This document shows, one piece after another, positions 1 to 64,000 of a stretch of 64,000 nt of DNA. Below the pieces are notes generated by a model. It was not told where the DNA came from and did no database searches. It worked only from the letters and a program-made list of their open reading frames with translations. This DNA is from Thermosipho ferrireducens (GTDB taxonomy: Bacteria; Thermotogota; Thermotogae; Thermotogales; Fervidobacteriaceae), in contig NZ_CP071446.1 in the NCBI RefSeq assembly GCF_017358165.1, positions 1,364,001 through 1,428,000 on the forward strand. Direction: 5' to 3'. Each line of letters starts with the position of its first letter. The stretch's first letter is position 1. The position numbers were made by a program, and so were the translations under genes.

Positions 1-486
1 AAGTTCCACTCCTATATAACCTGCCCCAATTACAACAATGTTTCTGGCATTTTTAGAAGAATTTATTATATCCTGCGCATGGTTAAAATTTTTTGACAAT
101 TTTACTCCTGGAAGATTTATACCTGGAATATCCGGAATAATTGGCCATGAACCTGTAGTTATAATAAGTTTGTCATAATTATCTTCGAATATCTCTCCAC
201 TTTTAAGGTTTTCAACTATCACTTTTTTATTTTCGAAGTCAATCTTTTTTACATTGTGTAACATTTTCGTCGCTACTTTCATTTCTTTAAGCTTTTCTGG
301 AGATGAATAAAAAAGTTTTTGTGGATCTTTTATTACTCCGCCAACGTGAAGAGCGATTCCGCAAGAAAGAAAAGATATGTTGTCATTTCTCTCATACACG
401 GTGATTTCAATATCTGGATAAAGCTTCTTTGCTGTGGTTATAAATGCGGTGCCCGCGTGTGTACATCCAATAACAATAATTTTCAT
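1..486 (-). CDS. NADH oxidase / CoA-disulfide reductase family flavoprotein (partial)
   Basis: The first 162 codons are present; the 3' part lies outside the window. The family are FAD- and NAD(P)H-dependent enzymes with one redox-active cysteine (water-forming NADH oxidase, NADH peroxidase, CoA-disulfide reductase), used for oxygen or peroxide removal in anaerobes. Visible are the FAD-binding start with GCTHAGTA (family His at residue 10), the redox Cys at residue 42 in NISFLSCGIAL, and a second dinucleotide motif GAGYIGVEL at the truncated end. The ATG at 486 follows an AAAAGGAGG site. His10 and Cys42 fit a Nox/Npr-type enzyme; which substrate it reduces cannot be decided from this part. 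Confidence 0.9.
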   Translation of the reverse strand, partial: MKIIVIGCTHAGTAFITTAKKLYPDIEITVYERNDNISFLSCGIALHVGGVIKDPQKLFYSSPEKLKEMKVATKMLHNVKKIDFENKKVIVENLKSGEIFEDNYDKLIITTGSWPIIPDIPGINLPGVKLSKNFNHAQDIINSSKNARNIVVIGAGYIGVEL

Positions 487-706
487 TTTTCCCCCTCCTT
501 TTCAAGCAAATAATGCTCTTTCCTGATTATATTATATTTCAGAAAACTTAGTTAGTCAATATATAATAAGGTATACCTAATATATGAAATAGTACATAAT
601 GTAGAATTTTTCAAGATAACTACTTAAAACTCTCAGTTTTACAAAATAATGTAAGTTTGATAGAATAGTGAAAAAGAACAGTTTAGCAATAGACGGAGGT
701 GAGGTA

Positions 707-1255
707 ATGAAAGTACCGATGAAACCTTTTTCTGCTATGGGGAAGTTTTTGTTAACAATGTTGGTTATTGGGGCAACACTTATGTGGATAACATTTGTTT
801 ATTTTTATTATTCTTTACCTGAACAGATAATCACAAAATTTAGTTTTAAAGGAGAGCCACTTAACTATGGAAGTAAAATATCTCTCTGGTTTTTTCCTGT
901 AAGTTTTTCTATAACACCTTTGCTTATATTTTTTCTGTCCATATTTAGATTTTCTATTTTTAACAAAGCTCCTTACATAATGAATTTACCAGCTTTTTAT
1001 ACAAATTTGAATAAGATGCCTCTTGAACAACAATCAATATGGTTAAATAAAGCGTTTGAAATTGTTTTAATTATAGGTAATGCGGTCACTTATTTGCTTT
1101 TAGCCCTTGAATATGGAACACTTGTTGGCATTAAAACTCAGGAATTACCTTCATGGTATGTACCTGCCGTATTTTTGCTACCAATTTTATTGGTTCCTTT
1201 AGTTATATGGTTGTTGTATAGATTAAATAAAAAAATGGAAAAAGAGATTGAGTAG
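707..1255 (+). CDS. DUF1648-like multi-pass membrane protein
   Basis: This is a 182-residue protein with about four hydrophobic segments (near residues 15-35, 65-85, 125-145 and 155-175) and a charged C-terminus. The stretch LPEQIITKFSFKGEPLNYGSK after the first segment resembles the DUF1648 signature found in SdpI-like and other small membrane proteins. The ATG at 707 is preceded by GGAGGTGA; an in-frame GTG at 668 has no ribosome site and is rejected as the start. It is a single gene with no operon partner. The function is unknown; an SdpI-type immunity or signalling role would be a guess. Confidence 0.75.
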   Translation: MKVPMKPFSAMGKFLLTMLVIGATLMWITFVYFYYSLPEQIITKFSFKGEPLNYGSKISLWFFPVSFSITPLLIFFLSIFRFSIFNKAPYIMNLPAFYTNLNKMPLEQQSIWLNKAFEIVLIIGNAVTYLLLALEYGTLVGIKTQELPSWYVPAVFLLPILLVPLVIWLLYRLNKKMEKEIE

Positions 1256-1275
1256 GCGAAAATATAAATACTAAA

Positions 1276-2205
1276 TTATCTTAGAATTTGTTTCTCCTTC
1301 AGATTCTTTTCTAAAAATCTTTCGACTTCTTTTCTTTCTGGAATAGAAGTTTGAGCACCACTTCTTGTAACAGATATTGCTGATGCGGCGCATGCGAAAA
1401 TTAAACTGTATTCTATATTCTTTGTCTCAAATAGTGCAACAGCAAAAGCTCCGTTGAACACATCTCCGGCTGCTGTGGTATCTTTTGCTTTAACTTTGAA
1501 TGCAGGAATTTTTACTTTTCTGGAACCATCGAAATATAAGACGCCTGCTTCTCCGAGCTTTATTATCATTCTTTTTAAACCAAACTCCTGGAAATTTTTA
1601 AAACTTTCATCAAAAGAAATAAATTTTCCGAAAAATTTATTAGATAGTAATTTTGTTTCTTCCTCGTTAGGTGTTAAAAAATCGACGTACCTGAAAATTT
1701 CTTTTTCGATACCTTCAACAGGAGCAGGATCAAAAATAACAAGCTTTCCGTTTTCTTTAAAAAGTTTTGCAACCTCCAGACTGGTTTTAAATGGTATTTC
1801 GTTTTGTAAAAGCACAATATCGTTTTTTAATAACATTTCTTTTTTCTTCAATACTAAATCAATACTGAGTTTCCTGTTTGCTCCAGGGTAAATTATTATT
1901 CTATTTTCCCCTTGCTCTGTAACTTCAATAAAAGCAAGTCCATTATAATCATTTACAATTTCATATCCTCTAATTTTCAACAGGTTATAACTTTCCCTAA
2001 GTTTTGCTCCATAAGAATCGTTTCCAAGACAGGTCAGAAACAATACCGGGAAATTTGTAAGTCTGGCAACTGTTACCGCTTGATTGGCACCTTTTCCACC
2101 AGGAAAATAATGTAGGTTCATAGCTTTTTGAGTTTCCCCGGGAAGTGTAAACTTTTTTACATTTAAAACAATATCCATATTTGAACTTCCAACGATTGAA
2201 ATCAT
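1276..2205 (-). CDS. rbsK: Ribokinase
   Basis: It phosphorylates D-ribose to ribose-5-phosphate with ATP in the cytoplasm, feeding the pentose phosphate pathway. The 309-residue PfkB-family protein has the N-terminal substrate signature GSSNMD followed by FPGGKGANQAV, and the C-terminal ATP/anion-hole motif DTTAAGDVFNGAF with the catalytic Asp. Its length is normal for ribokinase. The ATG at 2205 lies 3 bases after the rbsR stop and has AGGAGAGGAT upstream. It is the last gene of the rbsDACBRK operon, so it is presumably induced with ribose uptake. Confidence 0.95.
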   Translation of the reverse strand: MISIVGSSNMDIVLNVKKFTLPGETQKAMNLHYFPGGKGANQAVTVARLTNFPVLFLTCLGNDSYGAKLRESYNLLKIRGYEIVNDYNGLAFIEVTEQGENRIIIYPGANRKLSIDLVLKKKEMLLKNDIVLLQNEIPFKTSLEVAKLFKENGKLVIFDPAPVEGIEKEIFRYVDFLTPNEEETKLLSNKFFGKFISFDESFKNFQEFGLKRMIIKLGEAGVLYFDGSRKVKIPAFKVKAKDTTAAGDVFNGAFAVALFETKNIEYSLIFACAASAISVTRSGAQTSIPERKEVERFLEKNLKEKQILR

Positions 2206-2208
2206 TTT

Positions 2209-3195
2209 TTATCCTCTCCTTGTTGATCCTCTTATTACAAGTTGAGGTTCCAGAATTATTCCTTCCGTATTTATCTGTTTTTCTTCTATGATTTTGACCA
2301 ACAATTCAGCGGCTTTCATTCCCATTTCATACATTGGTTGTCTGACAGTTGTCAAAGGAGGTTTATAGTGTTTACTAAAAGGTATGTCATCAAATCCTGT
2401 AACACTTACATCTTCTGGTATTTTAAATCCTCTATCTTCCAGGGCATCTATCACGCCATATGCGATCAAATCATTTCCACAAACAATTGCATCGGGCATT
2501 TTTTTCATCTTTTTTCCAAAATTATAACCAGCTTCATACGAAAAGTTCGTATAAAAATGTGTGAATTTAAGTTTTTTTTCTCCCATGACTTTTTTAAATG
2601 TTTCATATCTGATCTTTGCGCTAAAAGTTTCTTTATTTCCATTGATAAAAACAAATTCTTTATGGCCAGTGACTGTTAGATAATCTAAAAGTTCATACAT
2701 CCCTTTGCTATTATTCACAATTACATAAGAAGCGCTAATACCCTGTATGATTCTATCAAGAAAGACGACATTAAATCCACGTTCAATTTTCTCTGCAAGT
2801 ACTGGGTTAAAATTACCTGTACCAGTAAAGAGTAAACCGTCAATATGCTTGGAGATAAGAGTTTCCAAAAGTTTTACTTCCTGTTTTTCATCTTGATCTG
2901 AATTACATAAAATTAATGTATAATCCCTTTGTCTTAAGTAATCCTCCGCACCTCTCACAATGTTTGCAAAAAAAGGATTGGTAATATCTGGAATTATAAA
3001 ACCAATTGTTCCTGTCTTACCTTTTCTTAAACTTTTTGCTATATTACTTGGCATATAATCCAACTTTTTTATGGCATTTTCTACTTTTTCCTTCAAATCA
3101 TCTGAAACTGGAGCTGAGTTATTTAAAACTCTCGAAACTGTTGAAATAGAAACTCCAGCTTCCCTTGCTACATCCTTTATGCTTACTCTTTTCAT
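2209..3195 (-). CDS. rbsR: LacI-family ribose operon repressor
   Basis: This is a 328-residue LacI/GalR regulator. The N-terminal helix-turn-helix reads SIKDVAREAGVSISTVSRVLN, followed by the hinge helix (residues about 46-58) and a periplasmic-binding-protein-like effector domain that starts at TGTIGFIIPDITNPFFA. It sits between rbsB and rbsK in the ribose operon, so it most likely represses the operon and is released by ribose. The double GAAAACGTTTTC palindrome upstream of rbsD is of the type LacI-family proteins bind. The ATG at 3195 has AGGAGGAATT upstream. Confidence 0.92.
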   Translation of the reverse strand: MKRVSIKDVAREAGVSISTVSRVLNNSAPVSDDLKEKVENAIKKLDYMPSNIAKSLRKGKTGTIGFIIPDITNPFFANIVRGAEDYLRQRDYTLILCNSDQDEKQEVKLLETLISKHIDGLLFTGTGNFNPVLAEKIERGFNVVFLDRIIQGISASYVIVNNSKGMYELLDYLTVTGHKEFVFINGNKETFSAKIRYETFKKVMGEKKLKFTHFYTNFSYEAGYNFGKKMKKMPDAIVCGNDLIAYGVIDALEDRGFKIPEDVSVTGFDDIPFSKHYKPPLTTVRQPMYEMGMKAAELLVKIIEEKQINTEGIILEPQLVIRGSTRRG

Positions 3196-3211
3196 ATAAT
3201 TCCTCCTAAAT

Positions 3212-3235
3212 ATGGGGGGGAGAAATTCCCCCCAT
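3212..3235 (-). terminator. Intercistronic hairpin between rbsB and rbsR
   Basis: An inverted repeat with G-rich and C-rich arms (ATGGGGGG against CCCCCCAT) lies in the 71-base gap between the rbsB stop and rbsR. On the transcribed strand no T-run follows the stem, so it looks more like a partial terminator or an mRNA-stabilising hairpin. Such a hairpin would keep the binding-protein message above that of the downstream regulator and kinase. This role is inferred. Confidence 0.55.
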
Positions 3236-3266
3236 AAAAACTTTGTTCTTATTAATATTTATTATA

Positions 3267-4142
3267 TTACTTAATCACAAGTTTAAGTTCAACAGGAATA
3301 TAAATGCTTTGAGTTTTAAGATATTCAAAGGCTTTTTCCACAGCTTTTTGTCCCATTAAGTATGGCTGCTGTGCGATAGTTGCTGCCATTTCACCTTTTT
3401 TTACAGAATCAATTGCATCGGGAATTGCATCAAATCCAACTACCATTATTTTATCAAGTTTTCCCGCAGCTTTAATTGCTTCTATAGCCCCCAATGCCAT
3501 TTCATCATTTTGTGCAAAAACTGCATCAATATCTGGATAAGCTTCTAACAAGTTTTCCATAACAACAAGACCTTCAGCCCTATTAAAGTTCGCTGTTTGT
3601 CTCGCAACAAGAGTCAGTCCTGGATATTTTTTAAGTTCAGTTTCAAAACCAAGTCCCCTATCTCTTGCAGCAGAAGTTCCAGGAATCCCTACTAATTCAA
3701 CTACTTTACCTTTCCCGTTTAACTTTTCGGCAATAAATTTTGCAGCCATCATTCCACCTAAAACGTTATCGGATGCAATATGAACTATAACTTTTCCACC
3801 GTTTGACGCTCTGTCAACAGTAATTACTGGAATATTTGCTTTGTTTGCTTCCTCAACAGCTGTAACAATTGCATCACTGTCTGTTGGATTGATAATTATC
3901 AAATCTACTCTCTGTTGAATTAAATCTTCGATGTCGTTTAACTGTTTAGATGGTTTGTCCTGAGCATCGACAACGATTAAATCGATCCCCAATTCTTTTG
4001 CTTTGTCAATTGCCCCATCCCTTAAAGTTACAAAAAATGGATTGTTGAGAGTAGAAAGTGATAACCCTATCTTATACTTTGCACCCAGTACTGTAGCAAC
4101 TAATAAAACCAACACAAAAATTACCAAAATCGCTTTTTTCAT
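3267..4142 (-). CDS. rbsB: Ribose ABC transporter, substrate-binding protein
   Basis: This secreted sugar-binding protein of 291 residues captures ribose and delivers it to RbsC. A signal peptide is visible (MKKAILVIFVLVLLVATVLGA), followed by the mature start KYKIGLSLSTLNNPFFVTLRDGA typical of family 4 periplasmic binding proteins. Also visible are DAQDKPSKQLNDIEDLI, INPTDSDA and NDEMALGAIEA. An in-frame GTG at 4151 overlaps the ribosome site; the ATG at 4142 is 8 bases after GGAGG and is chosen. It lies third from last in the rbs operon. Confidence 0.95.
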   Translation of the reverse strand: MKKAILVIFVLVLLVATVLGAKYKIGLSLSTLNNPFFVTLRDGAIDKAKELGIDLIVVDAQDKPSKQLNDIEDLIQQRVDLIIINPTDSDAIVTAVEEANKANIPVITVDRASNGGKVIVHIASDNVLGGMMAAKFIAEKLNGKGKVVELVGIPGTSAARDRGLGFETELKKYPGLTLVARQTANFNRAEGLVVMENLLEAYPDIDAVFAQNDEMALGAIEAIKAAGKLDKIMVVGFDAIPDAIDSVKKGEMAATIAQQPYLMGQKAVEKAFEYLKTQSIYIPVELKLVIK

Positions 4143-4189
4143 ACCACACACCTCCTTTTGAGTAACGTGGATTTTATTGAATCCAACAT

Positions 4190-5116
4190 TTAAGTTTCTC
4201 TTTCCAATAAGACGGCTATCAAGATAACAATTCCTTTTACTGATTGCTGGTAAAACGGTGATACATTTAGTAAATTTAAACCGTTATTCAAAATTCCCAT
4301 AATCAATGCTCCAAATAATGTTCCTATAACTGTACCTTTACCACCTGCAAGACTGGCACCACCCAAAACGACTGCTGCTATTGCATCAAGTTCATATCCT
4401 GTTCCAAAAGTTGGTTGCGCACTATTCAAGCGTGATGTAAGAATAATCGCACTAACAGCTGAAAGTACTCCGCTGAGTACGTAAATAATTATTTTATATC
4501 TATCAACTTTTACACCGCTTAATTTTGCAGCAGTTTCATTTCCACCAATTGCATAAGTGTATAACCCCAATTTTGTATAGGTTGAAATAAACCAGATAAG
4601 CATAAAAAGTCCAAACATAATAATGACAGGTACTGGAATACCTAACATTTCTCCTCTTCCAATTACTCTAAATGACTGAGGGAATCCAGTTATAGGCATT
4701 CCTTGCGTATATACAAGTGTTAAGCTCCTTCCTATTGCCATAGTCGCAAGAGTAACTATAAATGGTTGAATTCTACCTTTAGCAATTATTATTCCATTGG
4801 CAGCGCCCATTACTGCCCCCACTAAAAGTGCGACAACTATACCTAAAAATACGGAGCCTCCTTTTAAAATTGAGGCCATTACGACCGCAGAAAGAGCAAA
4901 TATTGAGCCTACTGATAAATCTATTCCGCCTGAAATAATGACAAGAGTCATTCCAAAAGCAATTACTGCCTGGATTGAAACCTGTCTAAAAACGTTAACA
5001 AAATTTGACACCGTTAAAAATCTATCACTTAACAATGAAAAGAAAAGGACGATTCCAAAAAAACCTACAATTGCTGGGTACTCTTTCATCTTTTTCAGAA
5101 TATTTTTCCACTTCAT
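4190..5116 (-). CDS. rbsC: Ribose ABC transporter, permease
   Basis: This 308-residue inner-membrane permease of the BPD_transp_2 family forms the ribose channel. It is strongly hydrophobic with about 8-10 membrane segments. Family motifs include VIISGGIDLSVGSIFALS and the EAA-like loop DAIAAVVLGGASLAGGKGTVIGTLFGALIMG. The ATG overlaps the rbsA stop by 4 bases (ATGA), so the two are translationally coupled. Substrate assignment rests on rbsD, rbsK and rbsR in the same operon. Confidence 0.94.
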   Translation of the reverse strand: MKWKNILKKMKEYPAIVGFFGIVLFFSLLSDRFLTVSNFVNVFRQVSIQAVIAFGMTLVIISGGIDLSVGSIFALSAVVMASILKGGSVFLGIVVALLVGAVMGAANGIIIAKGRIQPFIVTLATMAIGRSLTLVYTQGMPITGFPQSFRVIGRGEMLGIPVPVIIMFGLFMLIWFISTYTKLGLYTYAIGGNETAAKLSGVKVDRYKIIIYVLSGVLSAVSAIILTSRLNSAQPTFGTGYELDAIAAVVLGGASLAGGKGTVIGTLFGALIMGILNNGLNLLNVSPFYQQSVKGIVILIAVLLERET

Positions 5117-6597
5117 TTAACATCAACTCCTGTTGCAAGTTTTAAAATATTTTCCTGATTAATATCTTCTTTTTCTAGAATTCCCATTGATCTTCCTCTA
5201 TGCATTACCATTACCCTATCACAAAGACTTACAATTTCTGGTAGTTCGGAAGAAATAAAAACAATTCCTACGCCATTATTGGCTAGTTTGTTGATTATAT
5301 TGTAAACTTCTACCTTTGCTCCTACATCGATTCCACGAGTAGGTTCTACTAGAAAAAGTACCTTTGGTTTTTTTCTAAGAACCTTTGAAAGTATAACTTT
5401 TTGTTGATTTCCACCAGATAAGGTTTTCACTTTTTGTTTTTGTGAAGACACTTTTATTGCGTATTTTTTAATTTCCTCAAGAGCAATTTTTTTGGCCTTT
5501 TTCCAGGACAATACACCAAAACTAGAAATTTGTTCAGCATTCTGAATGGATATGTTTTTTACTACATCTAACTCGAGAATCAATCCCATTTTTTTTCTAT
5601 CTTCTGGAACAAGTGCTATTCCATTTTTTAAAGCATTAACAGGACTGTTGATCTTCTTAATTTCTTTTCCATGTAATTTCAAACTTTCCCACTTTGATGG
5701 TAAATATCCATACAATCCAAGTGCAATTTCAGATTTACCAGCTCCTACCAACCCTGCCAGGCCAAAAATCTCTCCTTTTTTTAAAGTAAAAGAAATGTCT
5801 TTAACAAAATTTTCAACAGATAACTTCTTAACTTCAAAAATTACTTTGTCAGACACCTTGTTAAATTTTGGATACATTTCGTCTATCTCCCTACCTACCA
5901 TCATTTTAATCAGATTCTCGCGTGTAAAATCAGAGATTTTTCCTGCACCAATAAGTTTTCCATCTCTTAATACTGTAACTCTGTCAGCTATCTCAAAAAT
6001 CTCTTCCAGTCTATGAGAGATGAAAATTACTGATATTCCTCTCTGCTTTAAATTCCTGATAATTTCAAATAATCGCTTTGTTTCATGGTCAGTGATGGTT
6101 GCAGTTGGTTCATCCATGATTATTACCTTTGCCTTCAAAGAAAGAGCTTTTGCTATTGATACAAGCTGCTTTTCAGACGTGTTTAATTCCCGAATTTTTG
6201 CCGCTGCTTTTAACGGGAAATCAAGAGCATCCAATAATTTTTTAGTTAATGAAAACATTTTCTTTTTTGAAAAAATAAAAGATTTAACATTTCCCACAAA
6301 AATGCTTTCTGCGACTGTTAAATCTTCAAACAAATTGACTTCCTGGTGTATTGTTGCTATTCCTGCATTAATTGCCTCGGTTGGACTTGAAAAAAATAGT
6401 TCTTTATCAAAATAAATCATCCTTCCACTATCAGGCTTGTGAACACCACTTATTATCTTTATCAAAGTACTTTTTCCTGCACCGTTCTCTCCTAAAAGTG
6501 CATGAACTTCTCCTTTGTTTAAATCAAAATCCACTTTATCCAGAGCAAGAACTCCGGGAAATTGTTTTATGATCTTCTTCATTTTCAAAATTTGCAT
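5113..6597 (-). CDS. rbsA: Ribose ABC transporter, duplicated ATPase
   Basis: This 494-residue protein with two fused ABC domains energises ribose uptake. The first half has Walker A GENGAGKST and Walker B VIIMDEPTA; the second has the degenerate Walker A GLVGAGKSE and the signature LSGGNQQKV with LFLVEPTRGID. The degenerate second site is the usual condition in sugar-type RbsA/MglA proteins. The ATG at 6597 overlaps the rbsD stop and lies 7 bases after GGGGTGA; a TTG one codon upstream is less likely. Confidence 0.95.
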   Translation of the reverse strand: MQILKMKKIIKQFPGVLALDKVDFDLNKGEVHALLGENGAGKSTLIKIISGVHKPDSGRMIYFDKELFFSSPTEAINAGIATIHQEVNLFEDLTVAESIFVGNVKSFIFSKKKMFSLTKKLLDALDFPLKAAAKIRELNTSEKQLVSIAKALSLKAKVIIMDEPTATITDHETKRLFEIIRNLKQRGISVIFISHRLEEIFEIADRVTVLRDGKLIGAGKISDFTRENLIKMMVGREIDEMYPKFNKVSDKVIFEVKKLSVENFVKDISFTLKKGEIFGLAGLVGAGKSEIALGLYGYLPSKWESLKLHGKEIKKINSPVNALKNGIALVPEDRKKMGLILELDVVKNISIQNAEQISSFGVLSWKKAKKIALEEIKKYAIKVSSQKQKVKTLSGGNQQKVILSKVLRKKPKVLFLVEPTRGIDVGAKVEVYNIINKLANNGVGIVFISSELPEIVSLCDRVMVMHRGRSMGILEKEDINQENILKLATGVDVK

Positions 6598-6983
6598 CAA
6601 AAGATCACCCCGGAAACTAAAATAGCATTTGAATAGGGAATTATTTCGCCTGTTCTAACCACCGCCACTGTATCTTCGGAAATCTTTTTCAATTCGGTAT
6701 GAGAAACTTTTAGTATCTCAGCATTTGGCAAATATTTAACAATCATTGCAACAAATTTTTCATTGGATTCTTCTGCCACAATTACTTTTTCAACGTATAA
6801 CTCTTTTAATATAACTTTTAAGACTTCTTCAAAACAAGGCTTTTCTTTGTCAATAACTAAATCTATTCTTTCTACATTCTTTGGTACTGGAAAACCTAAA
6901 TCCACAATTGCTAATTTATCAAGATGTCCCATTGAGGCTATTACCTGTGCCAATTTAGAATTAAATATCCCATCTTTTTTCAA
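6597..6983 (-). CDS. rbsD: D-ribose pyranase
   Basis: It interconverts the pyran and furan forms of ribose before phosphorylation. The 128-residue protein matches RbsD (MKKDGIFNSKLAQVIASMGH, DLGFPVP, RTGEIIPYSNAILVSGVIF). The start is taken as the TTG at 6983, 6 bases after GGAGGTGA. A longer reading to 7025 would run through the operator palindrome and add 14 residues foreign to the family. It is the first gene of the operon, followed by rbsA with an overlapping stop and start. Confidence 0.92.
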   Translation of the reverse strand: MKKDGIFNSKLAQVIASMGHLDKLAIVDLGFPVPKNVERIDLVIDKEKPCFEEVLKVILKELYVEKVIVAEESNEKFVAMIVKYLPNAEILKVSHTELKKISEDTVAVVRTGEIIPYSNAILVSGVIF

Positions 6984-6997
6984 ACTTTCACCTCCTG

Positions 6998-7025
6998 TTG
7001 AAAACGTTTTCGAAAACGTTTTCAA
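6998..7025. promoter_or_regulatory. Double LacI-type operator of the rbs operon
   Basis: Two directly abutting copies of GAAAACGTTTTC (7000-7011 and 7012-7023) lie in a 28-base perfect palindrome that begins and ends with TT/AA. Each 12-base copy is itself a perfect palindrome with the central CG typical of LacI/GalR operators. The site lies just before the rbsD ribosome site and downstream of the predicted promoter, a roadblock or occlusion position. RbsR, encoded in the same operon, is the obvious candidate ligand. Confidence 0.85.
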
Positions 7026-7029
7026 ACAA

Positions 7030-7059
7030 ATGCTATCAAAATAATAAGTGTAATGTCAA
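7030..7059 (-). promoter_or_regulatory. Predicted sigma-A promoter of the rbs operon
   Basis: On the minus strand TTGACA (7059-7054) is followed after 18 bases by TAGCAT (7035-7030). The elements sit immediately upstream of the double operator. The -35 box is a perfect consensus and the -10 box is weaker. Confidence 0.6.
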
Positions 7060-7234
7060 ATGTAAATGTTGTACAAAAATTTGTAATTTTTATTTGAGAT
7101 GACTATTAAAAGGTAATAATGGTTGTTTTTTGAAAATTTTACGATATAACTGGAAGGGGAGTGTCAAACACTATTTTATTATTAGCGGTTTGTATAAATA
7201 CAAAATGAATTATGGTAGTTTGCAAATAAAAGAG

Positions 7235-7840
7235 TTAAATTTTCTGATTTATGTTTATTAATTTACGCATTCTGTAAAAGCAGAAGGTATTTTTCAGCTT
7301 AACTTGATATTTTTTCACAATTTTGAACCCAAATTTTTTGTATAGTTTGACAGCAACGTCGTTATCACTTTCAACATCAAGGACCAGATAATTGTAATCG
7401 TGTGACAAAACTTCATTTTCTGCTGCTTTTAAAAGTTGCTTGCCGATTCCTTTTCCTCTATACTCTGGATAAACAGCTATATTACTTATGTAGTACTCAT
7501 CCTGTTTAAAATTATTTATTCTATTCATTTTTAGAAAAGCTTTTATGTTTTTTAAAAATAGAATGTTTAGATGTAAAAGCATGTAAATACCTGTTTTTAA
7601 GTTCTCATGATTTTTCTCTTTCCACCCATACGATAAGATCATTCCAGCAACTTTTGTCTTATCCATTGCAAAAAGGGTATGTTTATAACTAAACAAATTT
7701 TTGGTTTTTACAAAGAGTTTTTCAAAAAGTTGCTGGCATCTCTTTCCAAGAAATTGTGGAAAAAATTCCGGGGCACTTAAAAGCATTAAGTTTGAAAAAT
7801 CATATTTTTGAGAAGGGAGAGCTTTTACAATTTCTGTCAT
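7235..7840 (-). CDS. GNAT-family N-acetyltransferase (RimI-like)
   Basis: This is a 201-residue acetyl-CoA-dependent acetyltransferase. The acetyl-CoA binding motif A is clear near residues 122-140: YISNIAVYPEYRGKGIGKQLL, followed by DVESDNDVAVKLYKKFGF typical of RimI-type proteins. The N-terminal half is unusual, with no recognised domain. The ATG at 7840 has AAGGAGAGAT upstream. No neighbour suggests the acceptor, which could be a protein N-terminus or a small molecule. About 210 bases on each side hold no gene. Confidence 0.85.
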   Translation of the reverse strand: MTEIVKALPSQKYDFSNLMLLSAPEFFPQFLGKRCQQLFEKLFVKTKNLFSYKHTLFAMDKTKVAGMILSYGWKEKNHENLKTGIYMLLHLNILFLKNIKAFLKMNRINNFKQDEYYISNIAVYPEYRGKGIGKQLLKAAENEVLSHDYNYLVLDVESDNDVAVKLYKKFGFKIVKKYQVKLKNTFCFYRMRKLININQKI

Positions 7841-8057
7841 AATTTATCTCTCCTTATTACGTGTATACCATTAATATTTTATCATTTTTTTATCCGATAA
7901 TGACAGCATAATTAACAAAAAAAGAAATTCCACGTTTTGATGAAATAGTATGGAAAGAAAGGGGAGTATACTATTTTTTAAGGGAGTTGTTTAAATAAAA
8001 CGTTTATATGAGGGTGCTATCAACGGTGATAGTACTGTCGGGGATGTACAGAAAATG

Positions 8058-8951
8058 TCATTGATAATTTTCAAGGGTTTTTAATATGCTTTTATAATCA
8101 TAGAAGTTATACCATATACCATGATCTCTATTGATTCTAAGTTCTTTTTGTAAAGGAATCAACAATCTATGATAAACTTTTTGAATGTGCTTCTTTTTCA
8201 TGTGAATTTTTATTCCTTCTGGTAAAATACCTATCAATATATCTAAATTTAAAATGTTAAATAATCCATCAATGAAACCAAAGTATTCATTTTGATTATT
8301 GAATTTAGATACCGCTATCGAAAGAGTTTTTATATAAAAAAACTTTATGTTTTCTAAGAGTTTCAAAAAGTTATCTTTATCAATTGGTTCAAGGTAGATG
8401 ATATCTAAAATGTCTTCCAATCTTTTTTCGAGTAAGAACTTTGACATATAATAAAATTCGTTACTTCTAGCAGTTCTCAGAGCCGCGGTGTCTGTGTAAA
8501 GTCCAACTGCAAAAGCAAGAAGAATATCTTCTGAAAGTTCTATTTCATTGACAATGGAAAGTTCATACAGGTTTACAACGTTGGCACTTGACGGTTGTGA
8601 ATAAACATACATGGCATTTTTCAGGAAAGCACTATCCCTTCCATGGTGATGGTCAAAAATGACGTACTTATTCTTTTCAAGGGGGAGGAAATCAACATTT
8701 TCTTGTTTTTCGGTGTCATATATGAAAAATAAGTCGTATTCTTTGTAATTTAACTTTTTTTCAGGAGTAAGATTGAGTTTCTTAACAAGTCCATAAGCAC
8801 TTCTTAATTCTAACGCCGGGATATAATAATCACCACCAAACACCTTTAACCCCCAGAAAACTGAGGCTATTCCGTCACAATCTGAGAACGTATGAGTTGT
8901 ATGTAAAATCTTTTTTCCTTTTGAAAATTTCAATAAATCCTTGAAATTCAT
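8058..8951 (-). CDS. DHH-family phosphoesterase
   Basis: This 297-residue protein has the metal-binding motifs of the DHH superfamily: HTTHTFSDCDGIAS near the N-terminus, YDTE near residue 93 and FDHHHG near residue 113. The family includes nanoRNases, pAp phosphatases, c-di-AMP phosphodiesterases and RecJ. The length fits the short NrnA/pAp type, but the C-terminal DHHA1 region is not obvious and GGGxxxxAG is absent. The substrate is therefore uncertain. It follows the HD-GYP sensor gene by 21 bases and is probably co-transcribed. Confidence 0.8.
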   Translation of the reverse strand: MNFKDLLKFSKGKKILHTTHTFSDCDGIASVFWGLKVFGGDYYIPALELRSAYGLVKKLNLTPEKKLNYKEYDLFFIYDTEKQENVDFLPLEKNKYVIFDHHHGRDSAFLKNAMYVYSQPSSANVVNLYELSIVNEIELSEDILLAFAVGLYTDTAALRTARSNEFYYMSKFLLEKRLEDILDIIYLEPIDKDNFLKLLENIKFFYIKTLSIAVSKFNNQNEYFGFIDGLFNILNLDILIGILPEGIKIHMKKKHIQKVYHRLLIPLQKELRINRDHGIWYNFYDYKSILKTLENYQ

Positions 8952-8972
8952 ATTATTCGTCCTGCCAAACTA

Positions 8973-11030
8973 TTAAGAAAATTTATCGTATATTTTTTGA
9001 AATTCTAGATGAAACCTTTCAAGAATTTTCAAAATTTCAGGGTTGAAATCATCTGGTGAAGTTCTATTATCACCTTTGAGAATTATTTTCAAAGCTTTTT
9101 CATGAGAATATTTTTCTTTATACGGACGAGGCGATCTTAGTGCATCGTAAACATCTGCGAGAGCTACTATTTGAGCCTCGATTGGAATTTCATCTCTGTA
9201 AAGACCATGTGGATAGCCTTTACCATTATACTTTTCATGATGGTACAAAGCGATATTTTTAGCGGTTTTGAAATAAGGTTCTTCTAAGAGACGTGCACCA
9301 TAAACTGTATGCTTTTTAATTTCCTCAAATTCTTCTTTAGTTAACCTACCATTTTTTCTTAGTAACTCCCTATCGATGAAAATTTTTCCTATGTCGTGAA
9401 GAGGGGCGAAAGCTTCGATTTCCTTAATCTTTTCAACTGGAAGTTTCAATTTTTCCGCGATGAACCTCGATAATTGTCCAACTCTGTATATATGAGCTCC
9501 AGTTATATCATCATGAGCCTCAGCAATTATAGAGAGCTTTTCGGCAAATTTCAAATATGCGTTTTTAATCTCCTGTGATGATAACTTTTCAAGCCAAAAA
9601 GCCCTTACTAAATTCCCGAATCCGTTGACTAATTTTTTGGATTGTTCAGAGAAATTCTTATCACTATTTGCATCAATATCTAACAAGATCTTTATCCATG
9701 TATCAGACTTTATTTTTATTTCATTAACAAGACTTTCTTTAATAGGCCTTGATGCGCTTATCAGTATTTTATAGTCTTTTTCGGGGAAATCATTTCTTTT
9801 TTCTGAATTAATTATATCTTTTACTATTCTAATATCTTCTTTGTCGGGAATTGTTCCCACAATCGAGTTAATTTGTTGAAGTTTTTTCAGATCATGACCA
9901 TACGCAGCTATAAACTTTGTTTTCATTTTTTCTGTATCTATAAGCAGGATACTTCCATAATCTGCTTCAGGAATGATATGGATGGCGGTTTCAAGGATAT
10001 TCTGGTAAAATTCGTCTAAATTTTTTCCAGGAGTCATACTGGAAAGTATGTTTATCATTCTATACAGGTTGGTTGAGAACTCTTCATTTTCTTTATATAA
10101 TTCTTCAAGCTCTTTACTTATCAACAAAAGCTGCTCGTTATTTTCTCTGAGTTTTTTATTTTTTTCTCTAAGTTCCTCAGTGGCTTTTTTAAGGGCCTTT
10201 TTGTGTACATAAAGCGACATCGAAACTGTAGCAATCACAACTAAACTTAAGATTATAATCAGTTTTATCCAGTATGGTATTTCCTTTTTTCCAATTAACA
10301 AATATCTATCAAGTAAATTATAATATATGGAGTTATTATCAGCCTTCCATTTACCCAAATAATAATCTATTTTTTCGATAATGCCTTTATCAATGTCTTT
10401 TGAAAAACCAAAATGAATTTCAACAGGAGAAAATATTATGGGAGTTTTGAACAGACCATATGTATCTCCAGCATATATTCTACTTAAAATGGCAGCGTAA
10501 GCCTTTTTTTCTCTCACCGCTTTTAGAGCATCATCATACGAGTCAACTTCAAGAAAGTTGATGCTTAAATGGAACTGTTCAGCAAGAACCTTAATTCCCT
10601 CTTTTCCAGTATAATATATATCGCTTTTTATTACAGCAACAGTTTTTCTGGATAAATCCAGGAGGGAATTTAATTTTTTATCAAAAGAATAAACAACAGC
10701 CCAGTTTATAAATACAGGTTCTTTATTAAACAAGATAAATTCTGTTCTTTTCTCAGAGTAAGCTATATCCAGAAGTATGTCTATTTTTCCTTCTTTTAGT
10801 TCATTATATAGAGTACCAAATTCTCCATATTTGTATTTTACATGCCAGTTTTCTTTTCTGGCTATTTCATTTAAAATGTCAACAATGAAGCCTTTGAATT
10901 TATTATTTTCATAATAAGTCAATGGTTTATTGTCATATAAACCAACTGTTATATCTCTACTAAATATATAGTTTGTTGTTAATAAAAGTAAAAACGAAAA
11001 AAACACAGCCCATTTTTTTATGTTTTTCAT
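8973..11030 (-). CDS. Solute-binding sensor with HD-GYP output domain
   Basis: This 685-residue membrane sensor probably hydrolyses cyclic di-GMP. In order it has a signal anchor (MKNIKKWAVFFSFLLLL), a periplasmic SBP_bac_3 domain (about 25-245, DITVGLYDNKPLTYYENNKFKGF), a membrane helix near 255-275, a coiled coil (KEELEEL/EKNKKLREN-type, 280-330), a GAF-like region, and a C-terminal HD-GYP domain with HDIGK, HHEKYNGKGYP and ADVYDALRSPRPYK. The catalytic HD and GYP residues are intact. The start at 11030 follows AGGAAAGGGATC; a 25-residue extension to 11105 is rejected because it hides the signal anchor. Confidence 0.9.
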   Translation of the reverse strand: MKNIKKWAVFFSFLLLLTTNYIFSRDITVGLYDNKPLTYYENNKFKGFIVDILNEIARKENWHVKYKYGEFGTLYNELKEGKIDILLDIAYSEKRTEFILFNKEPVFINWAVVYSFDKKLNSLLDLSRKTVAVIKSDIYYTGKEGIKVLAEQFHLSINFLEVDSYDDALKAVREKKAYAAILSRIYAGDTYGLFKTPIIFSPVEIHFGFSKDIDKGIIEKIDYYLGKWKADNNSIYYNLLDRYLLIGKKEIPYWIKLIIILSLVVIATVSMSLYVHKKALKKATEELREKNKKLRENNEQLLLISKELEELYKENEEFSTNLYRMINILSSMTPGKNLDEFYQNILETAIHIIPEADYGSILLIDTEKMKTKFIAAYGHDLKKLQQINSIVGTIPDKEDIRIVKDIINSEKRNDFPEKDYKILISASRPIKESLVNEIKIKSDTWIKILLDIDANSDKNFSEQSKKLVNGFGNLVRAFWLEKLSSQEIKNAYLKFAEKLSIIAEAHDDITGAHIYRVGQLSRFIAEKLKLPVEKIKEIEAFAPLHDIGKIFIDRELLRKNGRLTKEEFEEIKKHTVYGARLLEEPYFKTAKNIALYHHEKYNGKGYPHGLYRDEIPIEAQIVALADVYDALRSPRPYKEKYSHEKALKIILKGDNRTSPDDFNPEILKILERFHLEFQKIYDKFS

Positions 11031-11558
11031 AAAGATCCCTTTCCTGAAGTTTTTTGTGTTCACGATTATTTCTAAGAAATTACTAATGGTTAATAATAAA
11101 CACATTATGATTTCAGAAACGTTAATATCAGAATATTTAACAATTAAAACTTAATATTCAGTAATATTTTATTCGCGAATATTTGCACTCTGATTACGAA
11201 TAAAACACATTTCGTAACCACAAAGTTACTATTATATGATATAACGCGTTGCATACATGTTTAAAAGTGTTAATATTTTTATGTTAATTTTTTAGACCGT
11301 TTATAGTATACTACATTATTCACAAAGATAAACTTAATATATGGTAACAATTATTAATGGACTTGCTTTTAAAAAAGCCTATTTATGTAAAAAAGCAAAA
11401 CTTTGGAAATTGATATTTCGATTTATACAGTTATTAAGTAGTTTAAAGTGTCAGGTGTATAAAGTTATAAAGTTAGGATGCAGTATAATTTGACTTGGGG
11501 TTACTATTTTTGCTATAATTTTAAATGTCTAACATCTTTGTTAAAAAGGAGGTAGACG
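11031..11558. other. Divergent intergenic region of about 530 bases
   Basis: I see no gene in this AT-rich stretch between the HD-GYP sensor (minus) and the NSS transporter (plus). Its right end holds the predicted transporter promoter. Several AT-rich near-palindromes are present but none is convincing as an operator. Confidence 0.6.
11490..11519 (+). promoter_or_regulatory. Predicted sigma-A promoter of the NSS transporter
   Basis: TTGACT at 11490-11495 is followed after 18 bases by a perfect TATAAT at 11514-11519. The start codon lies 40 bases downstream behind AAAAAGGAGGTAGACG. Confidence 0.7.
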
Positions 11559-13076
11559 ATGGCTAGAGAAAAGTGGGGATCCAGATGGGCATTTATTTTA
11601 GCAGCTGTAGGGTCAGCTGCTGGACTTGGTAATGCGTGGAGATTTCCTTATATGGCATATTCGAATGGAGGAGGTGCGTTCTATGTACCTTATTTTATAG
11701 CGCTGTTTTTAGCAGGGATTCCATTGCTAATGGCTGAATTTGCTATTGGACAGGGATTGCAAAGCAGTGCTCCAAAATCCATGGGAAAGATCAAAAAGGG
11801 AGCAGAAATAATAGGTTGGTGGGCGGTTATTACAGGAGCATTAATTACTTTTTACTACAACGTGATAATGGCTTATATATTTAACTATCTTTATTATTCA
11901 TTTGGTGTTTCGTGGAAAGATGATCCTAACAACTTCTTTTTTGGAAAATTTTTACAGGTTTCAAGTGGTCCTGGTGAATTGGGAGGGCTCCGATGGCCTA
12001 TAGTGATAGGCCTTGCTGTTACCTGGCTCTGGATTTACTTTATTTTAAGGAAAGGAACTTCATCGGTAGGGAAAACAGTTATGTGGACTGTCCCTCTGCC
12101 GGTGATACTTTTGATTATTCTTGGAATTAGAGGAATTACGCTTGAAGGTGCTGCAGAAGGTTTGAATTTTCTATTCCAACCAAATTTTGAAAAACTCGTT
12201 GAACCGAGAGTCTGGGCAAATGCGTTTGGTCAAATCTTTTTTACTCTTAGTCTTGCTTTTGGAATTATGATAGCATATGGAAGTTACAATAAAAAGAATG
12301 AAGATGTGGCAAATAATGCTATTATAACTGCTCTTGGAAATTCAGCAACATCTTATCTTGCAGGAATTGCTGTGTTTTCAGTTCTGGGTTATATGGCAAC
12401 ACAGTTGAGTGTACCTGTGAATGAAGTTGTAAAAGGTGGCATTGGACTTGCATTTGTAGTTTATCCAAAAGCAATTTCCCTTTTCCCGGGTGGTGTAATA
12501 GTTCAATCTATCATAGGACTTTCGTTTTTTGTGATGCTTCTCACACTTGGAATTGATTCTGCTTTTTCATTGGTGGAAGCTGTAGAAGCGGCAGCTGAAG
12601 ACAAATTTAAGATAAATAAAAAGGCATTTTTGATAGGTTTTTCGATTTTTGGTTTTGCTGCAGGACTTTTGTACTCTACACAGGGTGGATTATACTGGCT
12701 CGACATTATTGACCATTTTCTTGGTACCTATGCACTCTTAATAGTAGGGATTTTAGAGGCGATTGTTATTGGCTGGATATTTGGGGCAGAAGAATTGAGA
12801 AAATATATAAATCAGGTTTCAGAAGTAAAAATCGGGAAATGGTTTAACTTTTCAATCAAATATTTAATTCCTGTTGTTCTCTTAATTGTATTGGTTTTGA
12901 CTTTTTCAGATGAGCTAAAGGAACCTTATGGTGGTTACCCATCGTGGGCTCTCTGGACAGGATTTTTCGTTTTAATTGCAACGCCGATTCTTGCAATTAT
13001 ATTTGCAAAGATTCCTCCTAAAGATAATAATTATTATAAAAAGGCAAAGATTGATTTAGAGGAAGGAGGAATGTAA
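11559..13076 (+). CDS. Sodium-dependent amino acid transporter (NSS family)
   Basis: This 505-residue secondary transporter of the neurotransmitter:sodium symporter family (LeuT/MhsT/MetP type) imports amino acids with Na+. It has about 11-12 membrane helices. The signature for the Na+ and substrate sites in helix 1 is visible: GSAAGLGNAWRFPYMAYSNGGGAF. The immediately following 33-residue peptide is the partner of methionine/alanine importers of this family, which suggests a hydrophobic amino acid substrate. The ATG follows AAAGGAGGTAGACG. Confidence 0.93.
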   Translation: MAREKWGSRWAFILAAVGSAAGLGNAWRFPYMAYSNGGGAFYVPYFIALFLAGIPLLMAEFAIGQGLQSSAPKSMGKIKKGAEIIGWWAVITGALITFYYNVIMAYIFNYLYYSFGVSWKDDPNNFFFGKFLQVSSGPGELGGLRWPIVIGLAVTWLWIYFILRKGTSSVGKTVMWTVPLPVILLIILGIRGITLEGAAEGLNFLFQPNFEKLVEPRVWANAFGQIFFTLSLAFGIMIAYGSYNKKNEDVANNAIITALGNSATSYLAGIAVFSVLGYMATQLSVPVNEVVKGGIGLAFVVYPKAISLFPGGVIVQSIIGLSFFVMLLTLGIDSAFSLVEAVEAAAEDKFKINKKAFLIGFSIFGFAAGLLYSTQGGLYWLDIIDHFLGTYALLIVGILEAIVIGWIFGAEELRKYINQVSEVKIGKWFNFSIKYLIPVVLLIVLVLTFSDELKEPYGGYPSWALWTGFFVLIATPILAIIFAKIPPKDNNYYKKAKIDLEEGGM

Positions 13077-13078
13077 TT

Positions 13079-13180
13079 GTGACAGCGGGTGCTATTGTAT
13101 TTTTGATCCTGGCTGGTGCGGTGTTGTTTGGAGGACTTTTCTGGGCTCTTGGTATTGCAACAAAATCTTCTAAAAAATGA
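13079..13180 (+). CDS. Small subunit of NSS-type methionine/alanine importer (MetS-like)
   Basis: This single-helix peptide of 33 residues starts with GTG, reads MTAGAIVFLILAGAVLFGG in its first half and ends in a lysine-rich tail (KSSKK). Small proteins of this shape directly downstream of MetP-like NSS transporters form a known family; in Corynebacterium MetS is needed for MetP function. Only 2 bases separate it from the transporter stop, and its GGAGG site lies within the last transporter codons. An in-frame ATT one codon upstream is an alternative start. Confidence 0.82.
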   Translation: MTAGAIVFLILAGAVLFGGLFWALGIATKSSKK

Positions 13181-13195
13181 TAATAAAAAATAGTA

Positions 13196-13225
13196 AAAAG
13201 GCATCCCGGTGGGATGCCTTTTTAT
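13196..13225 (+). terminator. Rho-independent terminator after the NSS transporter pair
   Basis: The stem AAAAGGCATCCC / GGGATGCCTTTT with a three-base loop is followed by T-rich sequence. It is symmetrical enough to work on either strand, but only the plus-strand operon ends here. Confidence 0.9.
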
Positions 13226-13350
13226 TTGATGAATAGAAATAGGTATATGGTAAAATATACAGGATAGAAAAAAACTAAATCTGGTTAATTATTTTGAATT
13301 AAGTGATCGAAAAATCTGGTTTAATTATAGAAAGGTGAAAAGGTGAAAAA

Positions 13351-14313
13351 ATGAAGATTGGTGACTCACTTTTGATATTTATTTATCTGGTGTTTTTTCT
13401 TATTCTGGTAAAGTTATCTCCATTTATAATTAGTGCTGTGATTATAGGCTTTTATTTTTCAATAATCATCGAAGTTCCTGCGGGGTTCCTTTCAAAAAAA
13501 ATGAACAAAGCTTTTTCGAAAGTATTATCATATATCGTTATTCTTGGACTTGTTACTTATGCTTTTGTTAATTTTGTGCCTATAGTCATAGCACAGGGAC
13601 GAATAATTTTTGATACTCTTAGCGGTTTAAAAATCAATTCGAATACTGTGCTGCCTTCCTGGGTACTTGACTTTTTGAATGATTTAAACAGACAAGTTTC
13701 AGGTTTTGCTTTAGAAGTATTGAATAAAGTTATTTCATATGCACCTTCGTTTATAACTATGGCTGTTCTTATAGTTGTTACCACAGTTGCAGTTGGAAAT
13801 CTTAAAGGATATATAGGTATTAATGCTGAAAAACTTTTTCTGGAAAACCCGAAAAAAGGAAAAAGTTTTTTGAAGAAATTTTATAAAGAGTTTGAAAAGT
13901 TTGTACAGGGACAGGTTGTTGTTGCGGCTATTGTAGGCATTTTGGTTGGAGCATCATGTGTTATTCTCGGGATAAAAGGAGCTTTTTTCTTAGGGGTTTT
14001 ATCGTTTATAACTGATTTTATTCCTTTTCTTGGTGTTATAATAACGGCAGTTCCAATGCTTATGCTTGGTTTTTCCACTAAAGGGTTATTTGGTCTGATT
14101 CTTGCTGCTATTATATTAATAGGTGTAAACCAGGTAGAAGCCTGGATCCTTGCTCCTAAGATTCAGAGTGCCAATTTAAAGATTCATTGGTTTGTTTTAA
14201 TAATAGTGCTTTTAATATTCAACGATATTTTTGGATTAGCTGGCATTTTAATAGCTATTCCAACACTTCTGTTTGTCAGGGAATACTGGAATACATATAT
14301 GTTTAATAAATAA
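13351..14313 (+). CDS. AI-2E/PerM family transporter
   Basis: This 320-residue polytopic membrane protein has about eight helices. The family core is visible in FVQGQVVVAAIVGILVGASCVILGIKGAFFLG, then ITDFIPFLGVIITAVPML and VNQVEAWILAPKI, which match the PerM/YdiK/TqsA group. Members are linked to autoinducer-2 export or Na+(Li+)/H+ antiport; neither role can be chosen from sequence. The ATG follows AAAGGTGAAAAGGTG. comM begins 22 bases after its stop. Confidence 0.85.
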   Translation: MKIGDSLLIFIYLVFFLILVKLSPFIISAVIIGFYFSIIIEVPAGFLSKKMNKAFSKVLSYIVILGLVTYAFVNFVPIVIAQGRIIFDTLSGLKINSNTVLPSWVLDFLNDLNRQVSGFALEVLNKVISYAPSFITMAVLIVVTTVAVGNLKGYIGINAEKLFLENPKKGKSFLKKFYKEFEKFVQGQVVVAAIVGILVGASCVILGIKGAFFLGVLSFITDFIPFLGVIITAVPMLMLGFSTKGLFGLILAAIILIGVNQVEAWILAPKIQSANLKIHWFVLIIVLLIFNDIFGLAGILIAIPTLLFVREYWNTYMFNK

Positions 14314-14335
14314 TGTATGGGGGGTTAAAGGGGCG

Positions 14336-15835
14336 ATGGGGATTTCAAAAATTTTTTCTGCTATCCTCAGTGGGTTAAACCCAATACTTATAACTGTTGA
14401 AGCGGATATAAACAAAAGAAAAGTTGTTAGAGATATAGATATTGTGGGGTTAGGCGATACCGCCGTAAAAGAGAGTAAAAAAAGGGTTATAAGTGCAATT
14501 AGAAATAGTGGAATTCCTGTACCACAGGGTTATATTACAGTTAACTTAGCTCCAGCTGATTTAAAGAAGGAAGGTTCTTTACTTGATTTAAGTGTAGCAC
14601 TCTCAATACTTGGGTTAGAGATCGACTTTTTGAAAGAAAAAGTAATTGCACTTGGGGAGCTGTCTCTGGATGGAAAAATCAGGAAGGTCAGGGGAATATT
14701 GCCAATTATGAGTGGGTTTTCTGATGATTTCTTATTTGTAGTACCAAAAGATAATGAAAAAGAAGCAAGATTAAGTGGTAAAAAATTTTATCCAGTTGAT
14801 AATTTGTATGAAGTCTATAACTTTCTTACAAGTGATATGGAATTGGATTATAATTTGTATAAGATTGATGAGTTTAAGGATTTTTCTGAGACTTTCAAAG
14901 AAGATTTTTCAGATGTTAAAGGTCACGCTATTGTAAAAAGAGCGATGGAGATTGTTGCTGCAGGAGGACATAATTTACTAATGGTTGGACCACCTGGTTC
15001 AGGTAAAACGATGCTTGCAAGAAGGCTTCCCACGATACTTCCGCCCTTGTCAATTGATGAAACTTTGGAGGTAACAAAAATATACAGCGCCGCTGGTCTT
15101 CTGGAAAATACTATAGTTTCGAAAAGGCCTTTTAGGTCTCCTCACCATACAGCAAGTGCAGTATCAATAATAGGCGGTGGAGTGAGGCCAAAACCTGGTG
15201 AAATTACTCTGGCTCACAAAGGAGTCTTATTTTTAGACGAATTTCCAGAATTTAGAAGAGACGTTTTAGAAGCTTTAAGGCAACCATTAGAAGAAGGTGT
15301 AGCTCATATTACAAGATCACAATTTTCAATAACTTATCCAGCTGAATTTATACTTGTTGCAGCCATGAATCCATGCCCTTGTGGATATTACGGTGATAAA
15401 GAGATACAGTGCAAATGCAACGCATATGAAATAGAAAGGTACAGAAAAAAAGTTTCTGGTCCCATATTGGATAGAATAGATGTTCAAATAGACGTGCCAA
15501 GATTAAAATATGAAGAGATTCGAAATTACGTGCCAGGGGAATCAAGTAAGGAAATAAAAAAAAGGGTAATAAAAGCAAGAGAAATTCAGAGAAAACGTTA
15601 TGAAAGTCCGTTGTTAAATTCCAGGATGTCCCATAAAATGATAGAAAAGTTTGTAAAATTGGATGATAAATCAGAAGAATTGTTGAAAATGTTTGTAAAA
15701 AGGTACAAGCTTTCTGGAAGGGCTATAGACAAGGTTCTGAAAGTTAGTAGAACGATAGCTGACCTATCAGAAAGTGAAAATGTTAAATTTTCACATTTAA
15801 GTGAAGCTCTTCAATATAGATTGCATAATAATTAA
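14336..15835 (+). CDS. comM: YifB/ComM-family AAA+ ATPase (Mg-chelatase-like)
   Basis: This 499-residue protein is the bacterial ComM/YifB type: an N-terminal Lon-like fold (residues 1-170, DIVGLGDTAVKESKKRV), a Mg-chelatase-type AAA+ domain with Walker A GPPGSGKTM and Walker B VLFLDEFPEF, an insert with four Cys (CPCGYYGDKEIQCKC, a zinc-like site), and a C-terminal lid domain. In Haemophilus and Vibrio, ComM drives branch migration during natural transformation. The ATG at 14336 has a weak GGGG ribosome site; upstream in-frame codons overlap the preceding gene and lack homology. Confidence 0.9.
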   Translation: MGISKIFSAILSGLNPILITVEADINKRKVVRDIDIVGLGDTAVKESKKRVISAIRNSGIPVPQGYITVNLAPADLKKEGSLLDLSVALSILGLEIDFLKEKVIALGELSLDGKIRKVRGILPIMSGFSDDFLFVVPKDNEKEARLSGKKFYPVDNLYEVYNFLTSDMELDYNLYKIDEFKDFSETFKEDFSDVKGHAIVKRAMEIVAAGGHNLLMVGPPGSGKTMLARRLPTILPPLSIDETLEVTKIYSAAGLLENTIVSKRPFRSPHHTASAVSIIGGGVRPKPGEITLAHKGVLFLDEFPEFRRDVLEALRQPLEEGVAHITRSQFSITYPAEFILVAAMNPCPCGYYGDKEIQCKCNAYEIERYRKKVSGPILDRIDVQIDVPRLKYEEIRNYVPGESSKEIKKRVIKAREIQRKRYESPLLNSRMSHKMIEKFVKLDDKSEELLKMFVKRYKLSGRAIDKVLKVSRTIADLSESENVKFSHLSEALQYRLHNN

Positions 15836-15852
15836 GAAATGGAGGGCAAAGA

Positions 15853-16617
15853 ATGGACCTGGGAATCAGTTTTGAGAAGCTTGTAAATGTAATGAAACAA
15901 TTACGAGGACCAGAAGGATGTGATTGGGACAAATCTCAAACCCATGAGTCACTTTTACCATATCTTATCGAAGAAACGTATGAATTTATAGAAGCAGTTA
16001 ATGAAAAAGATTATGAACATATGAAGGAGGAATTGGGAGATATTCTTCTTCAGATAATTTTTCATGCTCAAATAGCCAGCGAAAATAACAATTTTTCAAT
16101 AAAAAATATTATAGACGATTTAACAGATAAACTAGTTAGAAGGCATCCACATGTTTTTGGAGATAAGCAGGGATATTCTTATGCTCGATGGGAAGAAATA
16201 AAAGCGAAAGAGAAAGGAGAAGAAAGGTACAGTAGAATTGGTAAAATTAACAAAGCATTACCTGCACTTTCACTTGCAAGAAGAGTCCAGGAAAATGCGG
16301 CTGATGTGGGTTTTGATTGGACAGATGTAACAAATGTAGCTGAAAAGGTAAGGGAAGAGGTGAATGAACTTCTTAACACAAAGAATGATGAAGAAAGAGA
16401 AGAGGAGTTTGGAGATTTACTCTTTGCATTGGTTAATTTTTCGCGATTTTTGAATATAGATCCAGAGATTTCTCTTAGAAAGGCTACAGAAAAATTTGTT
16501 AAAAGATTCAGGGCGATGGAAAAACTTATAGAAAACGATGGAAAAGATTTTGAAAAAATGAGTTTAAATGAACTTGAAAGATACTGGGAGGCAGTAAAAG
16601 GTGAGAGTTTACGGTAG
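15853..16617 (+). CDS. mazG: Nucleoside triphosphate pyrophosphohydrolase MazG
   Basis: It hydrolyses NTPs or dNTPs to monophosphate and pyrophosphate, a house-cleaning role. The 254-residue protein has the tandem MazG arrangement. The first domain begins LRGPEGCDWDKSQTHESLLPYLIEE with the metal-binding EELGDILLQ; the second has REEVNELL and EEFGDLLFALVNFSRFL. The ATG follows GGAGGGCAAAGA. Its end overlaps the rlmB start by 17 bases. Confidence 0.95.
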   Translation: MDLGISFEKLVNVMKQLRGPEGCDWDKSQTHESLLPYLIEETYEFIEAVNEKDYEHMKEELGDILLQIIFHAQIASENNNFSIKNIIDDLTDKLVRRHPHVFGDKQGYSYARWEEIKAKEKGEERYSRIGKINKALPALSLARRVQENAADVGFDWTDVTNVAEKVREEVNELLNTKNDEEREEEFGDLLFALVNFSRFLNIDPEISLRKATEKFVKRFRAMEKLIENDGKDFEKMSLNELERYWEAVKGESLR

Positions 16618-17323
16618 AAATGTCTTTCGCGAGATATTGTATTCAAATTTCCCTGTAAGAATGGTGTATTTTTCTGAGAATGGTGATAAAGAGTTAGTAA
16701 TGTTAATAGAACAGGCAAAATCCAGAAAACTGCCTTACACAATATCACCAAAAAAAATTTTAACAAGGCTTTGTAACTTTGACAAACATCAAGGGGTGGT
16801 TGTGGATATAGGGGAGTTTCCATACAAAGATGAGAGTAGTATAATAGAAACAGAAAATGGAAAAGGTTTTTTTGTTATACTTGATCAGCTTCAGGATCCT
16901 CACAATTTTGGAGCTATTATAAGAAGCGCAGTTGGAGCTGGAGCAAATGCCATTGTCATCCCTAAAAATAATTCTGTAAAAGTAACTCCGACTGTTGTGA
17001 AAGTTTCTGTGGGGACAATATTCAGAATACCAATAGTGGAAGTTGTAAATATTTCGAGATTTATTGAGAAAATAAAAAAGGTAGGGTTCTGGGTTTATGC
17101 AGCGGATATGCAGGGAGTAGCGTATTATAGAGCGAATTTAAAAAGGCCTGTAGCTATAGTTTTTGGTAGTGAAGGTGAGGGAATAAGAAGAGGTGTAAAA
17201 CAAAAATGTGATGGGGTAGTTTCTATTCCAATGAAGAATTCTATTGATTCTTTGAATGTTTCAGTTAGTGCAGGAATAATTTTATTTGAGGTGGCGAGAC
17301 AAAATGAAAATATTGATAGTTGA
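16601..17323 (+). CDS. rlmB: 23S rRNA 2'-O-methyltransferase, TrmH/RlmB family
   Basis: This SPOUT methyltransferase of 240 residues probably forms Gm2251 in 23S rRNA. The substrate-binding N-terminus begins VYGRNVFREIL. The knot motifs are LDQLQDPHNFGAIIRSA (motif 1), VFGSEGEG (motif 2) and SIPMKNSIDSLNVSVSAGIILFE (motif 3). GTG is the start, overlapping mazG. The RlmB assignment rests on length and the YGRN start; other TrmH-family targets are possible. Confidence 0.9.
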   Translation: MRVYGRNVFREILYSNFPVRMVYFSENGDKELVMLIEQAKSRKLPYTISPKKILTRLCNFDKHQGVVVDIGEFPYKDESSIIETENGKGFFVILDQLQDPHNFGAIIRSAVGAGANAIVIPKNNSVKVTPTVVKVSVGTIFRIPIVEVVNISRFIEKIKKVGFWVYAADMQGVAYYRANLKRPVAIVFGSEGEGIRRGVKQKCDGVVSIPMKNSIDSLNVSVSAGIILFEVARQNENIDS

Positions 17324-17960
17324 AGATGATCAAAAAATGAAAAGACTGCTGGAATTGGAATTTTTACATGAAAAGTTTAAAGTGCAAACTGTAGAGTATG
17401 GCGAAGATGCCATTATAGCGTATGAGGAATTTAAACCTGATATTGTGATACTCGATGTTATGTTGCCTGATATAGATGGCACAGAAGTTGCAAAGCGTAT
17501 AAAAAAATTGGATCCAGATGCGGGAATTATTATGTTAACGGCACTGGGTGAGACAAGACATAAGGTAGAAGGATTTGAAAGTGGAGCAGATGATTATGTG
17601 GTAAAACCTTTTGATTTTGAGGAACTTCTTGCTCGAGTTAAAGCACTGCTTCGAAGAAAGAAAATTGAATTTGAACATGAAGTAACAATTGGTGAACTTT
17701 CGATCGATTTAAGTGCAAGGATAGTCAAATATAAAGGAAAAGAAATACAGTTAAGTAAGACAGAATTTGATCTTCTTGCATATCTTGTGAAAAATGTTGG
17801 TAGAGTAGTTTCGAAAGAGGAAATTTTAGATGCCGTTTGGGGAATGGATTATTATGGTTCTCCAAATGTTGTTGAAGTGTATATTAATTATTTAAGAAAA
17901 AAGATAGATTCAGAGATAATAAAAACTGTGCGTGGAGTAGGATATGTAATTAATAAATAG
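17304..17960 (+). CDS. OmpR/PhoB-type response regulator (no adjacent kinase)
   Basis: This 218-residue two-domain regulator has a receiver domain with the acidic pocket VEDD and phospho-acceptor Asp in VILDVMLPDIDG, plus Lys in VVKPFDF. It ends in a winged-helix DNA-binding domain (IQLSKTEFDLLAYLVKNVGRVVSKEEILDAVWG). The ATG at 17304 lies inside the end of rlmB; GAGGTGG precedes it by 9 bases. No histidine kinase gene is next to it, so its partner is encoded elsewhere. Confidence 0.93.
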   Translation: MKILIVEDDQKMKRLLELEFLHEKFKVQTVEYGEDAIIAYEEFKPDIVILDVMLPDIDGTEVAKRIKKLDPDAGIIMLTALGETRHKVEGFESGADDYVVKPFDFEELLARVKALLRRKKIEFEHEVTIGELSIDLSARIVKYKGKEIQLSKTEFDLLAYLVKNVGRVVSKEEILDAVWGMDYYGSPNVVEVYINYLRKKIDSEIIKTVRGVGYVINK

Positions 17961-17977
17961 ATTTTTTTGGAGGTGAT

Positions 17978-18673
17978 ATGGTGTTCTTTTTTGATCCGAG
18001 TTTTATTATATTAATTCCCGGAATTATTTTAGCGTTAATGGCCCAGGCATACGTTCAGGAGAGATTTAATAAGTATTCGCGGGTGATTTCTACACTTGGA
18101 ATGACAGGAGCTGAGCTGGCAAAGTTTATGTTAGAATCCGCGGGACTATATGATGTAAAAGTTGAAATGATACCCGGTAAGTTGAATGATCATTACGATC
18201 CAAGAAGTAAGGTGGTGAGGCTTTCAAGTGCCACTTACAATAAAGCTTCTGTTGCAGCTCTTGGAGTAGTGGCTCATGAGATAGGTCACGCAATTCAGCA
18301 TGCGAGAAATTACGCTCCTTTAGTTGTTCGAAACGGTCTTGCTCCTGTGGTGAGTCTTACTTCTAATCTTTCCTGGATATTGTTTATAGCAGGTTTCTTG
18401 TTTTTTAACATAGCGCTTATTAGAATAGGGATTTTTTTGTTCGCGTTTGCTATAATTTTTTCATTGATCACCTTACCTGTGGAATTTGATGCCAGTAATA
18501 GAGCGATTAAAATACTTCGAACAAACCTCATGATGCCGGAAAAAGAGTTAAAGGGAGTGAAACAGGTGTTAAGTGCCGCGGCTCTTACTTATGTTGCTGG
18601 AACATTGATGGCAATTTTGCAACTTCTGAGAATGTTGTTTCTTGCTGGTCTAATGGGAGGAAATAGAGATTGA
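17978..18673 (+). CDS. YugP-like neutral zinc metallopeptidase
   Basis: This 231-residue membrane protease has an N-terminal anchor, the zinc-binding HEIGH at residues 100-104 with the following AIQHARNY, and two to three hydrophobic segments after it (SLTSNLSWILFIAGFLFFN). EFDASNRAIKIL supplies the likely third zinc ligand. It matches the YugP/DUF zinc-peptidase family of unknown substrate. The start is either ATG at 17978 or the next codon GTG at 17981, which is better spaced from GGAGG. The next gene overlaps its stop. Confidence 0.88.
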   Translation: MVFFFDPSFIILIPGIILALMAQAYVQERFNKYSRVISTLGMTGAELAKFMLESAGLYDVKVEMIPGKLNDHYDPRSKVVRLSSATYNKASVAALGVVAHEIGHAIQHARNYAPLVVRNGLAPVVSLTSNLSWILFIAGFLFFNIALIRIGIFLFAFAIIFSLITLPVEFDASNRAIKILRTNLMMPEKELKGVKQVLSAAALTYVAGTLMAILQLLRMLFLAGLMGGNRD

Positions 18674-19917
18674 GTGATAGGTATATAGCGTATAGATTAT
18701 TAAGAAAGAACTTTAGAGGGGGATTATACGGTAAAGATTTTCGCGAGGCTTTCTCCTATGTAGAGGAGAAAGCCTTTTTTAAAGAGCTTGTATACGGTGT
18801 TTTAAGACGCCAGGAATATCTTGATTGGATTATAGATAAGTTTTTAAAGAAGAAAGATATTCCACCTTCTATAAGGGTTCTCCTCAGGATGGGAGTTTAT
18901 CAGTTATTTTTTACATCCATTCCAGCCTATGCTGTTATTAATGAAACAGTCAATATGGTTGAGCACAGAGGATTTCGTGGACTTGTAAATGCAATATTGA
19001 GGAGAGTATCTGAACATGGGTATATTGAACCGAAAGAATTATATATTAAATATTCTCATCCTGAATGGCTTGTGGATTATTGGAGTTCGTTTTTACCAGA
19101 GGATTATCTTAAAGATTTGCTTAGGTACAATTTAACACCTGCAAAGGTAGTAGCGCGTGTAAACAGTCGAAAAATAGTAAGGGAGAACATAAAAATCTCT
19201 GATATTTCTTTTACAAAGCATTCACCTTATGGCATAATATTTAATTCTTTTGATAGATCACCGTGGGAACTTGAAGAATATAAAAATGGTATAATTACTT
19301 TTCAAAGCGAAGCTTCGCAAATTATTCCGTTGATTATTGAATTTAATAAAGGGGAAAATATTTTAGATACATGCGCTGCTCCAGGGGGAAAGGCAACGCA
19401 TATTTTAGAGCTTGCTGATGTTAATCTTTTCGTTAATGACATAAGTTTTCAAAAAATAGAAATTGTTAGAAAACAAATGGAGAGGTTGGGATTTAAGGCT
19501 AAATATACAGTTAGCGACGCGAGAAAGATAAAAGAAAAATATGGAAAGATTTTTGATAAAATTTTAGTTGATGCTCCGTGTAGTGGGTTTGGAACTATTC
19601 GTAAAAATCCGGAAGTTGTGAGACGACAAAATTATGCCAGCATCAAAAAATTATCTATACTCCAGAAAGAAATACTGGATGCTACCTGGAGTCTGTTGAA
19701 AGAAGGTGGGGAACTAATTTACGCTACCTGTACTATAACAAAAGAGGAAAATACTGAAGTGGCTTCGTGGCTTTTCAAGGAGAAAAAAGCAGAGGTTGTT
19801 GATATTAGAAAAAAATTGGACAATTATGGAGTAAGATATTTATGGGATGGATTTGGAGCGTTGTTTTATCCTGAAGAAGTACTTACACCATTTTACGTGT
19901 CTGTTTTTAAGAAGTAA
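18670..19917 (+). CDS. rsmB: 16S rRNA m5C967 methyltransferase
   Basis: This 415-residue protein has an N-terminal NusB-like RNA-binding domain (about 1-130) and a C-terminal SAM-dependent m5C methyltransferase domain. Visible are NILDTCAAPGGKATHILELA (SAM motif I), VDAPCSGFGTIRKNPE with one catalytic Cys, and LIYATCTITKEENTEV with the other. The start is a TTG that overlaps the TGA of the preceding gene. Confidence 0.94.
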   Translation: MSDRYIAYRLLRKNFRGGLYGKDFREAFSYVEEKAFFKELVYGVLRRQEYLDWIIDKFLKKKDIPPSIRVLLRMGVYQLFFTSIPAYAVINETVNMVEHRGFRGLVNAILRRVSEHGYIEPKELYIKYSHPEWLVDYWSSFLPEDYLKDLLRYNLTPAKVVARVNSRKIVRENIKISDISFTKHSPYGIIFNSFDRSPWELEEYKNGIITFQSEASQIIPLIIEFNKGENILDTCAAPGGKATHILELADVNLFVNDISFQKIEIVRKQMERLGFKAKYTVSDARKIKEKYGKIFDKILVDAPCSGFGTIRKNPEVVRRQNYASIKKLSILQKEILDATWSLLKEGGELIYATCTITKEENTEVASWLFKEKKAEVVDIRKKLDNYGVRYLWDGFGALFYPEEVLTPFYVSVFKK

Positions 19918-19934
19918 TTTGAAGGAGGTATTTT

Positions 19935-22049
19935 ATGATAACGAGAAAAATAGTAGAGAAATATTTATTTTCAAAAATCTATACTCCTAAAATTCTAAAA
20001 GAGCTTTACAAGAAATTCAACCTGCGAAAAAAAGATGAAAAATCAAAATTGCGTCAGATACTTAATGAACTTATGAGTGAAGGAAAAATTTTCAGGGATA
20101 GTAGAGGAAGATTTAGAACAGTTAAAGAAAATCTCGTTGTTGGGAATATAGAATTTACGAGGAGCGGAACTCTGGCGTTTGTATGGACTGAGGCTGGGGA
20201 TGAAATAGCCGTTCCTGTGGAAAAAGCAGGTAATGCTATGCATAAAGATAAAGTTGTTGTTGAGATTATTGGAAAATGGTATGAACTTCCAGAAGGTCGG
20301 GTTTTAAGGGTTTTAGAGCGTGGTTTAAATAAAATAGTTGGTACTTTTCAACCACGTGGAAGGTTTGCATATATAATACCAGACGACCCAAAAATTCAAT
20401 ACGATTTTTATGTTCCTGTGGAGTATTTTGGGCATGCAAAGCCTGGAGAAAAAGTAGTTGCGCAGATTTTAAGGTATCCTTCTGCTACACGGAACCCGGT
20501 GGCCAGAGTTGTGGAAGTGTTGGGCTTTGCTGACGATCCGAGCACAGATTTTCCGACAGTTGTTGTAAAACACGATTTACCAGTGGAATTTCCAGAAACA
20601 GTGTTAAAGGAAGCTGCAAAAATTCCTGAAAAGGTAACACCTTCTGATCTGAAGGAAAGAAAAGATTTTAGAGATGAGATTATCGTCACAATAGATGGTC
20701 CTGATGCCAGAGATTTTGATGATGCAGTTAGTGTTAAAAAACTTTCTAATGGAAATTATGAACTTGGTGTTCATATTGCAGATGTTTCATATTATGTGAA
20801 AGAAAATTCTGAGCTTGATAAAGAGGCTTTCAAACGAGGTACCAGTGTTTATTTGATAGACCGTGTTTTACCGATGCTCCCTTTTAAACTGTCTCATGGT
20901 GTGTGTAGTCTTGTACAGGGGGAAGATCGTCTGGTAATGTCGCTTATTATGGAAATAGATAAAAACGGTGAAGTTGTGGATTTTGAGGTAACACCTGGAG
21001 TAATAAGAAGTTATAGAAGATTAATTTACGATGATGTCAATGCATTATTCAAGGGGGATAAAATTGCCCAGGAAAAAATAGGTGAATTACGCAATTTCCT
21101 TGAATTGATGAGAGAGTTAAAAGACATCTTAAGAAATGCAAGACGAAAAAGGGGAGCCATACTTGATATTGAAGGAGGAGAAGTTAAAATAGTTCTTGAT
21201 GAGAAAGGACGTACTGTTGATATTATTCCTCGGGCAAGAGGAGAGGCAGAGATTATTATAGAAGAGTTTATGATAAAAGCTAATGAAACAATAGCGGAAA
21301 TTTTTCATCATATGGACATACCGTTTGTTTATAGAGTTCACGAGCAGCCTGATCCAGACACAATATTACAATTAAAGAATTATCTGTCTGCCATAGGAGT
21401 TAATTTGAAACTTCCAAAAAAAATTCAGCCAAAAATCTTACAGGATTTACTCGAAAGAACAGAAGGTCATCCCCTCAGAAGTAGTATAGAGAGACTTCTC
21501 GTAAGATCTATGAAAAGAGCAGTATATTCACCGGTAAACATAGGGCATTTTGGTTTGGCTTCGTTTGCTTATACACATTTTACTTCTCCTATAAGAAGGT
21601 ATCCTGATCTTGTTGTTCACAGATTATTAAGGAACTTTCTAAAAAGCAAAGGGAAGTTTTCTAAAAAAGAGATAAAAGTGCTGAATAAAAAGCTTACAAA
21701 GATAGCTGTACAAAGCAGCAAACGGGAAAGAGTAGCAGATGAGGCAGAATGGGATTATATTGCACTTAAAAAAATAGATTATATTTCCAGACACATTGGA
21801 GATGTCTTTGATGTTGTTGTAACCTCTGTTACAAAATTTGGACTTTTTGTAGAAATAATAGATAAATATATTTCCGGGCTTGTTCATATTTCTACAATGG
21901 ATGATTATTATATCTACGATCAGGATAGAAGCGTGCTTATAGGTTCAAAAAGTGGAAAGATATACAAAATAGGAGATAAATTAAAAGCAAAAGTTGTAAA
22001 TGCAGATAAAACGCGTATGCAAATAGATTTTGAAATAGTAGAAGAATAG
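19935..22049 (+). CDS. rnr: Ribonuclease R
   Basis: This processive 3'-to-5' exoribonuclease (704 residues) degrades structured RNA. In order it has a helix-turn-helix-like N-terminus, two cold-shock/OB domains, the RNB catalytic domain (TIDGPDARDFDDAVSV with four conserved Asp, then YTHFTSPIRRYPDLVVHRLL) and a C-terminal S1 domain (VFDVVVTSVTKFGLFVEI). Its length matches RNase R rather than RNase II. The ATG has GAAGGAGGTATTTT upstream. Confidence 0.95.
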   Translation: MITRKIVEKYLFSKIYTPKILKELYKKFNLRKKDEKSKLRQILNELMSEGKIFRDSRGRFRTVKENLVVGNIEFTRSGTLAFVWTEAGDEIAVPVEKAGNAMHKDKVVVEIIGKWYELPEGRVLRVLERGLNKIVGTFQPRGRFAYIIPDDPKIQYDFYVPVEYFGHAKPGEKVVAQILRYPSATRNPVARVVEVLGFADDPSTDFPTVVVKHDLPVEFPETVLKEAAKIPEKVTPSDLKERKDFRDEIIVTIDGPDARDFDDAVSVKKLSNGNYELGVHIADVSYYVKENSELDKEAFKRGTSVYLIDRVLPMLPFKLSHGVCSLVQGEDRLVMSLIMEIDKNGEVVDFEVTPGVIRSYRRLIYDDVNALFKGDKIAQEKIGELRNFLELMRELKDILRNARRKRGAILDIEGGEVKIVLDEKGRTVDIIPRARGEAEIIIEEFMIKANETIAEIFHHMDIPFVYRVHEQPDPDTILQLKNYLSAIGVNLKLPKKIQPKILQDLLERTEGHPLRSSIERLLVRSMKRAVYSPVNIGHFGLASFAYTHFTSPIRRYPDLVVHRLLRNFLKSKGKFSKKEIKVLNKKLTKIAVQSSKRERVADEAEWDYIALKKIDYISRHIGDVFDVVVTSVTKFGLFVEIIDKYISGLVHISTMDDYYIYDQDRSVLIGSKSGKIYKIGDKLKAKVVNADKTRMQIDFEIVEE

Positions 22050-22068
22050 GTATTGATTTACAATAAAC

Positions 22069-22103
22069 AAACACAGCCTTCATACATTTAGAAGGCTGTG
22101 TTT
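22069..22103. terminator. Bidirectional terminator between rnr and the small membrane gene
   Basis: Arms AAACACAGCCTTC and GAAGGCTGTGTTT form a perfect 13-base stem with a nine-base loop, and T-rich sequence follows on both sides. It separates convergent genes and probably ends both transcripts. Confidence 0.85.
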
Positions 22104-22132
22104 ATTTGAGATAGTTAAAAATAATTTGCTGA

Positions 22133-22354
22133 TTATCTAACTTTGTTTTTTATATATTCAATACCTTTTGCTATTAACCAGATAGCTATCAGGATCAAAA
22201 CAACCGGGAATACTATTGTAACAAGACCAACGAAAATCAGTACTATTAAAGCAATTCCAAGAACTACTACAAGAATTGGTGAAAGAAATGGGAAGAAAAT
22301 AATACCAAGAATTATAAGAAATATTACCCCTAATGTGGCGAGAAAATGCAACAT
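22133..22354 (-). CDS. Small hydrophobic membrane protein
   Basis: This 73-residue protein is almost entirely hydrophobic, with two to three membrane helices rich in Ile, Val and Leu and a basic C-terminus (IEYIKNKVR). The ATG at 22354 is 8 bases after GGAGG. It resembles phage-shock-type or other small envelope proteins in shape only, and no family is recognised. It follows the 23S methyltransferase gene by about 110 bases. Confidence 0.6.
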   Translation of the reverse strand: MLHFLATLGVIFLIILGIIFFPFLSPILVVVLGIALIVLIFVGLVTIVFPVVLILIAIWLIAKGIEYIKNKVR

Positions 22355-22465
22355 AAATTTCACCTCCAGAAATTATAAACAAAGACATCTGATTCTATGC
22401 AAAAAATATTTTATCATATACAAAAAAATTTTGGCAATAGACAAAATGTTTTTGATAAAAATGAA

Positions 22466-23809
22466 TTATTTCTTTTTTAATAGTGCTAAAGATTCCACGT
22501 GATAGGTTTGAGGAAACATATCAAATGGTTTTACAAAAAGTAGTTTATATTTTTGTGAATCTAACAGAATTTTTAGATCTCGCGCTAAAGTTGAGGGATC
22601 ACACGAAACATAGGCTATCTTTTGTGGAGAGGATTGTAGTATTTTATTTATAACATTTTTCCCTGCACCGGTTCGTGGGGGATCAAGTACTATAACATCG
22701 TATTTTTCTGGATTATTTTCCAGAAATTTTTCAGCATCCCCGATTACAAAATTTATATTCCTTAAATTGTTTATATTGGCGTTGGCTCTTCCTGCTTTTA
22801 TAGCTATTCTGTTATTTTCTACTGCTGTGACGTGTTTACTTAAAGCTGCAAGTCGCATTGTAAATGTTCCAATTCCGCTATAAAGATCTAAAACAATTTC
22901 TTTACCAGTTAATTCAAGTCGTTTAGTTATTGTTTCAATAAGTTTTGATGTTATATAATAGTTATTCTGAAAGAAGGCTGTTGGAGGGATTTGAAATTTT
23001 TCCCAGTCAAATTCTATAGAAAGTACTCCTTCGCCCTTTAAAACCTTGTATGGGCCTCGAAGGACTATTTTATCAACACTGTTCATAACATGTATAACAG
23101 ATGATATTCCTGGTATGTGTTTAATTAACTGTGTCGCTATCAATTTGTCGAAAGGTAGGTTTTCAGTTTTTGTTACGAAAATTGCCATAACAGTTCCTTC
23201 AGAAGGAGAATACCTCATCACAAGATGTTTTAATATCCCTCTTTTGTTTTTATAAACAGGTATTTTTAATTCTTCCACAATTTTTGGTACAACTGTCAGT
23301 GCTCTATTGAAAACCTTTGGAGAAATAGGACAATTTTTTAAAGGAATGACTTTGTTGGAATTTTTTTCTTTCAAACCCAAAAATACTTCGTTTTTATAAT
23401 CAAAAGCATACTCCATTTTCAATCTGTATTCAAACTCATGCGAACTTTTTTCTATTGATTCTACAAATTCGGGAGGAATTTTAGCGATTCTATTAAGTTG
23501 ATCTTTTACTATGCTTTCTTTGAATTCAATTTGTTTTTCATAATTTATGTCCATCCACTGACAACCACCGCATTTACCAAAATAAGGACATGCGGGAGAA
23601 CGTCTTTCATTTATTTTTTCTAAAATGTTGTGAGCATAACCTATAGCGTAATCTTTTTTTTCTCTTACTATTTTGACCTCTACAAGTTCGCCTGGGTATC
23701 CTCTATCAACGAATATTATTTTTCCTCCTGGAAGCTTTCCCAGACCCTGTCCGCCATGAGCTATTTTTTCTATATAGACAGTTTCTATCTTCTCTTTGTT
23801 ATTTATCAT
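22466..23809 (-). CDS. 23S rRNA m5U methyltransferase (RlmCD/RlmD/TrmA family)
   Basis: This 447-residue protein has an N-terminal TRAM domain (VYIEKIAHGGQGLGK), four Cys of the iron-sulfur site (CPYFGKCGGCQW and a later C in PLKNCPI), SAM motif LDLYSGIGTFTMRLA, and the catalytic PPRTGAG ... VSCDPSTLARDL with the nucleophilic Cys. It uses SAM to make 5-methyluridine. The exact uridine (747, 1939 or both) cannot be told from sequence. The ATG is preceded by AAGGGGTG. Confidence 0.92.
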   Translation of the reverse strand: MINNKEKIETVYIEKIAHGGQGLGKLPGGKIIFVDRGYPGELVEVKIVREKKDYAIGYAHNILEKINERRSPACPYFGKCGGCQWMDINYEKQIEFKESIVKDQLNRIAKIPPEFVESIEKSSHEFEYRLKMEYAFDYKNEVFLGLKEKNSNKVIPLKNCPISPKVFNRALTVVPKIVEELKIPVYKNKRGILKHLVMRYSPSEGTVMAIFVTKTENLPFDKLIATQLIKHIPGISSVIHVMNSVDKIVLRGPYKVLKGEGVLSIEFDWEKFQIPPTAFFQNNYYITSKLIETITKRLELTGKEIVLDLYSGIGTFTMRLAALSKHVTAVENNRIAIKAGRANANINNLRNINFVIGDAEKFLENNPEKYDVIVLDPPRTGAGKNVINKILQSSPQKIAYVSCDPSTLARDLKILLDSQKYKLLFVKPFDMFPQTYHVESLALLKKK

Positions 23810-23892
23810 ATTCTTACACCCCTTTTTATTAAATACTTTAAAATTATAGCACAGAACATTGTTGGTATCGTTGTATAAGAAGTTTGTTGAGA

Positions 23893-26800
23893 TTAGAACA
23901 GTCCTATATCAGGTTTGTTTTCTTTGAAATCCCATCCAAAAAATTTCTCATCAAATTCGATTACGTAGAATAATACAGAGAGTTTTGTTATATCTTGCAT
24001 GTCGAATTTTCCATCGTTATTAAATGAAAATTCTCCGGAAATATTCATTGCCCAGCAGTGTAATTTTTTTGAAACTGATATTTTCAAATTTGTTATTCTA
24101 TTTTCAAGAGGATTATATTTAGTATATAAACTAAAAGATGGGTCTGTATTCCCTATTTTCATTTCATAAATCCAGGATTTTTTTCTATCTTTGTTGTAGC
24201 TCAATGAGAAACTATTTTTGCTTTTTGCTATGGTGTATTTCATATTCCAGTTTGGTGTTGCTGTTTTTAACGTCTGGTAATAATTAAGCTCTAACGTGTT
24301 TTTATAACCAAATGTGTTAAAATACCCTTTGAAGTTGGCTCTCTTTATAAAACCATTTTCAATTGATTGTACAACATTTCCTTTAAGTTTTTGAAATGTT
24401 AAAGAGTGTATTATTTCTTTTATTGGAGTGGGTGAGTTGTGAAAATAATCAAATTTTGCATTATAAAAAATTCTGTCTTTTTTATTTGTAATAGAAAAAC
24501 TTACTTTCGATGGATTGAGTTTCTTGTTTTCATTATCGTATGAGGTTTCCGTTTTAAGTGTGAAATTGTAATTATTGAAAGGAATCTGGGTGTTGGTTTT
24601 TATAATATCATTTAATACTTTATTATTAATAAAATCCCAGCCACGGGTTACACTAAAAATGGAATATTTTGTGTTTATTTCATATATACTCATTAACTTA
24701 TTATATTCTGTATCAGTAGCTTCATCACGAAAATTTTTTCTATAATTATATTTCAGCTCTAACTTTAATGGAGAAAATTCATACTTAAATCCGACAGAAT
24801 ACATATCATGCATTCCCAGCTGGAGAATGTAACTATCGGTTATTGAGTTTAGAAAACTCATTCCAAATGTGTAATTTGTAGATATTTCAAAAGGTTCAAA
24901 TTTGTACACGAGTGGTAATTTAAATTCGTGCGTAATTTTTGTTGTGAAAGAATCATTTTTAAAATTTCCAGTGAATTTTGTTTTAAAGAATTTTTTGTCG
25001 TAGAGGCTAAACTGATAAGAGCCGTTGATATTTGATTGCCATGTTTTTGTTCCAGGTTTAGTGATAAGTCCGTTTGTTGAGAATGTTGTGTTATACCTTA
25101 TGTTTGAAATTTTTAAATTGGTCTGGAATGGAAGGGAAAATTTTATGTTTTCGACTCTGAAGGAGTTTACAAAATATGTTTTATCTTTCATTTTGTCGTA
25201 TTTGATGTAAGAGTTAACGAGTGATTTGATAGTTTTGTCTTTATTAGATAGGTTCACTCCTAATTTTTTCCACCAATTGTCATCATTAATATATTTTCCT
25301 TCATAATAAATTGGCGTTAACAGTAATTTGTAATAAGTTTCTTTACTGTCCCAGTTTGTTTTGTATGTAAAATTTTCGAGTAATAGTTTCAATTCTGATT
25401 TATCAAAATCTAACGAAAATTTTGTTGAGTTTTTTCCGGTACCCTTCGTTATTGTAAAACTGGAGGAACTTTTAGATTCGTCGTTTATAAATACACTTTT
25501 TAACGTGAGGTCATTATAATGAGTAACATAGATCTGACGAGTTGTAAATCCACTTTCAGGTGACCAGGAAAATGAAAAGGAAAAAGGTGGATCTCCTTTT
25601 AGAGAAGTAAAGTATATAGGGTAAGGAAAAAAAGGAATTCCCAAAATAAGCAACACCGAATTTTCTGCAACTATATATTTATTTTCATATACATAAACGT
25701 TTAGAGCTTCTACTTTGTAATGAGGTTCTTCTAAATCACATGTGGTTACATAAGCGTTATGAAAAACTGAGGTTGCAGAAAAGGTATGTACATATTTACC
25801 ACCAACATAGAGTTTAACTTTTTTCTTTTTGTTTTGGTAGTCAGCAGTTCCTTTAACATCTACAGCATATGCCAGGTTTTTATCAAACGTGTATTCAATA
25901 TAACTTGCATGGTATATTTTTTCTTTTTTTTTGTAAATTATATTACCTGAGGCGACAATTTTTTGAGCTTTTCCATCCAAGGTGGTTATTGTAGCGTTAT
26001 TTGAAAATAATTCATTGCTTTCCCACAGGATATGTACATTTCCATAAGCAATTACAAGGTTTTCACTATACGTTACTTCGGAAGCGGCAATAGTTAGAGT
26101 TTTAGAGAAGCCTGTTGTTGACAGGATGGCTATGGCGATTACAAAGAGCATAATTTTGGATAGTAATTCTCTAATTTTATAGGCAATAGGTGTATCGAGA
26201 AACAAAAATAAAACAAGTCCTAAAACACCGAAAATTAAATTTGGAAGCCACGCAGAAAATATTGGATCAAGTAAAGATTCTTTTCCCATAGCAGATAACC
26301 AGGCTCCAGAGCCCTGGTACAGAACTACTATTATAAACGTTAATATAACACTCCAGGATTTACTTTTTAAACCAAACAAAAGTGACAGAGGAACTCCTAA
26401 TATTACAATGATTATTGGCCCGACGGAGTTTGCATATCTTCCATGTAATTCCACAGTCCATGGAGCAGGATCAATTCCTAACTTCTTAAAAGTTTGTATT
26501 TTTTCTTTCAACTCTTTTCCAGTCATGTCTCTTGGAGATTTTCCGAACCTCATCAGATTTTCAAGATCATCTTTTAAGTTAAGTTTTACTTTTGAAAATT
26601 TCATGTCAAGCTTTAAAAATCCAGATATATCAGTTATGTACATGCGCCCATTTAATAAATACCATGAATTGTTTTGTTTAACAACTTTTCTGGCTGTTAC
26701 GATTCTTTCTTCGTTATATTCGTTTCTAAATAGTACCACATTGTACAATATTCCATTTTCCTGATCGTACTTTCTTGCAAAAAAGTATTGGTTTTCGTCG

Positions 26801-27258
26801 ATTTTTGTTAGTACGTTTTCTCTTATAGTGATTTCAGGCTTTTTATAAACATATTTTGAGATAGCGTTAACAGCTTTTTGATTGTATTTAGGAACTATTT
26901 GGTCATTTAAGTAAAAAGCGCTGGCTCCTAAAATAATGGCAAAAACAAAAAATGGTATTACAAGAGTTTTGGAAGGAATACCGTGAACAAGAAGAGCGGT
27001 AATTTCTTTGGTGCTGTATAACTGAGAGAGAACCCAGAATATAGAAAAAAGGATGCCAACAGGTATCCCAAGAGAAACAAAATATGGCAGATTATAGTAT
27101 ATAAGTTCAAATAACTTTATTATTCCGACCCTATGTCGTACTATTATATCTGAAAGCTGGTATAAAAGCTCTACACTTGCAAATACTACAAAACCAACAA
27201 GCCCCATAAGAAAGGGAGTTATAGAAAGTTTTAAAATGTATTTTGTTAACGTTTTCAA
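23893..27258 (-). CDS. LptF/LptG-type permease fused to LptA/LptD-like outer-membrane transport protein
   Basis: This is an unusually long 1121-residue fusion. Residues 1-365 match YjgP/YjgQ permeases (LptF/LptG), with helices at both ends (PFLMGLVGFVVFASVELLYQLSD; GPIIIVILGVPLSLLFGL). A further membrane segment (about 366-385) is followed by an OstA/LptA-like repeat (LTIAASEVTYSENLVIAYGNVHI). The rest resembles LptD: TTCDLEEPHYKVEA, then AENSVLLILGIPFFPYPIYF and a long aromatic, beta-rich barrel. The TTG start overlaps the phoU stop. Other bacteria split these parts among three proteins. The lipid carried is unknown, because Thermotogota are not known to make classical LPS. Confidence 0.88.
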   Translation of the reverse strand: MKTLTKYILKLSITPFLMGLVGFVVFASVELLYQLSDIIVRHRVGIIKLFELIYYNLPYFVSLGIPVGILFSIFWVLSQLYSTKEITALLVHGIPSKTLVIPFFVFAIILGASAFYLNDQIVPKYNQKAVNAISKYVYKKPEITIRENVLTKIDENQYFFARKYDQENGILYNVVLFRNEYNEERIVTARKVVKQNNSWYLLNGRMYITDISGFLKLDMKFSKVKLNLKDDLENLMRFGKSPRDMTGKELKEKIQTFKKLGIDPAPWTVELHGRYANSVGPIIIVILGVPLSLLFGLKSKSWSVILTFIIVVLYQGSGAWLSAMGKESLLDPIFSAWLPNLIFGVLGLVLFLFLDTPIAYKIRELLSKIMLFVIAIAILSTTGFSKTLTIAASEVTYSENLVIAYGNVHILWESNELFSNNATITTLDGKAQKIVASGNIIYKKKEKIYHASYIEYTFDKNLAYAVDVKGTADYQNKKKKVKLYVGGKYVHTFSATSVFHNAYVTTCDLEEPHYKVEALNVYVYENKYIVAENSVLLILGIPFFPYPIYFTSLKGDPPFSFSFSWSPESGFTTRQIYVTHYNDLTLKSVFINDESKSSSSFTITKGTGKNSTKFSLDFDKSELKLLLENFTYKTNWDSKETYYKLLLTPIYYEGKYINDDNWWKKLGVNLSNKDKTIKSLVNSYIKYDKMKDKTYFVNSFRVENIKFSLPFQTNLKISNIRYNTTFSTNGLITKPGTKTWQSNINGSYQFSLYDKKFFKTKFTGNFKNDSFTTKITHEFKLPLVYKFEPFEISTNYTFGMSFLNSITDSYILQLGMHDMYSVGFKYEFSPLKLELKYNYRKNFRDEATDTEYNKLMSIYEINTKYSIFSVTRGWDFINNKVLNDIIKTNTQIPFNNYNFTLKTETSYDNENKKLNPSKVSFSITNKKDRIFYNAKFDYFHNSPTPIKEIIHSLTFQKLKGNVVQSIENGFIKRANFKGYFNTFGYKNTLELNYYQTLKTATPNWNMKYTIAKSKNSFSLSYNKDRKKSWIYEMKIGNTDPSFSLYTKYNPLENRITNLKISVSKKLHCWAMNISGEFSFNNDGKFDMQDITKLSVLFYVIEFDEKFFGWDFKENKPDIGLF

Positions 27259-27959
27259 GAGGTTTCACCCTTCGAGGAATCCAGAGTTTCTGTTGTATAA
27301 AGTTTGTCCCTATAACATTTGTATTGTTTTCCAGTAATAATATAACTTGTAGTTTCAACAATTTTGGTGGCAAAGTCTGCGGTTTCTTCAATTTTTTGAG
27401 CTATTTCCAACAGCAAAAGAGCTCTTTTTACATACCGGGCATTTTCCATCATATATACCATTAATTCTTCTCTTATTTCCTCGTAAAAATTATCCATTTC
27501 AGCGTCTTTTTCGCAAATTGCTTCTGCACCGGTGATATTTTGATCAACGTACATTCTCATGCTATCTCGAAGCATGGAAATAGCCAATTTTGCCATTTCC
27601 GGGATTATTACAAGAGGTTTTAACTGCGGTTCTCTAATTAATTCTAAAATTTTTCTTGCAATTTCCTGAGCGCGTTCTGTGATATTTTGAAAATAACTCG
27701 ATATTACGAAACTTCCAGTGACAATTCTTAAATCTGTGGACATTGGCATCATGGTTCCCAGAATAATCACTGCTTTTTCTCTTATTTTCATATCCATTAA
27801 GTTAACTTTTGCTCCAGTGCTTAACACCGCTTTAGCTGATTTTTCGTCTCTTTCTTTTAAAGCGTTTATCGTCTGATTAAAAATACCTTCTGTGAACCAT
27901 CCCTCTTTCAATACCATCTTTTTTAATTCTTCAATGTTTTCTTTAAGAATCCAGTCCAT
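27255..27959 (-). CDS. phoU: PhoU-like phosphate signalling protein
   Basis: This 234-residue all-helical protein has the PhoU repeats with conserved E/D clusters for metal binding (TERAQEIARKILEL; ICEKDAEMDNFYEEIREELMVYM; EIAQKIEETADFATKIVE). PhoU links the Pst phosphate transporter to PhoR, but no pst genes are adjacent. The ATG at 27959 is 8 bases after AGG; a GTG that overlaps the nadK stop is the alternative. Its location between nadK and the Lpt fusion is operonic. Confidence 0.85.
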   Translation of the reverse strand: MDWILKENIEELKKMVLKEGWFTEGIFNQTINALKERDEKSAKAVLSTGAKVNLMDMKIREKAVIILGTMMPMSTDLRIVTGSFVISSYFQNITERAQEIARKILELIREPQLKPLVIIPEMAKLAISMLRDSMRMYVDQNITGAEAICEKDAEMDNFYEEIREELMVYMMENARYVKRALLLLEIAQKIEETADFATKIVETTSYIITGKQYKCYRDKLYTTETLDSSKGETS

Positions 27960-27964
27960 TTTAA

Positions 27965-28750
27965 TCACCTGACTTGTGTAAAGAAATTCTTTCCATATCC
28001 CATTTTTTCTTTAATAGATTTTGAAAAATCGTAATCCTTTGGTCTTAATAATACTATCTGTTTATCAGACTTTTTGATTTTGAAAAAATCAAAGTTTCCC
28101 ACAATTTCACCATCGAGAATCAAAAGAATTTTATAGTTTGTTTTTACGGAAATTTCTTCTGTATCAGGAACAATCACACTACGTGTTGCAAGAAATTGCG
28201 GAGCTATTGGGGTTATTTCAAACGCATTTACGTTTGGTAATAAAATAGAACCACCAAGAGAAAGCGCGTAAGCTGTTGAACCTGTAGGAGTGCTGACTAT
28301 TACTCCGTCTGCGTGAAAATAAAATTCTCCGTCCTTAAATGAAACACTTATATCAACCATTTTCTGCGCTGGTTCTTTCATTGCAACAGCATCATTTAAA
28401 CAATACTTTTCAATGTGCTTATTGTATACTTTTAAAAGACTTCTTCTGTCTTCAACAAATGAATTTTCTTTCAAATCTTTAATAAATTTATCTAAGTCTT
28501 TTGTGGTGTAACTTGATAAAAAACCCAATCTCCCGCCTTTAAACCCTATAATAGGGGAGTTTAACTTTTTGACAGTTTTTAATATAGTACCATCTCCACC
28601 GATAATCAAAGACACATCCACACCATTGAATGTTGATGAGATGGTGGAGGTTACAAACTTTACGAGAAATCTTTCTTTTTTAAGTCGTTCTTCAAAAATT
28701 TTCGCAATTTTTTCCAGATTGGGTTTGTATATTATGCCGATGGTTTTCAT
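27965..28750 (-). CDS. nadK: NAD kinase
   Basis: It makes NADP+ from NAD+. The 261-residue protein shows the family motifs IGGDGTIL (with catalytic Asp), the NE/D loop, and the glycine-rich TPTGSTAYALSLGGSI. LNDAVAMKEPAQKMVDISV carries the conserved NDAV-type sequence. The start overlaps the yggT stop by 4 bases. Confidence 0.95.
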   Translation of the reverse strand: MKTIGIIYKPNLEKIAKIFEERLKKERFLVKFVTSTISSTFNGVDVSLIIGGDGTILKTVKKLNSPIIGFKGGRLGFLSSYTTKDLDKFIKDLKENSFVEDRRSLLKVYNKHIEKYCLNDAVAMKEPAQKMVDISVSFKDGEFYFHADGVIVSTPTGSTAYALSLGGSILLPNVNAFEITPIAPQFLATRSVIVPDTEEISVKTNYKILLILDGEIVGNFDFFKIKKSDKQIVLLRPKDYDFSKSIKEKMGYGKNFFTQVR

Positions 28751-29043
28751 TTTAACAGATACCCCAGCTCTATTAGACTCTGAGCTATAAATCTATCAAG
28801 AAAAATTATTAAAATAATTGCCAGAATTGGGGTTATGTCAATGGGGCCTATTCTTGGAATTATTCTTCTAATAGGGTTTTCTACTATATCAGCAACTCCC
28901 TGAAAAAAGTGATACACTCTATGGTAGTGTGCTTCAGGTATCCAGCTGAGTAATGCAGATATTATTATAAATACAATTTCTATATTCAAAAAAACTCTTA
29001 AAGCCACGCCAATTCCTATTACAAAATTGCCAAGTATAAACAT
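28747..29043 (-). CDS. yggT: YggT-family membrane protein
   Basis: This 98-residue protein has two hydrophobic segments around the family core SWIPEAHYHRVYHFFQGVADIVENPIRRIIPRIGPIDITPILAI. YggT proteins occur next to yggS in many genomes, as here, and have been linked to osmotic tolerance and to cell division in Gram-positives. The ATG follows GGAGGGAGCAA. Confidence 0.9.
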   Translation of the reverse strand: MFILGNFVIGIGVALRVFLNIEIVFIIISALLSWIPEAHYHRVYHFFQGVADIVENPIRRIIPRIGPIDITPILAIILIIFLDRFIAQSLIELGYLLK

Positions 29044-29066
29044 TTGCTCCCTCCTTTTCTTTTTTC

Positions 29067-29762
29067 TTATTTTTTATATTGTCTTTTACCGAATATTGCA
29101 CTTCCAATTCTTACAATTGTAGCTCCCTCTTCAATTGCTACTGTAAAATCACCGGACATGCCCATTGATAAATCTTTTATCTCCGGGAATTCTTTACTAA
29201 GTTCTTTTTGAATTTCTTTAAGTTTTGAAAATACCCATCGCACTTTTTCGGGATCATCAACAAAAGGAGCCATAGTCATTAGTCCTACAATTTTTACAGA
29301 ATCATATTCCAGAGATTTGTACAAAATATCTTTGATTTCGTCAGGGGCAATACCTGCTTTGGTTTCTTCCCCGGATACGTTTACCTGAATTAGCACTTTT
29401 TGAATTTTTTCGAATCTTCTGGCAATTGTATTAATTTTTTCAATTTCTTCCAATCTTGTAACTGAATGTATGAGGTAAACATTTGGAACTATGTATTTCA
29501 ATTTATTTAACTGAATTCTTCCTATAAAATGCCACTCAATGTCTTTATATTTTTCTAATTCTCTAACTTTATCTCTTAATTCTTGGGCATAATTTTCACC
29601 AAAAGTTCTTATTCCCACATCATAAGCTTGTGCAATTGTTTCTGAAGGGAATGTTTTGCTTACAGCTACAACTTTAACCTCTTCGAAACTTCTATTGCTG
29701 TTTTCACAGGTTTCTTTAATTTTTTCCAGAACAGCTTCATAGTTTTCTTTTATAGAAATCAT
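29067..29762 (-). CDS. yggS: Pyridoxal phosphate homeostasis protein YggS
   Basis: This 231-residue single-domain PLP-binding protein has the fold-type III alanine-racemase-like barrel. The PLP lysine lies in [11 protein letters not shown], followed by [40 protein letters not shown] and the phosphate-binding LSMGMSGDF. It overlaps the ruvB stop by 4 bases. It keeps PLP and amino acid pools in balance; no catalytic activity is established. Confidence 0.94.
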
Positions 29763-30760
29763 TCGAAAAGCCCACCTCCATAGCTATAGCCCAGATGTTT
29801 GTATGCCTTTTGTGTGGCAATTCTTCCCCTGGGAGTGCGTGCAATAAATCCACTTTGAAGGAGGTATGGTTCGTAAACTTCTGAAATAGTGTCTTCAGTT
29901 ATTCCAACGGAAGCTGCTAAAGATTTTATACCAACTGGTCCCCCTGAATATACTTCGATTATTACTTTTAATATTTTTCTGTCCATATCATCCAATCCTT
30001 CTTCGTCTATTCCAAGAAGTTGCATTATTTCGTTGACCATTGCAATATCAATTACCCTCTGATCTTTCACTGTACTCATATCTCTTACCCTTCTTAAAAG
30101 TCTTAATGCAATACGTGGAGTACCTCGAGAACGTTTAGAAAGCAACAGAGCAGCATCTTTTGTCATTTCTACATCGAGGAAACTGGCAGCTCTGTTAATA
30201 ATATCTGCCAGTTCACTTTCAGAGTAAAAGTCTATTTCCATTATGAGGCCGAATCTATTTCTCAAAGGAGAACTTAACAGGCCACTTCTCGTTGTCGCTC
30301 CGACCAGGGTGAATGGTTGTAAATCTATTCTTATAGAACGTGCAGAAGGACCTTTTCCAATCATAATATCAATTTGAAAGTCTTCCATTGCAGTGTATAA
30401 AATTTCCTCTACTGTCTTGTTCATTCTATGAATTTCGTCGATAAAAAGTACATCGCCGCGCTCTAAATTTGTAAGTATCGCGGCAACATCCCCCTGTTTT
30501 TCGAGAACAGGCCCACTTGTAACATGTATATTTGTATTCATTTCATTGGCTATAATATGGGCAAGAGTAGTTTTTCCTAACCCCGGAGGCCCAACCAGCA
30601 ACACATGATCCAGTGCTTCTCCTCTGATTTTAGCAGCACTTATTGCCAGATTTAATCTTTTTTTAATAGTATTCTGACCGATATATTCGGAAAGATATTG
30701 TGGCCTTAATGTTATCAGGTCAGCTGGGGTACGTTCAGGATCAAATATTCTCTCGGAAAT
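29759..30760 (-). CDS. ruvB: Holliday junction branch migration ATPase RuvB, apparent ATT start
   Basis: RuvB is the hexameric AAA+ motor of the RuvABC resolvasome. The 333-residue reading begins [19 protein letters not shown], exactly as family members do, and continues with Walker [13 protein letters not shown], Walker [10 protein letters not shown], sensor [18 protein letters not shown] and the winged helix ([19 protein letters not shown]). No ATG, GTG or TTG exists in frame before the GTG near codon 54. The codon at the family start is ATT (30760-30758), 7 bases after a perfect GGAGG. A shorter product beginning just before Walker A would lack conserved sequence. Confidence 0.93.
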
Positions 30761-30802
30761 GATAGCACCTCCAAAGTGGCTAAATTTTGTTTTGTACTAT
30801 AA

Positions 30803-30830
30803 TTTATAATACCATAAATATATGTGTTAA
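30803..30830 (-). promoter_or_regulatory. Possible promoter of the ruvB operon
   Basis: On the minus strand TTAACA (30830-30825) is followed after 16 bases by TATAAA (30808-30803), about 43 bases before the ruvB start codon. The spacing is one base short of ideal. Confidence 0.45.
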
Positions 30831-30884
30831 CCAACAGTTTATAGGGCCTGTTTCAAAAATAAGGAGAAATCGGTAAAAGCGGCA

Positions 30885-31019
30885 TTGTGTGTCTTACTTG
30901 TGACATTTTTTGTATATTGGATTAAATCAATAGAAAAATTTAACATCTATGGTCTCATGATTGTGTTTGTGTTTTCTTTTGTCTTAATAATGTTGTTTGA
31001 AAAAACGAAAAATCTGTGA
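30885..31019 (+). CDS. Possible small membrane protein
   Basis: An open frame of 48 codons (30873-31019) encodes two hydrophobic segments, LCVLLVTFFVYWIKSI and YGLMIVFVFSFVLIMLF, ending in EKTKNL. AAGGAG lies at 30861-30866, but the codon at the matching distance is GTA; the first accepted start codon in frame is the TTG at 30885. It is the only open frame in the gap between ruvB and fabD. Its composition favours a real small membrane protein, but it may be non-coding or a remnant that lost its start. Confidence 0.4.
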   Translation: MCVLLVTFFVYWIKSIEKFNIYGLMIVFVFSFVLIMLFEKTKNL

Positions 31020-31047
31020 AGGGGGATAAGTTTGAATACCACATGAT

Positions 31048-31075
31048 AAAAAAGCGCTCCAGAGGAGCGCTTTTT
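31048..31075. terminator. Bidirectional terminator after fabD
   Basis: A perfect stem AAAAAAGCGCTCC / GGAGCGCTTTTT around the loop AGA lies 9 bases beyond the fabD stop on the minus strand. Runs of A and T on both sides allow it to work in either direction. Confidence 0.9.
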
Positions 31076-31083
31076 AACGTATT

Positions 31084-31965
31084 TTAAATGTTTATTCCAA
31101 GTTCCTGAAAATGAAGCGCTTTTACTTTTTCACGTTTGAGCATATTTGTTAAAACTTTTTTTGGTCCAACTTCAACAAATTCGGATGCTCCAAGTTCTAT
31201 CATCCTTTTTACGGACTGATACCAGTAAACGGGGCCTGAAATTTGTTCCAAAAGGTAATGTTTCAATTCTTCTGGGTCACTTGTTTCTTTTGCTGTACTG
31301 TTCATGACTATAGGGAATTTTGGAGGTTTAAATTTTATATGTTCTACCTCCCTGGCCATTTTTTCTTTAGCCATTTCAAGGAAAGGTGTGTGAAACGGTC
31401 CTGAGACGACAAGTTCTCTGGCACGTATTCCATTTTTCTTTGCATCAGCTATAAATTTGTCAATAGAGGATTTCAGCCCGCTTATAACAGTTTGCGATGA
31501 TGTATTGTAATTGGCAACATATAACCCTTCGTAGTTTTTCACAAGATTTTCTACTTCTTCTGGAGATACTCCAAGTACTGCTGCCATGCTTCCTTCACCA
31601 GGTTTTATAGCCATGGATATGTATTCTCCTCTTTTTCTTACCAGATAAATGCCCGTTTCGAAATCGTAGACTCCCGCTACTGCAAATGCTGTGTATTCAC
31701 CAAGACTATGCCCGGCTATTATGTCCGGGGTTTTATTGTGTTTTTCAAGAAATTTGTACGCAACATAGCTTGCCAGGAAAATGGCTGGTTGCGCATTTTC
31801 GGTAATCTTTAATATATTTTCATCACCGTTCATAATAGAAATTAAATCAATTTCAAGTGTCTTATTTGCTAACTCGCTGTAATAATTCCATTCCGGGTAT
31901 ATGGAAAAATCGTCTGCCATACCTGAATACTGGGAACCCTGGCCTGGAAAGACGAAAGCTTTCAT
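31084..31965 (-). CDS. fabD: Malonyl-CoA:ACP transacylase
   Basis: It moves malonyl groups from CoA to acyl carrier protein for fatty acid elongation. The 293-residue protein has FPGQGSQYSGM at the N-terminus, the catalytic Ser in AGHSLGEYTAF, the Arg in YLVRKRGEYI, and the catalytic His in VSGPFHTPFLEMA. ATGA overlap couples it to bioY. It is the last gene of the fab operon. Confidence 0.95.
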   Translation of the reverse strand: MKAFVFPGQGSQYSGMADDFSIYPEWNYYSELANKTLEIDLISIMNGDENILKITENAQPAIFLASYVAYKFLEKHNKTPDIIAGHSLGEYTAFAVAGVYDFETGIYLVRKRGEYISMAIKPGEGSMAAVLGVSPEEVENLVKNYEGLYVANYNTSSQTVISGLKSSIDKFIADAKKNGIRARELVVSGPFHTPFLEMAKEKMAREVEHIKFKPPKFPIVMNSTAKETSDPEELKHYLLEQISGPVYWYQSVKRMIELGASEFVEVGPKKVLTNMLKREKVKALHFQELGINI

Positions 31966-32483
31966 GCTTTACCCACCTCCGGGATGATTTTTTTAAGCTT
32001 TGTTGTTATGAAAATTGCCAGGAACATTTTTCCAATATCAATGGGAATGAAAGGAAATACTCCTACAGTAAATGCTTTTACTATGCTTTTGATGTGAAAC
32101 GATAAAACAACAACTCCAAGACCATAAAGTAAAACAAGAGCTAAAAAGCCAAAGACTATACGAGATGATAAACGATTTTTCGAGAGTGATACAATATATG
32201 CAACTAATGGAAAGCTAATTAAATACCCTCCTGTAGGGCCCAGTAAGTGAACTATACCACCTGTGAAGTTTGCAAAAACAGGAAGACCTACGGCCCCCAT
32301 TGCTAAGTAAATTAGCTCAGTTAGAAATGAAAGTTTAGGATTTAAAATATAACCTGTCAAAAAAAGCATTAGCACCTGCAAAGTTATTGGTACTGGACCA
32401 ATTGGTATTGAAATCTGAGCTCCTACAACCATCAAGCTTATAAAAAGTGCAACTAAAGAAATTTCTTTGGCTCTTTTTCTCAT
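31962..32483 (-). CDS. bioY: Biotin transporter BioY (ECF substrate-binding component)
   Basis: This 173-residue membrane protein has about six helices. BioY signatures are ISIPIGPVPITLQVLMLFLTG, the loop GAVGLPVFANFTGGIVHLLGPTGGYL, and a C-terminal basic tail. BioY takes up biotin alone or with EcfAT. It lies between fabK and fabD with overlapping stops and starts, so biotin uptake is made along with the fatty acid enzymes that depend on biotin-requiring acetyl-CoA carboxylase. Confidence 0.94.
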   Translation of the reverse strand: MRKRAKEISLVALFISLMVVGAQISIPIGPVPITLQVLMLFLTGYILNPKLSFLTELIYLAMGAVGLPVFANFTGGIVHLLGPTGGYLISFPLVAYIVSLSKNRLSSRIVFGFLALVLLYGLGVVVLSFHIKSIVKAFTVGVFPFIPIDIGKMFLAIFITTKLKKIIPEVGKA

Positions 32484-33412
32484 AAAGGAAATTCCTCCAG
32501 TTTTTTAATAGTAGCGTTGAACTCGTTTATAATCTCTTCTATGATTTCTTTCACAGGCTTGATTTCTTTTATTAATCCAATAGATTGTCCTGCCATAAAT
32601 GAACCTTCATTAATATCTCCGTTTCTGACAGCTTTCCTGAGACTGCCGATTAGTATATTTTCCGCTTCGAGGGGACTTGAAACTTCTAATTCTTTAACTT
32701 TTTTAGCAAATCTTGTTTTAATAACACGAGCTGCGTGGCCTAAAGAAGCTCCTGTAACAACGGTATCACGTATCCCAGATTTAACTATCATATTTTTAAA
32801 ATTTTCATGTGTGTCGGCTTCTACGCTTGCTATAAAACGAGTTCCCATTTGAATACCTTCGGCGCCAAGCGCAAAAGCTGCTGCCATACCGTGCCCGTCT
32901 GCTATTCCGCCTGCTGCTATAACAGGTATGTTGACACTTTTTGAAACAGCATTGACCAATACAAATGTGGTGATTTCCCCAATATGTCCTCCAGATTCCA
33001 TTCCTTCTGCTATCACCGCATCAGCTCCTGACCTTTCTACCATTCTTGCGAGATTATCCGAAGCTACCACAGGAACAACCTTTATCCCATTTTCTTTTAA
33101 TTGTTTAATGTACTTCGCAGGGTTTCCAGCACCAAAAGTTACTACAGGAACTTTATGTTCTTTTACGACTTCAATGAGCTCTTCAGCATATGGGGATACA
33201 AGTATTATATTCACACCAAAGGGTTTATCTGTAAGTGTTTTTAGTTCGTTTATGGCATTTTCAAGATCCGCTGTGCGCATTGGCCCTGCTCCAATGATTC
33301 CAAGACCGCCAGCTTCTGAAACAGCAGCGGCGAGTTTAGGAGTTCCAGCCCATGACATTCCACCCATTATAATTGGATACTTTATACCAAAAAGCTCACA
33401 TATTTTATTCAA
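32480..33412 (-). CDS. fabK: Enoyl-ACP reductase II (FMN-dependent)
   Basis: It reduces enoyl-ACP in the last step of the elongation cycle, replacing FabI. The 310-residue TIM-barrel flavoprotein starts NKICELFGIKYPIIMGGMSW and has VVAEGMESGGHIGE, IPVIAAGGIADGHGMAAAFALGAEGIQMGTRF typical of the FabK/nitronate monooxygenase family; the fab operon decides for FabK. The TTG at 33412, 8 bases after AGGGG, gives the family N-terminus; a GTG at 33421 is the alternative. Confidence 0.92.
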   Translation of the reverse strand: MNKICELFGIKYPIIMGGMSWAGTPKLAAAVSEAGGLGIIGAGPMRTADLENAINELKTLTDKPFGVNIILVSPYAEELIEVVKEHKVPVVTFGAGNPAKYIKQLKENGIKVVPVVASDNLARMVERSGADAVIAEGMESGGHIGEITTFVLVNAVSKSVNIPVIAAGGIADGHGMAAAFALGAEGIQMGTRFIASVEADTHENFKNMIVKSGIRDTVVTGASLGHAARVIKTRFAKKVKELEVSSPLEAENILIGSLRKAVRNGDINEGSFMAGQSIGLIKEIKPVKEIIEEIINEFNATIKKLEEFPL

Positions 33413-33417
33413 AAGAC

Positions 33418-33825
33418 TCACCCCTTCATTCCAAGCATTAGTTGTGCTTTAGCAACTATTTTGTCTTCAACAGAAGCTTTTCCTGTTACAAATACAATAT
33501 TTCCCTTTTTTTCTTTGACTTTTATTTCGTATTTTAAAACGCAATTTGGTCTAACTTCTGCTTTAAATCGAGCATTATCTATTCCAAGAAATAGAGGAAT
33601 TTCTTTTCCAGTTAAAAGTAAAATTCCAGCAGTTTGAGCAAGGCCTTCTATAATGTACACACCAGGATATATAGGATAATCTGGAAAATGTCCTTTAAAG
33701 ACCGGTTCATCTTCAGAAACGTCTTTTTCGGCAATTATGTAATTGTCGCCTTTCTCAATCACCCTATCCACAAGCAGTATAGGAGGTCGATGCGGAAGTA
33801 TCTTCATAATATCCTCTTTTGTCAT
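33418..33825 (-). CDS. fabZ: 3-hydroxyacyl-ACP dehydratase
   Basis: This 135-residue hot-dog-fold enzyme removes water from 3-hydroxyacyl-ACP. It shows ILPHRPPILLVDRV, the catalytic His in FKGHFPDYPIYPGVYIIEGLAQ (with active-site Glu), and FLGIDNARFKAEVRPN. Its ATG overlaps the fabF stop. No fabA or fabM is present here, so the operon as seen makes only saturated chains. Confidence 0.95.
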   Translation of the reverse strand: MTKEDIMKILPHRPPILLVDRVIEKGDNYIIAEKDVSEDEPVFKGHFPDYPIYPGVYIIEGLAQTAGILLLTGKEIPLFLGIDNARFKAEVRPNCVLKYEIKVKEKKGNIVFVTGKASVEDKIVAKAQLMLGMKG

Positions 33826-35057
33826 TTCTCGTACCTCCCCACTACTATACAGGCATTATGTCCACCAAACCCGAAAGAATTTTTCAAAAAGTTTCTTATT
33901 TTTGCGTTTTTAGTTTCTTTTACAAGTCCAACCTGAGATGATATTTCGTCTGGTTCTTCTAAATTCGGCATTCCATGAACAAAACCGTTATTCATTTGTA
34001 AAATTGCAGATATTGTTTCAACAGCTCCTGCAGCTCCCAGCAAATGTCCTGTTAGTGCCTTTGTGGAATTAACAAAAATTTCTTTTGCTCTATCTTTAAA
34101 CACGTTTAGGATTGCCTTTGCTTCCAGTTCATCTCCCATAGGAGTACTTGTAGCATGGCAACTTACAAAATCTATGTCTTCAAACGAGAGCCCCGCGTCT
34201 TTTATTGCCTGCGACATAACCGCTGTAGAACCTCGAGCTTCAGGATCAGGCGCGCTAAAATGATGTGCGTCATCGTTCATGGCAAATCCTTTTATTTCTG
34301 CTATAATTTTTGCGCCCCTGGAAATTGCGATTTCTTCAGCTTCTAATATCAATGCGCCTGCACCTTCTGCCATTACAAATCCATCTCGTTCTTTATCAAA
34401 AGGTCTCGAGGCTTTTTTAGGCTCATCGTTTCTCTTTGATAAAGCCTTCATTGAAGCAAAACCTGAAATAGCTAACGGTGCAATTGTTGCTTCACTTCCA
34501 CCTACCACAGCCACATCTGCGTATCCGTGTCTTATAAGCATTGCTCCAATTGCTATTGAATGAATAGAGCTTGCACATGCACTTACTGGTGTAAAATTAG
34601 GTCCTTTTAATTTGTAAACCATTGAAATTACTCCACTTGCCATATTTGCAAGAATCATGGGAATCATAAAAGGACTAACTCTTTCAGCACCACGATTTTT
34701 AAAAATCTCATTTTGTTGATCAAGGGTTAAAAAGCCGCCCATTCCAGAAGCAAATATTACTGCTACTTTGTTTTCCATTCCTGAAAAATCGATTCCAGAT
34801 GACTCAATAGCCTCTTTTGCTGCAACTAATGCAAACTGTGCATAACGATCCAGGCGTTTTGAAAGTTTTCTGTCGATGTAATTTTCTGGTACAAAATCTT
34901 TTACTTCTCCAGCGATTTTTATGGGAATATTTGAAGGATCAAAAGCCGAAATAGGCTCGATGCCAATAAGACATTCTTTTAAAGATTTTTCAAATTCGCT
35001 TACATTTTTTGCTATAGGATTTATTGTTCCGATGCCGGTTACCACTACTCGTCTCAT
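33822..35057 (-). CDS. fabF: 3-oxoacyl-ACP synthase II
   Basis: This condensing enzyme of 411 residues extends acyl-ACP with malonyl-ACP. The catalytic Cys lies in VSACASSIHSIAIG, one active-site His in SCHATSTPMGDELEA and the other in NSTKALTGHLLGAAGAVE. FGFGGHNACIVV closes the protein. The ATG at 35057 is 7 bases after AGGAGG; a longer reading to 35084 is rejected. It is first in fabF-fabZ-fabK-bioY-fabD. No fabH, fabG or acpP lies in the window. Confidence 0.95.
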   Translation of the reverse strand: MRRVVVTGIGTINPIAKNVSEFEKSLKECLIGIEPISAFDPSNIPIKIAGEVKDFVPENYIDRKLSKRLDRYAQFALVAAKEAIESSGIDFSGMENKVAVIFASGMGGFLTLDQQNEIFKNRGAERVSPFMIPMILANMASGVISMVYKLKGPNFTPVSACASSIHSIAIGAMLIRHGYADVAVVGGSEATIAPLAISGFASMKALSKRNDEPKKASRPFDKERDGFVMAEGAGALILEAEEIAISRGAKIIAEIKGFAMNDDAHHFSAPDPEARGSTAVMSQAIKDAGLSFEDIDFVSCHATSTPMGDELEAKAILNVFKDRAKEIFVNSTKALTGHLLGAAGAVETISAILQMNNGFVHGMPNLEEPDEISSQVGLVKETKNAKIRNFLKNSFGFGGHNACIVVGRYEK

Positions 35058-35086
35058 ATATACACCTCCTTTGCATTTCTGCAAGA

Positions 35087-35115
35087 ATTATATCAATTTA
35101 ACTTTTTTAAGTCAA
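35087..35115 (-). promoter_or_regulatory. Predicted promoter of the fab operon with overlapping inverted repeat
   Basis: On the minus strand TTGACT and TATAAT are separated by exactly 17 bases, about 30 bases before the fabF ATG. The -35 box is part of an imperfect inverted repeat, TTGACTT followed by AAAA and AAGTTAA, which could be an operator for a fatty-acid regulator. No such regulator is encoded nearby. Confidence 0.75.
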
Positions 35116-35353
35116 GCTAAGCTTTATTTGTAGCGTTATTGCAAGCAAATAAAAAGATTTTATTAAGTAACACAGAATGAAATTGGTACTGTCCAGGCTC
35201 TGTGAGTGGATGTCTTTTTAACCATATACAATTTGAAGGGTTGATTTTTATCAGCGAAAAAATTATTTCTAACTTCTTAAAGTTTTTAAGCTAACATTGC
35301 CAATTATAAGCTTCCTTGCCCTCTGTGCTCCTTGGAATGGCTATACCTTTTCT

Positions 35354-35606
35354 GTCATTCCGAGCGAATGTGAGGGGGGTGTCATCCTGAGGAGCGGGAA
35401 GGCGAAGGATCTTTTTTTACTAACACTTGTTAACTCTTGCAAGATCCTTCGTATTCTATGCTCAGGACAAGCATTGCCAATCTCGCTAACCCTCGCTAAT
35501 TAAGATTCCTCACCCTTCGGGTTCGGAATGACACCCTTCTTCTTGTCATCCCGAGGAACAAAGTGACGAGGGATCTTTTTCGCCAACCTCGCTAACCCTC
35601 GATAAG
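35354..35606. repeat. Cluster of dispersed palindromic repeat units
   Basis: At least five imperfect units of one family lie here in both orientations: GTCATTCCGAGCGAA (35354), GTCATCCTGAGGAGCG ending GGATCTTTT (35381-35417), an inverted unit AAGATCCTTCG...CTCAGG (35441-35468), an inverted unit GATTCCT...CGGAATGAC (35503-35531) and GTCATCCCGAGGAAC ending GGGATCTTTTT (35545-35580). A spacer, CTCGCTAACCCTCG, recurs at about 35482 and 35587. Their composition differs from neighbouring DNA and they contain no gene. Such units are known as REP/BIME-like dispersed repeats in several phyla; the copy number in this genome cannot be seen. Confidence 0.85.
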
Positions 35607-35607
35607 T

Positions 35608-36708
35608 TTATTTGGGAGGCAAATTGTATTTAACGTTTGTAACTTCAAATTTATACCATGTGAAATCGCCCTCTTTTAATTTCCATGTGACGCTAAATAC
35701 TGTAGGAATTCTTACATTTTCGAACTCTTTATAACTATCTGGCTCAATTCGTACGTACCAGTTTTCTAAAGTATTTTTTCCTTTTCTGTTATAATACCGT
35801 CTGGCCTGGAAACTAATTAAATCACCATTTTCGTTAAATTCAAAAATTCCCGTAGCAGTAATCTTACCATGACTTATAGTAGCTTTTGCTATTTTCTTAT
35901 CTATTTGTTCCCATTTAATGTATTTGCTTAAAGCAGCTGTTGGAAACCACACAATTTCTCCAAGATACCTCAATAGTGTGCCCTGGTCTATTTCTCTTCC
36001 TTTTTCATCTACAACAGGGATGAGGTAAAGTAATTTGATAAGCATGTGTCCTTTTCCATTCTCATATTTGTCTCTACCAGCAAAGTATGCTCCTGGAAAC
36101 ATTTTAACCTTTGCTATCCAGATAAATCCAGGATTTTCTGTATTGAACCATTGTTTTGCAGTAACATCCATCCAATTACCCTCAGGAGTGATTCGCATTT
36201 TGCCTTTCTGTTCTAAGTAAATAGATTTAATATAGTTTTTACCAACTATGTTAGAACGTTCCAGCCATTTTTGAACTATTGGAGGTAATTTGCTAATTGT
36301 TTCTTTTGTTATGTACAATGTTTTATAGTTTGTAGAGGGTAATAGTGATTTTAATTCATTTTGTGTTGTTGAGTTAAAATTCCAGATTCCATATCCAATA
36401 ATAGCAATAACAAGTATTATAATATTTGGTATTGATCCATATTTAGTGTCTTGCCAGTACATAATAACAAGTGTCTGTGAAAGTATAACAGCAAGAATTG
36501 CTAATAGCCACCACAAGTTATTTTTAAACAAGAACAGTGTTGCCGTAGTAATAAAGAGTAAAAAAGATATTAACCACAAAACACCAACAGGTCTGGAAAT
36601 ATTTTGAGTAATTTCAGAAATTTTTGCAATTTGAAAGGCTTTAGCAAAGCCTATTAAATGGATCAATCCATGAAAAACAAGAAGAAAAGAAAAAAGTAAT
36701 TTCGCCAT
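35608..36708 (-). CDS. Conserved membrane protein, possibly DUF6544-like
   Basis: This 366-residue protein has four N-terminal membrane helices (LLFSFLLVFHGLIHLIGFAKAF; VLWLISFLLFITTATLFLF; LLAILAVILSQTLVIMYW; IIILVIAIIGYGIWNF) and a soluble C-terminal domain. The domain has recurring Trp-rich sequence (GNWMDVTAKQWFNTENPGFIWIAKVKMFPG) and TLLRYLGEIVWFPTAALS. It resembles proteins annotated as DUF6544 by pattern only. The ATG at 36708 is 7 bases after AGGAG. The first residues echo those of DoxX-type small membrane proteins. Function unknown. Confidence 0.75.
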   Translation of the reverse strand: MAKLLFSFLLVFHGLIHLIGFAKAFQIAKISEITQNISRPVGVLWLISFLLFITTATLFLFKNNLWWLLAILAVILSQTLVIMYWQDTKYGSIPNIIILVIAIIGYGIWNFNSTTQNELKSLLPSTNYKTLYITKETISKLPPIVQKWLERSNIVGKNYIKSIYLEQKGKMRITPEGNWMDVTAKQWFNTENPGFIWIAKVKMFPGAYFAGRDKYENGKGHMLIKLLYLIPVVDEKGREIDQGTLLRYLGEIVWFPTAALSKYIKWEQIDKKIAKATISHGKITATGIFEFNENGDLISFQARRYYNRKGKNTLENWYVRIEPDSYKEFENVRIPTVFSVTWKLKEGDFTWYKFEVTNVKYNLPPK

Positions 36709-36894
36709 ATATATTCTCCTCTCTATAGTAAAATGAACTAAAATATACTGTATCGAGCTTTTCGATACAAATTTTGGTAAGTTCATAGAAATTTTTGTTT
36801 CTCGTGCTCAAAACAAGTTCAGCCAATTATATCATGTTTGTTTGTGATACAATTAAAATAAAAAATATCGTTTATAATGTTTTAAACACCGGGA

Positions 36895-37641
36895 GTGATT
36901 TTTATTAAACTTCAGAAATTTCTTCAGCAATTGGGATATTCTCGCAGGGCGGCTGACAAACAAATATTCAATGGAAAGGTTAAAGTGAATGGAAAAACTG
37001 TGACGGTTCCCTGGCATGATGTGGAAGAAAATGACGAAATTTTTATCGAAGGCAAAGCACATAAAGTAAAATACAGAAAGAACTATGTGTACTATGTTTT
37101 GCACAAGCCTGTTGGTTATGTAACGAGTCTAAAAGATCCAAAAGAAAAAATGACAATATCTAAACTTATTTCAAAAATCAAGGAACCTGTAAAACCTGCG
37201 GGGCGACTTGATAAAGATGTCAGTGGTGTCTTGATTCTTACAAATGATGGTGATTTAATAAACATATTAACTCATGCAAGATATGGTGTAGAGAAAGTTT
37301 ATATAGCAAAAGTTTCAAAAAGATTATCAAAAAGTTCTATTTTTAAAATTGAAAAAGGTGTTTACAATGAAGGTGAATTTTTAAAATGTAAAAAAGCATT
37401 TATAAAAAAACTCGGGAAAAATCATTCAATTGTTAAAGTTATTATGACAGAAGGAAAAAAGCACGAAGTTAAAAGACTTTTCAAAAGTATCGGGTGTGAA
37501 GTGTTAGAGTTGAAAAGAGTTTCTCATGGACCAATACATATTTCACTTGTGCCAAAACCGGGTGAGATAAAAAAAATAACGGGAATTTATTTAAAAAAGC
37601 TTTTAAACCTCAAACATTTAGAAAAATTGGGGGAGGGATAA
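36895..37641 (+). CDS. RsuA/RluB-family pseudouridine synthase
   Basis: This roughly 245-residue enzyme converts uridine to pseudouridine in rRNA. It has an N-terminal S4 RNA-binding domain (KLQKFLQQLGYSRRAADKQIFNGKVKVNG), the catalytic Asp in PAGRLDKDVSGVLILTNDG, the conserved Tyr in KVYIAKV, and EGKKHEVKRLFKSIGCEV. Family proteins begin M-R/K-L-Q-K-F-L; that point here is ATT at 36904, 8 bases after GGGAG. The nearest canonical codon, GTG at 36895, overlaps the ribosome site. Which of the RsuA-group targets it modifies is not resolved. Confidence 0.9.
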   Translation: MIFIKLQKFLQQLGYSRRAADKQIFNGKVKVNGKTVTVPWHDVEENDEIFIEGKAHKVKYRKNYVYYVLHKPVGYVTSLKDPKEKMTISKLISKIKEPVKPAGRLDKDVSGVLILTNDGDLINILTHARYGVEKVYIAKVSKRLSKSSIFKIEKGVYNEGEFLKCKKAFIKKLGKNHSIVKVIMTEGKKHEVKRLFKSIGCEVLELKRVSHGPIHISLVPKPGEIKKITGIYLKKLLNLKHLEKLGEG

Positions 37642-37642
37642 A

Positions 37643-38992
37643 ATGAACAAAAAAAACATTTCGATAGTTATACTGTTTATGAATTTCTTTGTCATTTTTG
37701 CGGTGAACTTTTCGCTGGAATATACTCAAAATGTGCTTACTCTCTCAACAGATACAGTATTTTCAAATGCGTTTCAGGTGGGTATAGAGTATTCTGCAAG
37801 AGATTTCCAGTTCTGGGCGACTATGTATTTATCAAACGATAATAAATATCCTCCTTTTTATCCAGGATATTACGGTAATTACTATTTTATTATGAAAGAT
37901 TCAGGTGTGGAATTTTCTTTAAACAATAATATGAATATAAAAATAGGGAACTTTTCAAATTATGATGTAATTAATTCACCGTATTCACTTTATCTTTCCT
38001 CTCTTGGACATAGTGCCCCAACTGTTTCTTTTAAGTATCAGGACGATAAGTTTATATATGAAACACGCTGGATTCTTGTGTCTTATGAAAGTTCGCCATT
38101 ATTAGATAAAGGAATGAATTTTAAATATTATGCGATGAAGCTGGGGAATGTTGTTGTTGGTTATGAAGAAGCTTCTGTATATGTAAATAGAATTTTCGAT
38201 GTAGATTATTTTATTAATCCCCTGCCAAGCTTCTTTGTACAATATATAAGAGAATGGGGGCCATTTTCAGAAGGCTGGAATGATAATTCCATGATGGGTT
38301 TTTTCATAAAATACGAAACTCTTGATAAATATTTATATGCTCAGATGCTTGTGGATGATTTCAATGCAAATAGATTTTTTAATCCAGACAATCCAACTGT
38401 CGATAAGATAGCCTGGTCGCTGGGAGGGAAGTTTGACTTTGGAATTTTTTCTGTTGGTGTATACCATGCCGGGGCAACCAAGTATGTGTTTCAACCATCT
38501 GACACAAAAAATGAGCCATTGTATTACGGGTACACTTATTATACAGAAACATTGTATACAAAGTACGGGCAAGAGTACATAATAGATTATCTCGATAACT
38601 ATATTGGGTACAAATATGGAGAGAATAATCTGGCATTTTTAGGTCAATTTTCAATGAATTTTCCTTTTTTAAATCTTTATTCAGATGTAGAGTACGTAAT
38701 TTCTGGAACAAAATCTCCTGTTAATCCCTGGACGGAAAGTGATACATATACTCCGGGATTTAATTTACTAAATGATCCACTTCTCGAAAAAAGTCTGTTT
38801 TTCAGGACGAAACTGGAAAAATATTTTGATTTCGTTTCAGTAGGTGTAAACTTTGTTTCGGGAATAATCTGGAACAAATTAGAATTGGTTGAAGCCAACG
38901 ATAGTACAAAGAAACCCTATTTTTCCCCTTCTAATAAAACAGAGCAAATATTTGATTTGTCATTGTTTTTTAAATTTCAATTTTCACTATAA
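37643..38992 (+). CDS. Predicted outer-membrane beta-barrel protein
   Basis: This 449-residue protein has a signal peptide (KKNISIVILFMNFFVIFAVNF) and then alternating hydrophobic/polar strands rich in Tyr, Phe, Asp and Asn. It ends in FQFSL, a typical C-terminal aromatic/hydrophobic barrel strand. The pattern resembles the capsule-assembly Wzi-like barrels annotated in Thermotogota, but I cannot show homology. It follows the pseudouridine synthase by one base and is preceded by GGGGGAGGGATAAA. It is probably a toga protein. Confidence 0.7.
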   Translation: MNKKNISIVILFMNFFVIFAVNFSLEYTQNVLTLSTDTVFSNAFQVGIEYSARDFQFWATMYLSNDNKYPPFYPGYYGNYYFIMKDSGVEFSLNNNMNIKIGNFSNYDVINSPYSLYLSSLGHSAPTVSFKYQDDKFIYETRWILVSYESSPLLDKGMNFKYYAMKLGNVVVGYEEASVYVNRIFDVDYFINPLPSFFVQYIREWGPFSEGWNDNSMMGFFIKYETLDKYLYAQMLVDDFNANRFFNPDNPTVDKIAWSLGGKFDFGIFSVGVYHAGATKYVFQPSDTKNEPLYYGYTYYTETLYTKYGQEYIIDYLDNYIGYKYGENNLAFLGQFSMNFPFLNLYSDVEYVISGTKSPVNPWTESDTYTPGFNLLNDPLLEKSLFFRTKLEKYFDFVSVGVNFVSGIIWNKLELVEANDSTKKPYFSPSNKTEQIFDLSLFFKFQFSL

Positions 38993-38995
38993 TGC

Positions 38996-39024
38996 TTGAC
39001 AATACAATAATTGTATAATACAAT
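38996..39024 (+). promoter_or_regulatory. Promoter and operator of the MarR gene
   Basis: TTGACA (38996-39001) and TACAAT (39019-39024) are 17 bases apart. Between and over them lie two overlapping perfect palindromes: ATACAAT-A-ATTGTAT (39002-39016) and AATTGTAT-A-ATACAATT (39009-39025). The second shares the core TTGTATAATACAA with a palindrome upstream of the permease gene. The location predicts autorepression by the MarR protein. Confidence 0.75.
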
Positions 39025-39045
39025 TAAGGCAAGAGGTGATATTGA

Positions 39046-39561
39046 TTGTATAAAAAAAAGGAGTTAATTACTGATAAACGTTGCCAATTAAATCAAGAAA
39101 AGGTTATAGATGATAATTGCTGTATTGATGAAATAGGTGAGTTGGTACAAAAACTGGTAAGAGTTTTTCAGTTATTTGAAAGAGATCAGATAAAGGTTTT
39201 TGGATTTACTACTTCGCAGTGTTATTGTTTGCTGGAACTATTAAAATCTGATCCTTCTGGTCTTACTATGAATGCTCTTAGTGAAAAAATGAAGCTGGAT
39301 ACAAGTACCATGACAAGAATTGTGGATAAATTAGTGAGAGATAAATTTTTATTGAGAGAAAGATCTGAAAAAGACAGAAGAATTGTTATAGTCAAATTAA
39401 CAGAAAAAGGCAAATCTTCTGCTATACAATTAAGAGATAGTATCAATCAGTTCTATAAAAAGATTATTAAAAATCTCCCGGAAGGTCGTGTTACAGAAGT
39501 TTTAAGTTCAGTATCTTTGTTATTGAATGCCTTTGAAAAAGCTAATCCAAATTGCTGTTAA
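39046..39561 (+). CDS. MarR-family regulator with Cys-Cys motifs
   Basis: This 171-residue winged-helix protein has the MarR DNA-binding core SGLTMNALSEKMKLDTSTMTRIVDKLVRDKFLLRERSEKDRRIVIVKLTEKG. It has a Cys pair near the N-terminus (DDNCCID), Cys-x-Cys in TTSQCYCLLE and a Cys pair at the very end (NPNCC). That many cysteines is unusual for MarR and suggests metal, metalloid or thiol sensing. The start is TTG with GAGGTGAT upstream. The adjacent permease and shared palindromes point to it as the target gene. Confidence 0.85.
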   Translation: MYKKKELITDKRCQLNQEKVIDDNCCIDEIGELVQKLVRVFQLFERDQIKVFGFTTSQCYCLLELLKSDPSGLTMNALSEKMKLDTSTMTRIVDKLVRDKFLLRERSEKDRRIVIVKLTEKGKSSAIQLRDSINQFYKKIIKNLPEGRVTEVLSSVSLLLNAFEKANPNCC

Positions 39562-39575
39562 TTTTTTTAGAAATA

Positions 39576-39594
39576 AATTTGTATAATACAAATT
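39576..39594. promoter_or_regulatory. Palindromic operator upstream of the permease
   Basis: A 19-base perfect palindrome with arms AATTTGTAT and ATACAAATT around one central A. It has the same core as the palindrome in front of the marR gene (TTGTATAATACAA), and the core includes TATAAT, so it may overlap a -10 box. The permease ATG lies 140 bases downstream. Confidence 0.75.
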
Positions 39595-39734
39595 ATGTAA
39601 TATGCAAATGCACGATATATAGTCTTGTGATATACATGTAAATATTAACGTTTACGGTTTTTATTGTTGAGTTTTTATCATTTGTATAAATGATTGATAT
39701 TAAACATAAACCAGTAAAAAAGGAGGAATGGTAA

Positions 39735-40712
39735 ATGCTTTTTTTTAATGATATTTTGATGACAATTCTTTATTACTTGAAGGCTGATTGGTATATTCTA
39801 TTGATAGGTATATTATTAGCTGTTGGTATTGTTGTATATCTTGATCCAGAAAAAGTAAGGGGATATTTGGCGAAAAATTCAAGACTATCTATTCCAGGTT
39901 CTGTGGGGGTTGGTGCATTTACACCTCTTTGCGCTTGTGGAACGATGGCAGTAATATTAGCTATGTTTGCGTCCGCCATGCCATGGGGACCTGTGATGGC
40001 ATTTTTAGTATCATCTCCTTTGACGAGTCCTTCAGAGTTTATGTTCCAGACCGCTTTTTTTGGAACTAAATTTGCGGTTGCAGTACTTATATCATCAATT
40101 TTCTTAGGATTGTCATCAGGATTTATAGCTCATATACTCGATAGAAAAACTACTTTTTTTAAAGAACAGTTTCGCACAAAAATAAGGGGGGAAAATAGTT
40201 GTTGTGGTGAAATTTCAACAAATAGTCAGCAGAATAGTTTATGCTGTACAAAAATTATTTTGCCAAAATCCAGGTCATTTATAAAAAAATATAAAATTGA
40301 CGAATTTGTCGAAAGGTTTATTACTGTTGGAATAAAAAAGATATTGTTGTTGTTCATATTATTCATTGCTATAGGAAGGGTTGTTGAAATGATTGTGCCT
40401 CAGGAATGGATTATGACATTGTTCAGTGCAGAGAAAGCTTATTCTATAATTCTGGGAGCTACAATTGGATTGCCTTTATATATTTCAGGCTCTGCATCTT
40501 TGCCTTTAATGAGATCATTTATGAATTCCGGTGCTGGAGAGGGAGCGATAATGGCATTTCTGATAACTGGTAAAGCAACGGGAATACCGGTTATAATGGG
40601 TATGTCAATAATACTAAAAAAAAGAGCGATTCTTTTCTATTTAGGCTTTATATATCTTGGTGGTATATTATCCGGATATTTATATCAACTATTATTGGAT
40701 ATGGGATTTTAA
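39735..40712 (+). CDS. ArsP/YraQ-family permease
   Basis: This 325-residue membrane protein of the PF03773-type permease family has two similar halves. The first carries TPLCACGTMAVILAMFASAMPWGPVMAFLVSSPLTSPSEF, the second LPLYISGSASLPLMRSFMNSGAGEGAIMAFLITGKATG, separated by a cytoplasmic loop with two Cys pairs (SCCGE, LCCTK). Characterised members export methylated arsenite (ArsP); others are of unknown substrate. The ATG follows AAAAAGGAGGAATGGTAA. The MarR gene upstream has Cys pairs as well. Confidence 0.87.
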   Translation: MLFFNDILMTILYYLKADWYILLIGILLAVGIVVYLDPEKVRGYLAKNSRLSIPGSVGVGAFTPLCACGTMAVILAMFASAMPWGPVMAFLVSSPLTSPSEFMFQTAFFGTKFAVAVLISSIFLGLSSGFIAHILDRKTTFFKEQFRTKIRGENSCCGEISTNSQQNSLCCTKIILPKSRSFIKKYKIDEFVERFITVGIKKILLLFILFIAIGRVVEMIVPQEWIMTLFSAEKAYSIILGATIGLPLYISGSASLPLMRSFMNSGAGEGAIMAFLITGKATGIPVIMGMSIILKKRAILFYLGFIYLGGILSGYLYQLLLDMGF

Positions 40713-40805
40713 TCTATTGACACGTTTTCTTAAAATTTGGATTTGATTTAATAGGACTCAGTATGATAGAATAAAGCCTGAAAAGCAAGGCAAGGAGGAG
40801 TTGTT

Positions 40806-41519
40806 GTGAAAAAAACATTAGTTTTTTGGTTTATATTGATGTTTTCGACGGTAATTTTTTCTGAGACTGTGGTTTTAAGGGATGGGAGCAGGATAAAAGG
40901 AGATGTTTTAACAATAAGCTCTCAAATTGTTAGTGTAAAATCAATTGTTGGCCAAATAGTATCTTATGTGGACTATGTTTCGGAGATATATTTTGATGAT
41001 TCTGCAACTCCTGTGTCAGGAGTGTGGATAGAACCCAATGAAGGTGAATGGATCAACGTTCCAGGGGTATTATCAAAGTTTGATGGAAGAAGCGGGACAA
41101 TATTGTTTTCTTCAAATGGAACTTTTGTTTTTTCTGAAAAAGCAGCTGTAAAGTATGCCAATTATGAGTCACCGGAATTTGAAATATCTTCTTCTACGCA
41201 TACTTCTGTTCTTCCTGGAAATGTCACTAAGTTGGAGATAAAATTGAAAAATAACAATATTTTTCACGCGACTTTTTCTTCTCGTCTGGGAGATGTTATT
41301 ACTTTTGTTGTTAAAAGAGGCATAATTTCAATTCCCACACAGTTCATAGAAACAATAATTTATCCAGTAAACAGTAAATATAATGTTGTTTTTAACATGA
41401 AAGATGGCGCAAAAATTTATGGAAAGATATTAAAATATGAGTCTGGTAATTTTCTTATAGAAACAGCTGTTGGGGTTATGTTTCTTCCTGTAAAAGAAAT
41501 TGATTTTGTAAAGTTTTAG
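40806..41519 (+). CDS. Secreted protein with repeated beta-rich unit
   Basis: This 237-residue protein has a signal peptide (MKKTLVFWFILMFSTVIFSE). Two related units are visible: one near residues 22-60 (VVLRDGSRIKGDVLTISSQI) and one near 197-237 (NMKDGAKIYGKILKYESGN), each followed by a phrase like VGVMFLPVKEIDFV. A weaker unit lies between (KLEIKLKNNNIFHATFSSRLGD). The units resemble the Sm-like or small beta-barrel repeats of envelope proteins, without a confirmed family. The start (GTG or ATG) follows AAGGAGGAGTT. Nothing nearby suggests a role. Confidence 0.7.
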   Translation: MKKTLVFWFILMFSTVIFSETVVLRDGSRIKGDVLTISSQIVSVKSIVGQIVSYVDYVSEIYFDDSATPVSGVWIEPNEGEWINVPGVLSKFDGRSGTILFSSNGTFVFSEKAAVKYANYESPEFEISSSTHTSVLPGNVTKLEIKLKNNNIFHATFSSRLGDVITFVVKRGIISIPTQFIETIIYPVNSKYNVVFNMKDGAKIYGKILKYESGNFLIETAVGVMFLPVKEIDFVKF

Positions 41520-41528
41520 GAATAGTGA

Positions 41529-42617
<1,089 letters not shown>

Positions 42618-42646
42618 TTATGATTTTTTTAAGATTTAAAGTGAAA

Positions 42647-42663
42647 GGGGGCAGGCTGCCCCC
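42647..42663 (+). terminator. Hairpin between gap and pgk
   Basis: GGGGGCA-GGC-TGCCCCC forms a strong short stem in the 75-base gap, but no T-run follows. It may limit read-through or stabilise the gap message; the ribosome site of pgk lies 15 bases beyond. Confidence 0.5.
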
Positions 42664-42692
42664 ATTCTTCGAATTTGGGGAGGTGTAATGTT

Positions 42693-43892
42693 ATGGACAA
42701 ACTTACAATAAGAGATGTTGATATTAAAGGGAAAAGAATTATTATGCGAGTAGATTTTAACGTGCCAATTAAGGATGGGGTTATTACTGATACTACAAGG
42801 ATTGTTGAAGCACTTCCAACTATAAAATACGCTGTAGAGCAGGGTGCAAAAGTTATTTTATTATCCCACCTTGGTAGACCTAAGGGTGAGCCTAAACCGG
42901 AATTCTCTCTGAAACCTGTTTCTGAGAAACTGTCGGAACTACTTGGGAAAGAAGTTAAATTTGTTCCCGCACTTTATGGCGAGGAAGTCAAAAAAATAAT
43001 TCAGGAAGCAAATGATGGCGATGTAATATTACTTGAAAACACAAGATTTGATAAAGGCGAAACAAAAAACGATCCGGAGCTTGCCAGAAAATGGGCAGAA
43101 CTTGCTGATATACATGTCAATGATGCATTCGGTACAGCTCACAGGGCACATGCGAGTAACGTTGGGATTGCCCAATATATACCAAGTGTAGCGGGCTTTT
43201 TGATGGAAAAAGAAATAAAATTCCTTTCAAAAGCAGCGTTGAATCCAGATAAACCGTATGTTGTTGTTTTAGGCGGGGTTAAAGTTTCTGACAAAATAGG
43301 TGTTATAAAAAATCTGATAAAAAAAGCAGACAAAATACTTATTGGTGGAGCTATGATGTTTACATTTTTGAAAGCTATGGGTAAAAACGTAGGATCTTCT
43401 TTAGTGGAAGAAGATAAGCTTGAACTTGCAAACGAACTTATCACTATGGCTAAGAATGAAGGTGTAGAACTTGTACTTCCAGTAGACGCGGTATGTGCAC
43501 AAAAAATTGAAGCAGGTGTAGAGAAAAAAGTATTTTCAGTTGATGATGGTATACCCGAAAGTTGGATGGGTCTTGATATAGGTCCAGAATCTATAAAAAT
43601 TTTCAAGGAGAAATTATCAGGAGCGAAAACTATAGCCTGGAACGGACCTATGGGAGTATTTGAAATAGAGGATTTTGCGGTGGGTACTAAAGAAGTAGCA
43701 CTTGCCATAGCAAATCAAACGAAAAATGGAGCTATAACAGTAGTTGGTGGAGGAGACAGCGCTGCTGCTGTAGCAAAGTTTGGTATAAAAGGGGAGTTTT
43801 CACATGTATCTACCGGTGGAGGAGCTTCTTTAGAATTTCTTGAAGGAAAAGAATTGCCTGGAATTGTTTCAATAGCAAGTAAAAAAAAATGA
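42693..43892 (+). CDS. pgk: Phosphoglycerate kinase
   Basis: It makes ATP from 1,3-bisphosphoglycerate. The 399-residue protein has [33 protein letters not shown], the hinge [14 protein letters not shown]-type sequence, and the C-terminal GGGDSAAAV and [19 protein letters not shown]. The last codons are an A9 run that precedes TGA. The stop is reached in the 0 frame; a -1 slip would enter tpi. The ATG at 42693 has GGGAGGTGTAATGTT upstream; a TTG at 42675 is rejected. Confidence 0.96.
43881..43892 (+). other. Slippery A9 run at the pgk/tpi junction
   Basis: Nine consecutive A (43881-43889) directly precede TGA of pgk. In the -1 frame the run continues as ATG AGA AAG CCG, the start of tpi. Thus a -1 shift would fuse PGK to TIM without loss of any residue. 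tpi has no ribosome site of its own. In Thermotoga maritima, PGK and a PGK-TIM fusion are both made, attributed to ribosomal frameshifting. Function here is inferred from arrangement. Confidence 0.7.
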
Positions 43893-44650
43893 GAAAGCCG
43901 GTTTTAGCGGGTAATTGGAAAATGAATAAAACTTTAAGCGAGGCTGTGCAATTTGCAGGAGTTCTTTTAAATGGGTTTGTAGGGGTAAGCGATTATGAGG
44001 TAATAGTTGCGCCACCATTTGTGTCTATACCTGGTGTTTACGAAATATTGAGGGATTCAAATATAAAAATCGCTGCACAAAATATGTATTATGAGGATTC
44101 TGGGGCGTTCACAGGAGAGATATCATGGAAAATGTTAAAAGAGTTGGAGATAGAATATGTGATAATTGGTCATAGTGAAAGAAGACATATATTTGGTGAA
44201 ACTGATGAAGTAATTAACAAAAAGGTTTTAAAGGCAATCGAAAATAAGATGTCACCTATTTTATGCGTTGGAGAAAGACTTGAGGAAAGAGAGCAAGATT
44301 TGACTTTTGCAGTAATTGAAATGCAAATAAAAAAAGGATTAAAAAATGTTCCATCAGAAGGTATGAAAAATGTTTTGATAGCGTATGAACCTGTCTGGGC
44401 GATAGGTACTGGAAAAGTGGCTACTCCGCAACAGGCACAGGAGGTTCATCATTTCATAAGGAATTTAATATCTGATATGTATTCTAAAGAAGTTGCAGAA
44501 CAGCTAAGGATATTATATGGAGGCAGCATAAAACCTGAAAATTTCTTTGGTTTGATCATTCAACCTGATATTGATGGTGGCCTGGTTGGTGGCGCCAGTT
44601 TAAAAGAAAGTTTTATAGAACTTGGCAAGATTCTTTCAAGAGTGGTATAA
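43889..44650 (+). CDS. tpiA: Triosephosphate isomerase
   Basis: This 253-residue TIM-barrel enzyme interconverts dihydroxyacetone phosphate and glyceraldehyde-3-phosphate. It shows [10 protein letters not shown], the catalytic His in [10 protein letters not shown], the catalytic Glu in [18 protein letters not shown], and YGGSIKPEN. The ATG overlaps the pgk stop; no GGAGG is within 30 bases, so it depends on coupling or on frameshifting from pgk. Confidence 0.96.
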
Positions 44651-44655
44651 TAAAC

Positions 44656-44685
44656 CAAGGGGGAATTTCCCCCTTGAGTTTTATT
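44656..44685 (+). terminator. Rho-independent terminator after tpi
   Basis: CAAGGGGG and CCCCCTTG form a stem with the loop AATTT, followed by AGTTTTATTTT. It closes the gap-pgk-tpi operon, 6 bases past the tpi stop, just before the ribosome site of the response-regulator gene. Confidence 0.85.
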
Positions 44686-44700
44686 TTGGAGGAGATTATC

Positions 44701-45303
44701 ATGCCTAAGATTCTTGTGGTAGATGATGAGAGAAATATCAGAATGCTGGTTGAGAAGTTTCTTGAAGAAAAGAATTTTGAAGTAGAAGCGATAGTAAGTG
44801 CCGAAGAGGCTTTTGAACTTCTCAGAACTAACGAGTATGACCTGGTTGCTACTGATATTAAACTTCCTGGAAAATCAGGAATAGAGCTTATAAGAGAGTT
44901 GAGAAATTCTGGCGAAACAGTACCAATTCTTATAATCTCCGCTTATGCAAAGCCTGAAGTGCTTTCAGAGGCATTTAAATATGGAAATGTTGACTTTTTA
45001 TCTAAACCTTTCACCAAAGAAGAACTTTTTGCTAAAATTCAGGAACTGCTGGAAAAACCAAAAGAAAGTTTTGACAGATTTCTTAGAGAAGCAAACGAAA
45101 GTTTGAAAAATAATGACTTGAATAGGGCGGAGAAACTTATAAAGCAAATGTTCTTATACATGCCTTCCTCTCCAATTCCTCATTATTTAATGTGCGAATT
45201 GTTAAAAAAACGAGGCAACAATGAACTCGCTCAGAAACACTTAAACGCTGCTAAAGCTCTTGACCCAAAGTATGCCGATAAGAAAGAAGGTAAGCAACAA
45301 TGA
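44701..45303 (+). CDS. CheY-like receiver protein with TPR-like tail
   Basis: This 200-residue protein has a receiver domain (residues 1-118: KILVVDDERN, phospho-acceptor Asp in LVATDIKLPG, Lys in LSKPFT) and a C-terminal helical region (120-195) with TPR-like periodicity (ANESLKNNDLNRAEKLIKQM; CELLKKRGNNELAQKHLNAA). No DNA-binding domain is present, so it must act through protein contacts. The ATG follows GGAGGAGATTATC. It heads the potassium-uptake genes with a 4-base overlap. Confidence 0.88.
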   Translation: MPKILVVDDERNIRMLVEKFLEEKNFEVEAIVSAEEAFELLRTNEYDLVATDIKLPGKSGIELIRELRNSGETVPILIISAYAKPEVLSEAFKYGNVDFLSKPFTKEELFAKIQELLEKPKESFDRFLREANESLKNNDLNRAEKLIKQMFLYMPSSPIPHYLMCELLKKRGNNELAQKHLNAAKALDPKYADKKEGKQQ

Positions 45304-45737
45304 TAGGTATAGGTAAAACTATACAATCTTTATATATAGTTATAGTTGGTTGCGGACGTGTTGGAGCTAACATTGCAAGTATGGCATCTACTGCTGGACA
45401 CAACGTAGTGGTAATTGATAAGGTGGAAAATGCGTTTGAGAATCTGTCTGTTGAATATACCGGGTTTACAATCTTAGGAGATGCTACTGAGCGAGATGTT
45501 CTGGCCCAGGCGAAAGTGGATAAAGCAGATCTTGTGCTTGTTCTCACAGACGATGATAATACTAATTATCTTGTTTCTATGGCATGCAAATATTATTTTG
45601 CTGTTCAAAATGTTATATCCAGGGTTTATGAACCTGATAATGTAATGTTATTCCAGGAATCAGGTATTAAGGTTGTGTCTCCTACGTTGCTTGTAATAGG
45701 AGAACTCACTCATATAGTAGCAGGTGATAAAATATGA
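45300..45737 (+). CDS. TrkA_N-type potassium channel regulator (RCK N-domain only)
   Basis: This 145-residue NAD(H)/ATP-binding Rossmann domain has the canonical VGCGRVGANIA and the acidic residue at VVIDKVENAFENL. It lacks the C-terminal RCK_C domain. It overlaps its neighbours on both sides by 4 bases and is the first of two TrkA-like subunits before trkH. The complex gates K+ flow through the TrkH pore. Confidence 0.88.
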   Translation: MIGIGKTIQSLYIVIVGCGRVGANIASMASTAGHNVVVIDKVENAFENLSVEYTGFTILGDATERDVLAQAKVDKADLVLVLTDDDNTNYLVSMACKYYFAVQNVISRVYEPDNVMLFQESGIKVVSPTLLVIGELTHIVAGDKI

Positions 45738-46393
45738 AAGTGGTTATTATAGGCGGCGAAAGAGTAGCATATTTTTTGGCGAAATCCTTTTCCAGTAAGG
45801 GATATAAAGTTTATGTTATAAATAAAGACCCGGTTTTATGTGAGGATTTTGCTCGTGATTTGAAAGCGGTAGTAGTTAATGGTGATGCGAGTAAAAAGGT
45901 AGTACTTGAGCAACTCGATATAGAAGAAGATGATATAATAGTTGTTCTTACTAACAAAGATAAAGAAAATTTAATAATCACACAGCTTGCTAAGCAAATA
46001 TTCGGCGTGAAAAATATAGTTACACTTGTTAATAATCCAGATAATATTGAACTTTTTCAAAAACTTGGTATTACCTCTGTTGTTAGTACAACAACCATGT
46101 TACAAAAAGCAGTAGAAAATCTGTTGTTTGGTAAAGAACTGGAAGAATTTTTGTCTATCGAAGGTGGAAAATTAGCGTTTTTAAGGATAGAAATTCCTGA
46201 ATATTCAAAGGTAATCGGTAAAGAGTTAAAAGATATAGGATTACCCCACGATTGTGTGGTAGGAGGTATTCTCAGAAAGGGAGAAGTAATAGTTCCAAGA
46301 GGTGATACCAGATTAAATGTAGGAGATCGATTGTTTATAGTGGCTTTACCCACTGTTCAAACTGAGATTGCAAGGATTCTTACGGGGGAATGA
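45734..46393 (+). CDS. TrkA-type potassium channel regulator with RCK_C domain
   Basis: This 219-residue protein has a Rossmann domain with a degenerate nucleotide motif (IIGGERVAYFLA instead of GxGxxG) and a C-terminal RCK_C domain (residues about 140-219, VIGKELKDIGLPHDCVVGGILRKGE). It complements the preceding protein, which has the good motif but no RCK_C domain. The two probably form a mixed gating ring. The stop lies one base before the trkH start. Confidence 0.88.
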   Translation: MKVVIIGGERVAYFLAKSFSSKGYKVYVINKDPVLCEDFARDLKAVVVNGDASKKVVLEQLDIEEDDIIVVLTNKDKENLIITQLAKQIFGVKNIVTLVNNPDNIELFQKLGITSVVSTTTMLQKAVENLLFGKELEEFLSIEGGKLAFLRIEIPEYSKVIGKELKDIGLPHDCVVGGILRKGEVIVPRGDTRLNVGDRLFIVALPTVQTEIARILTGE

Positions 46394-46394
46394 T

Positions 46395-47879
46395 ATGCCG
46401 AAATTAAGTGTCCAATACCGTATAATATCGAACAACTTAGGACTGCTATTGATGCTCTATCCCATAATTCTTCTTTCTCCAATTTTTTTTGTCTCCTTTT
46501 ATCCTGAAGAAATGAAAAATATTTTTGGTTTTATACTTCCGGCTGTTTTTTCATTTGTGATGGGATTTCTTTTATGGAAGGCGTCGAAACTGAAATCTTC
46601 TCCAACTGTTACTGTACGTGAAGGTGCAGTTATTGTATTTTTTACGTGGTTGTTTGTTATATTATTTGGAGCATTTCCTTTTATTTTTATAGAAGGTCTT
46701 ACCTTTTCTCAGGCAATATTTGAAGCAACAAGTGGTTTTACTACTACTGGATTGACGATGTTTACTGATGTAGAAAAAGTTTCCAGGCTTATTTTGTTTT
46801 GGAGAAGTATTATGCAATTCATAGGTGGCGCGGGTTTTGCGTTAATTATGATGGGTTCGGTTATAGGTCCTAAGGGATTCGGTTTATATCATGCGGAAGG
46901 TCGTGTCGATAATATTGCGCCTAACATAAAAAGATCTGCTCAAATAATAGCTTTAATATATGTAGTGTATGCGGTATTTGGAATAATAGCCCTTGATATA
47001 GCTGGTATGCCACTATTTGATGCCTTTAATCATGCTTTAACGGCATTAGCTACAGGCGGTTTTTCTGTGCGGAATGGAAGTATAGGCGATTACAAAAATC
47101 TATCTGTTGAAATAGTAACTATGATACTTATGTTTCTTGGTGGTACAGGTTTTGGGGTTCATTATACTCTGTGGCGTGGTAACTTTAAATCGCTTGTTAA
47201 AAATGGAGAACCGTGGTTAATGCTTTCTACAATATTTATCACCACAATTGTAATAGCTTTAAATGGTTTGGGCAGGATTTTTGATAGCTTTTCTGAAGGA
47301 ATTCGAGAAGCTGTGTTCCAGACGACTTCTGCACTTACAGGAACAGGTTTTTCAACTGTAGATCTTTCAAATCCCATGTGGTTGAATTTTGGAGTTGCTA
47401 TGTTTATATTAACCTCGTTAATGCTCGCAGGGGGTGGAATGGATTCTACCGCTGGAGGTCTTAAACAGTATCGTATTTGGGTTACAATAAAAGCCTTTTT
47501 GCATTCAATAAAAGAATTTTTACTTCCTTCAAGAACTGTAACAAAATTGGTCGTATGGAAGGGTCAAAACAAAAATTATATTAATAATAGAGATTTAAAG
47601 GAAATTCTGTTAGTTTTTTCTATGTATTTCTTTACGTTTTTTGTTGGAAGTATAATTCTTGCATCTTATGGTTATAATCTTACAGGAGCGATGTTTGAGT
47701 TTTCTTCTGCTATGAATGGTGTAGGATTATCTGTAGGCATTACTTCACCTACAATGCCTATTGGAGCAATGTGGGTTCTAACTATTGCTATGTTTACGGG
47801 AAGATTAGAATTTTTGGTAGTAATTTATGCTATTAGCAAACTCGTAAATGATCTGGTTCAGAAGGCAAGGAGTAGATAA
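46395..47879 (+). CDS. Potassium uptake protein TrkH/KtrB
   Basis: This 494-residue channel-like transporter contains four pore loops: TSGFTTTGLT, ALATGGFS, TSALTGTGFS and SSAMNGVGLS, each with the conserved filter Gly. It takes up K+ with the two regulatory subunits. The ATG at 46395 follows GGGGGAATGAT; a longer reading to 46368 would run through the upstream gene. Confidence 0.92.
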   Translation: MPKLSVQYRIISNNLGLLLMLYPIILLSPIFFVSFYPEEMKNIFGFILPAVFSFVMGFLLWKASKLKSSPTVTVREGAVIVFFTWLFVILFGAFPFIFIEGLTFSQAIFEATSGFTTTGLTMFTDVEKVSRLILFWRSIMQFIGGAGFALIMMGSVIGPKGFGLYHAEGRVDNIAPNIKRSAQIIALIYVVYAVFGIIALDIAGMPLFDAFNHALTALATGGFSVRNGSIGDYKNLSVEIVTMILMFLGGTGFGVHYTLWRGNFKSLVKNGEPWLMLSTIFITTIVIALNGLGRIFDSFSEGIREAVFQTTSALTGTGFSTVDLSNPMWLNFGVAMFILTSLMLAGGGMDSTAGGLKQYRIWVTIKAFLHSIKEFLLPSRTVTKLVVWKGQNKNYINNRDLKEILLVFSMYFFTFFVGSIILASYGYNLTGAMFEFSSAMNGVGLSVGITSPTMPIGAMWVLTIAMFTGRLEFLVVIYAISKLVNDLVQKARSR

Positions 47880-47881
47880 AA

Positions 47882-50473
47882 ATGAAAAGGTTAATTTTAA
47901 TTGCTTTTTTATTGATAACTGTGTTATTGTTTTCCTTTGAATATTCTCTTGATGCTATTTTTGTTCCAGAAAATTATGAAATTACTGCAACTTTAACTAT
48001 GAATCTTCCAGAAGGGGATTACAATTTTTTCCTTCTGCCAAACTATTCTTCAAACAATCCTTATATTCATAGTTTATTTAAAAATAAGGGGACTCGTATA
48101 GAAATAATTTCTGTGAAAGATAAATCAGGCAACAGTCTGGAATTTTCAATAGAGACACCTGAATCAACATGGCTTGGTTCGAAAGATTATAAAAAAGATA
48201 CTCTTTTGAAGGTAACTTCCAGAGGAGAAGGTGTTGTAATACGATTTAATACATATTTTTCAGATGAATTTTTGCCGGATAACTCGGGGAATGATGAAAT
48301 ATTTGTCTGGCGTTTCGGATGGTACCCGTTTCTCGTTAAAAAATTAGATAGTATAGTTCTTTATCCGCATAAATGGAAATTAAGTATCAGATACCCGGAT
48401 GAGTGGATGTTTGTTGGTGGTGGAGTGAAAAATGGTGAAAATTACTATTCTAATGGCTTTTATGCATCCTGTCCTATAGTATTTTTAAAAAAAGATAAGT
48501 TTAAAATATTTAAATTGGAAAGCAAAGAGAATAATCTGATAGTTTATTATAAAAAGGGTCAACAGGGACACGCGGCAAAAGTCGCTGCATTTTTAAATAA
48601 TGTGCTTGCGCATCACGAAAAACTTTTAGGCAAATTGAGATATAAAGAGATAAACGTCATTCAGAGTAATTATCCCGGTTTATGGGGAATGGCAGCAGAT
48701 GGAATTTTCCTTTTGGGAGATGGTTTTTTTACAACGTCAGATCTATGGATTCCAGGCGTTCTTGACCCTGCTTCGTATTATGTTATTGCCCATGAAAGTG
48801 CCCATTTTTGGTATGGTGTAGGAGTTTCAGTTGATTTTATAAAAGACAATTATTTAAGTGAAAGCTTAGCAGATTATATCGCACATATTAGTATGTTTGA
48901 CATGTATAACGAAGATCCATTTTATAATCAGGATGTTCCAGATGTTTTTGTAGATTATATTTATGGTCTACTACCAAAAACATTTTCCGATTATGATCAA
49001 TTGGTTCTTTTAAACACGTATCGTTCTAACGTAAACATTTCTGTTGCTGAAAGTTACAAAGCGCCTTCAAATTTTAGAGCAACGTTTGATTATCAAAAAG
49101 GCAAAAGAGCTTTGTTCTCTCTTGAGACGCTTTTAGGAAAAGAAAATTTGATTAAAAGACTACGGAGGTATTATTTAGAAAACGTTGGCAGTGTTAGCAA
49201 TAGTAAAAAGTTTCTTTCCTATTTTTCCGATGTCGATGATGCCGTGATTAACTCGCTTTTTTATTCGCAAAAACCGTTTGACGCTAAGGCTTATAACACT
49301 GAAAATGGAATTTATATAGATTTAGGCGGGCTAAATATCCCTGTCAAAGTTGTTGTTGAAACGACTGATGGAACTGAAACTTTTGTTGCCACCCAAAGCA
49401 TGTATTTAGATTACAGGAATATTTTACAGGTAAGTGTTGACCCGGATAAAAAAACATTTGATATTGAAAGACATAACAACTATTATCCTGTAAAGTTTGC
49501 TTTACCTTTTGATTTAAATCCTGATTTGTTTGATAACTATTTGCTTTCCGTAAACTTCGAATTTGAAACTCTTAGTTCCACTAATACTATTAACGCCTAT
49601 AATCTGAAATATTCATTGTATTTCAAAGATTATCCAGTTTTTGAAGTAGGGTTAATTTCCAACAATGTGGTAATAGATAATATTTCTTTGTATGATTATG
49701 GAGCGTATTTTAAATATTCTCCGGATTCGTTTACTACTTTTGAAGGAAAATACGAGTTTGGAATTTTAGAAGCAAGTTTTTCCATAGGTATAGCCGAAGA
49801 TATAAATGTTGGTAATTATTCGCCTATTCGTGAGATTAAACATTCTTTTGCCGGAAAATTTTACTATAACTTTTTACAGGATGAAATAGCTGGTATTACT
49901 GGTTATCAATTTAATAATTTACTGAAGTATGGATATTTTACAGGGATTGGATATTCATTTAATTTGGACTCTTATGAGGTACTAAACTCACTGGAAGTTT
50001 TTTTTACGTATTTTTTCGATGTAGAATCTTTGGTAAAGCCTAATTTTTCTCTGGTTGTGGATTATAATTTTGAAGGAAAAAAGATTTTTAAACCATTTGA
50101 ATACGATGTATCGCTTTTGTACAGAAAAAAAAGTGAGGATCCGTTTTTTAACGTAGATTTTTCAACTTATAGTGTAGTAGATGCATTTTTAGGTTTTGCT
50201 TCCATGTTTCCACTTGAAAACAGAATCAATATTTTTAACCTTGCTTCTTTCTCCGGTATAGGTTTTTCTGGAGGATTTCGTTATATAAAAACAAACGACT
50301 TTAATATTCTTGGTGTTCAGGTGTCAGGTGCCATAAAACTTGGGCTGGTCGCTGACACGATGATTAATGTTGTTACAGCGTTTAATATGTATTATTGTAT
50401 GGAAAAAGAAATTTTCACGTTAAGCATGGGAAAAAGCACTGTTGGAATACAGCTGTTTTACACATTAAAATGA
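47882..50473 (+). CDS. M1-like metallopeptidase with C-terminal barrel-like region
   Basis: This 863-residue exported protein has a signal peptide (KRLILIAFLLITVLLFSF). Residues about 30-460 resemble M1 aminopeptidases: H304-E-S-A-H308 and Glu327 fit HEXXH-X18-E. The usual GxMEN substrate motif is replaced by GMAAD at 269-273, so the peptidase activity is doubtful. The region after about 540 has alternating beta strands with many Tyr, Phe and Asp and ends VGIQLFYTLK, like an outer-membrane barrel. It follows trkH by 2 bases. Confidence 0.75.
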   Translation: MKRLILIAFLLITVLLFSFEYSLDAIFVPENYEITATLTMNLPEGDYNFFLLPNYSSNNPYIHSLFKNKGTRIEIISVKDKSGNSLEFSIETPESTWLGSKDYKKDTLLKVTSRGEGVVIRFNTYFSDEFLPDNSGNDEIFVWRFGWYPFLVKKLDSIVLYPHKWKLSIRYPDEWMFVGGGVKNGENYYSNGFYASCPIVFLKKDKFKIFKLESKENNLIVYYKKGQQGHAAKVAAFLNNVLAHHEKLLGKLRYKEINVIQSNYPGLWGMAADGIFLLGDGFFTTSDLWIPGVLDPASYYVIAHESAHFWYGVGVSVDFIKDNYLSESLADYIAHISMFDMYNEDPFYNQDVPDVFVDYIYGLLPKTFSDYDQLVLLNTYRSNVNISVAESYKAPSNFRATFDYQKGKRALFSLETLLGKENLIKRLRRYYLENVGSVSNSKKFLSYFSDVDDAVINSLFYSQKPFDAKAYNTENGIYIDLGGLNIPVKVVVETTDGTETFVATQSMYLDYRNILQVSVDPDKKTFDIERHNNYYPVKFALPFDLNPDLFDNYLLSVNFEFETLSSTNTINAYNLKYSLYFKDYPVFEVGLISNNVVIDNISLYDYGAYFKYSPDSFTTFEGKYEFGILEASFSIGIAEDINVGNYSPIREIKHSFAGKFYYNFLQDEIAGITGYQFNNLLKYGYFTGIGYSFNLDSYEVLNSLEVFFTYFFDVESLVKPNFSLVVDYNFEGKKIFKPFEYDVSLLYRKKSEDPFFNVDFSTYSVVDAFLGFASMFPLENRINIFNLASFSGIGFSGGFRYIKTNDFNILGVQVSGAIKLGLVADTMINVVTAFNMYYCMEKEIFTLSMGKSTVGIQLFYTLK

Positions 50474-50925
50474 AAGGGGTGACAATTTTGCTGTTTGAAA
50501 TTTCTGAAAATGAAAAAGTGGAAATTGCACCCAGTGATTTGATATATTTTTCTGAGACAAGGTACCTAAAAACTCAGAGGAGAATTGTTTTGAATTTTAT
50601 TGAAAGTGAAAAGGTTATTGGATTTGTAACTTTTGATATGAGATATTTTAATAAAAATGCCTACATTACCTACTATCTTTTACCTGAGAAAAGAGGAATG
50701 GGTAAAGGAAAAGAAATGTTGAGAAAGGCGATAGAGTTTGCTTTCAAAGAATTAAATTTGCGACGACTTACTGCAGAAGTTTATGACTATAATGTATCTT
50801 CTAAGAAAGTTCTTGAAAAACTTGGATTCGTAGTTGAGGGTGTTGTCAGAGAAGGTAAATACCACGAAGGTAAATATTATAATATTATAATATACGGACT
50901 TTTAAAAGGAGAATGGAAAATATAA
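50470..50925 (+). CDS. GNAT-family acetyltransferase (RimJ/RimL-like)
   Basis: This 151-residue acetyltransferase has acetyl-CoA motif YYLLPEKRGMGKGKEMLRKAIEFAFKELNLRRLTAEVYDYNVSSKK and the end phrase VLEKLGFVVEGVVREGKYHEGKYY typical of RimJ/RimL proteins. The ATG at 50470 overlaps the preceding stop; a TTG at 50488 lies 7 bases after AGGGGTGA and may be the real start. The substrate is unknown. Confidence 0.85.
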   Translation: MKGVTILLFEISENEKVEIAPSDLIYFSETRYLKTQRRIVLNFIESEKVIGFVTFDMRYFNKNAYITYYLLPEKRGMGKGKEMLRKAIEFAFKELNLRRLTAEVYDYNVSSKKVLEKLGFVVEGVVREGKYHEGKYYNIIIYGLLKGEWKI

Positions 50926-50941
50926 TATCAGGAGGGGGATC

Positions 50942-51418
50942 ATGTGGCTTGTTGTTTCCGATTCCCATGATAATATCTTAAAAATGAAAGAGATAGAGAA
51001 GATTATTGAAAAAGAAAAAATAACTACAGTTTTTCATTGTGGAGATTTTGTTGCTCCATTTGTTTTGCCATATTTGGTAAAAGATGGTGTGAATTTTTTC
51101 GGTGTTTTTGGAAATAACGATGGTGAGAAACTACTGTTATTTCAAAAATCAAATGGAAGAATCAGACCAGGTCCACTTGAAATAACCATAGGAGACTATA
51201 AAATAATGATGATGCATGAACCATACGCTTTAAAATCTATTGAAAAGAGTAATATCTATGATTTTGTCTTTTTTGGTCATACACATGAAATTGTTGAAAG
51301 AAAAGAAGGAGATGCTCTTATTGTGAATCCTGGAGAATCTTCGGGATGGCTCACAGGAGTTTCAACAGTGGCTTTGATTGAGCCTTTAGAAAAGAAGGCT
51401 AAAATAATTAAAATTTAA
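50942..51418 (+). CDS. MJ0936/YfcE-type metallophosphodiesterase
   Basis: This 158-residue metal-dependent phosphodiesterase has the calcineurin-like motifs VVSDSHDN, HCGDFVAP, GNNDGEK, MMHEP and FFGHTHEIVE plus NPGESSG. It matches the small YfcE/MJ0936 family, whose natural substrate is unsettled. The ATG follows AGGAGGGGGATC. Confidence 0.92.
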   Translation: MWLVVSDSHDNILKMKEIEKIIEKEKITTVFHCGDFVAPFVLPYLVKDGVNFFGVFGNNDGEKLLLFQKSNGRIRPGPLEITIGDYKIMMMHEPYALKSIEKSNIYDFVFFGHTHEIVERKEGDALIVNPGESSGWLTGVSTVALIEPLEKKAKIIKI

Positions 51419-51434
51419 TATAAGAGTGAATGCT

Positions 51435-52079
51435 ATGTGTAGAATGTTGGGTTTTTCATTCAAGGACAAACAAAATGTAAATGATTTATTCAAAAATCTT
51501 CAGGATATGGCTCAATTTGGAATAAAAAGTCCACATCCGCATGGAGCTGGAATATTTGCAGTAAATGGAAATGAAATATTATACCATAAATGGGAAAAAC
51601 CAATTTTTGATTTAAAGATTTGTCTTCCTGAATTTGAAATAGGAATAATGCATGCAAGAAAAGCTTCTCCAAATTTTCCTATAACTTATTTGCAACTCCA
51701 TCCATTTATTGATGAAAAAGGAAAGGCTTTCTGTCATAATGGCACAATATACACAGCAAATCGCCAGAATATTTTTAAAAGTGACAGTTTTGACTACTTT
51801 GTAAGTATAAAAGATTTTGAAACAATCAAAGAATTAATTCAAAATATTCAAAAATTCAGAGCAGGTCATAAATACACCGGGATAAACTTTTTGATGACAT
51901 TTGATAAAAAGTTATTTGCATACTGCGATTACAAAGAGGATCCTGTGTATTATACTATGTGGTTTTCTGAGAAAGGCGTAGTTTCTTCTGAGAAACTTAA
52001 TGATTTTTTCATTCCTATGAAAAAAGGAGAGCTTATAATATTTGAAAGGGGAAAAATTGTTTTCGATGAAATAATTTGA
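51435..52079 (+). CDS. Class II glutamine amidotransferase domain protein
   Basis: This 214-residue stand-alone glutaminase has Cys2 as nucleophile (MCRMLGFS) and the motif IGIMHARKASPNFP, QLHPFIDEKGKAFCHNGTI typical of the YafJ/EgtC group. The catalytic Cys must be the second residue, which fixes the ATG at 51435. GTG at 51426 is rejected. Its partner or amide acceptor is not encoded in an obvious way nearby. Confidence 0.87.
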   Translation: MCRMLGFSFKDKQNVNDLFKNLQDMAQFGIKSPHPHGAGIFAVNGNEILYHKWEKPIFDLKICLPEFEIGIMHARKASPNFPITYLQLHPFIDEKGKAFCHNGTIYTANRQNIFKSDSFDYFVSIKDFETIKELIQNIQKFRAGHKYTGINFLMTFDKKLFAYCDYKEDPVYYTMWFSEKGVVSSEKLNDFFIPMKKGELIIFERGKIVFDEII

Positions 52080-52113
52080 TGTGTATAAATTTTGTTGTGG
52101 AGGTGAGATTGTA

Positions 52114-52170
52114 ATGAACAGTGAGAGTTTTAGTAGTTACAGCGATGATCCTTTACCAAGACCACCATAG
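52114..52170 (+). CDS. Short leader peptide ORF upstream of corA
   Basis: ATG with TGGAGGTGAGATTGTA upstream opens 18 codons, MNSESFSSYSDDPLPRPP, ending TAG 27 bases before the corA ATG. The tail is acidic and rich in proline (DDPLPRPP). Enterobacterial Mg2+ transporter genes have leader ORFs of similar length, such as mgtL with its acidic/proline stretch, in which translation senses Mg2+ and proline. Here this is an analogy; homology is not shown. Confidence 0.65.
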   Translation: MNSESFSSYSDDPLPRPP

Positions 52171-52197
52171 TGAAATTTAAAAAAGGAGGTAGTAGAC

Positions 52198-53124
52198 ATG
52201 GTAAAATTTTACACAATGAAAGAGAACAAAATTGTTGAGGTTAAACAATTTGTTCCAGGGGCGTTGATTAAAGTAGTAGATCCTTCCGCAGACGAGGTCC
52301 ACATGTTATCCAGCCTTTTACAATTTGACTCTGATTTCATTTATGACTCATTGGATGAAGATGAAAGGGCTCGTATAGAGATAGATGATGATACCGTTTT
52401 ATTAATTTTAAAAATTCCAAGAAAACTTAATGGTGACTCGAAAATTCCGTACAAAACTGTTTCTCTTGGAATAGTCATTGGTCCAAATTATACAGTATTT
52501 TCCATGCGAAATGAAATTGAGTTTATTCAGCATATGATAGACGCCAGCAAATTTGACTTGAATAAGAGAAGCCGGATGATTTTTCAACTTTTTTATACCA
52601 ATGCTAAGGTTTTTCTTGGATACCTTAAAGAGGTAAACAAAACCATAGGTATGATAGAAGAAGAATTGCATAGGTCAATGAAAAATAAAGAACTTGAAGA
52701 GATGATGTATCTGGAAAAAAGTCTCGTTTATTTCACAACTTCTTTGCGTTCGAACGAGATAATGATGGAAAAATTGTTGAGAGGTAACATACTACAAATA
52801 TATGAAGAGGATAAAGATGTGCTTGAAGATGCTATTATAGAAAACAGGCAGGCAATAGAAGTTTCAAATATATACAGTGATATTCTGGCTGGTATGATGG
52901 ATTCTTACGCTTCTGTAATCTCTAACAATCTAAATATAGTAATGAAAATTTTAACAGTTGTTACTATACTTATGCAGATTCCAACTATAATTACGAGTTT
53001 TTACGGAATGAATGTAGGTTTGCCATTACAGAACAATCCTCTTGCCTATCTTCATATAATAACATGGTCTGTGGGAACCATTATCCTGACTCTTATATGG
53101 TTTAAAAGAAAAAAATGGTTGTAG
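52198..53124 (+). CDS. corA: CorA-family magnesium channel
   Basis: This 308-residue protein is a pentameric Mg2+/Co2+ channel. The cytoplasmic funnel domain is followed by two C-terminal membrane helices; the family motif GMN is in FYGMNVGLPLQNNP, and the basic end FKRKKWL matches the cytosolic basic sphincter. The ATG follows AAAAAAGGAGGTAGTAGAC. It ends the operon with a terminator. An ORF of 18 codons precedes it. Confidence 0.95.
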   Translation: MVKFYTMKENKIVEVKQFVPGALIKVVDPSADEVHMLSSLLQFDSDFIYDSLDEDERARIEIDDDTVLLILKIPRKLNGDSKIPYKTVSLGIVIGPNYTVFSMRNEIEFIQHMIDASKFDLNKRSRMIFQLFYTNAKVFLGYLKEVNKTIGMIEEELHRSMKNKELEEMMYLEKSLVYFTTSLRSNEIMMEKLLRGNILQIYEEDKDVLEDAIIENRQAIEVSNIYSDILAGMMDSYASVISNNLNIVMKILTVVTILMQIPTIITSFYGMNVGLPLQNNPLAYLHIITWSVGTIILTLIWFKRKKWL

Positions 53125-53136
53125 AAAGACGAAAAT

Positions 53137-53166
53137 AAAGCCGGGGAAAATCCCCGACTTTTTCTA
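53137..53166. terminator. Rho-independent terminator after corA
   Basis: AAAGCCGGGGA / TCCCCGACTTTTT forms a stem of about nine pairs with an AAA loop and T-run. It lies 12 bases past the corA stop and can end the convergent minus-strand gene as well. Confidence 0.85.
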
Positions 53167-53182
53167 ATTGATCAATCAATAG

Positions 53183-53860
53183 CTATTTTTCCATAGGAGT
53201 GCCTTTAGAACCTTCTTCAAGAACAGAATTAAGTGCTTTGAAAAAGTCTACGCCTTGCTGGCCTAATTTTTTGACTGTATCGCTTACCATTGCCTGAGAT
53301 TCAAGTATAGCGAGTAGATTAGAAGGATCATAGAAGAATAGAACATGAAATTCCACAATATTTCCTTTTCTTACTTCCCAGCTTGCGTATTTCATCGCTC
53401 CACTAACTATAGCTTCTGCTGTGACCTGAGTAACACCCTTGTAAGCTGATACTGCCGTTTCAATAATTTGCTGTTTTTCTTCATCGGATGTGTTTGTTTG
53501 AACACTTTGAAGTTGACCTTCAACAACCTTTCTGAAAGTTTCAACTTTTGCATTTAAAAATTCTGCGATTTTTCCTAAAGCTTGCGTTCTTGCAGCGTTT
53601 TCTGCAATTGACATATTCACGCCACCGCCGACGTTTACGCCTTCAAAAAGGAAAAGTCGTCCCTCTTTGTAAAGTTGTGCAACTTTTGTTTCAAGAGAAT
53701 AATTGATGGTTACATTTTCTGCTTCTTTTGGGATTTTCCATATCCTGTATCCCTGTGCTGTAATGAACTTATCATGTGGCATCAAAAAGAAAATAGCACC
53801 TACCACAAGAGCCGCGGCAACCACTGCTACCCCTATCCATAGAAGTGTGTTTTCACCCAT
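53183..53860 (-). CDS. Membrane-anchored protein, LPP20-like domain
   Basis: This 225-residue protein has one N-terminal membrane helix (LLWIGVAVVAAALVVGAIFFLM) and an extracytoplasmic domain. The phrase AENAARTQALGKIAEFLNAKVETF resembles the helix-turn region of LPP20/FlgT-type lipoproteins. No lipobox Cys is present. The ATG follows GGAGGTGAGATA. It stands just after the radical-SAM cluster but with its own 59-base gap. Function unknown. Confidence 0.65.
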   Translation of the reverse strand: MGENTLLWIGVAVVAAALVVGAIFFLMPHDKFITAQGYRIWKIPKEAENVTINYSLETKVAQLYKEGRLFLFEGVNVGGGVNMSIAENAARTQALGKIAEFLNAKVETFRKVVEGQLQSVQTNTSDEEKQQIIETAVSAYKGVTQVTAEAIVSGAMKYASWEVRKGNIVEFHVLFFYDPSNLLAILESQAMVSDTVKKLGQQGVDFFKALNSVLEEGSKGTPMEK

Positions 53861-53919
53861 TATCTCACCTCCCGCTAACGATTATAACATAATAGTATTA
53901 TTTTTTTACACTATAAATT

Positions 53920-54879
53920 TCACTGGTATGTTTTAAGCGAATTTGTTACCAGTTGATAACCTTCTACTAACTTTTCTGATTTCATAATGTGCTTTTGAAC
54001 ATATTGCCCGCAATTACTACCTATCTTATTTTCTTCAAGCTCACCTATGCTTATAATCACATCGTAATTTTTTAATTGTAATTTCTCAACAAAAGTTTTG
54101 TGAATTATAGGGCTGTTAGATGTAATATCAATATCTGAGTGTAAACCGTTTTCAGTAGAGCTGTAGGTAGGATTTATTGGTGTAATTTTGATTAAAAATT
54201 TATCTGGATCAAAATATTTAAAAATTATTTCAGGCTCAACTATATTTTCTTTTGCCAGGGCAAAATTGAGAGTAACTTTTCTATCGCCATCTTTTACAAA
54301 TTTTTCACCATAATTTGCTATTTGTTTGAAATTCCATTTTTTTACCGGAATTATTTTGTCTCGTTGTTCATTGTCTGTGGAATGTATTGAAAATTGAAGC
54401 TGAAACTTTCCTCTGTAATACTTCTCTTTTATATCCAGCAACATTTCAAAAAACATTTCACTTCCTATGGGAGCTATTGTCGATATTGAAGGCATTAACC
54501 CAGGAGCGTTAACAATATGAGGTAATTCATTTAGAACGTCAATTACTGCCATGTTTAGTGCCGGTTCACCCATTCTTGCAAATTGTATTTTGAACTTTTT
54601 TGCGGGGACATTATACGTGGGGTATCTTTTGGAAATTAGAAACAGGATTTGTTCCATTATTTCATCTTTTGTTAATTTCCCTTTGTAAAAACCACCGGCA
54701 TCACACATTAGGCAACCTATAGGACATCCATTTAACGTAGATATAATCAGAACCCACTTTTCTTCTCGAGGAATGGGAGGTTGTATTGATTCAACGAACT
54801 CTATAATATTTCCCTTTGAAGTTTTACCAAGATAAACGTACGCTATCTCATCTTTTCCGAATCTTTTTAGAATTTCCAT
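53920..54879 (-). CDS. RlmN/Cfr-like radical SAM protein
   Basis: This 319-residue protein follows the RlmN pattern: C52-x3-C56-x2-C59 in GCPIGCLMCDAG, then ARMGEPALN, SISTIAPIG, QFSIHSTDNEQRDKIIPV, KITPINP, and SNCGQY with Cys290 at the place of the methyl-carrying Cys of RlmN. It lacks most of the accessory N-terminal domain, so it is not a plain RlmN. It may methylate an RNA or another molecule. It is the last gene of a five-gene run (recG upstream). Confidence 0.85.
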   Translation of the reverse strand: MEILKRFGKDEIAYVYLGKTSKGNIIEFVESIQPPIPREEKWVLIISTLNGCPIGCLMCDAGGFYKGKLTKDEIMEQILFLISKRYPTYNVPAKKFKIQFARMGEPALNMAVIDVLNELPHIVNAPGLMPSISTIAPIGSEMFFEMLLDIKEKYYRGKFQLQFSIHSTDNEQRDKIIPVKKWNFKQIANYGEKFVKDGDRKVTLNFALAKENIVEPEIIFKYFDPDKFLIKITPINPTYSSTENGLHSDIDITSNSPIIHKTFVEKLQLKNYDVIISIGELEENKIGSNCGQYVQKHIMKSEKLVEGYQLVTNSLKTYQ

Positions 54880-54892
54880 TGTTTAAACCCTC

Positions 54893-55714
54893 CTATGTAC
54901 TCATATTTTTATATTTTTGAATTATTTTCATAGCAATTTTAATGCCATCTCCGATTGCTATTGAAGCCTGACGAATTTCTGGATGTGCCGCATCACCAAC
55001 GACATAGACGCTTTTAGTTTTTACAAAATCCGTATTACCAGTTCTTCCTATTGCAATAAGCATAGAATTAAATTTGTAAGTATTTTTAGATGTTTTTAAA
55101 ATAACGTTATTATTTTCCCGTGTTACTTCTATTATAGGTTCTTCTTCATGATACACAACACCGAGTTTCAAAGCAAGACTCACAAGCCTTTCAAGCGCTC
55201 TTATTTTCTTGCTTCTGTTAAATATATGTACTCTTATTCCTGAAAGTTTTGCTTTTATTGCCCCGTCAAACGCAACATCCCCGGCTCCATATATTGCAAG
55301 GCTGTCAAAACTATCGGGTAAATCTCTGAATTCATACACTATTTTTTTATCGCATAACTCAAATTCCTGAATCCGTTTGGGGTTCGTTCCGCTTGCAATT
55401 ATTATTTCGTCAAATTTATATGAGCTTTTATTTGTTGTTATTGTGGTTTCAGTGACTTTTAAAACTTCTTCGAAAATTATAGGAACATTGTAAAGACTTA
55501 TGTATTTTTTAAACATATTTACTATTGTTTCTCCGCTTGCTGGTTCCATAATTGGAATATTTTCAACTCTCCACGCGTTTGAAATTAATCCTCCAATTGC
55601 TTTTTTTTCAAAAATAGTAACGTTAAAATTGTACCTTTTTAAAAATATTCCAGCGGATATTCCAGCTGGTCCGGCTCCTACTATTCCTATCCTGGGAGCT
55701 GTGAAATGTGCCAT
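54893..55714 (-). CDS. FAD/NAD(P)-dependent oxidoreductase (TrxR-like, no CxxC)
   Basis: This 273-residue flavoprotein has the FAD motif IGIVGAGPAGISAGIFL, the second dinucleotide motif LAIYGAGDVAFDGAIKA and the FAD-end motif VYVVGDAAHPEIRQASIAIGDG. It has the size of a thioredoxin reductase but no CxxC, so it fits ferredoxin/NAD(P)-type reductases. The ATG, 7 bases after GGAGG, overlaps the preceding isochorismatase by 28 bases. Confidence 0.88.
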   Translation of the reverse strand: MAHFTAPRIGIVGAGPAGISAGIFLKRYNFNVTIFEKKAIGGLISNAWRVENIPIMEPASGETIVNMFKKYISLYNVPIIFEEVLKVTETTITTNKSSYKFDEIIIASGTNPKRIQEFELCDKKIVYEFRDLPDSFDSLAIYGAGDVAFDGAIKAKLSGIRVHIFNRSKKIRALERLVSLALKLGVVYHEEEPIIEVTRENNNVILKTSKNTYKFNSMLIAIGRTGNTDFVKTKSVYVVGDAAHPEIRQASIAIGDGIKIAMKIIQKYKNMST

Positions 55715-56265
55715 ACAACTTCCTCCGTTTTCGAAATTGTAGCAAAGCCGTGTGCAAGATTTTTAAGTGATGAAAAATGGTAAAACTCATCTTTATCCCA
55801 CAAAGCATCTTCTACCATAATAACATTATACCCACGCACAAAAGCACTTCTTGCAGTCGTTTCACAGCATAAATGAGTCATTACACCGGTTATTATAATA
55901 TCTTTTATGTTGTTTGACTTGAGTTTTTGGTCTAAATCTGTCTGCCAAAAAGCGTCGTAAGTATCTTTTTTAATCAACTCTATTTTATTTTCTTTGAAAA
56001 AAGGATTTGCCCAATTTTCCTGAACGATATTTCCCCACCAGTTTTTCATATTTTCATTTCCACCAATGTGAACAGTCATTACCACAGGAATTTCTTTAGC
56101 AAATGCTTGTGATACTATTTTTTTTATGTTGGGAATAATTCTTTCTGCGCCATGTAAATATGCAGGAGAATGAGGATCTAAAAAATAATTTTGCATATCG
56201 ATTATTAACAGAGCGGGATTTTTTAAAATAAGAGGGTGTTTTTTTCTTTCTTTAAAATAAAACAT
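55687..56265 (-). CDS. Isochorismatase-family hydrolase (nicotinamidase-like)
   Basis: This 192-residue cysteine hydrolase has the triad: Asp in ALLIIDMQNYF, Lys in LIKKDTYDAFW, and Cys in GVMTHLCCETTARSAFVRGYNV. It acts on an amide or enol ester; the substrate is unknown, and PncA-type metal ligands are not clear. The ATG at 56265 follows GGGTGA; a GTG at 56277 lies immediately after the stop of the upstream gene. Confidence 0.87.
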   Translation of the reverse strand: MFYFKERKKHPLILKNPALLIIDMQNYFLDPHSPAYLHGAERIIPNIKKIVSQAFAKEIPVVMTVHIGGNENMKNWWGNIVQENWANPFFKENKIELIKKDTYDAFWQTDLDQKLKSNNIKDIIITGVMTHLCCETTARSAFVRGYNVIMVEDALWDKDEFYHFSSLKNLAHGFATISKTEEVVWHISQLPG

Positions 56266-56269
56266 AAAA

Positions 56270-57172
56270 TCACCCACTTAACACTTTTTTTAATTCTTCA
56301 ACAAGATGCTCATTATAAATATGGTAGTTATAAAGATTTGTTCCAGGTCTTTCGTTGTAGTATGGTCGTGTACAATGCCTGCATCCCGAAGTCATAAATG
56401 CTTTTGATAATTCTTTTGATGGCTTTACGTGAATTTTGTGTAGATTTCCTTCTTTGTCAAATTCGAAAGTATTTTCTTTGGTCTTAGTATGATAAATTAG
56501 ATATCTTGCAAGTTGGATTTTTCTGTAACGTTCCATTGTAGGGGGGGTTAAATTTTCAAGTTTTGTACCTTTTATTGGAGTAAAAGCAAATAATGCTACA
56601 TTTATATTCAGTTTTTTCATAAAATAGAAAAAATCAATTAATTGTTTATCAGTTTCTCCCAATCCAACTATAACATGAGTAGTTATTTTTTCAGGATAGA
56701 GCTGAGCGGCTTCTTCCAATAAATTTATAACTTTTTTTAGATCCCCACCTCTTATTATTTTGAAAAGTTCTGGACTAACAACATCAACAGAAATTCCTAT
56801 ACTGTCAACCCCCAGATTAAAATACTCTTTTATTTCCTGAAGTGTGGTTGTTCTAACAGAAAGTGACACTGTATAGCTCCTTAAAAAATTAAGCAATTCC
56901 TTTAAATCATTTTTGTATCCAGGGTAACTGACAACCTGTATACATACACGTTTAACACTTTCTGGTAGTAATTTTAAATCATCAAAAGAGATCTCTCCCC
57001 AGGTTACTCTTGATAAAAATTTGTTTTTCGAGTTTGAATTTCTGGCATGTGTACAAAAATGGCAATCGTAAACACATTTTCCGTCAAGTAAAAGATATGC
57101 AGTCTCCATTTTTAATTTGCTTTTAGAGAGTCCCATTAATCCGAGAGTTGCATACGATGCTCTTAAAATCAA
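56270..57172 (-). CDS. Radical SAM protein, biotin-synthase-related (COG2516-like)
   Basis: This 300-residue enzyme has C33-x3-C37-x2-C40 in GKCVYDCHFCTHARN, followed by the LSRVTW phrase of the COG2516 biotin-synthase-like group. The C-terminus adds a Cys-rich end, SGCRHCTRPYYNERPGT. Related proteins include archaeal lipoyl synthases (LipS type), but no lipoyl partner genes are seen here. It starts 12 bases after recG, in the same operon. Confidence 0.83.
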   Translation of the reverse strand: MILRASYATLGLMGLSKSKLKMETAYLLLDGKCVYDCHFCTHARNSNSKNKFLSRVTWGEISFDDLKLLPESVKRVCIQVVSYPGYKNDLKELLNFLRSYTVSLSVRTTTLQEIKEYFNLGVDSIGISVDVVSPELFKIIRGGDLKKVINLLEEAAQLYPEKITTHVIVGLGETDKQLIDFFYFMKKLNINVALFAFTPIKGTKLENLTPPTMERYRKIQLARYLIYHTKTKENTFEFDKEGNLHKIHVKPSKELSKAFMTSGCRHCTRPYYNERPGTNLYNYHIYNEHLVEELKKVLSG

Positions 57173-57184
57173 TTTATCACCTCG

Positions 57185-59515
57185 TTATCCTACTTCTAAT
57201 AGCTTTAAACGATCTTTGTGAAGCTGTCTTACTTTTTCTATTATATGCTTATACTTTTCAGGGGTTTCGACTATTTTTTCAGCGTCTTCTCTTGCAATTA
57301 ACATTATATCAGTATCTCTTATTATGTCAGCCACTCTAAATTCGGGAAGCCCATGTTGCCTTATTCCGAGAAATTCTCCAGGACCTCTTAATTTTAAATC
57401 ATACTCGGAAATTTTGAAACCATCGTTTGTAGATGCGAAAAAACTCAGCCTATCCCATGTTTCTCTGGGAATATCTCCTACAGTTAAATAACAATACGAT
57501 TGTTTTTCACCTCTACCAACTCTTCCTCTAAGCTGATGTAACTGTGCAAGACCAAAACGTTCGGCATTTTCTATCACCATAATTGTAGCATTTGGAACAT
57601 CAATTCCGACTTCGATTACAGTTGTAGACACAAGAATTTTGAGTTTTCCTTTGGCGAATTGATACATTATTTCATCTTTTTCAGAGTCACTTAATTTTCC
57701 ATGAATAAGTCCTATTGGTATTCCATTAAAGATGTTTTTTGATAGATGTTCGTACATGGTTGTCGCAGCTTTAACTGATAATTTATCAGATTCATCTATT
57801 AATGGGTAGACAATGTACGCCTGCCCCCCGTTTTCTATTTCAGATTTGACGAAATTGTAAACTTCGTCGAGTTTTGACTGGTGAACCAGGAAAGTTTTTA
57901 TGGTTTTTCTACCTGGAGGCATTTCATCAATTATAGATACGTCTAAATCTCCATAAAGTGCAAGAGACAGAGTCCTTGGAATGGGAGTAGCAGTCATTAC
58001 TAAAGTATCAACAAGATGACCTTTACTCATCAATTCTTCTCTTTGTTTTACTCCAAATCTGTGTTGTTCATCTATTATAACCAACCCCAGATTTTTGAAA
58101 TGAACGTCTTCCTGTATAAGCGCGTGAGTTCCAATTACTACATTTATTGTTCCATCCTTTAATCCACTCTTTATTCTTTCTTTTTCCTGCCTGGAAGTTG
58201 CACCTATTAATAAAGCTATTCTTAGTCCCAGTGCTGATAGATCTTCAAACATTTTTTTATAATGCTGTATTGCTAAAATAGACGTAGGAGCCATTATAGC
58301 AGCCTGATAACCTGCTTCAAAATTATCTAAAATAGCTAATTCTGCAACTATTGTTTTTCCAGAACCCACATCTCCTTGAAGTAATCTATTCATAGGTTTA
58401 TCTGATTTTAAATCATTTTTTATTTCGTTATACACTCTTTGTTGTGCTGAGGTTAATTTGAAAGGAAGTGATTGAAGAAATTTTTTTGAAAGTTTTCCAT
58501 CGAATCTTTTTGGAATTCCACCAATCTCTTTTGTTTTTAATTTTGTGAGCAAAAAGGCTATTTGTAAGGTGAGAATTTCTTCGTATGCTAATCTAAATCT
58601 CGATTGTTTGAAATGGTACATACTTTTTGGAAAATGCATACCGGTGTACGCTTCATAAATACTTATTAACTTGCGTTTTTCTTTAATTTCTTCTGGAAGT
58701 ATTTCATCGTAATAATATATGGACGGTAAATTTTCTCTTATAATATTTCTCAATGTTTTTTGGTTTAATCCTTCTGTCAAAGGGTAAAGTGGTAATATTT
58801 CTCTTTTTGTATTATCATTTACTTCTATATCAGGATTGTGAATTTCAAGAGCACCGTAATATCCTTTTTTTACCAGACCAGTGGCATATACTTCTTTATT
58901 TTTAAGAACCTTTAGGAGATTTTCCATATAATCCTGATTAAACCATTTCAAAAGAATCTGGTATAATCCATCAGAAATTACTGCGCTTATTATTGAAAAG
59001 CCAGATTTTTTTACCTTTTCAATACTTATTACCTTTCCAACGGTGGTAACTTTTTCGTTCTCTCTTAATAAAGGAATGGGAATCACTTTTCTACGATCTT
59101 CGAAATCTCTTGGAAAAAAATTTATAAGATTTTCCAGTATTTCTATGTTGAGTTTTTGCAGTTTTACTGCCCTTTTTGGACCAACACCTTTGATATACTT
59201 TATGGGAGTGTTTAAAGGTTTTGAAAGCTCATTTTTTGATACTTTCCATACAAGATGTTGTTTTCGAAATCTGTTTATCATTCCAGGAATATTTTCAAGC
59301 CTCTTTATAATCCTTGTTTCGGGAATTTTTTTCATCTGAACAATGTAACTATAAAGAGCTTGTAGTTTTTGATGTACCTCCGGATTATTTAAAAGAGGAT
59401 CATCAAGTCTTTTGTAATTTTCCTCCACGTATTCTATTAATGCATTATAGTCTTTATTCAGGGCCAGGATTTCACACTCATCTAATAAATCCTCTATAAG
59501 TAATGGAAGGTGCAT
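57185..59515 (-). CDS. recG: ATP-dependent DNA helicase RecG
   Basis: This 776-residue helicase remodels stalled forks and Holliday junctions. It has an N-terminal wedge/OB region ([17 protein letters not shown]), Walker [17 protein letters not shown] in [14 protein letters not shown], motif [12 protein letters not shown], and the C-terminal QLRGRVGRG and [16 protein letters not shown]. The ATG at 59515 follows GAGGAGG; a TTG at 59551 is rejected. It is about 90 residues longer than E. coli RecG, a long N-terminal region known in Thermotoga RecG. Confidence 0.95.
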
Positions 59516-59525
59516 ATATTCCTCC

Positions 59526-60227
59526 TCAGATTTTTTTGGTTTCTTCTCCAATTATTAACCCACTATCCATCCTTATTATTCTATGGGCTTTTTTTGCAAC
59601 ATTTGCATCGTGAGTCACTATTACAAACGTAGTTCCAAGTTCTTTGTTCATGGTTGAGATTATTTCCATCAGTTCTTCACTATTTTTCGTATCTAATGCA
59701 CCTGTAGGTTCATCAGCCCATACTACTTTTGGATTTGTTATTAACGCTCTTGCGATTGCCACACGTTGTTGTTCTCCACCAGACATTTCTGAAGGGTAAG
59801 CACCTGCTCTGTGATGAATGTGAAGTTTTTTTAACCACTCCATAGCAGTTTTTCTTATTTCTGAAGGAGGCAAATTATGGTATTTTTTAGAGATCAGTAA
59901 TGGAAGTTCGACGTTTTCAAGTGCTGTAAGCACAGGAATAAGATTAAAGAACTGGAAAATAAATCCCATATTTTCAGATCGAAATCTTGTTTTTTCCTCT
60001 TCAGACATTTTATTTAGGTTTTTATTTAAAACAATCACTTCTCCACTTGTCGGATTATCCAGACCTGAAAGACAATTTAATAAAGTGGTTTTTCCGCACC
60101 CGGATGGTCCTAAAATCGCTAAGATTTCCCCTTTAACTATTTCTATGTCAATATTTTTTAGAGCTTCTACACTATTTTTTGATCCGTAAACTTTTCTTAA
60201 ACTCTTTGCCTTAGCTATTAATTCCAT
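59526..60227 (-). CDS. ABC transporter ATPase (LolD/MacB-like)
   Basis: This 233-residue ATPase has Walker [11 protein letters not shown]-loop [20 protein letters not shown], signature [15 protein letters not shown] and Walker [13 protein letters not shown], characteristic of the LolD/MacB/FtsE-type subfamily. No FtsX-like permease lies next to it; it is followed by recG. The ATG at 60227 follows GGAG by 10 bases. Export of a lipoprotein, peptide or drug is possible, but the partner gene is missing here. Confidence 0.9.
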
Positions 60228-60241
60228 TAGTATCACACTCC

Positions 60242-60269
60242 AGCCTATGATATAATCTTTTCATAGGCT
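60242..60269. promoter_or_regulatory. Inverted repeat between divergent genes
   Basis: Nine-base arms AGCCTATGA and TCATAGGCT, perfect complements separated by 10 bases, occupy the gap between the ABC ATPase and the thiamine pyrophosphokinase gene. TATAAT-like sequences lie in both directions. It could be an operator shared by both genes or simply two promoters. Confidence 0.5.
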
Positions 60270-60293
60270 ATTATATCACTGGAGGAGGAGAAT

Positions 60294-60905
60294 ATGAAGG
60301 CATCAATTGTTCTGAATGGCAGCGCTGATGAAACATTATTTCTATCAGGTGACATTATAATAGGTGTTGATGGCGGAGCGGATTATTTGAAAAAGCGTGG
60401 TGTAATACCTCATGTGGTTATAGGTGACATGGATTCGCTCAGCGGAGAAACTTTAGAATATTTTAAAATGAAAGGTGTTGAAATCATACAATATCCTGCT
60501 GAGAAAGATGAGACAGATTGTGAGCTGGCAATTGAATACGCCTTAAAGAAAGGAGCACGTTTCATTGAGCTTTTAAACTTTCAGGGGGAAAGACTGGATA
60601 TGATTTTTGCGTTGTTTGGTTTAATGGGGAGGTACGATATACCAATTGTTGCCAAATCTGAAAAGCTTGAGATAGGAGTTTTGAAATCAACAGGCGAATT
60701 TGAAACTTTTCCTGGAGAACTCTGGTCGTTCTTACCACTTTGTAAATCGAATGTGAAATTGGAAGGGTTTAAATATAATTATGACGGCGAAATGAGTATA
60801 GAATATCCAATAGGAATTAGTAATGAAGCCGTTGTTCAAAATGTAAAGATAGAAATAGTTTCAGGTAAGGTGGTGTATTTTAGGTGGAAGAAAAGACCGT
60901 TGTAG
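60294..60905 (+). CDS. thiN: Thiamine pyrophosphokinase
   Basis: It makes thiamine diphosphate from thiamine and ATP. The 203-residue protein has VDGGADYLKKRGVIPHVVIGDMDSL and YPAEKDETDCELAIEYAL, and GERLDMIFALFGLM, the TPK substrate and metal motifs. The ATG follows GGAGGAGGAGAAT. Its end overlaps the dxr start by 22 bases. Confidence 0.92.
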   Translation: MKASIVLNGSADETLFLSGDIIIGVDGGADYLKKRGVIPHVVIGDMDSLSGETLEYFKMKGVEIIQYPAEKDETDCELAIEYALKKGARFIELLNFQGERLDMIFALFGLMGRYDIPIVAKSEKLEIGVLKSTGEFETFPGELWSFLPLCKSNVKLEGFKYNYDGEMSIEYPIGISNEAVVQNVKIEIVSGKVVYFRWKKRPL

Positions 60906-61975
60906 TGCTTGGAGCGACAGGTTCCATTGGACTTCAAACATTTCAGGTAATTGAAACGCTTAATAATTTTCGTGTAATAGGCATAGCTTTTGGTAAAAAT
61001 AAAAAAACTGGGACGCGAATTATGAAAAAATTTAAGATAAAACATTATGTAGCTGAAGTTCAGTTGAATGAAGGCACGCGATACGAAAATATAAAAGAAT
61101 TACTTGAATTATTGAGGCCTGATATAGTTGTTTCAGCTATTCCTGGTTTTGCAGGAGTTAGAGCCGCTCTGGATTCTATACCGTTTACTAAAAGATTGGC
61201 TCTTGCAACCAAAGAAGCATTGGTGTGCAGCGGACCTTTTGTTAAAAAACTATGTAAAGATTATGATACAGAGCTCATACCAATTGATAGTGAGCATTCA
61301 GCTATTTTTCAGTTAATGGAATCTGAAATAAAAAAAATAATGATAACCGCATCAGGTGGAGCTGTTAGAGATATAGATATTAATGAATTTGAGTTTTTAA
61401 CTCCAGAAAAAATTTTAAAACACCCTGTCTGGAATATGGGAAAAAGGATAACAATAGATTCAGCAACTATGGTTAACAAAGCGTTTGAAATAATAGAAGC
61501 GTATGAATTGTTTGGAACTCCAATAGAAGATATAGAAGTTTATATTCATCCTACTGGTACTGTACACGGTGCTGTTCTTTTAAAAGATGGAACTGTAAAG
61601 ATTCATTATGGATACCCTGACATGAAAATTCCTATAGCATTTGCTTTAACTTATCCAGAAAGATGCTATGAAAATTATAATTGGCCACCATTTGAAAATA
61701 AGTTTTTTGAATTTTATGAAGTTGATAAAAGAAAATATCCAGCATATTTTTATGGTAGGGCGATAGCTAAAGACCTTGCCAGACGTATAGCTTTTAATGC
61801 GGCGGACGAAGTGGCTGTCCATAAGTTTGTAAACGGGGAAATAAAATTCACAAAAATTCCAGGATTAATAGAAAGTGTGTGCGAATCAATAAATGAAAAA
61901 GTAAAAAGCATAGAAGATGTTTTTGAGATAGACAGGTTAGCTCGAGAAATTGCTTATAACAAGATGAATTTGTAA
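60884..61975 (+). CDS. dxr: 1-deoxy-D-xylulose-5-phosphate reductoisomerase
   Basis: This 363-residue NADPH-dependent enzyme of the MEP isoprenoid route has VLGATGSIGLQTFQVI, ALATKEALV, IPIDSEHSAIFQ with the metal ligands, TASGGAVRD, and HPVWNMGKRITIDSATMVNKAFE. The GTG start follows AAGGTGGTG and overlaps the preceding gene. The sequence ends a little short of the C-terminal domain of E. coli Dxr (398 residues) but is within the family range. Confidence 0.95.
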   Translation: MEEKTVVVLGATGSIGLQTFQVIETLNNFRVIGIAFGKNKKTGTRIMKKFKIKHYVAEVQLNEGTRYENIKELLELLRPDIVVSAIPGFAGVRAALDSIPFTKRLALATKEALVCSGPFVKKLCKDYDTELIPIDSEHSAIFQLMESEIKKIMITASGGAVRDIDINEFEFLTPEKILKHPVWNMGKRITIDSATMVNKAFEIIEAYELFGTPIEDIEVYIHPTGTVHGAVLLKDGTVKIHYGYPDMKIPIAFALTYPERCYENYNWPPFENKFFEFYEVDKRKYPAYFYGRAIAKDLARRIAFNAADEVAVHKFVNGEIKFTKIPGLIESVCESINEKVKSIEDVFEIDRLAREIAYNKMNL

Positions 61976-61985
61976 GTTGTAATCC

Positions 61986-62015
61986 TTGTTTTGCTAAGAG
62001 TTTGTATGTTATAAT
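61986..62015 (+). promoter_or_regulatory. Predicted promoter of the cobalamin riboswitch transcript
   Basis: TTGTTT (61986-61991) is separated by 18 bases from a perfect TATAAT (62010-62015) with an extended TG at 62007-62008. The aptamer starts about 30 bases downstream. Confidence 0.65.
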
Positions 62016-62043
62016 TTTTGTGGATTGAAAAGTCCATACCTCC

Positions 62044-62194
62044 CTTTTCACGATTATGGGAAGCCGGTGAGAATCCGGCGCGGGGACGCCACCGTGACCG
62101 GGGACGAAAGCCACATGAATGCCACTGGGCAAAGGTGCCTGGGAAGGCGTGGTGAGTAGGATGATCCGGAAGCCGGGAGACCTGTCGTGAAAAG
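62044..62194 (+). ncRNA. Cobalamin (B12) riboswitch
   Basis: This region has all the landmarks of the AdoCbl riboswitch: the closing P1 helix CTTTTCACGA / TCGTGAAAAG, GGGAAGCCGGTGAGAATCCGG, the conserved GCCACTGGGC, GGGAAGGCG and the 3' box GGAAGCCGGGAGACCTG. It lies between a strong promoter and btuF. In the cobalamin-bound form such elements repress downstream genes. Confidence 0.95.
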
Positions 62195-62202
62195 GAAGGA
62201 AC

Positions 62203-62227
62203 CCACCTTTACGGTCCCTAAAGGTGG
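62203..62227 (+). terminator. Hairpin of the riboswitch expression platform
   Basis: CCACCTTTA and TAAAGGTGG form a perfect nine-base stem around CGGTCCC directly after the aptamer. The following TTATTACTGTTTTAATTT is only moderately T-rich, so it may act as a terminator. The btuF ribosome site lies 30 bases beyond. Confidence 0.65.
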
Positions 62228-62270
62228 TTATTACTGTTTTAATTTCAAATTTTTAAGGAGGTGTGGTTTT

Positions 62271-63158
62271 ATGAAAAGGTCTGTTCAAATGTTTCTATTG
62301 ATTCTGTTGATTGTAGCAACTCTTAGTTTTGGTGTTACTATCATTGACGATGCTGGAAGATTGGTGGAAATTCCATCGGTTCCAGGTAAAGTAGTTAGTG
62401 CTGCTCCAAGTGCTACGAGATTCCTTTTATCTCTTGGATTGGAAAATAAAATTGTGGGCGTAACAGACTGGGATATGTTTCAATCGGAGAAGATAGGGAA
62501 TCTGGTACCTTTGAATATAGAAAAGATTTATTCTTTAAATCCTGATCTGGTGATTACTTTTGGTGGATTTCAACTTCCAGAGGTTAAGAAACTTGAAAAA
62601 GCGGGATTAAAGGTTGTTGTTTTGAATCCGGTAACGCTCAATGATATAGTAAAAGACATAACTCTATTAGGAGGAATATTTGGAATAAGTGATAAAGCGT
62701 CCAGACTCGCAGATAATGTAAGAAATGAAATTGTAAATATGGGAATAAAAACTTCTAAAATACCCCTGGAAAAAAGACCAACTGTTTTCTTCACAGTAAC
62801 TCCTCCAGATGATAACGTTAAAGAATTATGGACAGCTGGTATGGGTTCGTACATAAACGAATTAATAACAATAGCTGGTGGGGTAAACATTGTGGCTCCG
62901 TATACGGGAAATAATGGATGGCTTCCAGTAGATTGGGAATTTCTTGTTTATAAAAATCCAGATATAATAATTATTGCTTCATACGGAGATCCGCAAAAAA
63001 CTTTGAATAATATAAAAAACAGCAAGATTTTTGGTTCGCTCAAAGCTGTGAGGAAAGGGAAAGTTTACATAGTGAATGGAAATGAAATAAGTCAGATAAG
63101 TCCTGAAACAGTCAAATATCTTAAAAAATTCTACAACTTCTTTTATGGGGGCAATTAA
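62271..63158 (+). CDS. btuF: Cobalamin ABC transporter substrate-binding protein
   Basis: This 295-residue secreted protein has a signal peptide (MKRSVQMFLLILLIVATLSFG) and the PBP_2 core: IIDDAGRLVEIP, VVSAAPSATRFLLSLGLENKIVGVTDWDMF, PDLVITFGGFQLPEVKKLEKAGLKVVVL, LWTAGMGSYINELITIAGGVNIV. The fold is shared with iron-siderophore proteins; the riboswitch decides for cobalamin. The ATG at 62271 follows AAGGAGGTGTGG; a longer reading to 62187 would run into the riboswitch and is rejected. Confidence 0.92.
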   Translation: MKRSVQMFLLILLIVATLSFGVTIIDDAGRLVEIPSVPGKVVSAAPSATRFLLSLGLENKIVGVTDWDMFQSEKIGNLVPLNIEKIYSLNPDLVITFGGFQLPEVKKLEKAGLKVVVLNPVTLNDIVKDITLLGGIFGISDKASRLADNVRNEIVNMGIKTSKIPLEKRPTVFFTVTPPDDNVKELWTAGMGSYINELITIAGGVNIVAPYTGNNGWLPVDWEFLVYKNPDIIIIASYGDPQKTLNNIKNSKIFGSLKAVRKGKVYIVNGNEISQISPETVKYLKKFYNFFYGGN

Positions 63159-63160
63159 GA

Positions 63161-64000
63161 ATGAAGCGTATAATTTTTAACAAAACTGGGAGGATTATCC
63201 TCCCAGTTTTGTTCGTATTAACAATTTTGATTAATATTTCTCTTGGAAGTGTGAGAATAGAATTTAAAGATATTTTTACTTCAATATTTGAAGACTCTAA
63301 TATTCATTTCTTAATATGGAGATTAAGATTTCCCAGGGTATTAATGTCAATAATTACTGGAAGTGCTCTTGCTATTGTTGGAAGTGTATTTCAGAGTATT
63401 ATGAAAAATCCCCTGGTTGATCCATATTTAATTGGAACATCCGCAGGAGCTGGATTTGGTGCAGTTATGGCATTATATCTTATTTCAAGTTTGAATGTTT
63501 CTGTAAGTGTGCCTATTTTCAGTTTTGTTTTTGCCCTTTTAGCATCTCTTTTAACAATAGCTCTGGCCAGAAAAAAAGATGTAATACCTATAACACATTT
63601 GATTTTGTCTGGGGTATTAATTAGTACAGTCTTTTCTTCTGGAACTATTTTGTTGATAAATTTTTCTCATAGATCGTTAACAAATGTTTATGTATGGCTT
63701 TTTGGAAGTCTCTCAGGAATTACTTATGAGGATTTGCTTTTTCCGTTTTTAGTGACAATATTATTTTTACTTTTTGCATATATTAAGAATGGCGAGCTGG
63801 ATGCCATGGCATTGGGAGAGGATGAAGCTAAAATTTTAGGTGTTGAAGTTGAAAAACTAAAATGGATTTTATACATATTCGGATCATTTACAATCTCTGT
63901 AATAGTTTCGAAAACTGGTATAATAGGATTTGTGGGGCTTATTATCCCACATGCTTCGCGACTTGTGGTTGGTTCAAGGCATAAATACAATTTAATAGGT
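63161..64000 (+). CDS. btuC: Cobalamin ABC transporter permease BtuC-like (partial)
   Basis: The first 280 codons are present and the end is outside the window. FecCD-family motifs are clear: LRFPRVLMSIITGSALAIVGSVFQSIMKNPLVDPYLIGTSAGAGFGAV, ALGEDEAKILGVEV, TGIIGFVGLIIPHASRL. Several membrane helices are visible. The ATG lies 2 bases past the btuF stop behind GGGGGCAATTAAG. The first codons carry a long perfect inverted repeat. A BtuD ATPase is expected further downstream. Confidence 0.9.
   Translation, partial: MKRIIFNKTGRIILPVLFVLTILINISLGSVRIEFKDIFTSIFEDSNIHFLIWRLRFPRVLMSIITGSALAIVGSVFQSIMKNPLVDPYLIGTSAGAGFGAVMALYLISSLNVSVSVPIFSFVFALLASLLTIALARKKDVIPITHLILSGVLISTVFSSGTILLINFSHRSLTNVYVWLFGSLSGITYEDLLFPFLVTILFLLFAYIKNGELDAMALGEDEAKILGVEVEKLKWILYIFGSFTISVIVSKTGIIGFVGLIIPHASRLVVGSRHKYNLIG
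63179..63213 (+). terminator. Terminator-like inverted repeat inside the btuC start
   Basis: Arms of 17 bases (AACAAAACTGGGAGGAT and its exact complement) flank one central T, within codons 7-18 of btuC. The stem has a GC core (CTGGGAGG/CCTCCCAG) and the right arm ends TTTTGTT, as in a rho-independent terminator. It could lower permease expression compared with btuF. A role is inferred. Confidence 0.65.

Follow-up and report, generated by a model that had tools for sequence, protein, structure and literature searches.

How ribosomes sense Mg2+ through leader peptides has been elucidated for Salmonella and E. coli, and the closest known systems to the leader that we describe here are the enterobacterial mgtL, mgtQ, and corL. 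In Salmonella and E. coli, leader ORFs with acidic and proline codons control Mg2+ transporters (PMC8092293, PMC11552253, PMC11282234). Acidic codons early in the leader destabilize the ribosome and set the expression of the transporter, both in Salmonella (PMC8092293) and in E. coli (PMC11282234, PMC11552253). For mgtL and corL, translation of the leader is inversely tied to transporter expression (PMC11552253, PMC11282234); these are long leaders with alternative RNA structures and Rho termination. mgtQ lies in the mgtC-mgtB intergenic region of Salmonella; this ORF is very short, contains acidic codons, and controls expression at the level of translation (PMC8092293), with alternative stem-loops that hide the Shine-Dalgarno (SD) sequence of mgtB.

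Two other kinds of leader are relevant. In TnaC, which responds to tryptophan, termination stalls with proline as the last sense codon (PMC3985003). In the RAPP and RAGP arrest peptides, stalling occurs at Arg-x-Pro-Pro near the C terminus (PMC9426467, PMC12992588); CruR, a copper leader, is metal-responsive. In the open-access literature, we found no report of leaders such as those described below in Thermotogota, Bacteroidales, or Spirochaetes.

The leader ORF and its locus

The window (the whole 64-kb stretch of DNA that we analyzed) contains a short ORF just upstream of corA. The features of this locus, by position in the window, are:

52084 to 52089, forward strand: TATAAA, a putative -10 box for the transcript of leader and corA, assigned by its position; degenerate relative to the orthologues
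52099 to 52103, forward strand: SD of the leader (GGAGG, from the sequence); GGAGGTGA is retained among orthologues
52114 to 52170, forward strand: leader ORF, MNSESFSSYSDDPLPRPP and stop, 18 sense codons; start ATG at 52114, stop TAG at 52168-52170; codons change synonymously among relatives
52138 to 52170, forward strand: constrained tail of the leader, (Y)SDDPLPRPP-stop, of which Pro-Pro-stop is the portion common to mgtE leaders
52185 to 52189, forward strand: SD of corA (GGAGG, from the sequence), 14 nt past the leader stop
52198 to 53124, forward strand: corA, 308 amino acids, start ATG at 52198; the sole PF01544 gene in the genome
53142 to 53161, forward strand: hairpin 3' of corA that resembles an intrinsic terminator, from a terminator scan

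The original prediction described an 18-codon ORF with a GGAGG site, ending 27 nt before a corA gene that has its own GGAGG, and these coordinates were confirmed (the 27 nt run from the TAG of the leader to the ATG of corA). The downstream gene does encode CorA: it matches PF01544 (E = 7.6e-50), its translation contains the GMN motif (as YGMN), and the nearest solved structures are the CorA entries 4cy4 and 4ev6. This is the only CorA in the 1.98-Mb genome, and we found no match to MgtE in that genome. When we scanned the window for ATG-started ORFs that are 8-40 codons long, have GGAGG at a distance of 4-18 nt before the start, and lie outside of ORFs of at least 100 amino acids, the leader was the only one. 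(An overlapping frame from 52081 reads MCINFVVEVRL.) The terminator-like hairpin after corA suggests that the leader and corA form their own transcription unit.

As with mgtL and corL, the leader region of a Mg2+ transporter gene in the window contains a short ORF with acidic and proline codons, and in this respect the proposed analogy to mgtL stands. The Rho or attenuator RNA of those systems does not carry over: the gap here is 27 nt, we found no terminator between the leader and corA in the window, and the RNA of the leader has no stable structure and folds like shuffled sequences (z = 0.12). The leader also resembles mgtQ, but the window has no structure like the stem-loops that hide the SD of mgtB, and a comparable SD hairpin occurs only in Kosmotogaceae-like corA (see below). 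Unlike mgtL and corL, the peptide here ends in Pro-Pro-stop, and such leaders are found on MgtE as well as on CorA. Proline before the stop codon is shared with TnaC, but here two prolines precede the stop. The Arg-Ala/Gly-Pro-Pro core of RAPP and RAGP is absent; instead, the window's peptide has Arg-Pro-Pro with the stop codon immediately after it, and the residue before Pro-Pro varies among leaders. Overall, the leader would be a form of peptide-level control akin to mgtL and mgtQ, with Pro-Pro-stop as its distinctive core.

Leaders upstream of corA and mgtE in Thermotogota

We identified orthologues of the window's subfamily of corA in 41 of 103 Thermotogota genomes. A leader precedes 33 of these 41 orthologues, spread over four family-level groups; of the eight leaderless genes, six are from one family. 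In most relatives, the leader stop lies 18-33 nt before the start of the importer, and in relatives with a short spacer, the SD of corA begins 7-17 nt past the leader stop. The pattern [DE]PL[x]RPP-stop occurs in 16 of the 103 genomes, once per genome and always directly upstream of corA, and the reversed pattern has no match in any of the 103. Thus, the ORF in the window is no chance ORF. (A match inside an RND gene came from our first leader pattern, which carried an extra codon, and we attribute it to chance.)

The leader is present in all nine members of the window's family, mostly as M(N/S)(S/G)(D/E)S...YS(D/E)(D/E)PL(P/S)RPP-stop. In the second family, (M/V)DY(F/L)SC(S/N)EDPLSRPP-stop occurs in 7/7 genomes of one genus, and a relative has MDSSSSSKDVVSLPP-stop. 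The third group has MESASNTEIPLRPP-stop as well as leaders that start with ACG or GTG and end in EVARNAEMPTRPP-stop. The fourth group, which is Kosmotogaceae-like, has ME(L/I)YSSE(G/S)(D/N)LPP-stop, MELYSSESEPPL-stop, MELYSSESEPPP-stop, and MDIYSSESAMPN-stop. Acidic residues are retained in all of the corA leaders.

Codon-level conservation of the peptide among relatives, which had been named as support for the original prediction, is clearly there. Across the last 11 codons and the stop in the window's family, we counted 72 synonymous versus 24 non-synonymous pairwise differences, as against 7:79 and 5:81 for the same alignment in the shifted frames (the pairs share ancestry, so the counts are not independent and serve as description, although they point clearly one way). 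The variable sites in the tail fall 3/1/10 on codon positions 1/2/3, and codon swaps include AGC for TCN serine codons (such as TCA) and AGA for CGA in arginine. Because synonymous change prevails in frame and not in the shifted frames, it is the peptide that is kept; the alignment shows constraint on the amino acids of the leader. Variation is much greater in the first half than in the tail. There may be additional constraint on the nucleotides in two groups, where identical residues have identical codons more often in the leader than in corA (0.876 vs. 0.634, and 0.824 vs. 0.369, the latter on 17 codons).

Among the 33 orthologue leaders, 28 carry a perfect extended -10 element (TGnTATAAT) 20-41 nt ahead of their start codon (we scanned 60 nt upstream), so the leader is most likely the first ORF on a transcript of its own. 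The extended -10 is the promoter type with the most information for most transcripts of Thermotoga maritima (PMC3636130).

In Kosmotogaceae-like genomes, the SD and the start of corA are hidden by a hairpin in which base changes preserve pairing. In Mesotoga-like genomes, a hairpin covers the start codon and the SD of corA, 71-90 nt downstream of the leader. The Mesotoga-like leaders end in PPL-stop or PPP-stop. When the leader stop is masked in silico, the hairpin-covered SD of the Mesotoga-like corA stays closed, so it is not obvious that control has the same sign in every family. By this modeling, the Kosmotogaceae-like branch may use leader translation differently. As a separate observation, the Mesotoga-like leader often ends with CTT TGA, which are the letters of the +1 frameshift site of prfB, and the +1 frame past this site encodes a conserved RPL(K/R)PPS. 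This may be a by-product of an anti-SD or a frameshifted leader.

As a control, we inspected the regions upstream of mgtE, which encodes a Mg2+ channel that is not homologous to CorA, and found the same leader design. A leader ending in Pro-Pro-stop (the feature by which mgtE leaders were recognized) precedes 38 of the 50 mgtE genes that we examined, with 18-33 nt between its stop and the start of mgtE; the other 12 lack a leader. The mgtE leaders include LE(S/G)TSSS(F/L)SLPP-stop, VESTSLPP-stop, VESNNLPP-stop, LESTSSSFSLPP-stop, MDSTGSFFEFSDLPP-stop, VEYPSYSSNKPP-stop, VDYPSCCNPLNKPP-stop, MDSTGSF(F/I)EFSDLPP-stop, MDSASSSSIEYANQPP-stop, MGDDCPSSRPP-stop, and MEDYPGSRPP-stop. VESTSLPP-stop precedes mgtE in probable Thermotoga genomes whose TmCorA-type paralogues have no Pro-Pro-stop leader (none was found at 10 such loci in the phylum).

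The evidence that is blind to the downstream gene comes from two genome-wide pattern searches alone. We searched the 103 genomes for GAGGTG-spacer-CCNCCNTAR-N{4,24}-GGAGG with a spacer of either 12-42 or 43-73. With the shorter spacer, there were 20 matches: 17 upstream of mgtE, two within one coding sequence (in two genomes), and one other. The longer spacer gave 19 matches, of which 17 were upstream of corA (including the window's) and two were upstream of mgtE, with no match away from these genes in the 103 genomes. Together, 36 of the 39 matches are upstream of corA or mgtE. With the pattern reversed, each run returned a few matches at scattered positions. The presence of a similar leader on the unrelated importer MgtE strongly supports a tie between the leader and Mg2+ transport.

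The leader peptides are 8-19 amino acids long, and between families they diverge widely except at their ends. Proline directly ahead of the stop codon is conserved: 55 of the 57 distinct leaders end in Pro-Pro-stop (which is partly due to selection), preceded by L, R, K, Q, or P. One mgtE gene, from a genome with two copies, has a different, acidic leader (MSNEDSVPDSSCIYKGVLIISFKGFDFYL-stop) with an apparent anti-SD in place of Pro-Pro-stop. The acidic DDP/DEP stretch is confined to the corA leaders; the mgtE leaders mostly have a single Glu or Asp, at codon 2.

In our survey, no genome of the window's family has both the leader-bearing corA and mgtE, and most genomes without this corA have MgtE. 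Since the corA-bearing genomes of this family lack mgtE, CorA looks like their main importer. We also considered a riboswitch, but the tested loci of corA and mgtE had no match to the M-box or Mg_sensor families of Rfam, and we dropped this reading.

How the leaders may act

Our best explanation is that the ORF is a cis-acting leader peptide, that termination pauses at its Pro-Pro-stop, and that the pause provides feedback on Mg2+ uptake. We put the probability of this whole reading at about 0.6. We are very confident of its role as a regulatory leader for Mg2+ importers. Pausing at Pro-Pro-stop is probably the core of its action, and Mg2+ (or a linked signal) is probably its input. The leaders on both CorA and MgtE suggest that pausing ribosomes help to set the amount of either importer.

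In more mechanistic terms, ribosomes would dwell on the leader during termination at Pro-Pro-stop. A ribosome at the leader stop would span ~10-12 nt beyond it and would get in the way of the 30S subunit at corA, where the SD starts 7-17 nt beyond the same stop. Occupancy of the leader would then gate the translation of corA. Cellular Mg2+ would control this gate, since the stability of ribosomes, their drop-off at acidic codons, and termination and recycling all depend on it. With scarce Mg2+, ribosomes would exit early (by drop-off at SDEP or by faster splitting) and corA would be freed; with ample Mg2+, ribosomes would stay parked on the leader. The direction of control is the weakest step, and we consider it somewhat doubtful that a parked ribosome means OFF.

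According to the account of Hayes 2002 given in PMC3985003, Pro-Pro before a stop codon favors trans-translation, which is attributed to poor access of the release factor. A caveat is that the pause would be carried over by analogy from E. coli, from which these organisms may differ in EF-P status and in their ribosomes at 60-80 °C. The Pro-Pro codons (CCNCC) could also act as an anti-SD against GGAGG, but pairing is weak in folds of the window's family and U is rare at the wobble position, so this is probably not the main constraint.

The main rival is drop-off during elongation, as in mgtL and mgtQ: the acidic SDDP/SDEP/SEDP would destabilize ribosomes at low Mg2+ and free corA, with Pro-Pro-stop secondary. 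The retention of acidic residues throughout the corA leaders fits this, as do the acidic leaders (MDD... or M(P/S)DxD...) ahead of corA in Bacteroidales and Spirochaetes; and in mgtQ, Asp2 and Glu5 are required for translation of MgtB (PMC8092293). But the mgtE leaders keep Pro-Pro-stop with mostly one acidic residue, and Pro-Pro-stop is the commoner core across the distinct leaders (partly by selection, as noted above). So, of the acidic/proline tail that the original prediction took to be key, the acidic stretch is kept in the corA leaders, but the part common to the mgtE leaders is Pro-Pro-stop, which makes stalled termination a better lead than early drop-off. We consider drop-off by itself unlikely, although it could act jointly with Pro-Pro-stop.

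A second alternative is positive coupling, in which the leader serves as a translated ramp: ribosomes that finish it would reinitiate at the nearby SD of corA, raising its expression, and any signal would be incidental. Reinitiation at leaders has been proposed genome-wide (PMC4833913), the gap from stop to start is short, and the second SD is strong. Reinitiation requires no particular peptide, yet the codons are constrained and the peptides end in Pro-Pro-stop. The preferred distance for reinitiation is 10-11 nt (PMC4833913; a reviewer of that paper describes the opposite in Thermotogae), as against 18-33 nt here. Coupling also leaves the specificity for Mg2+ importers unexplained, and we think it quite improbable.

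The leader might instead sense slow proline codons, if low Mg2+ reduces the m1G37 modification of tRNA-Pro by TrmD. The account in PMC6335274, citing Gall 2016, describes this as a proposal with genetic support for mgtL of Salmonella, and all of our leaders but one have proline codons at the end. However, the m1G37-dependent codons are CCC and CCU, while the two final proline codons are CCA or CCG in 46/55 and 49/55 leaders, and such a sensor has no need for a stop codon straight after Pro-Pro; its chances are slimmer still. Finally, we think it very improbable that an RNA structure or a free small protein accounts for the conservation: the codon identity in two groups and the spacer hairpin of Mesotoga-like genomes would fit an RNA element, but the window's leader RNA folds like shuffles, change is synonymous in frame, and the peptides diverge widely between families save for the Pro-Pro-stop end.

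Leaders upstream of corA in other phyla

The termination reading extends to a broader idea: Thermotogota would gauge Mg2+ by translation termination, with Pro-Pro-stop leaders throughout the phylum gating each lineage's importer, as one branch of a wider habit that includes acidic corA leaders in Bacteroidales and Spirochaetes. This is tentative, and we would bet slightly against it. If true, a peptide leader common to two non-homologous Mg2+ importers in a deep-branching phylum of thermophiles, with acidic parallels in two other phyla, would make leader-peptide sensing of Mg2+ by the ribosome a general and recurrent principle. For genomes without a Mg2+ riboswitch, the leaders suggest a possible route to the regulation of uptake. 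The testable core is Pro-Pro-stop 18-33 nt ahead of the importer start.

In Bacteroidales, acidic leader ORFs that start with MDD lie 46-96 nt before corA at 13 of 14 loci (for example, MDDYHPER-stop, MDDYHPDS-stop, and MDDPNSRTYLECINKVAVR-stop). Several are followed by a pair of segments (for instance, GAATAGAGG...CCTCTATTC), and these could be in competition with any pairing that involves the SD of corA. In Spirochaetes, acidic leader ORFs are present at 27 of 30 corA loci, mostly with M(P/S)D(P/S/T)D or MDPDG starts. Examples are MPDPDSCSRQDIPPFLRWPPREPDRP-stop, MSDTDGGGSSVPYHSSS..., and MDPDGSCPSTISIRRWPPRAG..., with a mgtL-like acidic/proline start and often an RxPP motif. With a crude filter for an acidic N terminus, 13/15 ORFs before corA passed in Bacteroidales and 26/36 in Spirochaetes, versus 4/31 and 2/110 of the other ORFs at the same loci. 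We regard the corA leaders of both groups, with their mgtL-like N termini, as leads from sequence comparison. In Bacillota, a corA-like gene has two small ORFs ahead of it, MESDHERIQKGNLNQ... and MKITSCLVALKGCVSND-stop.
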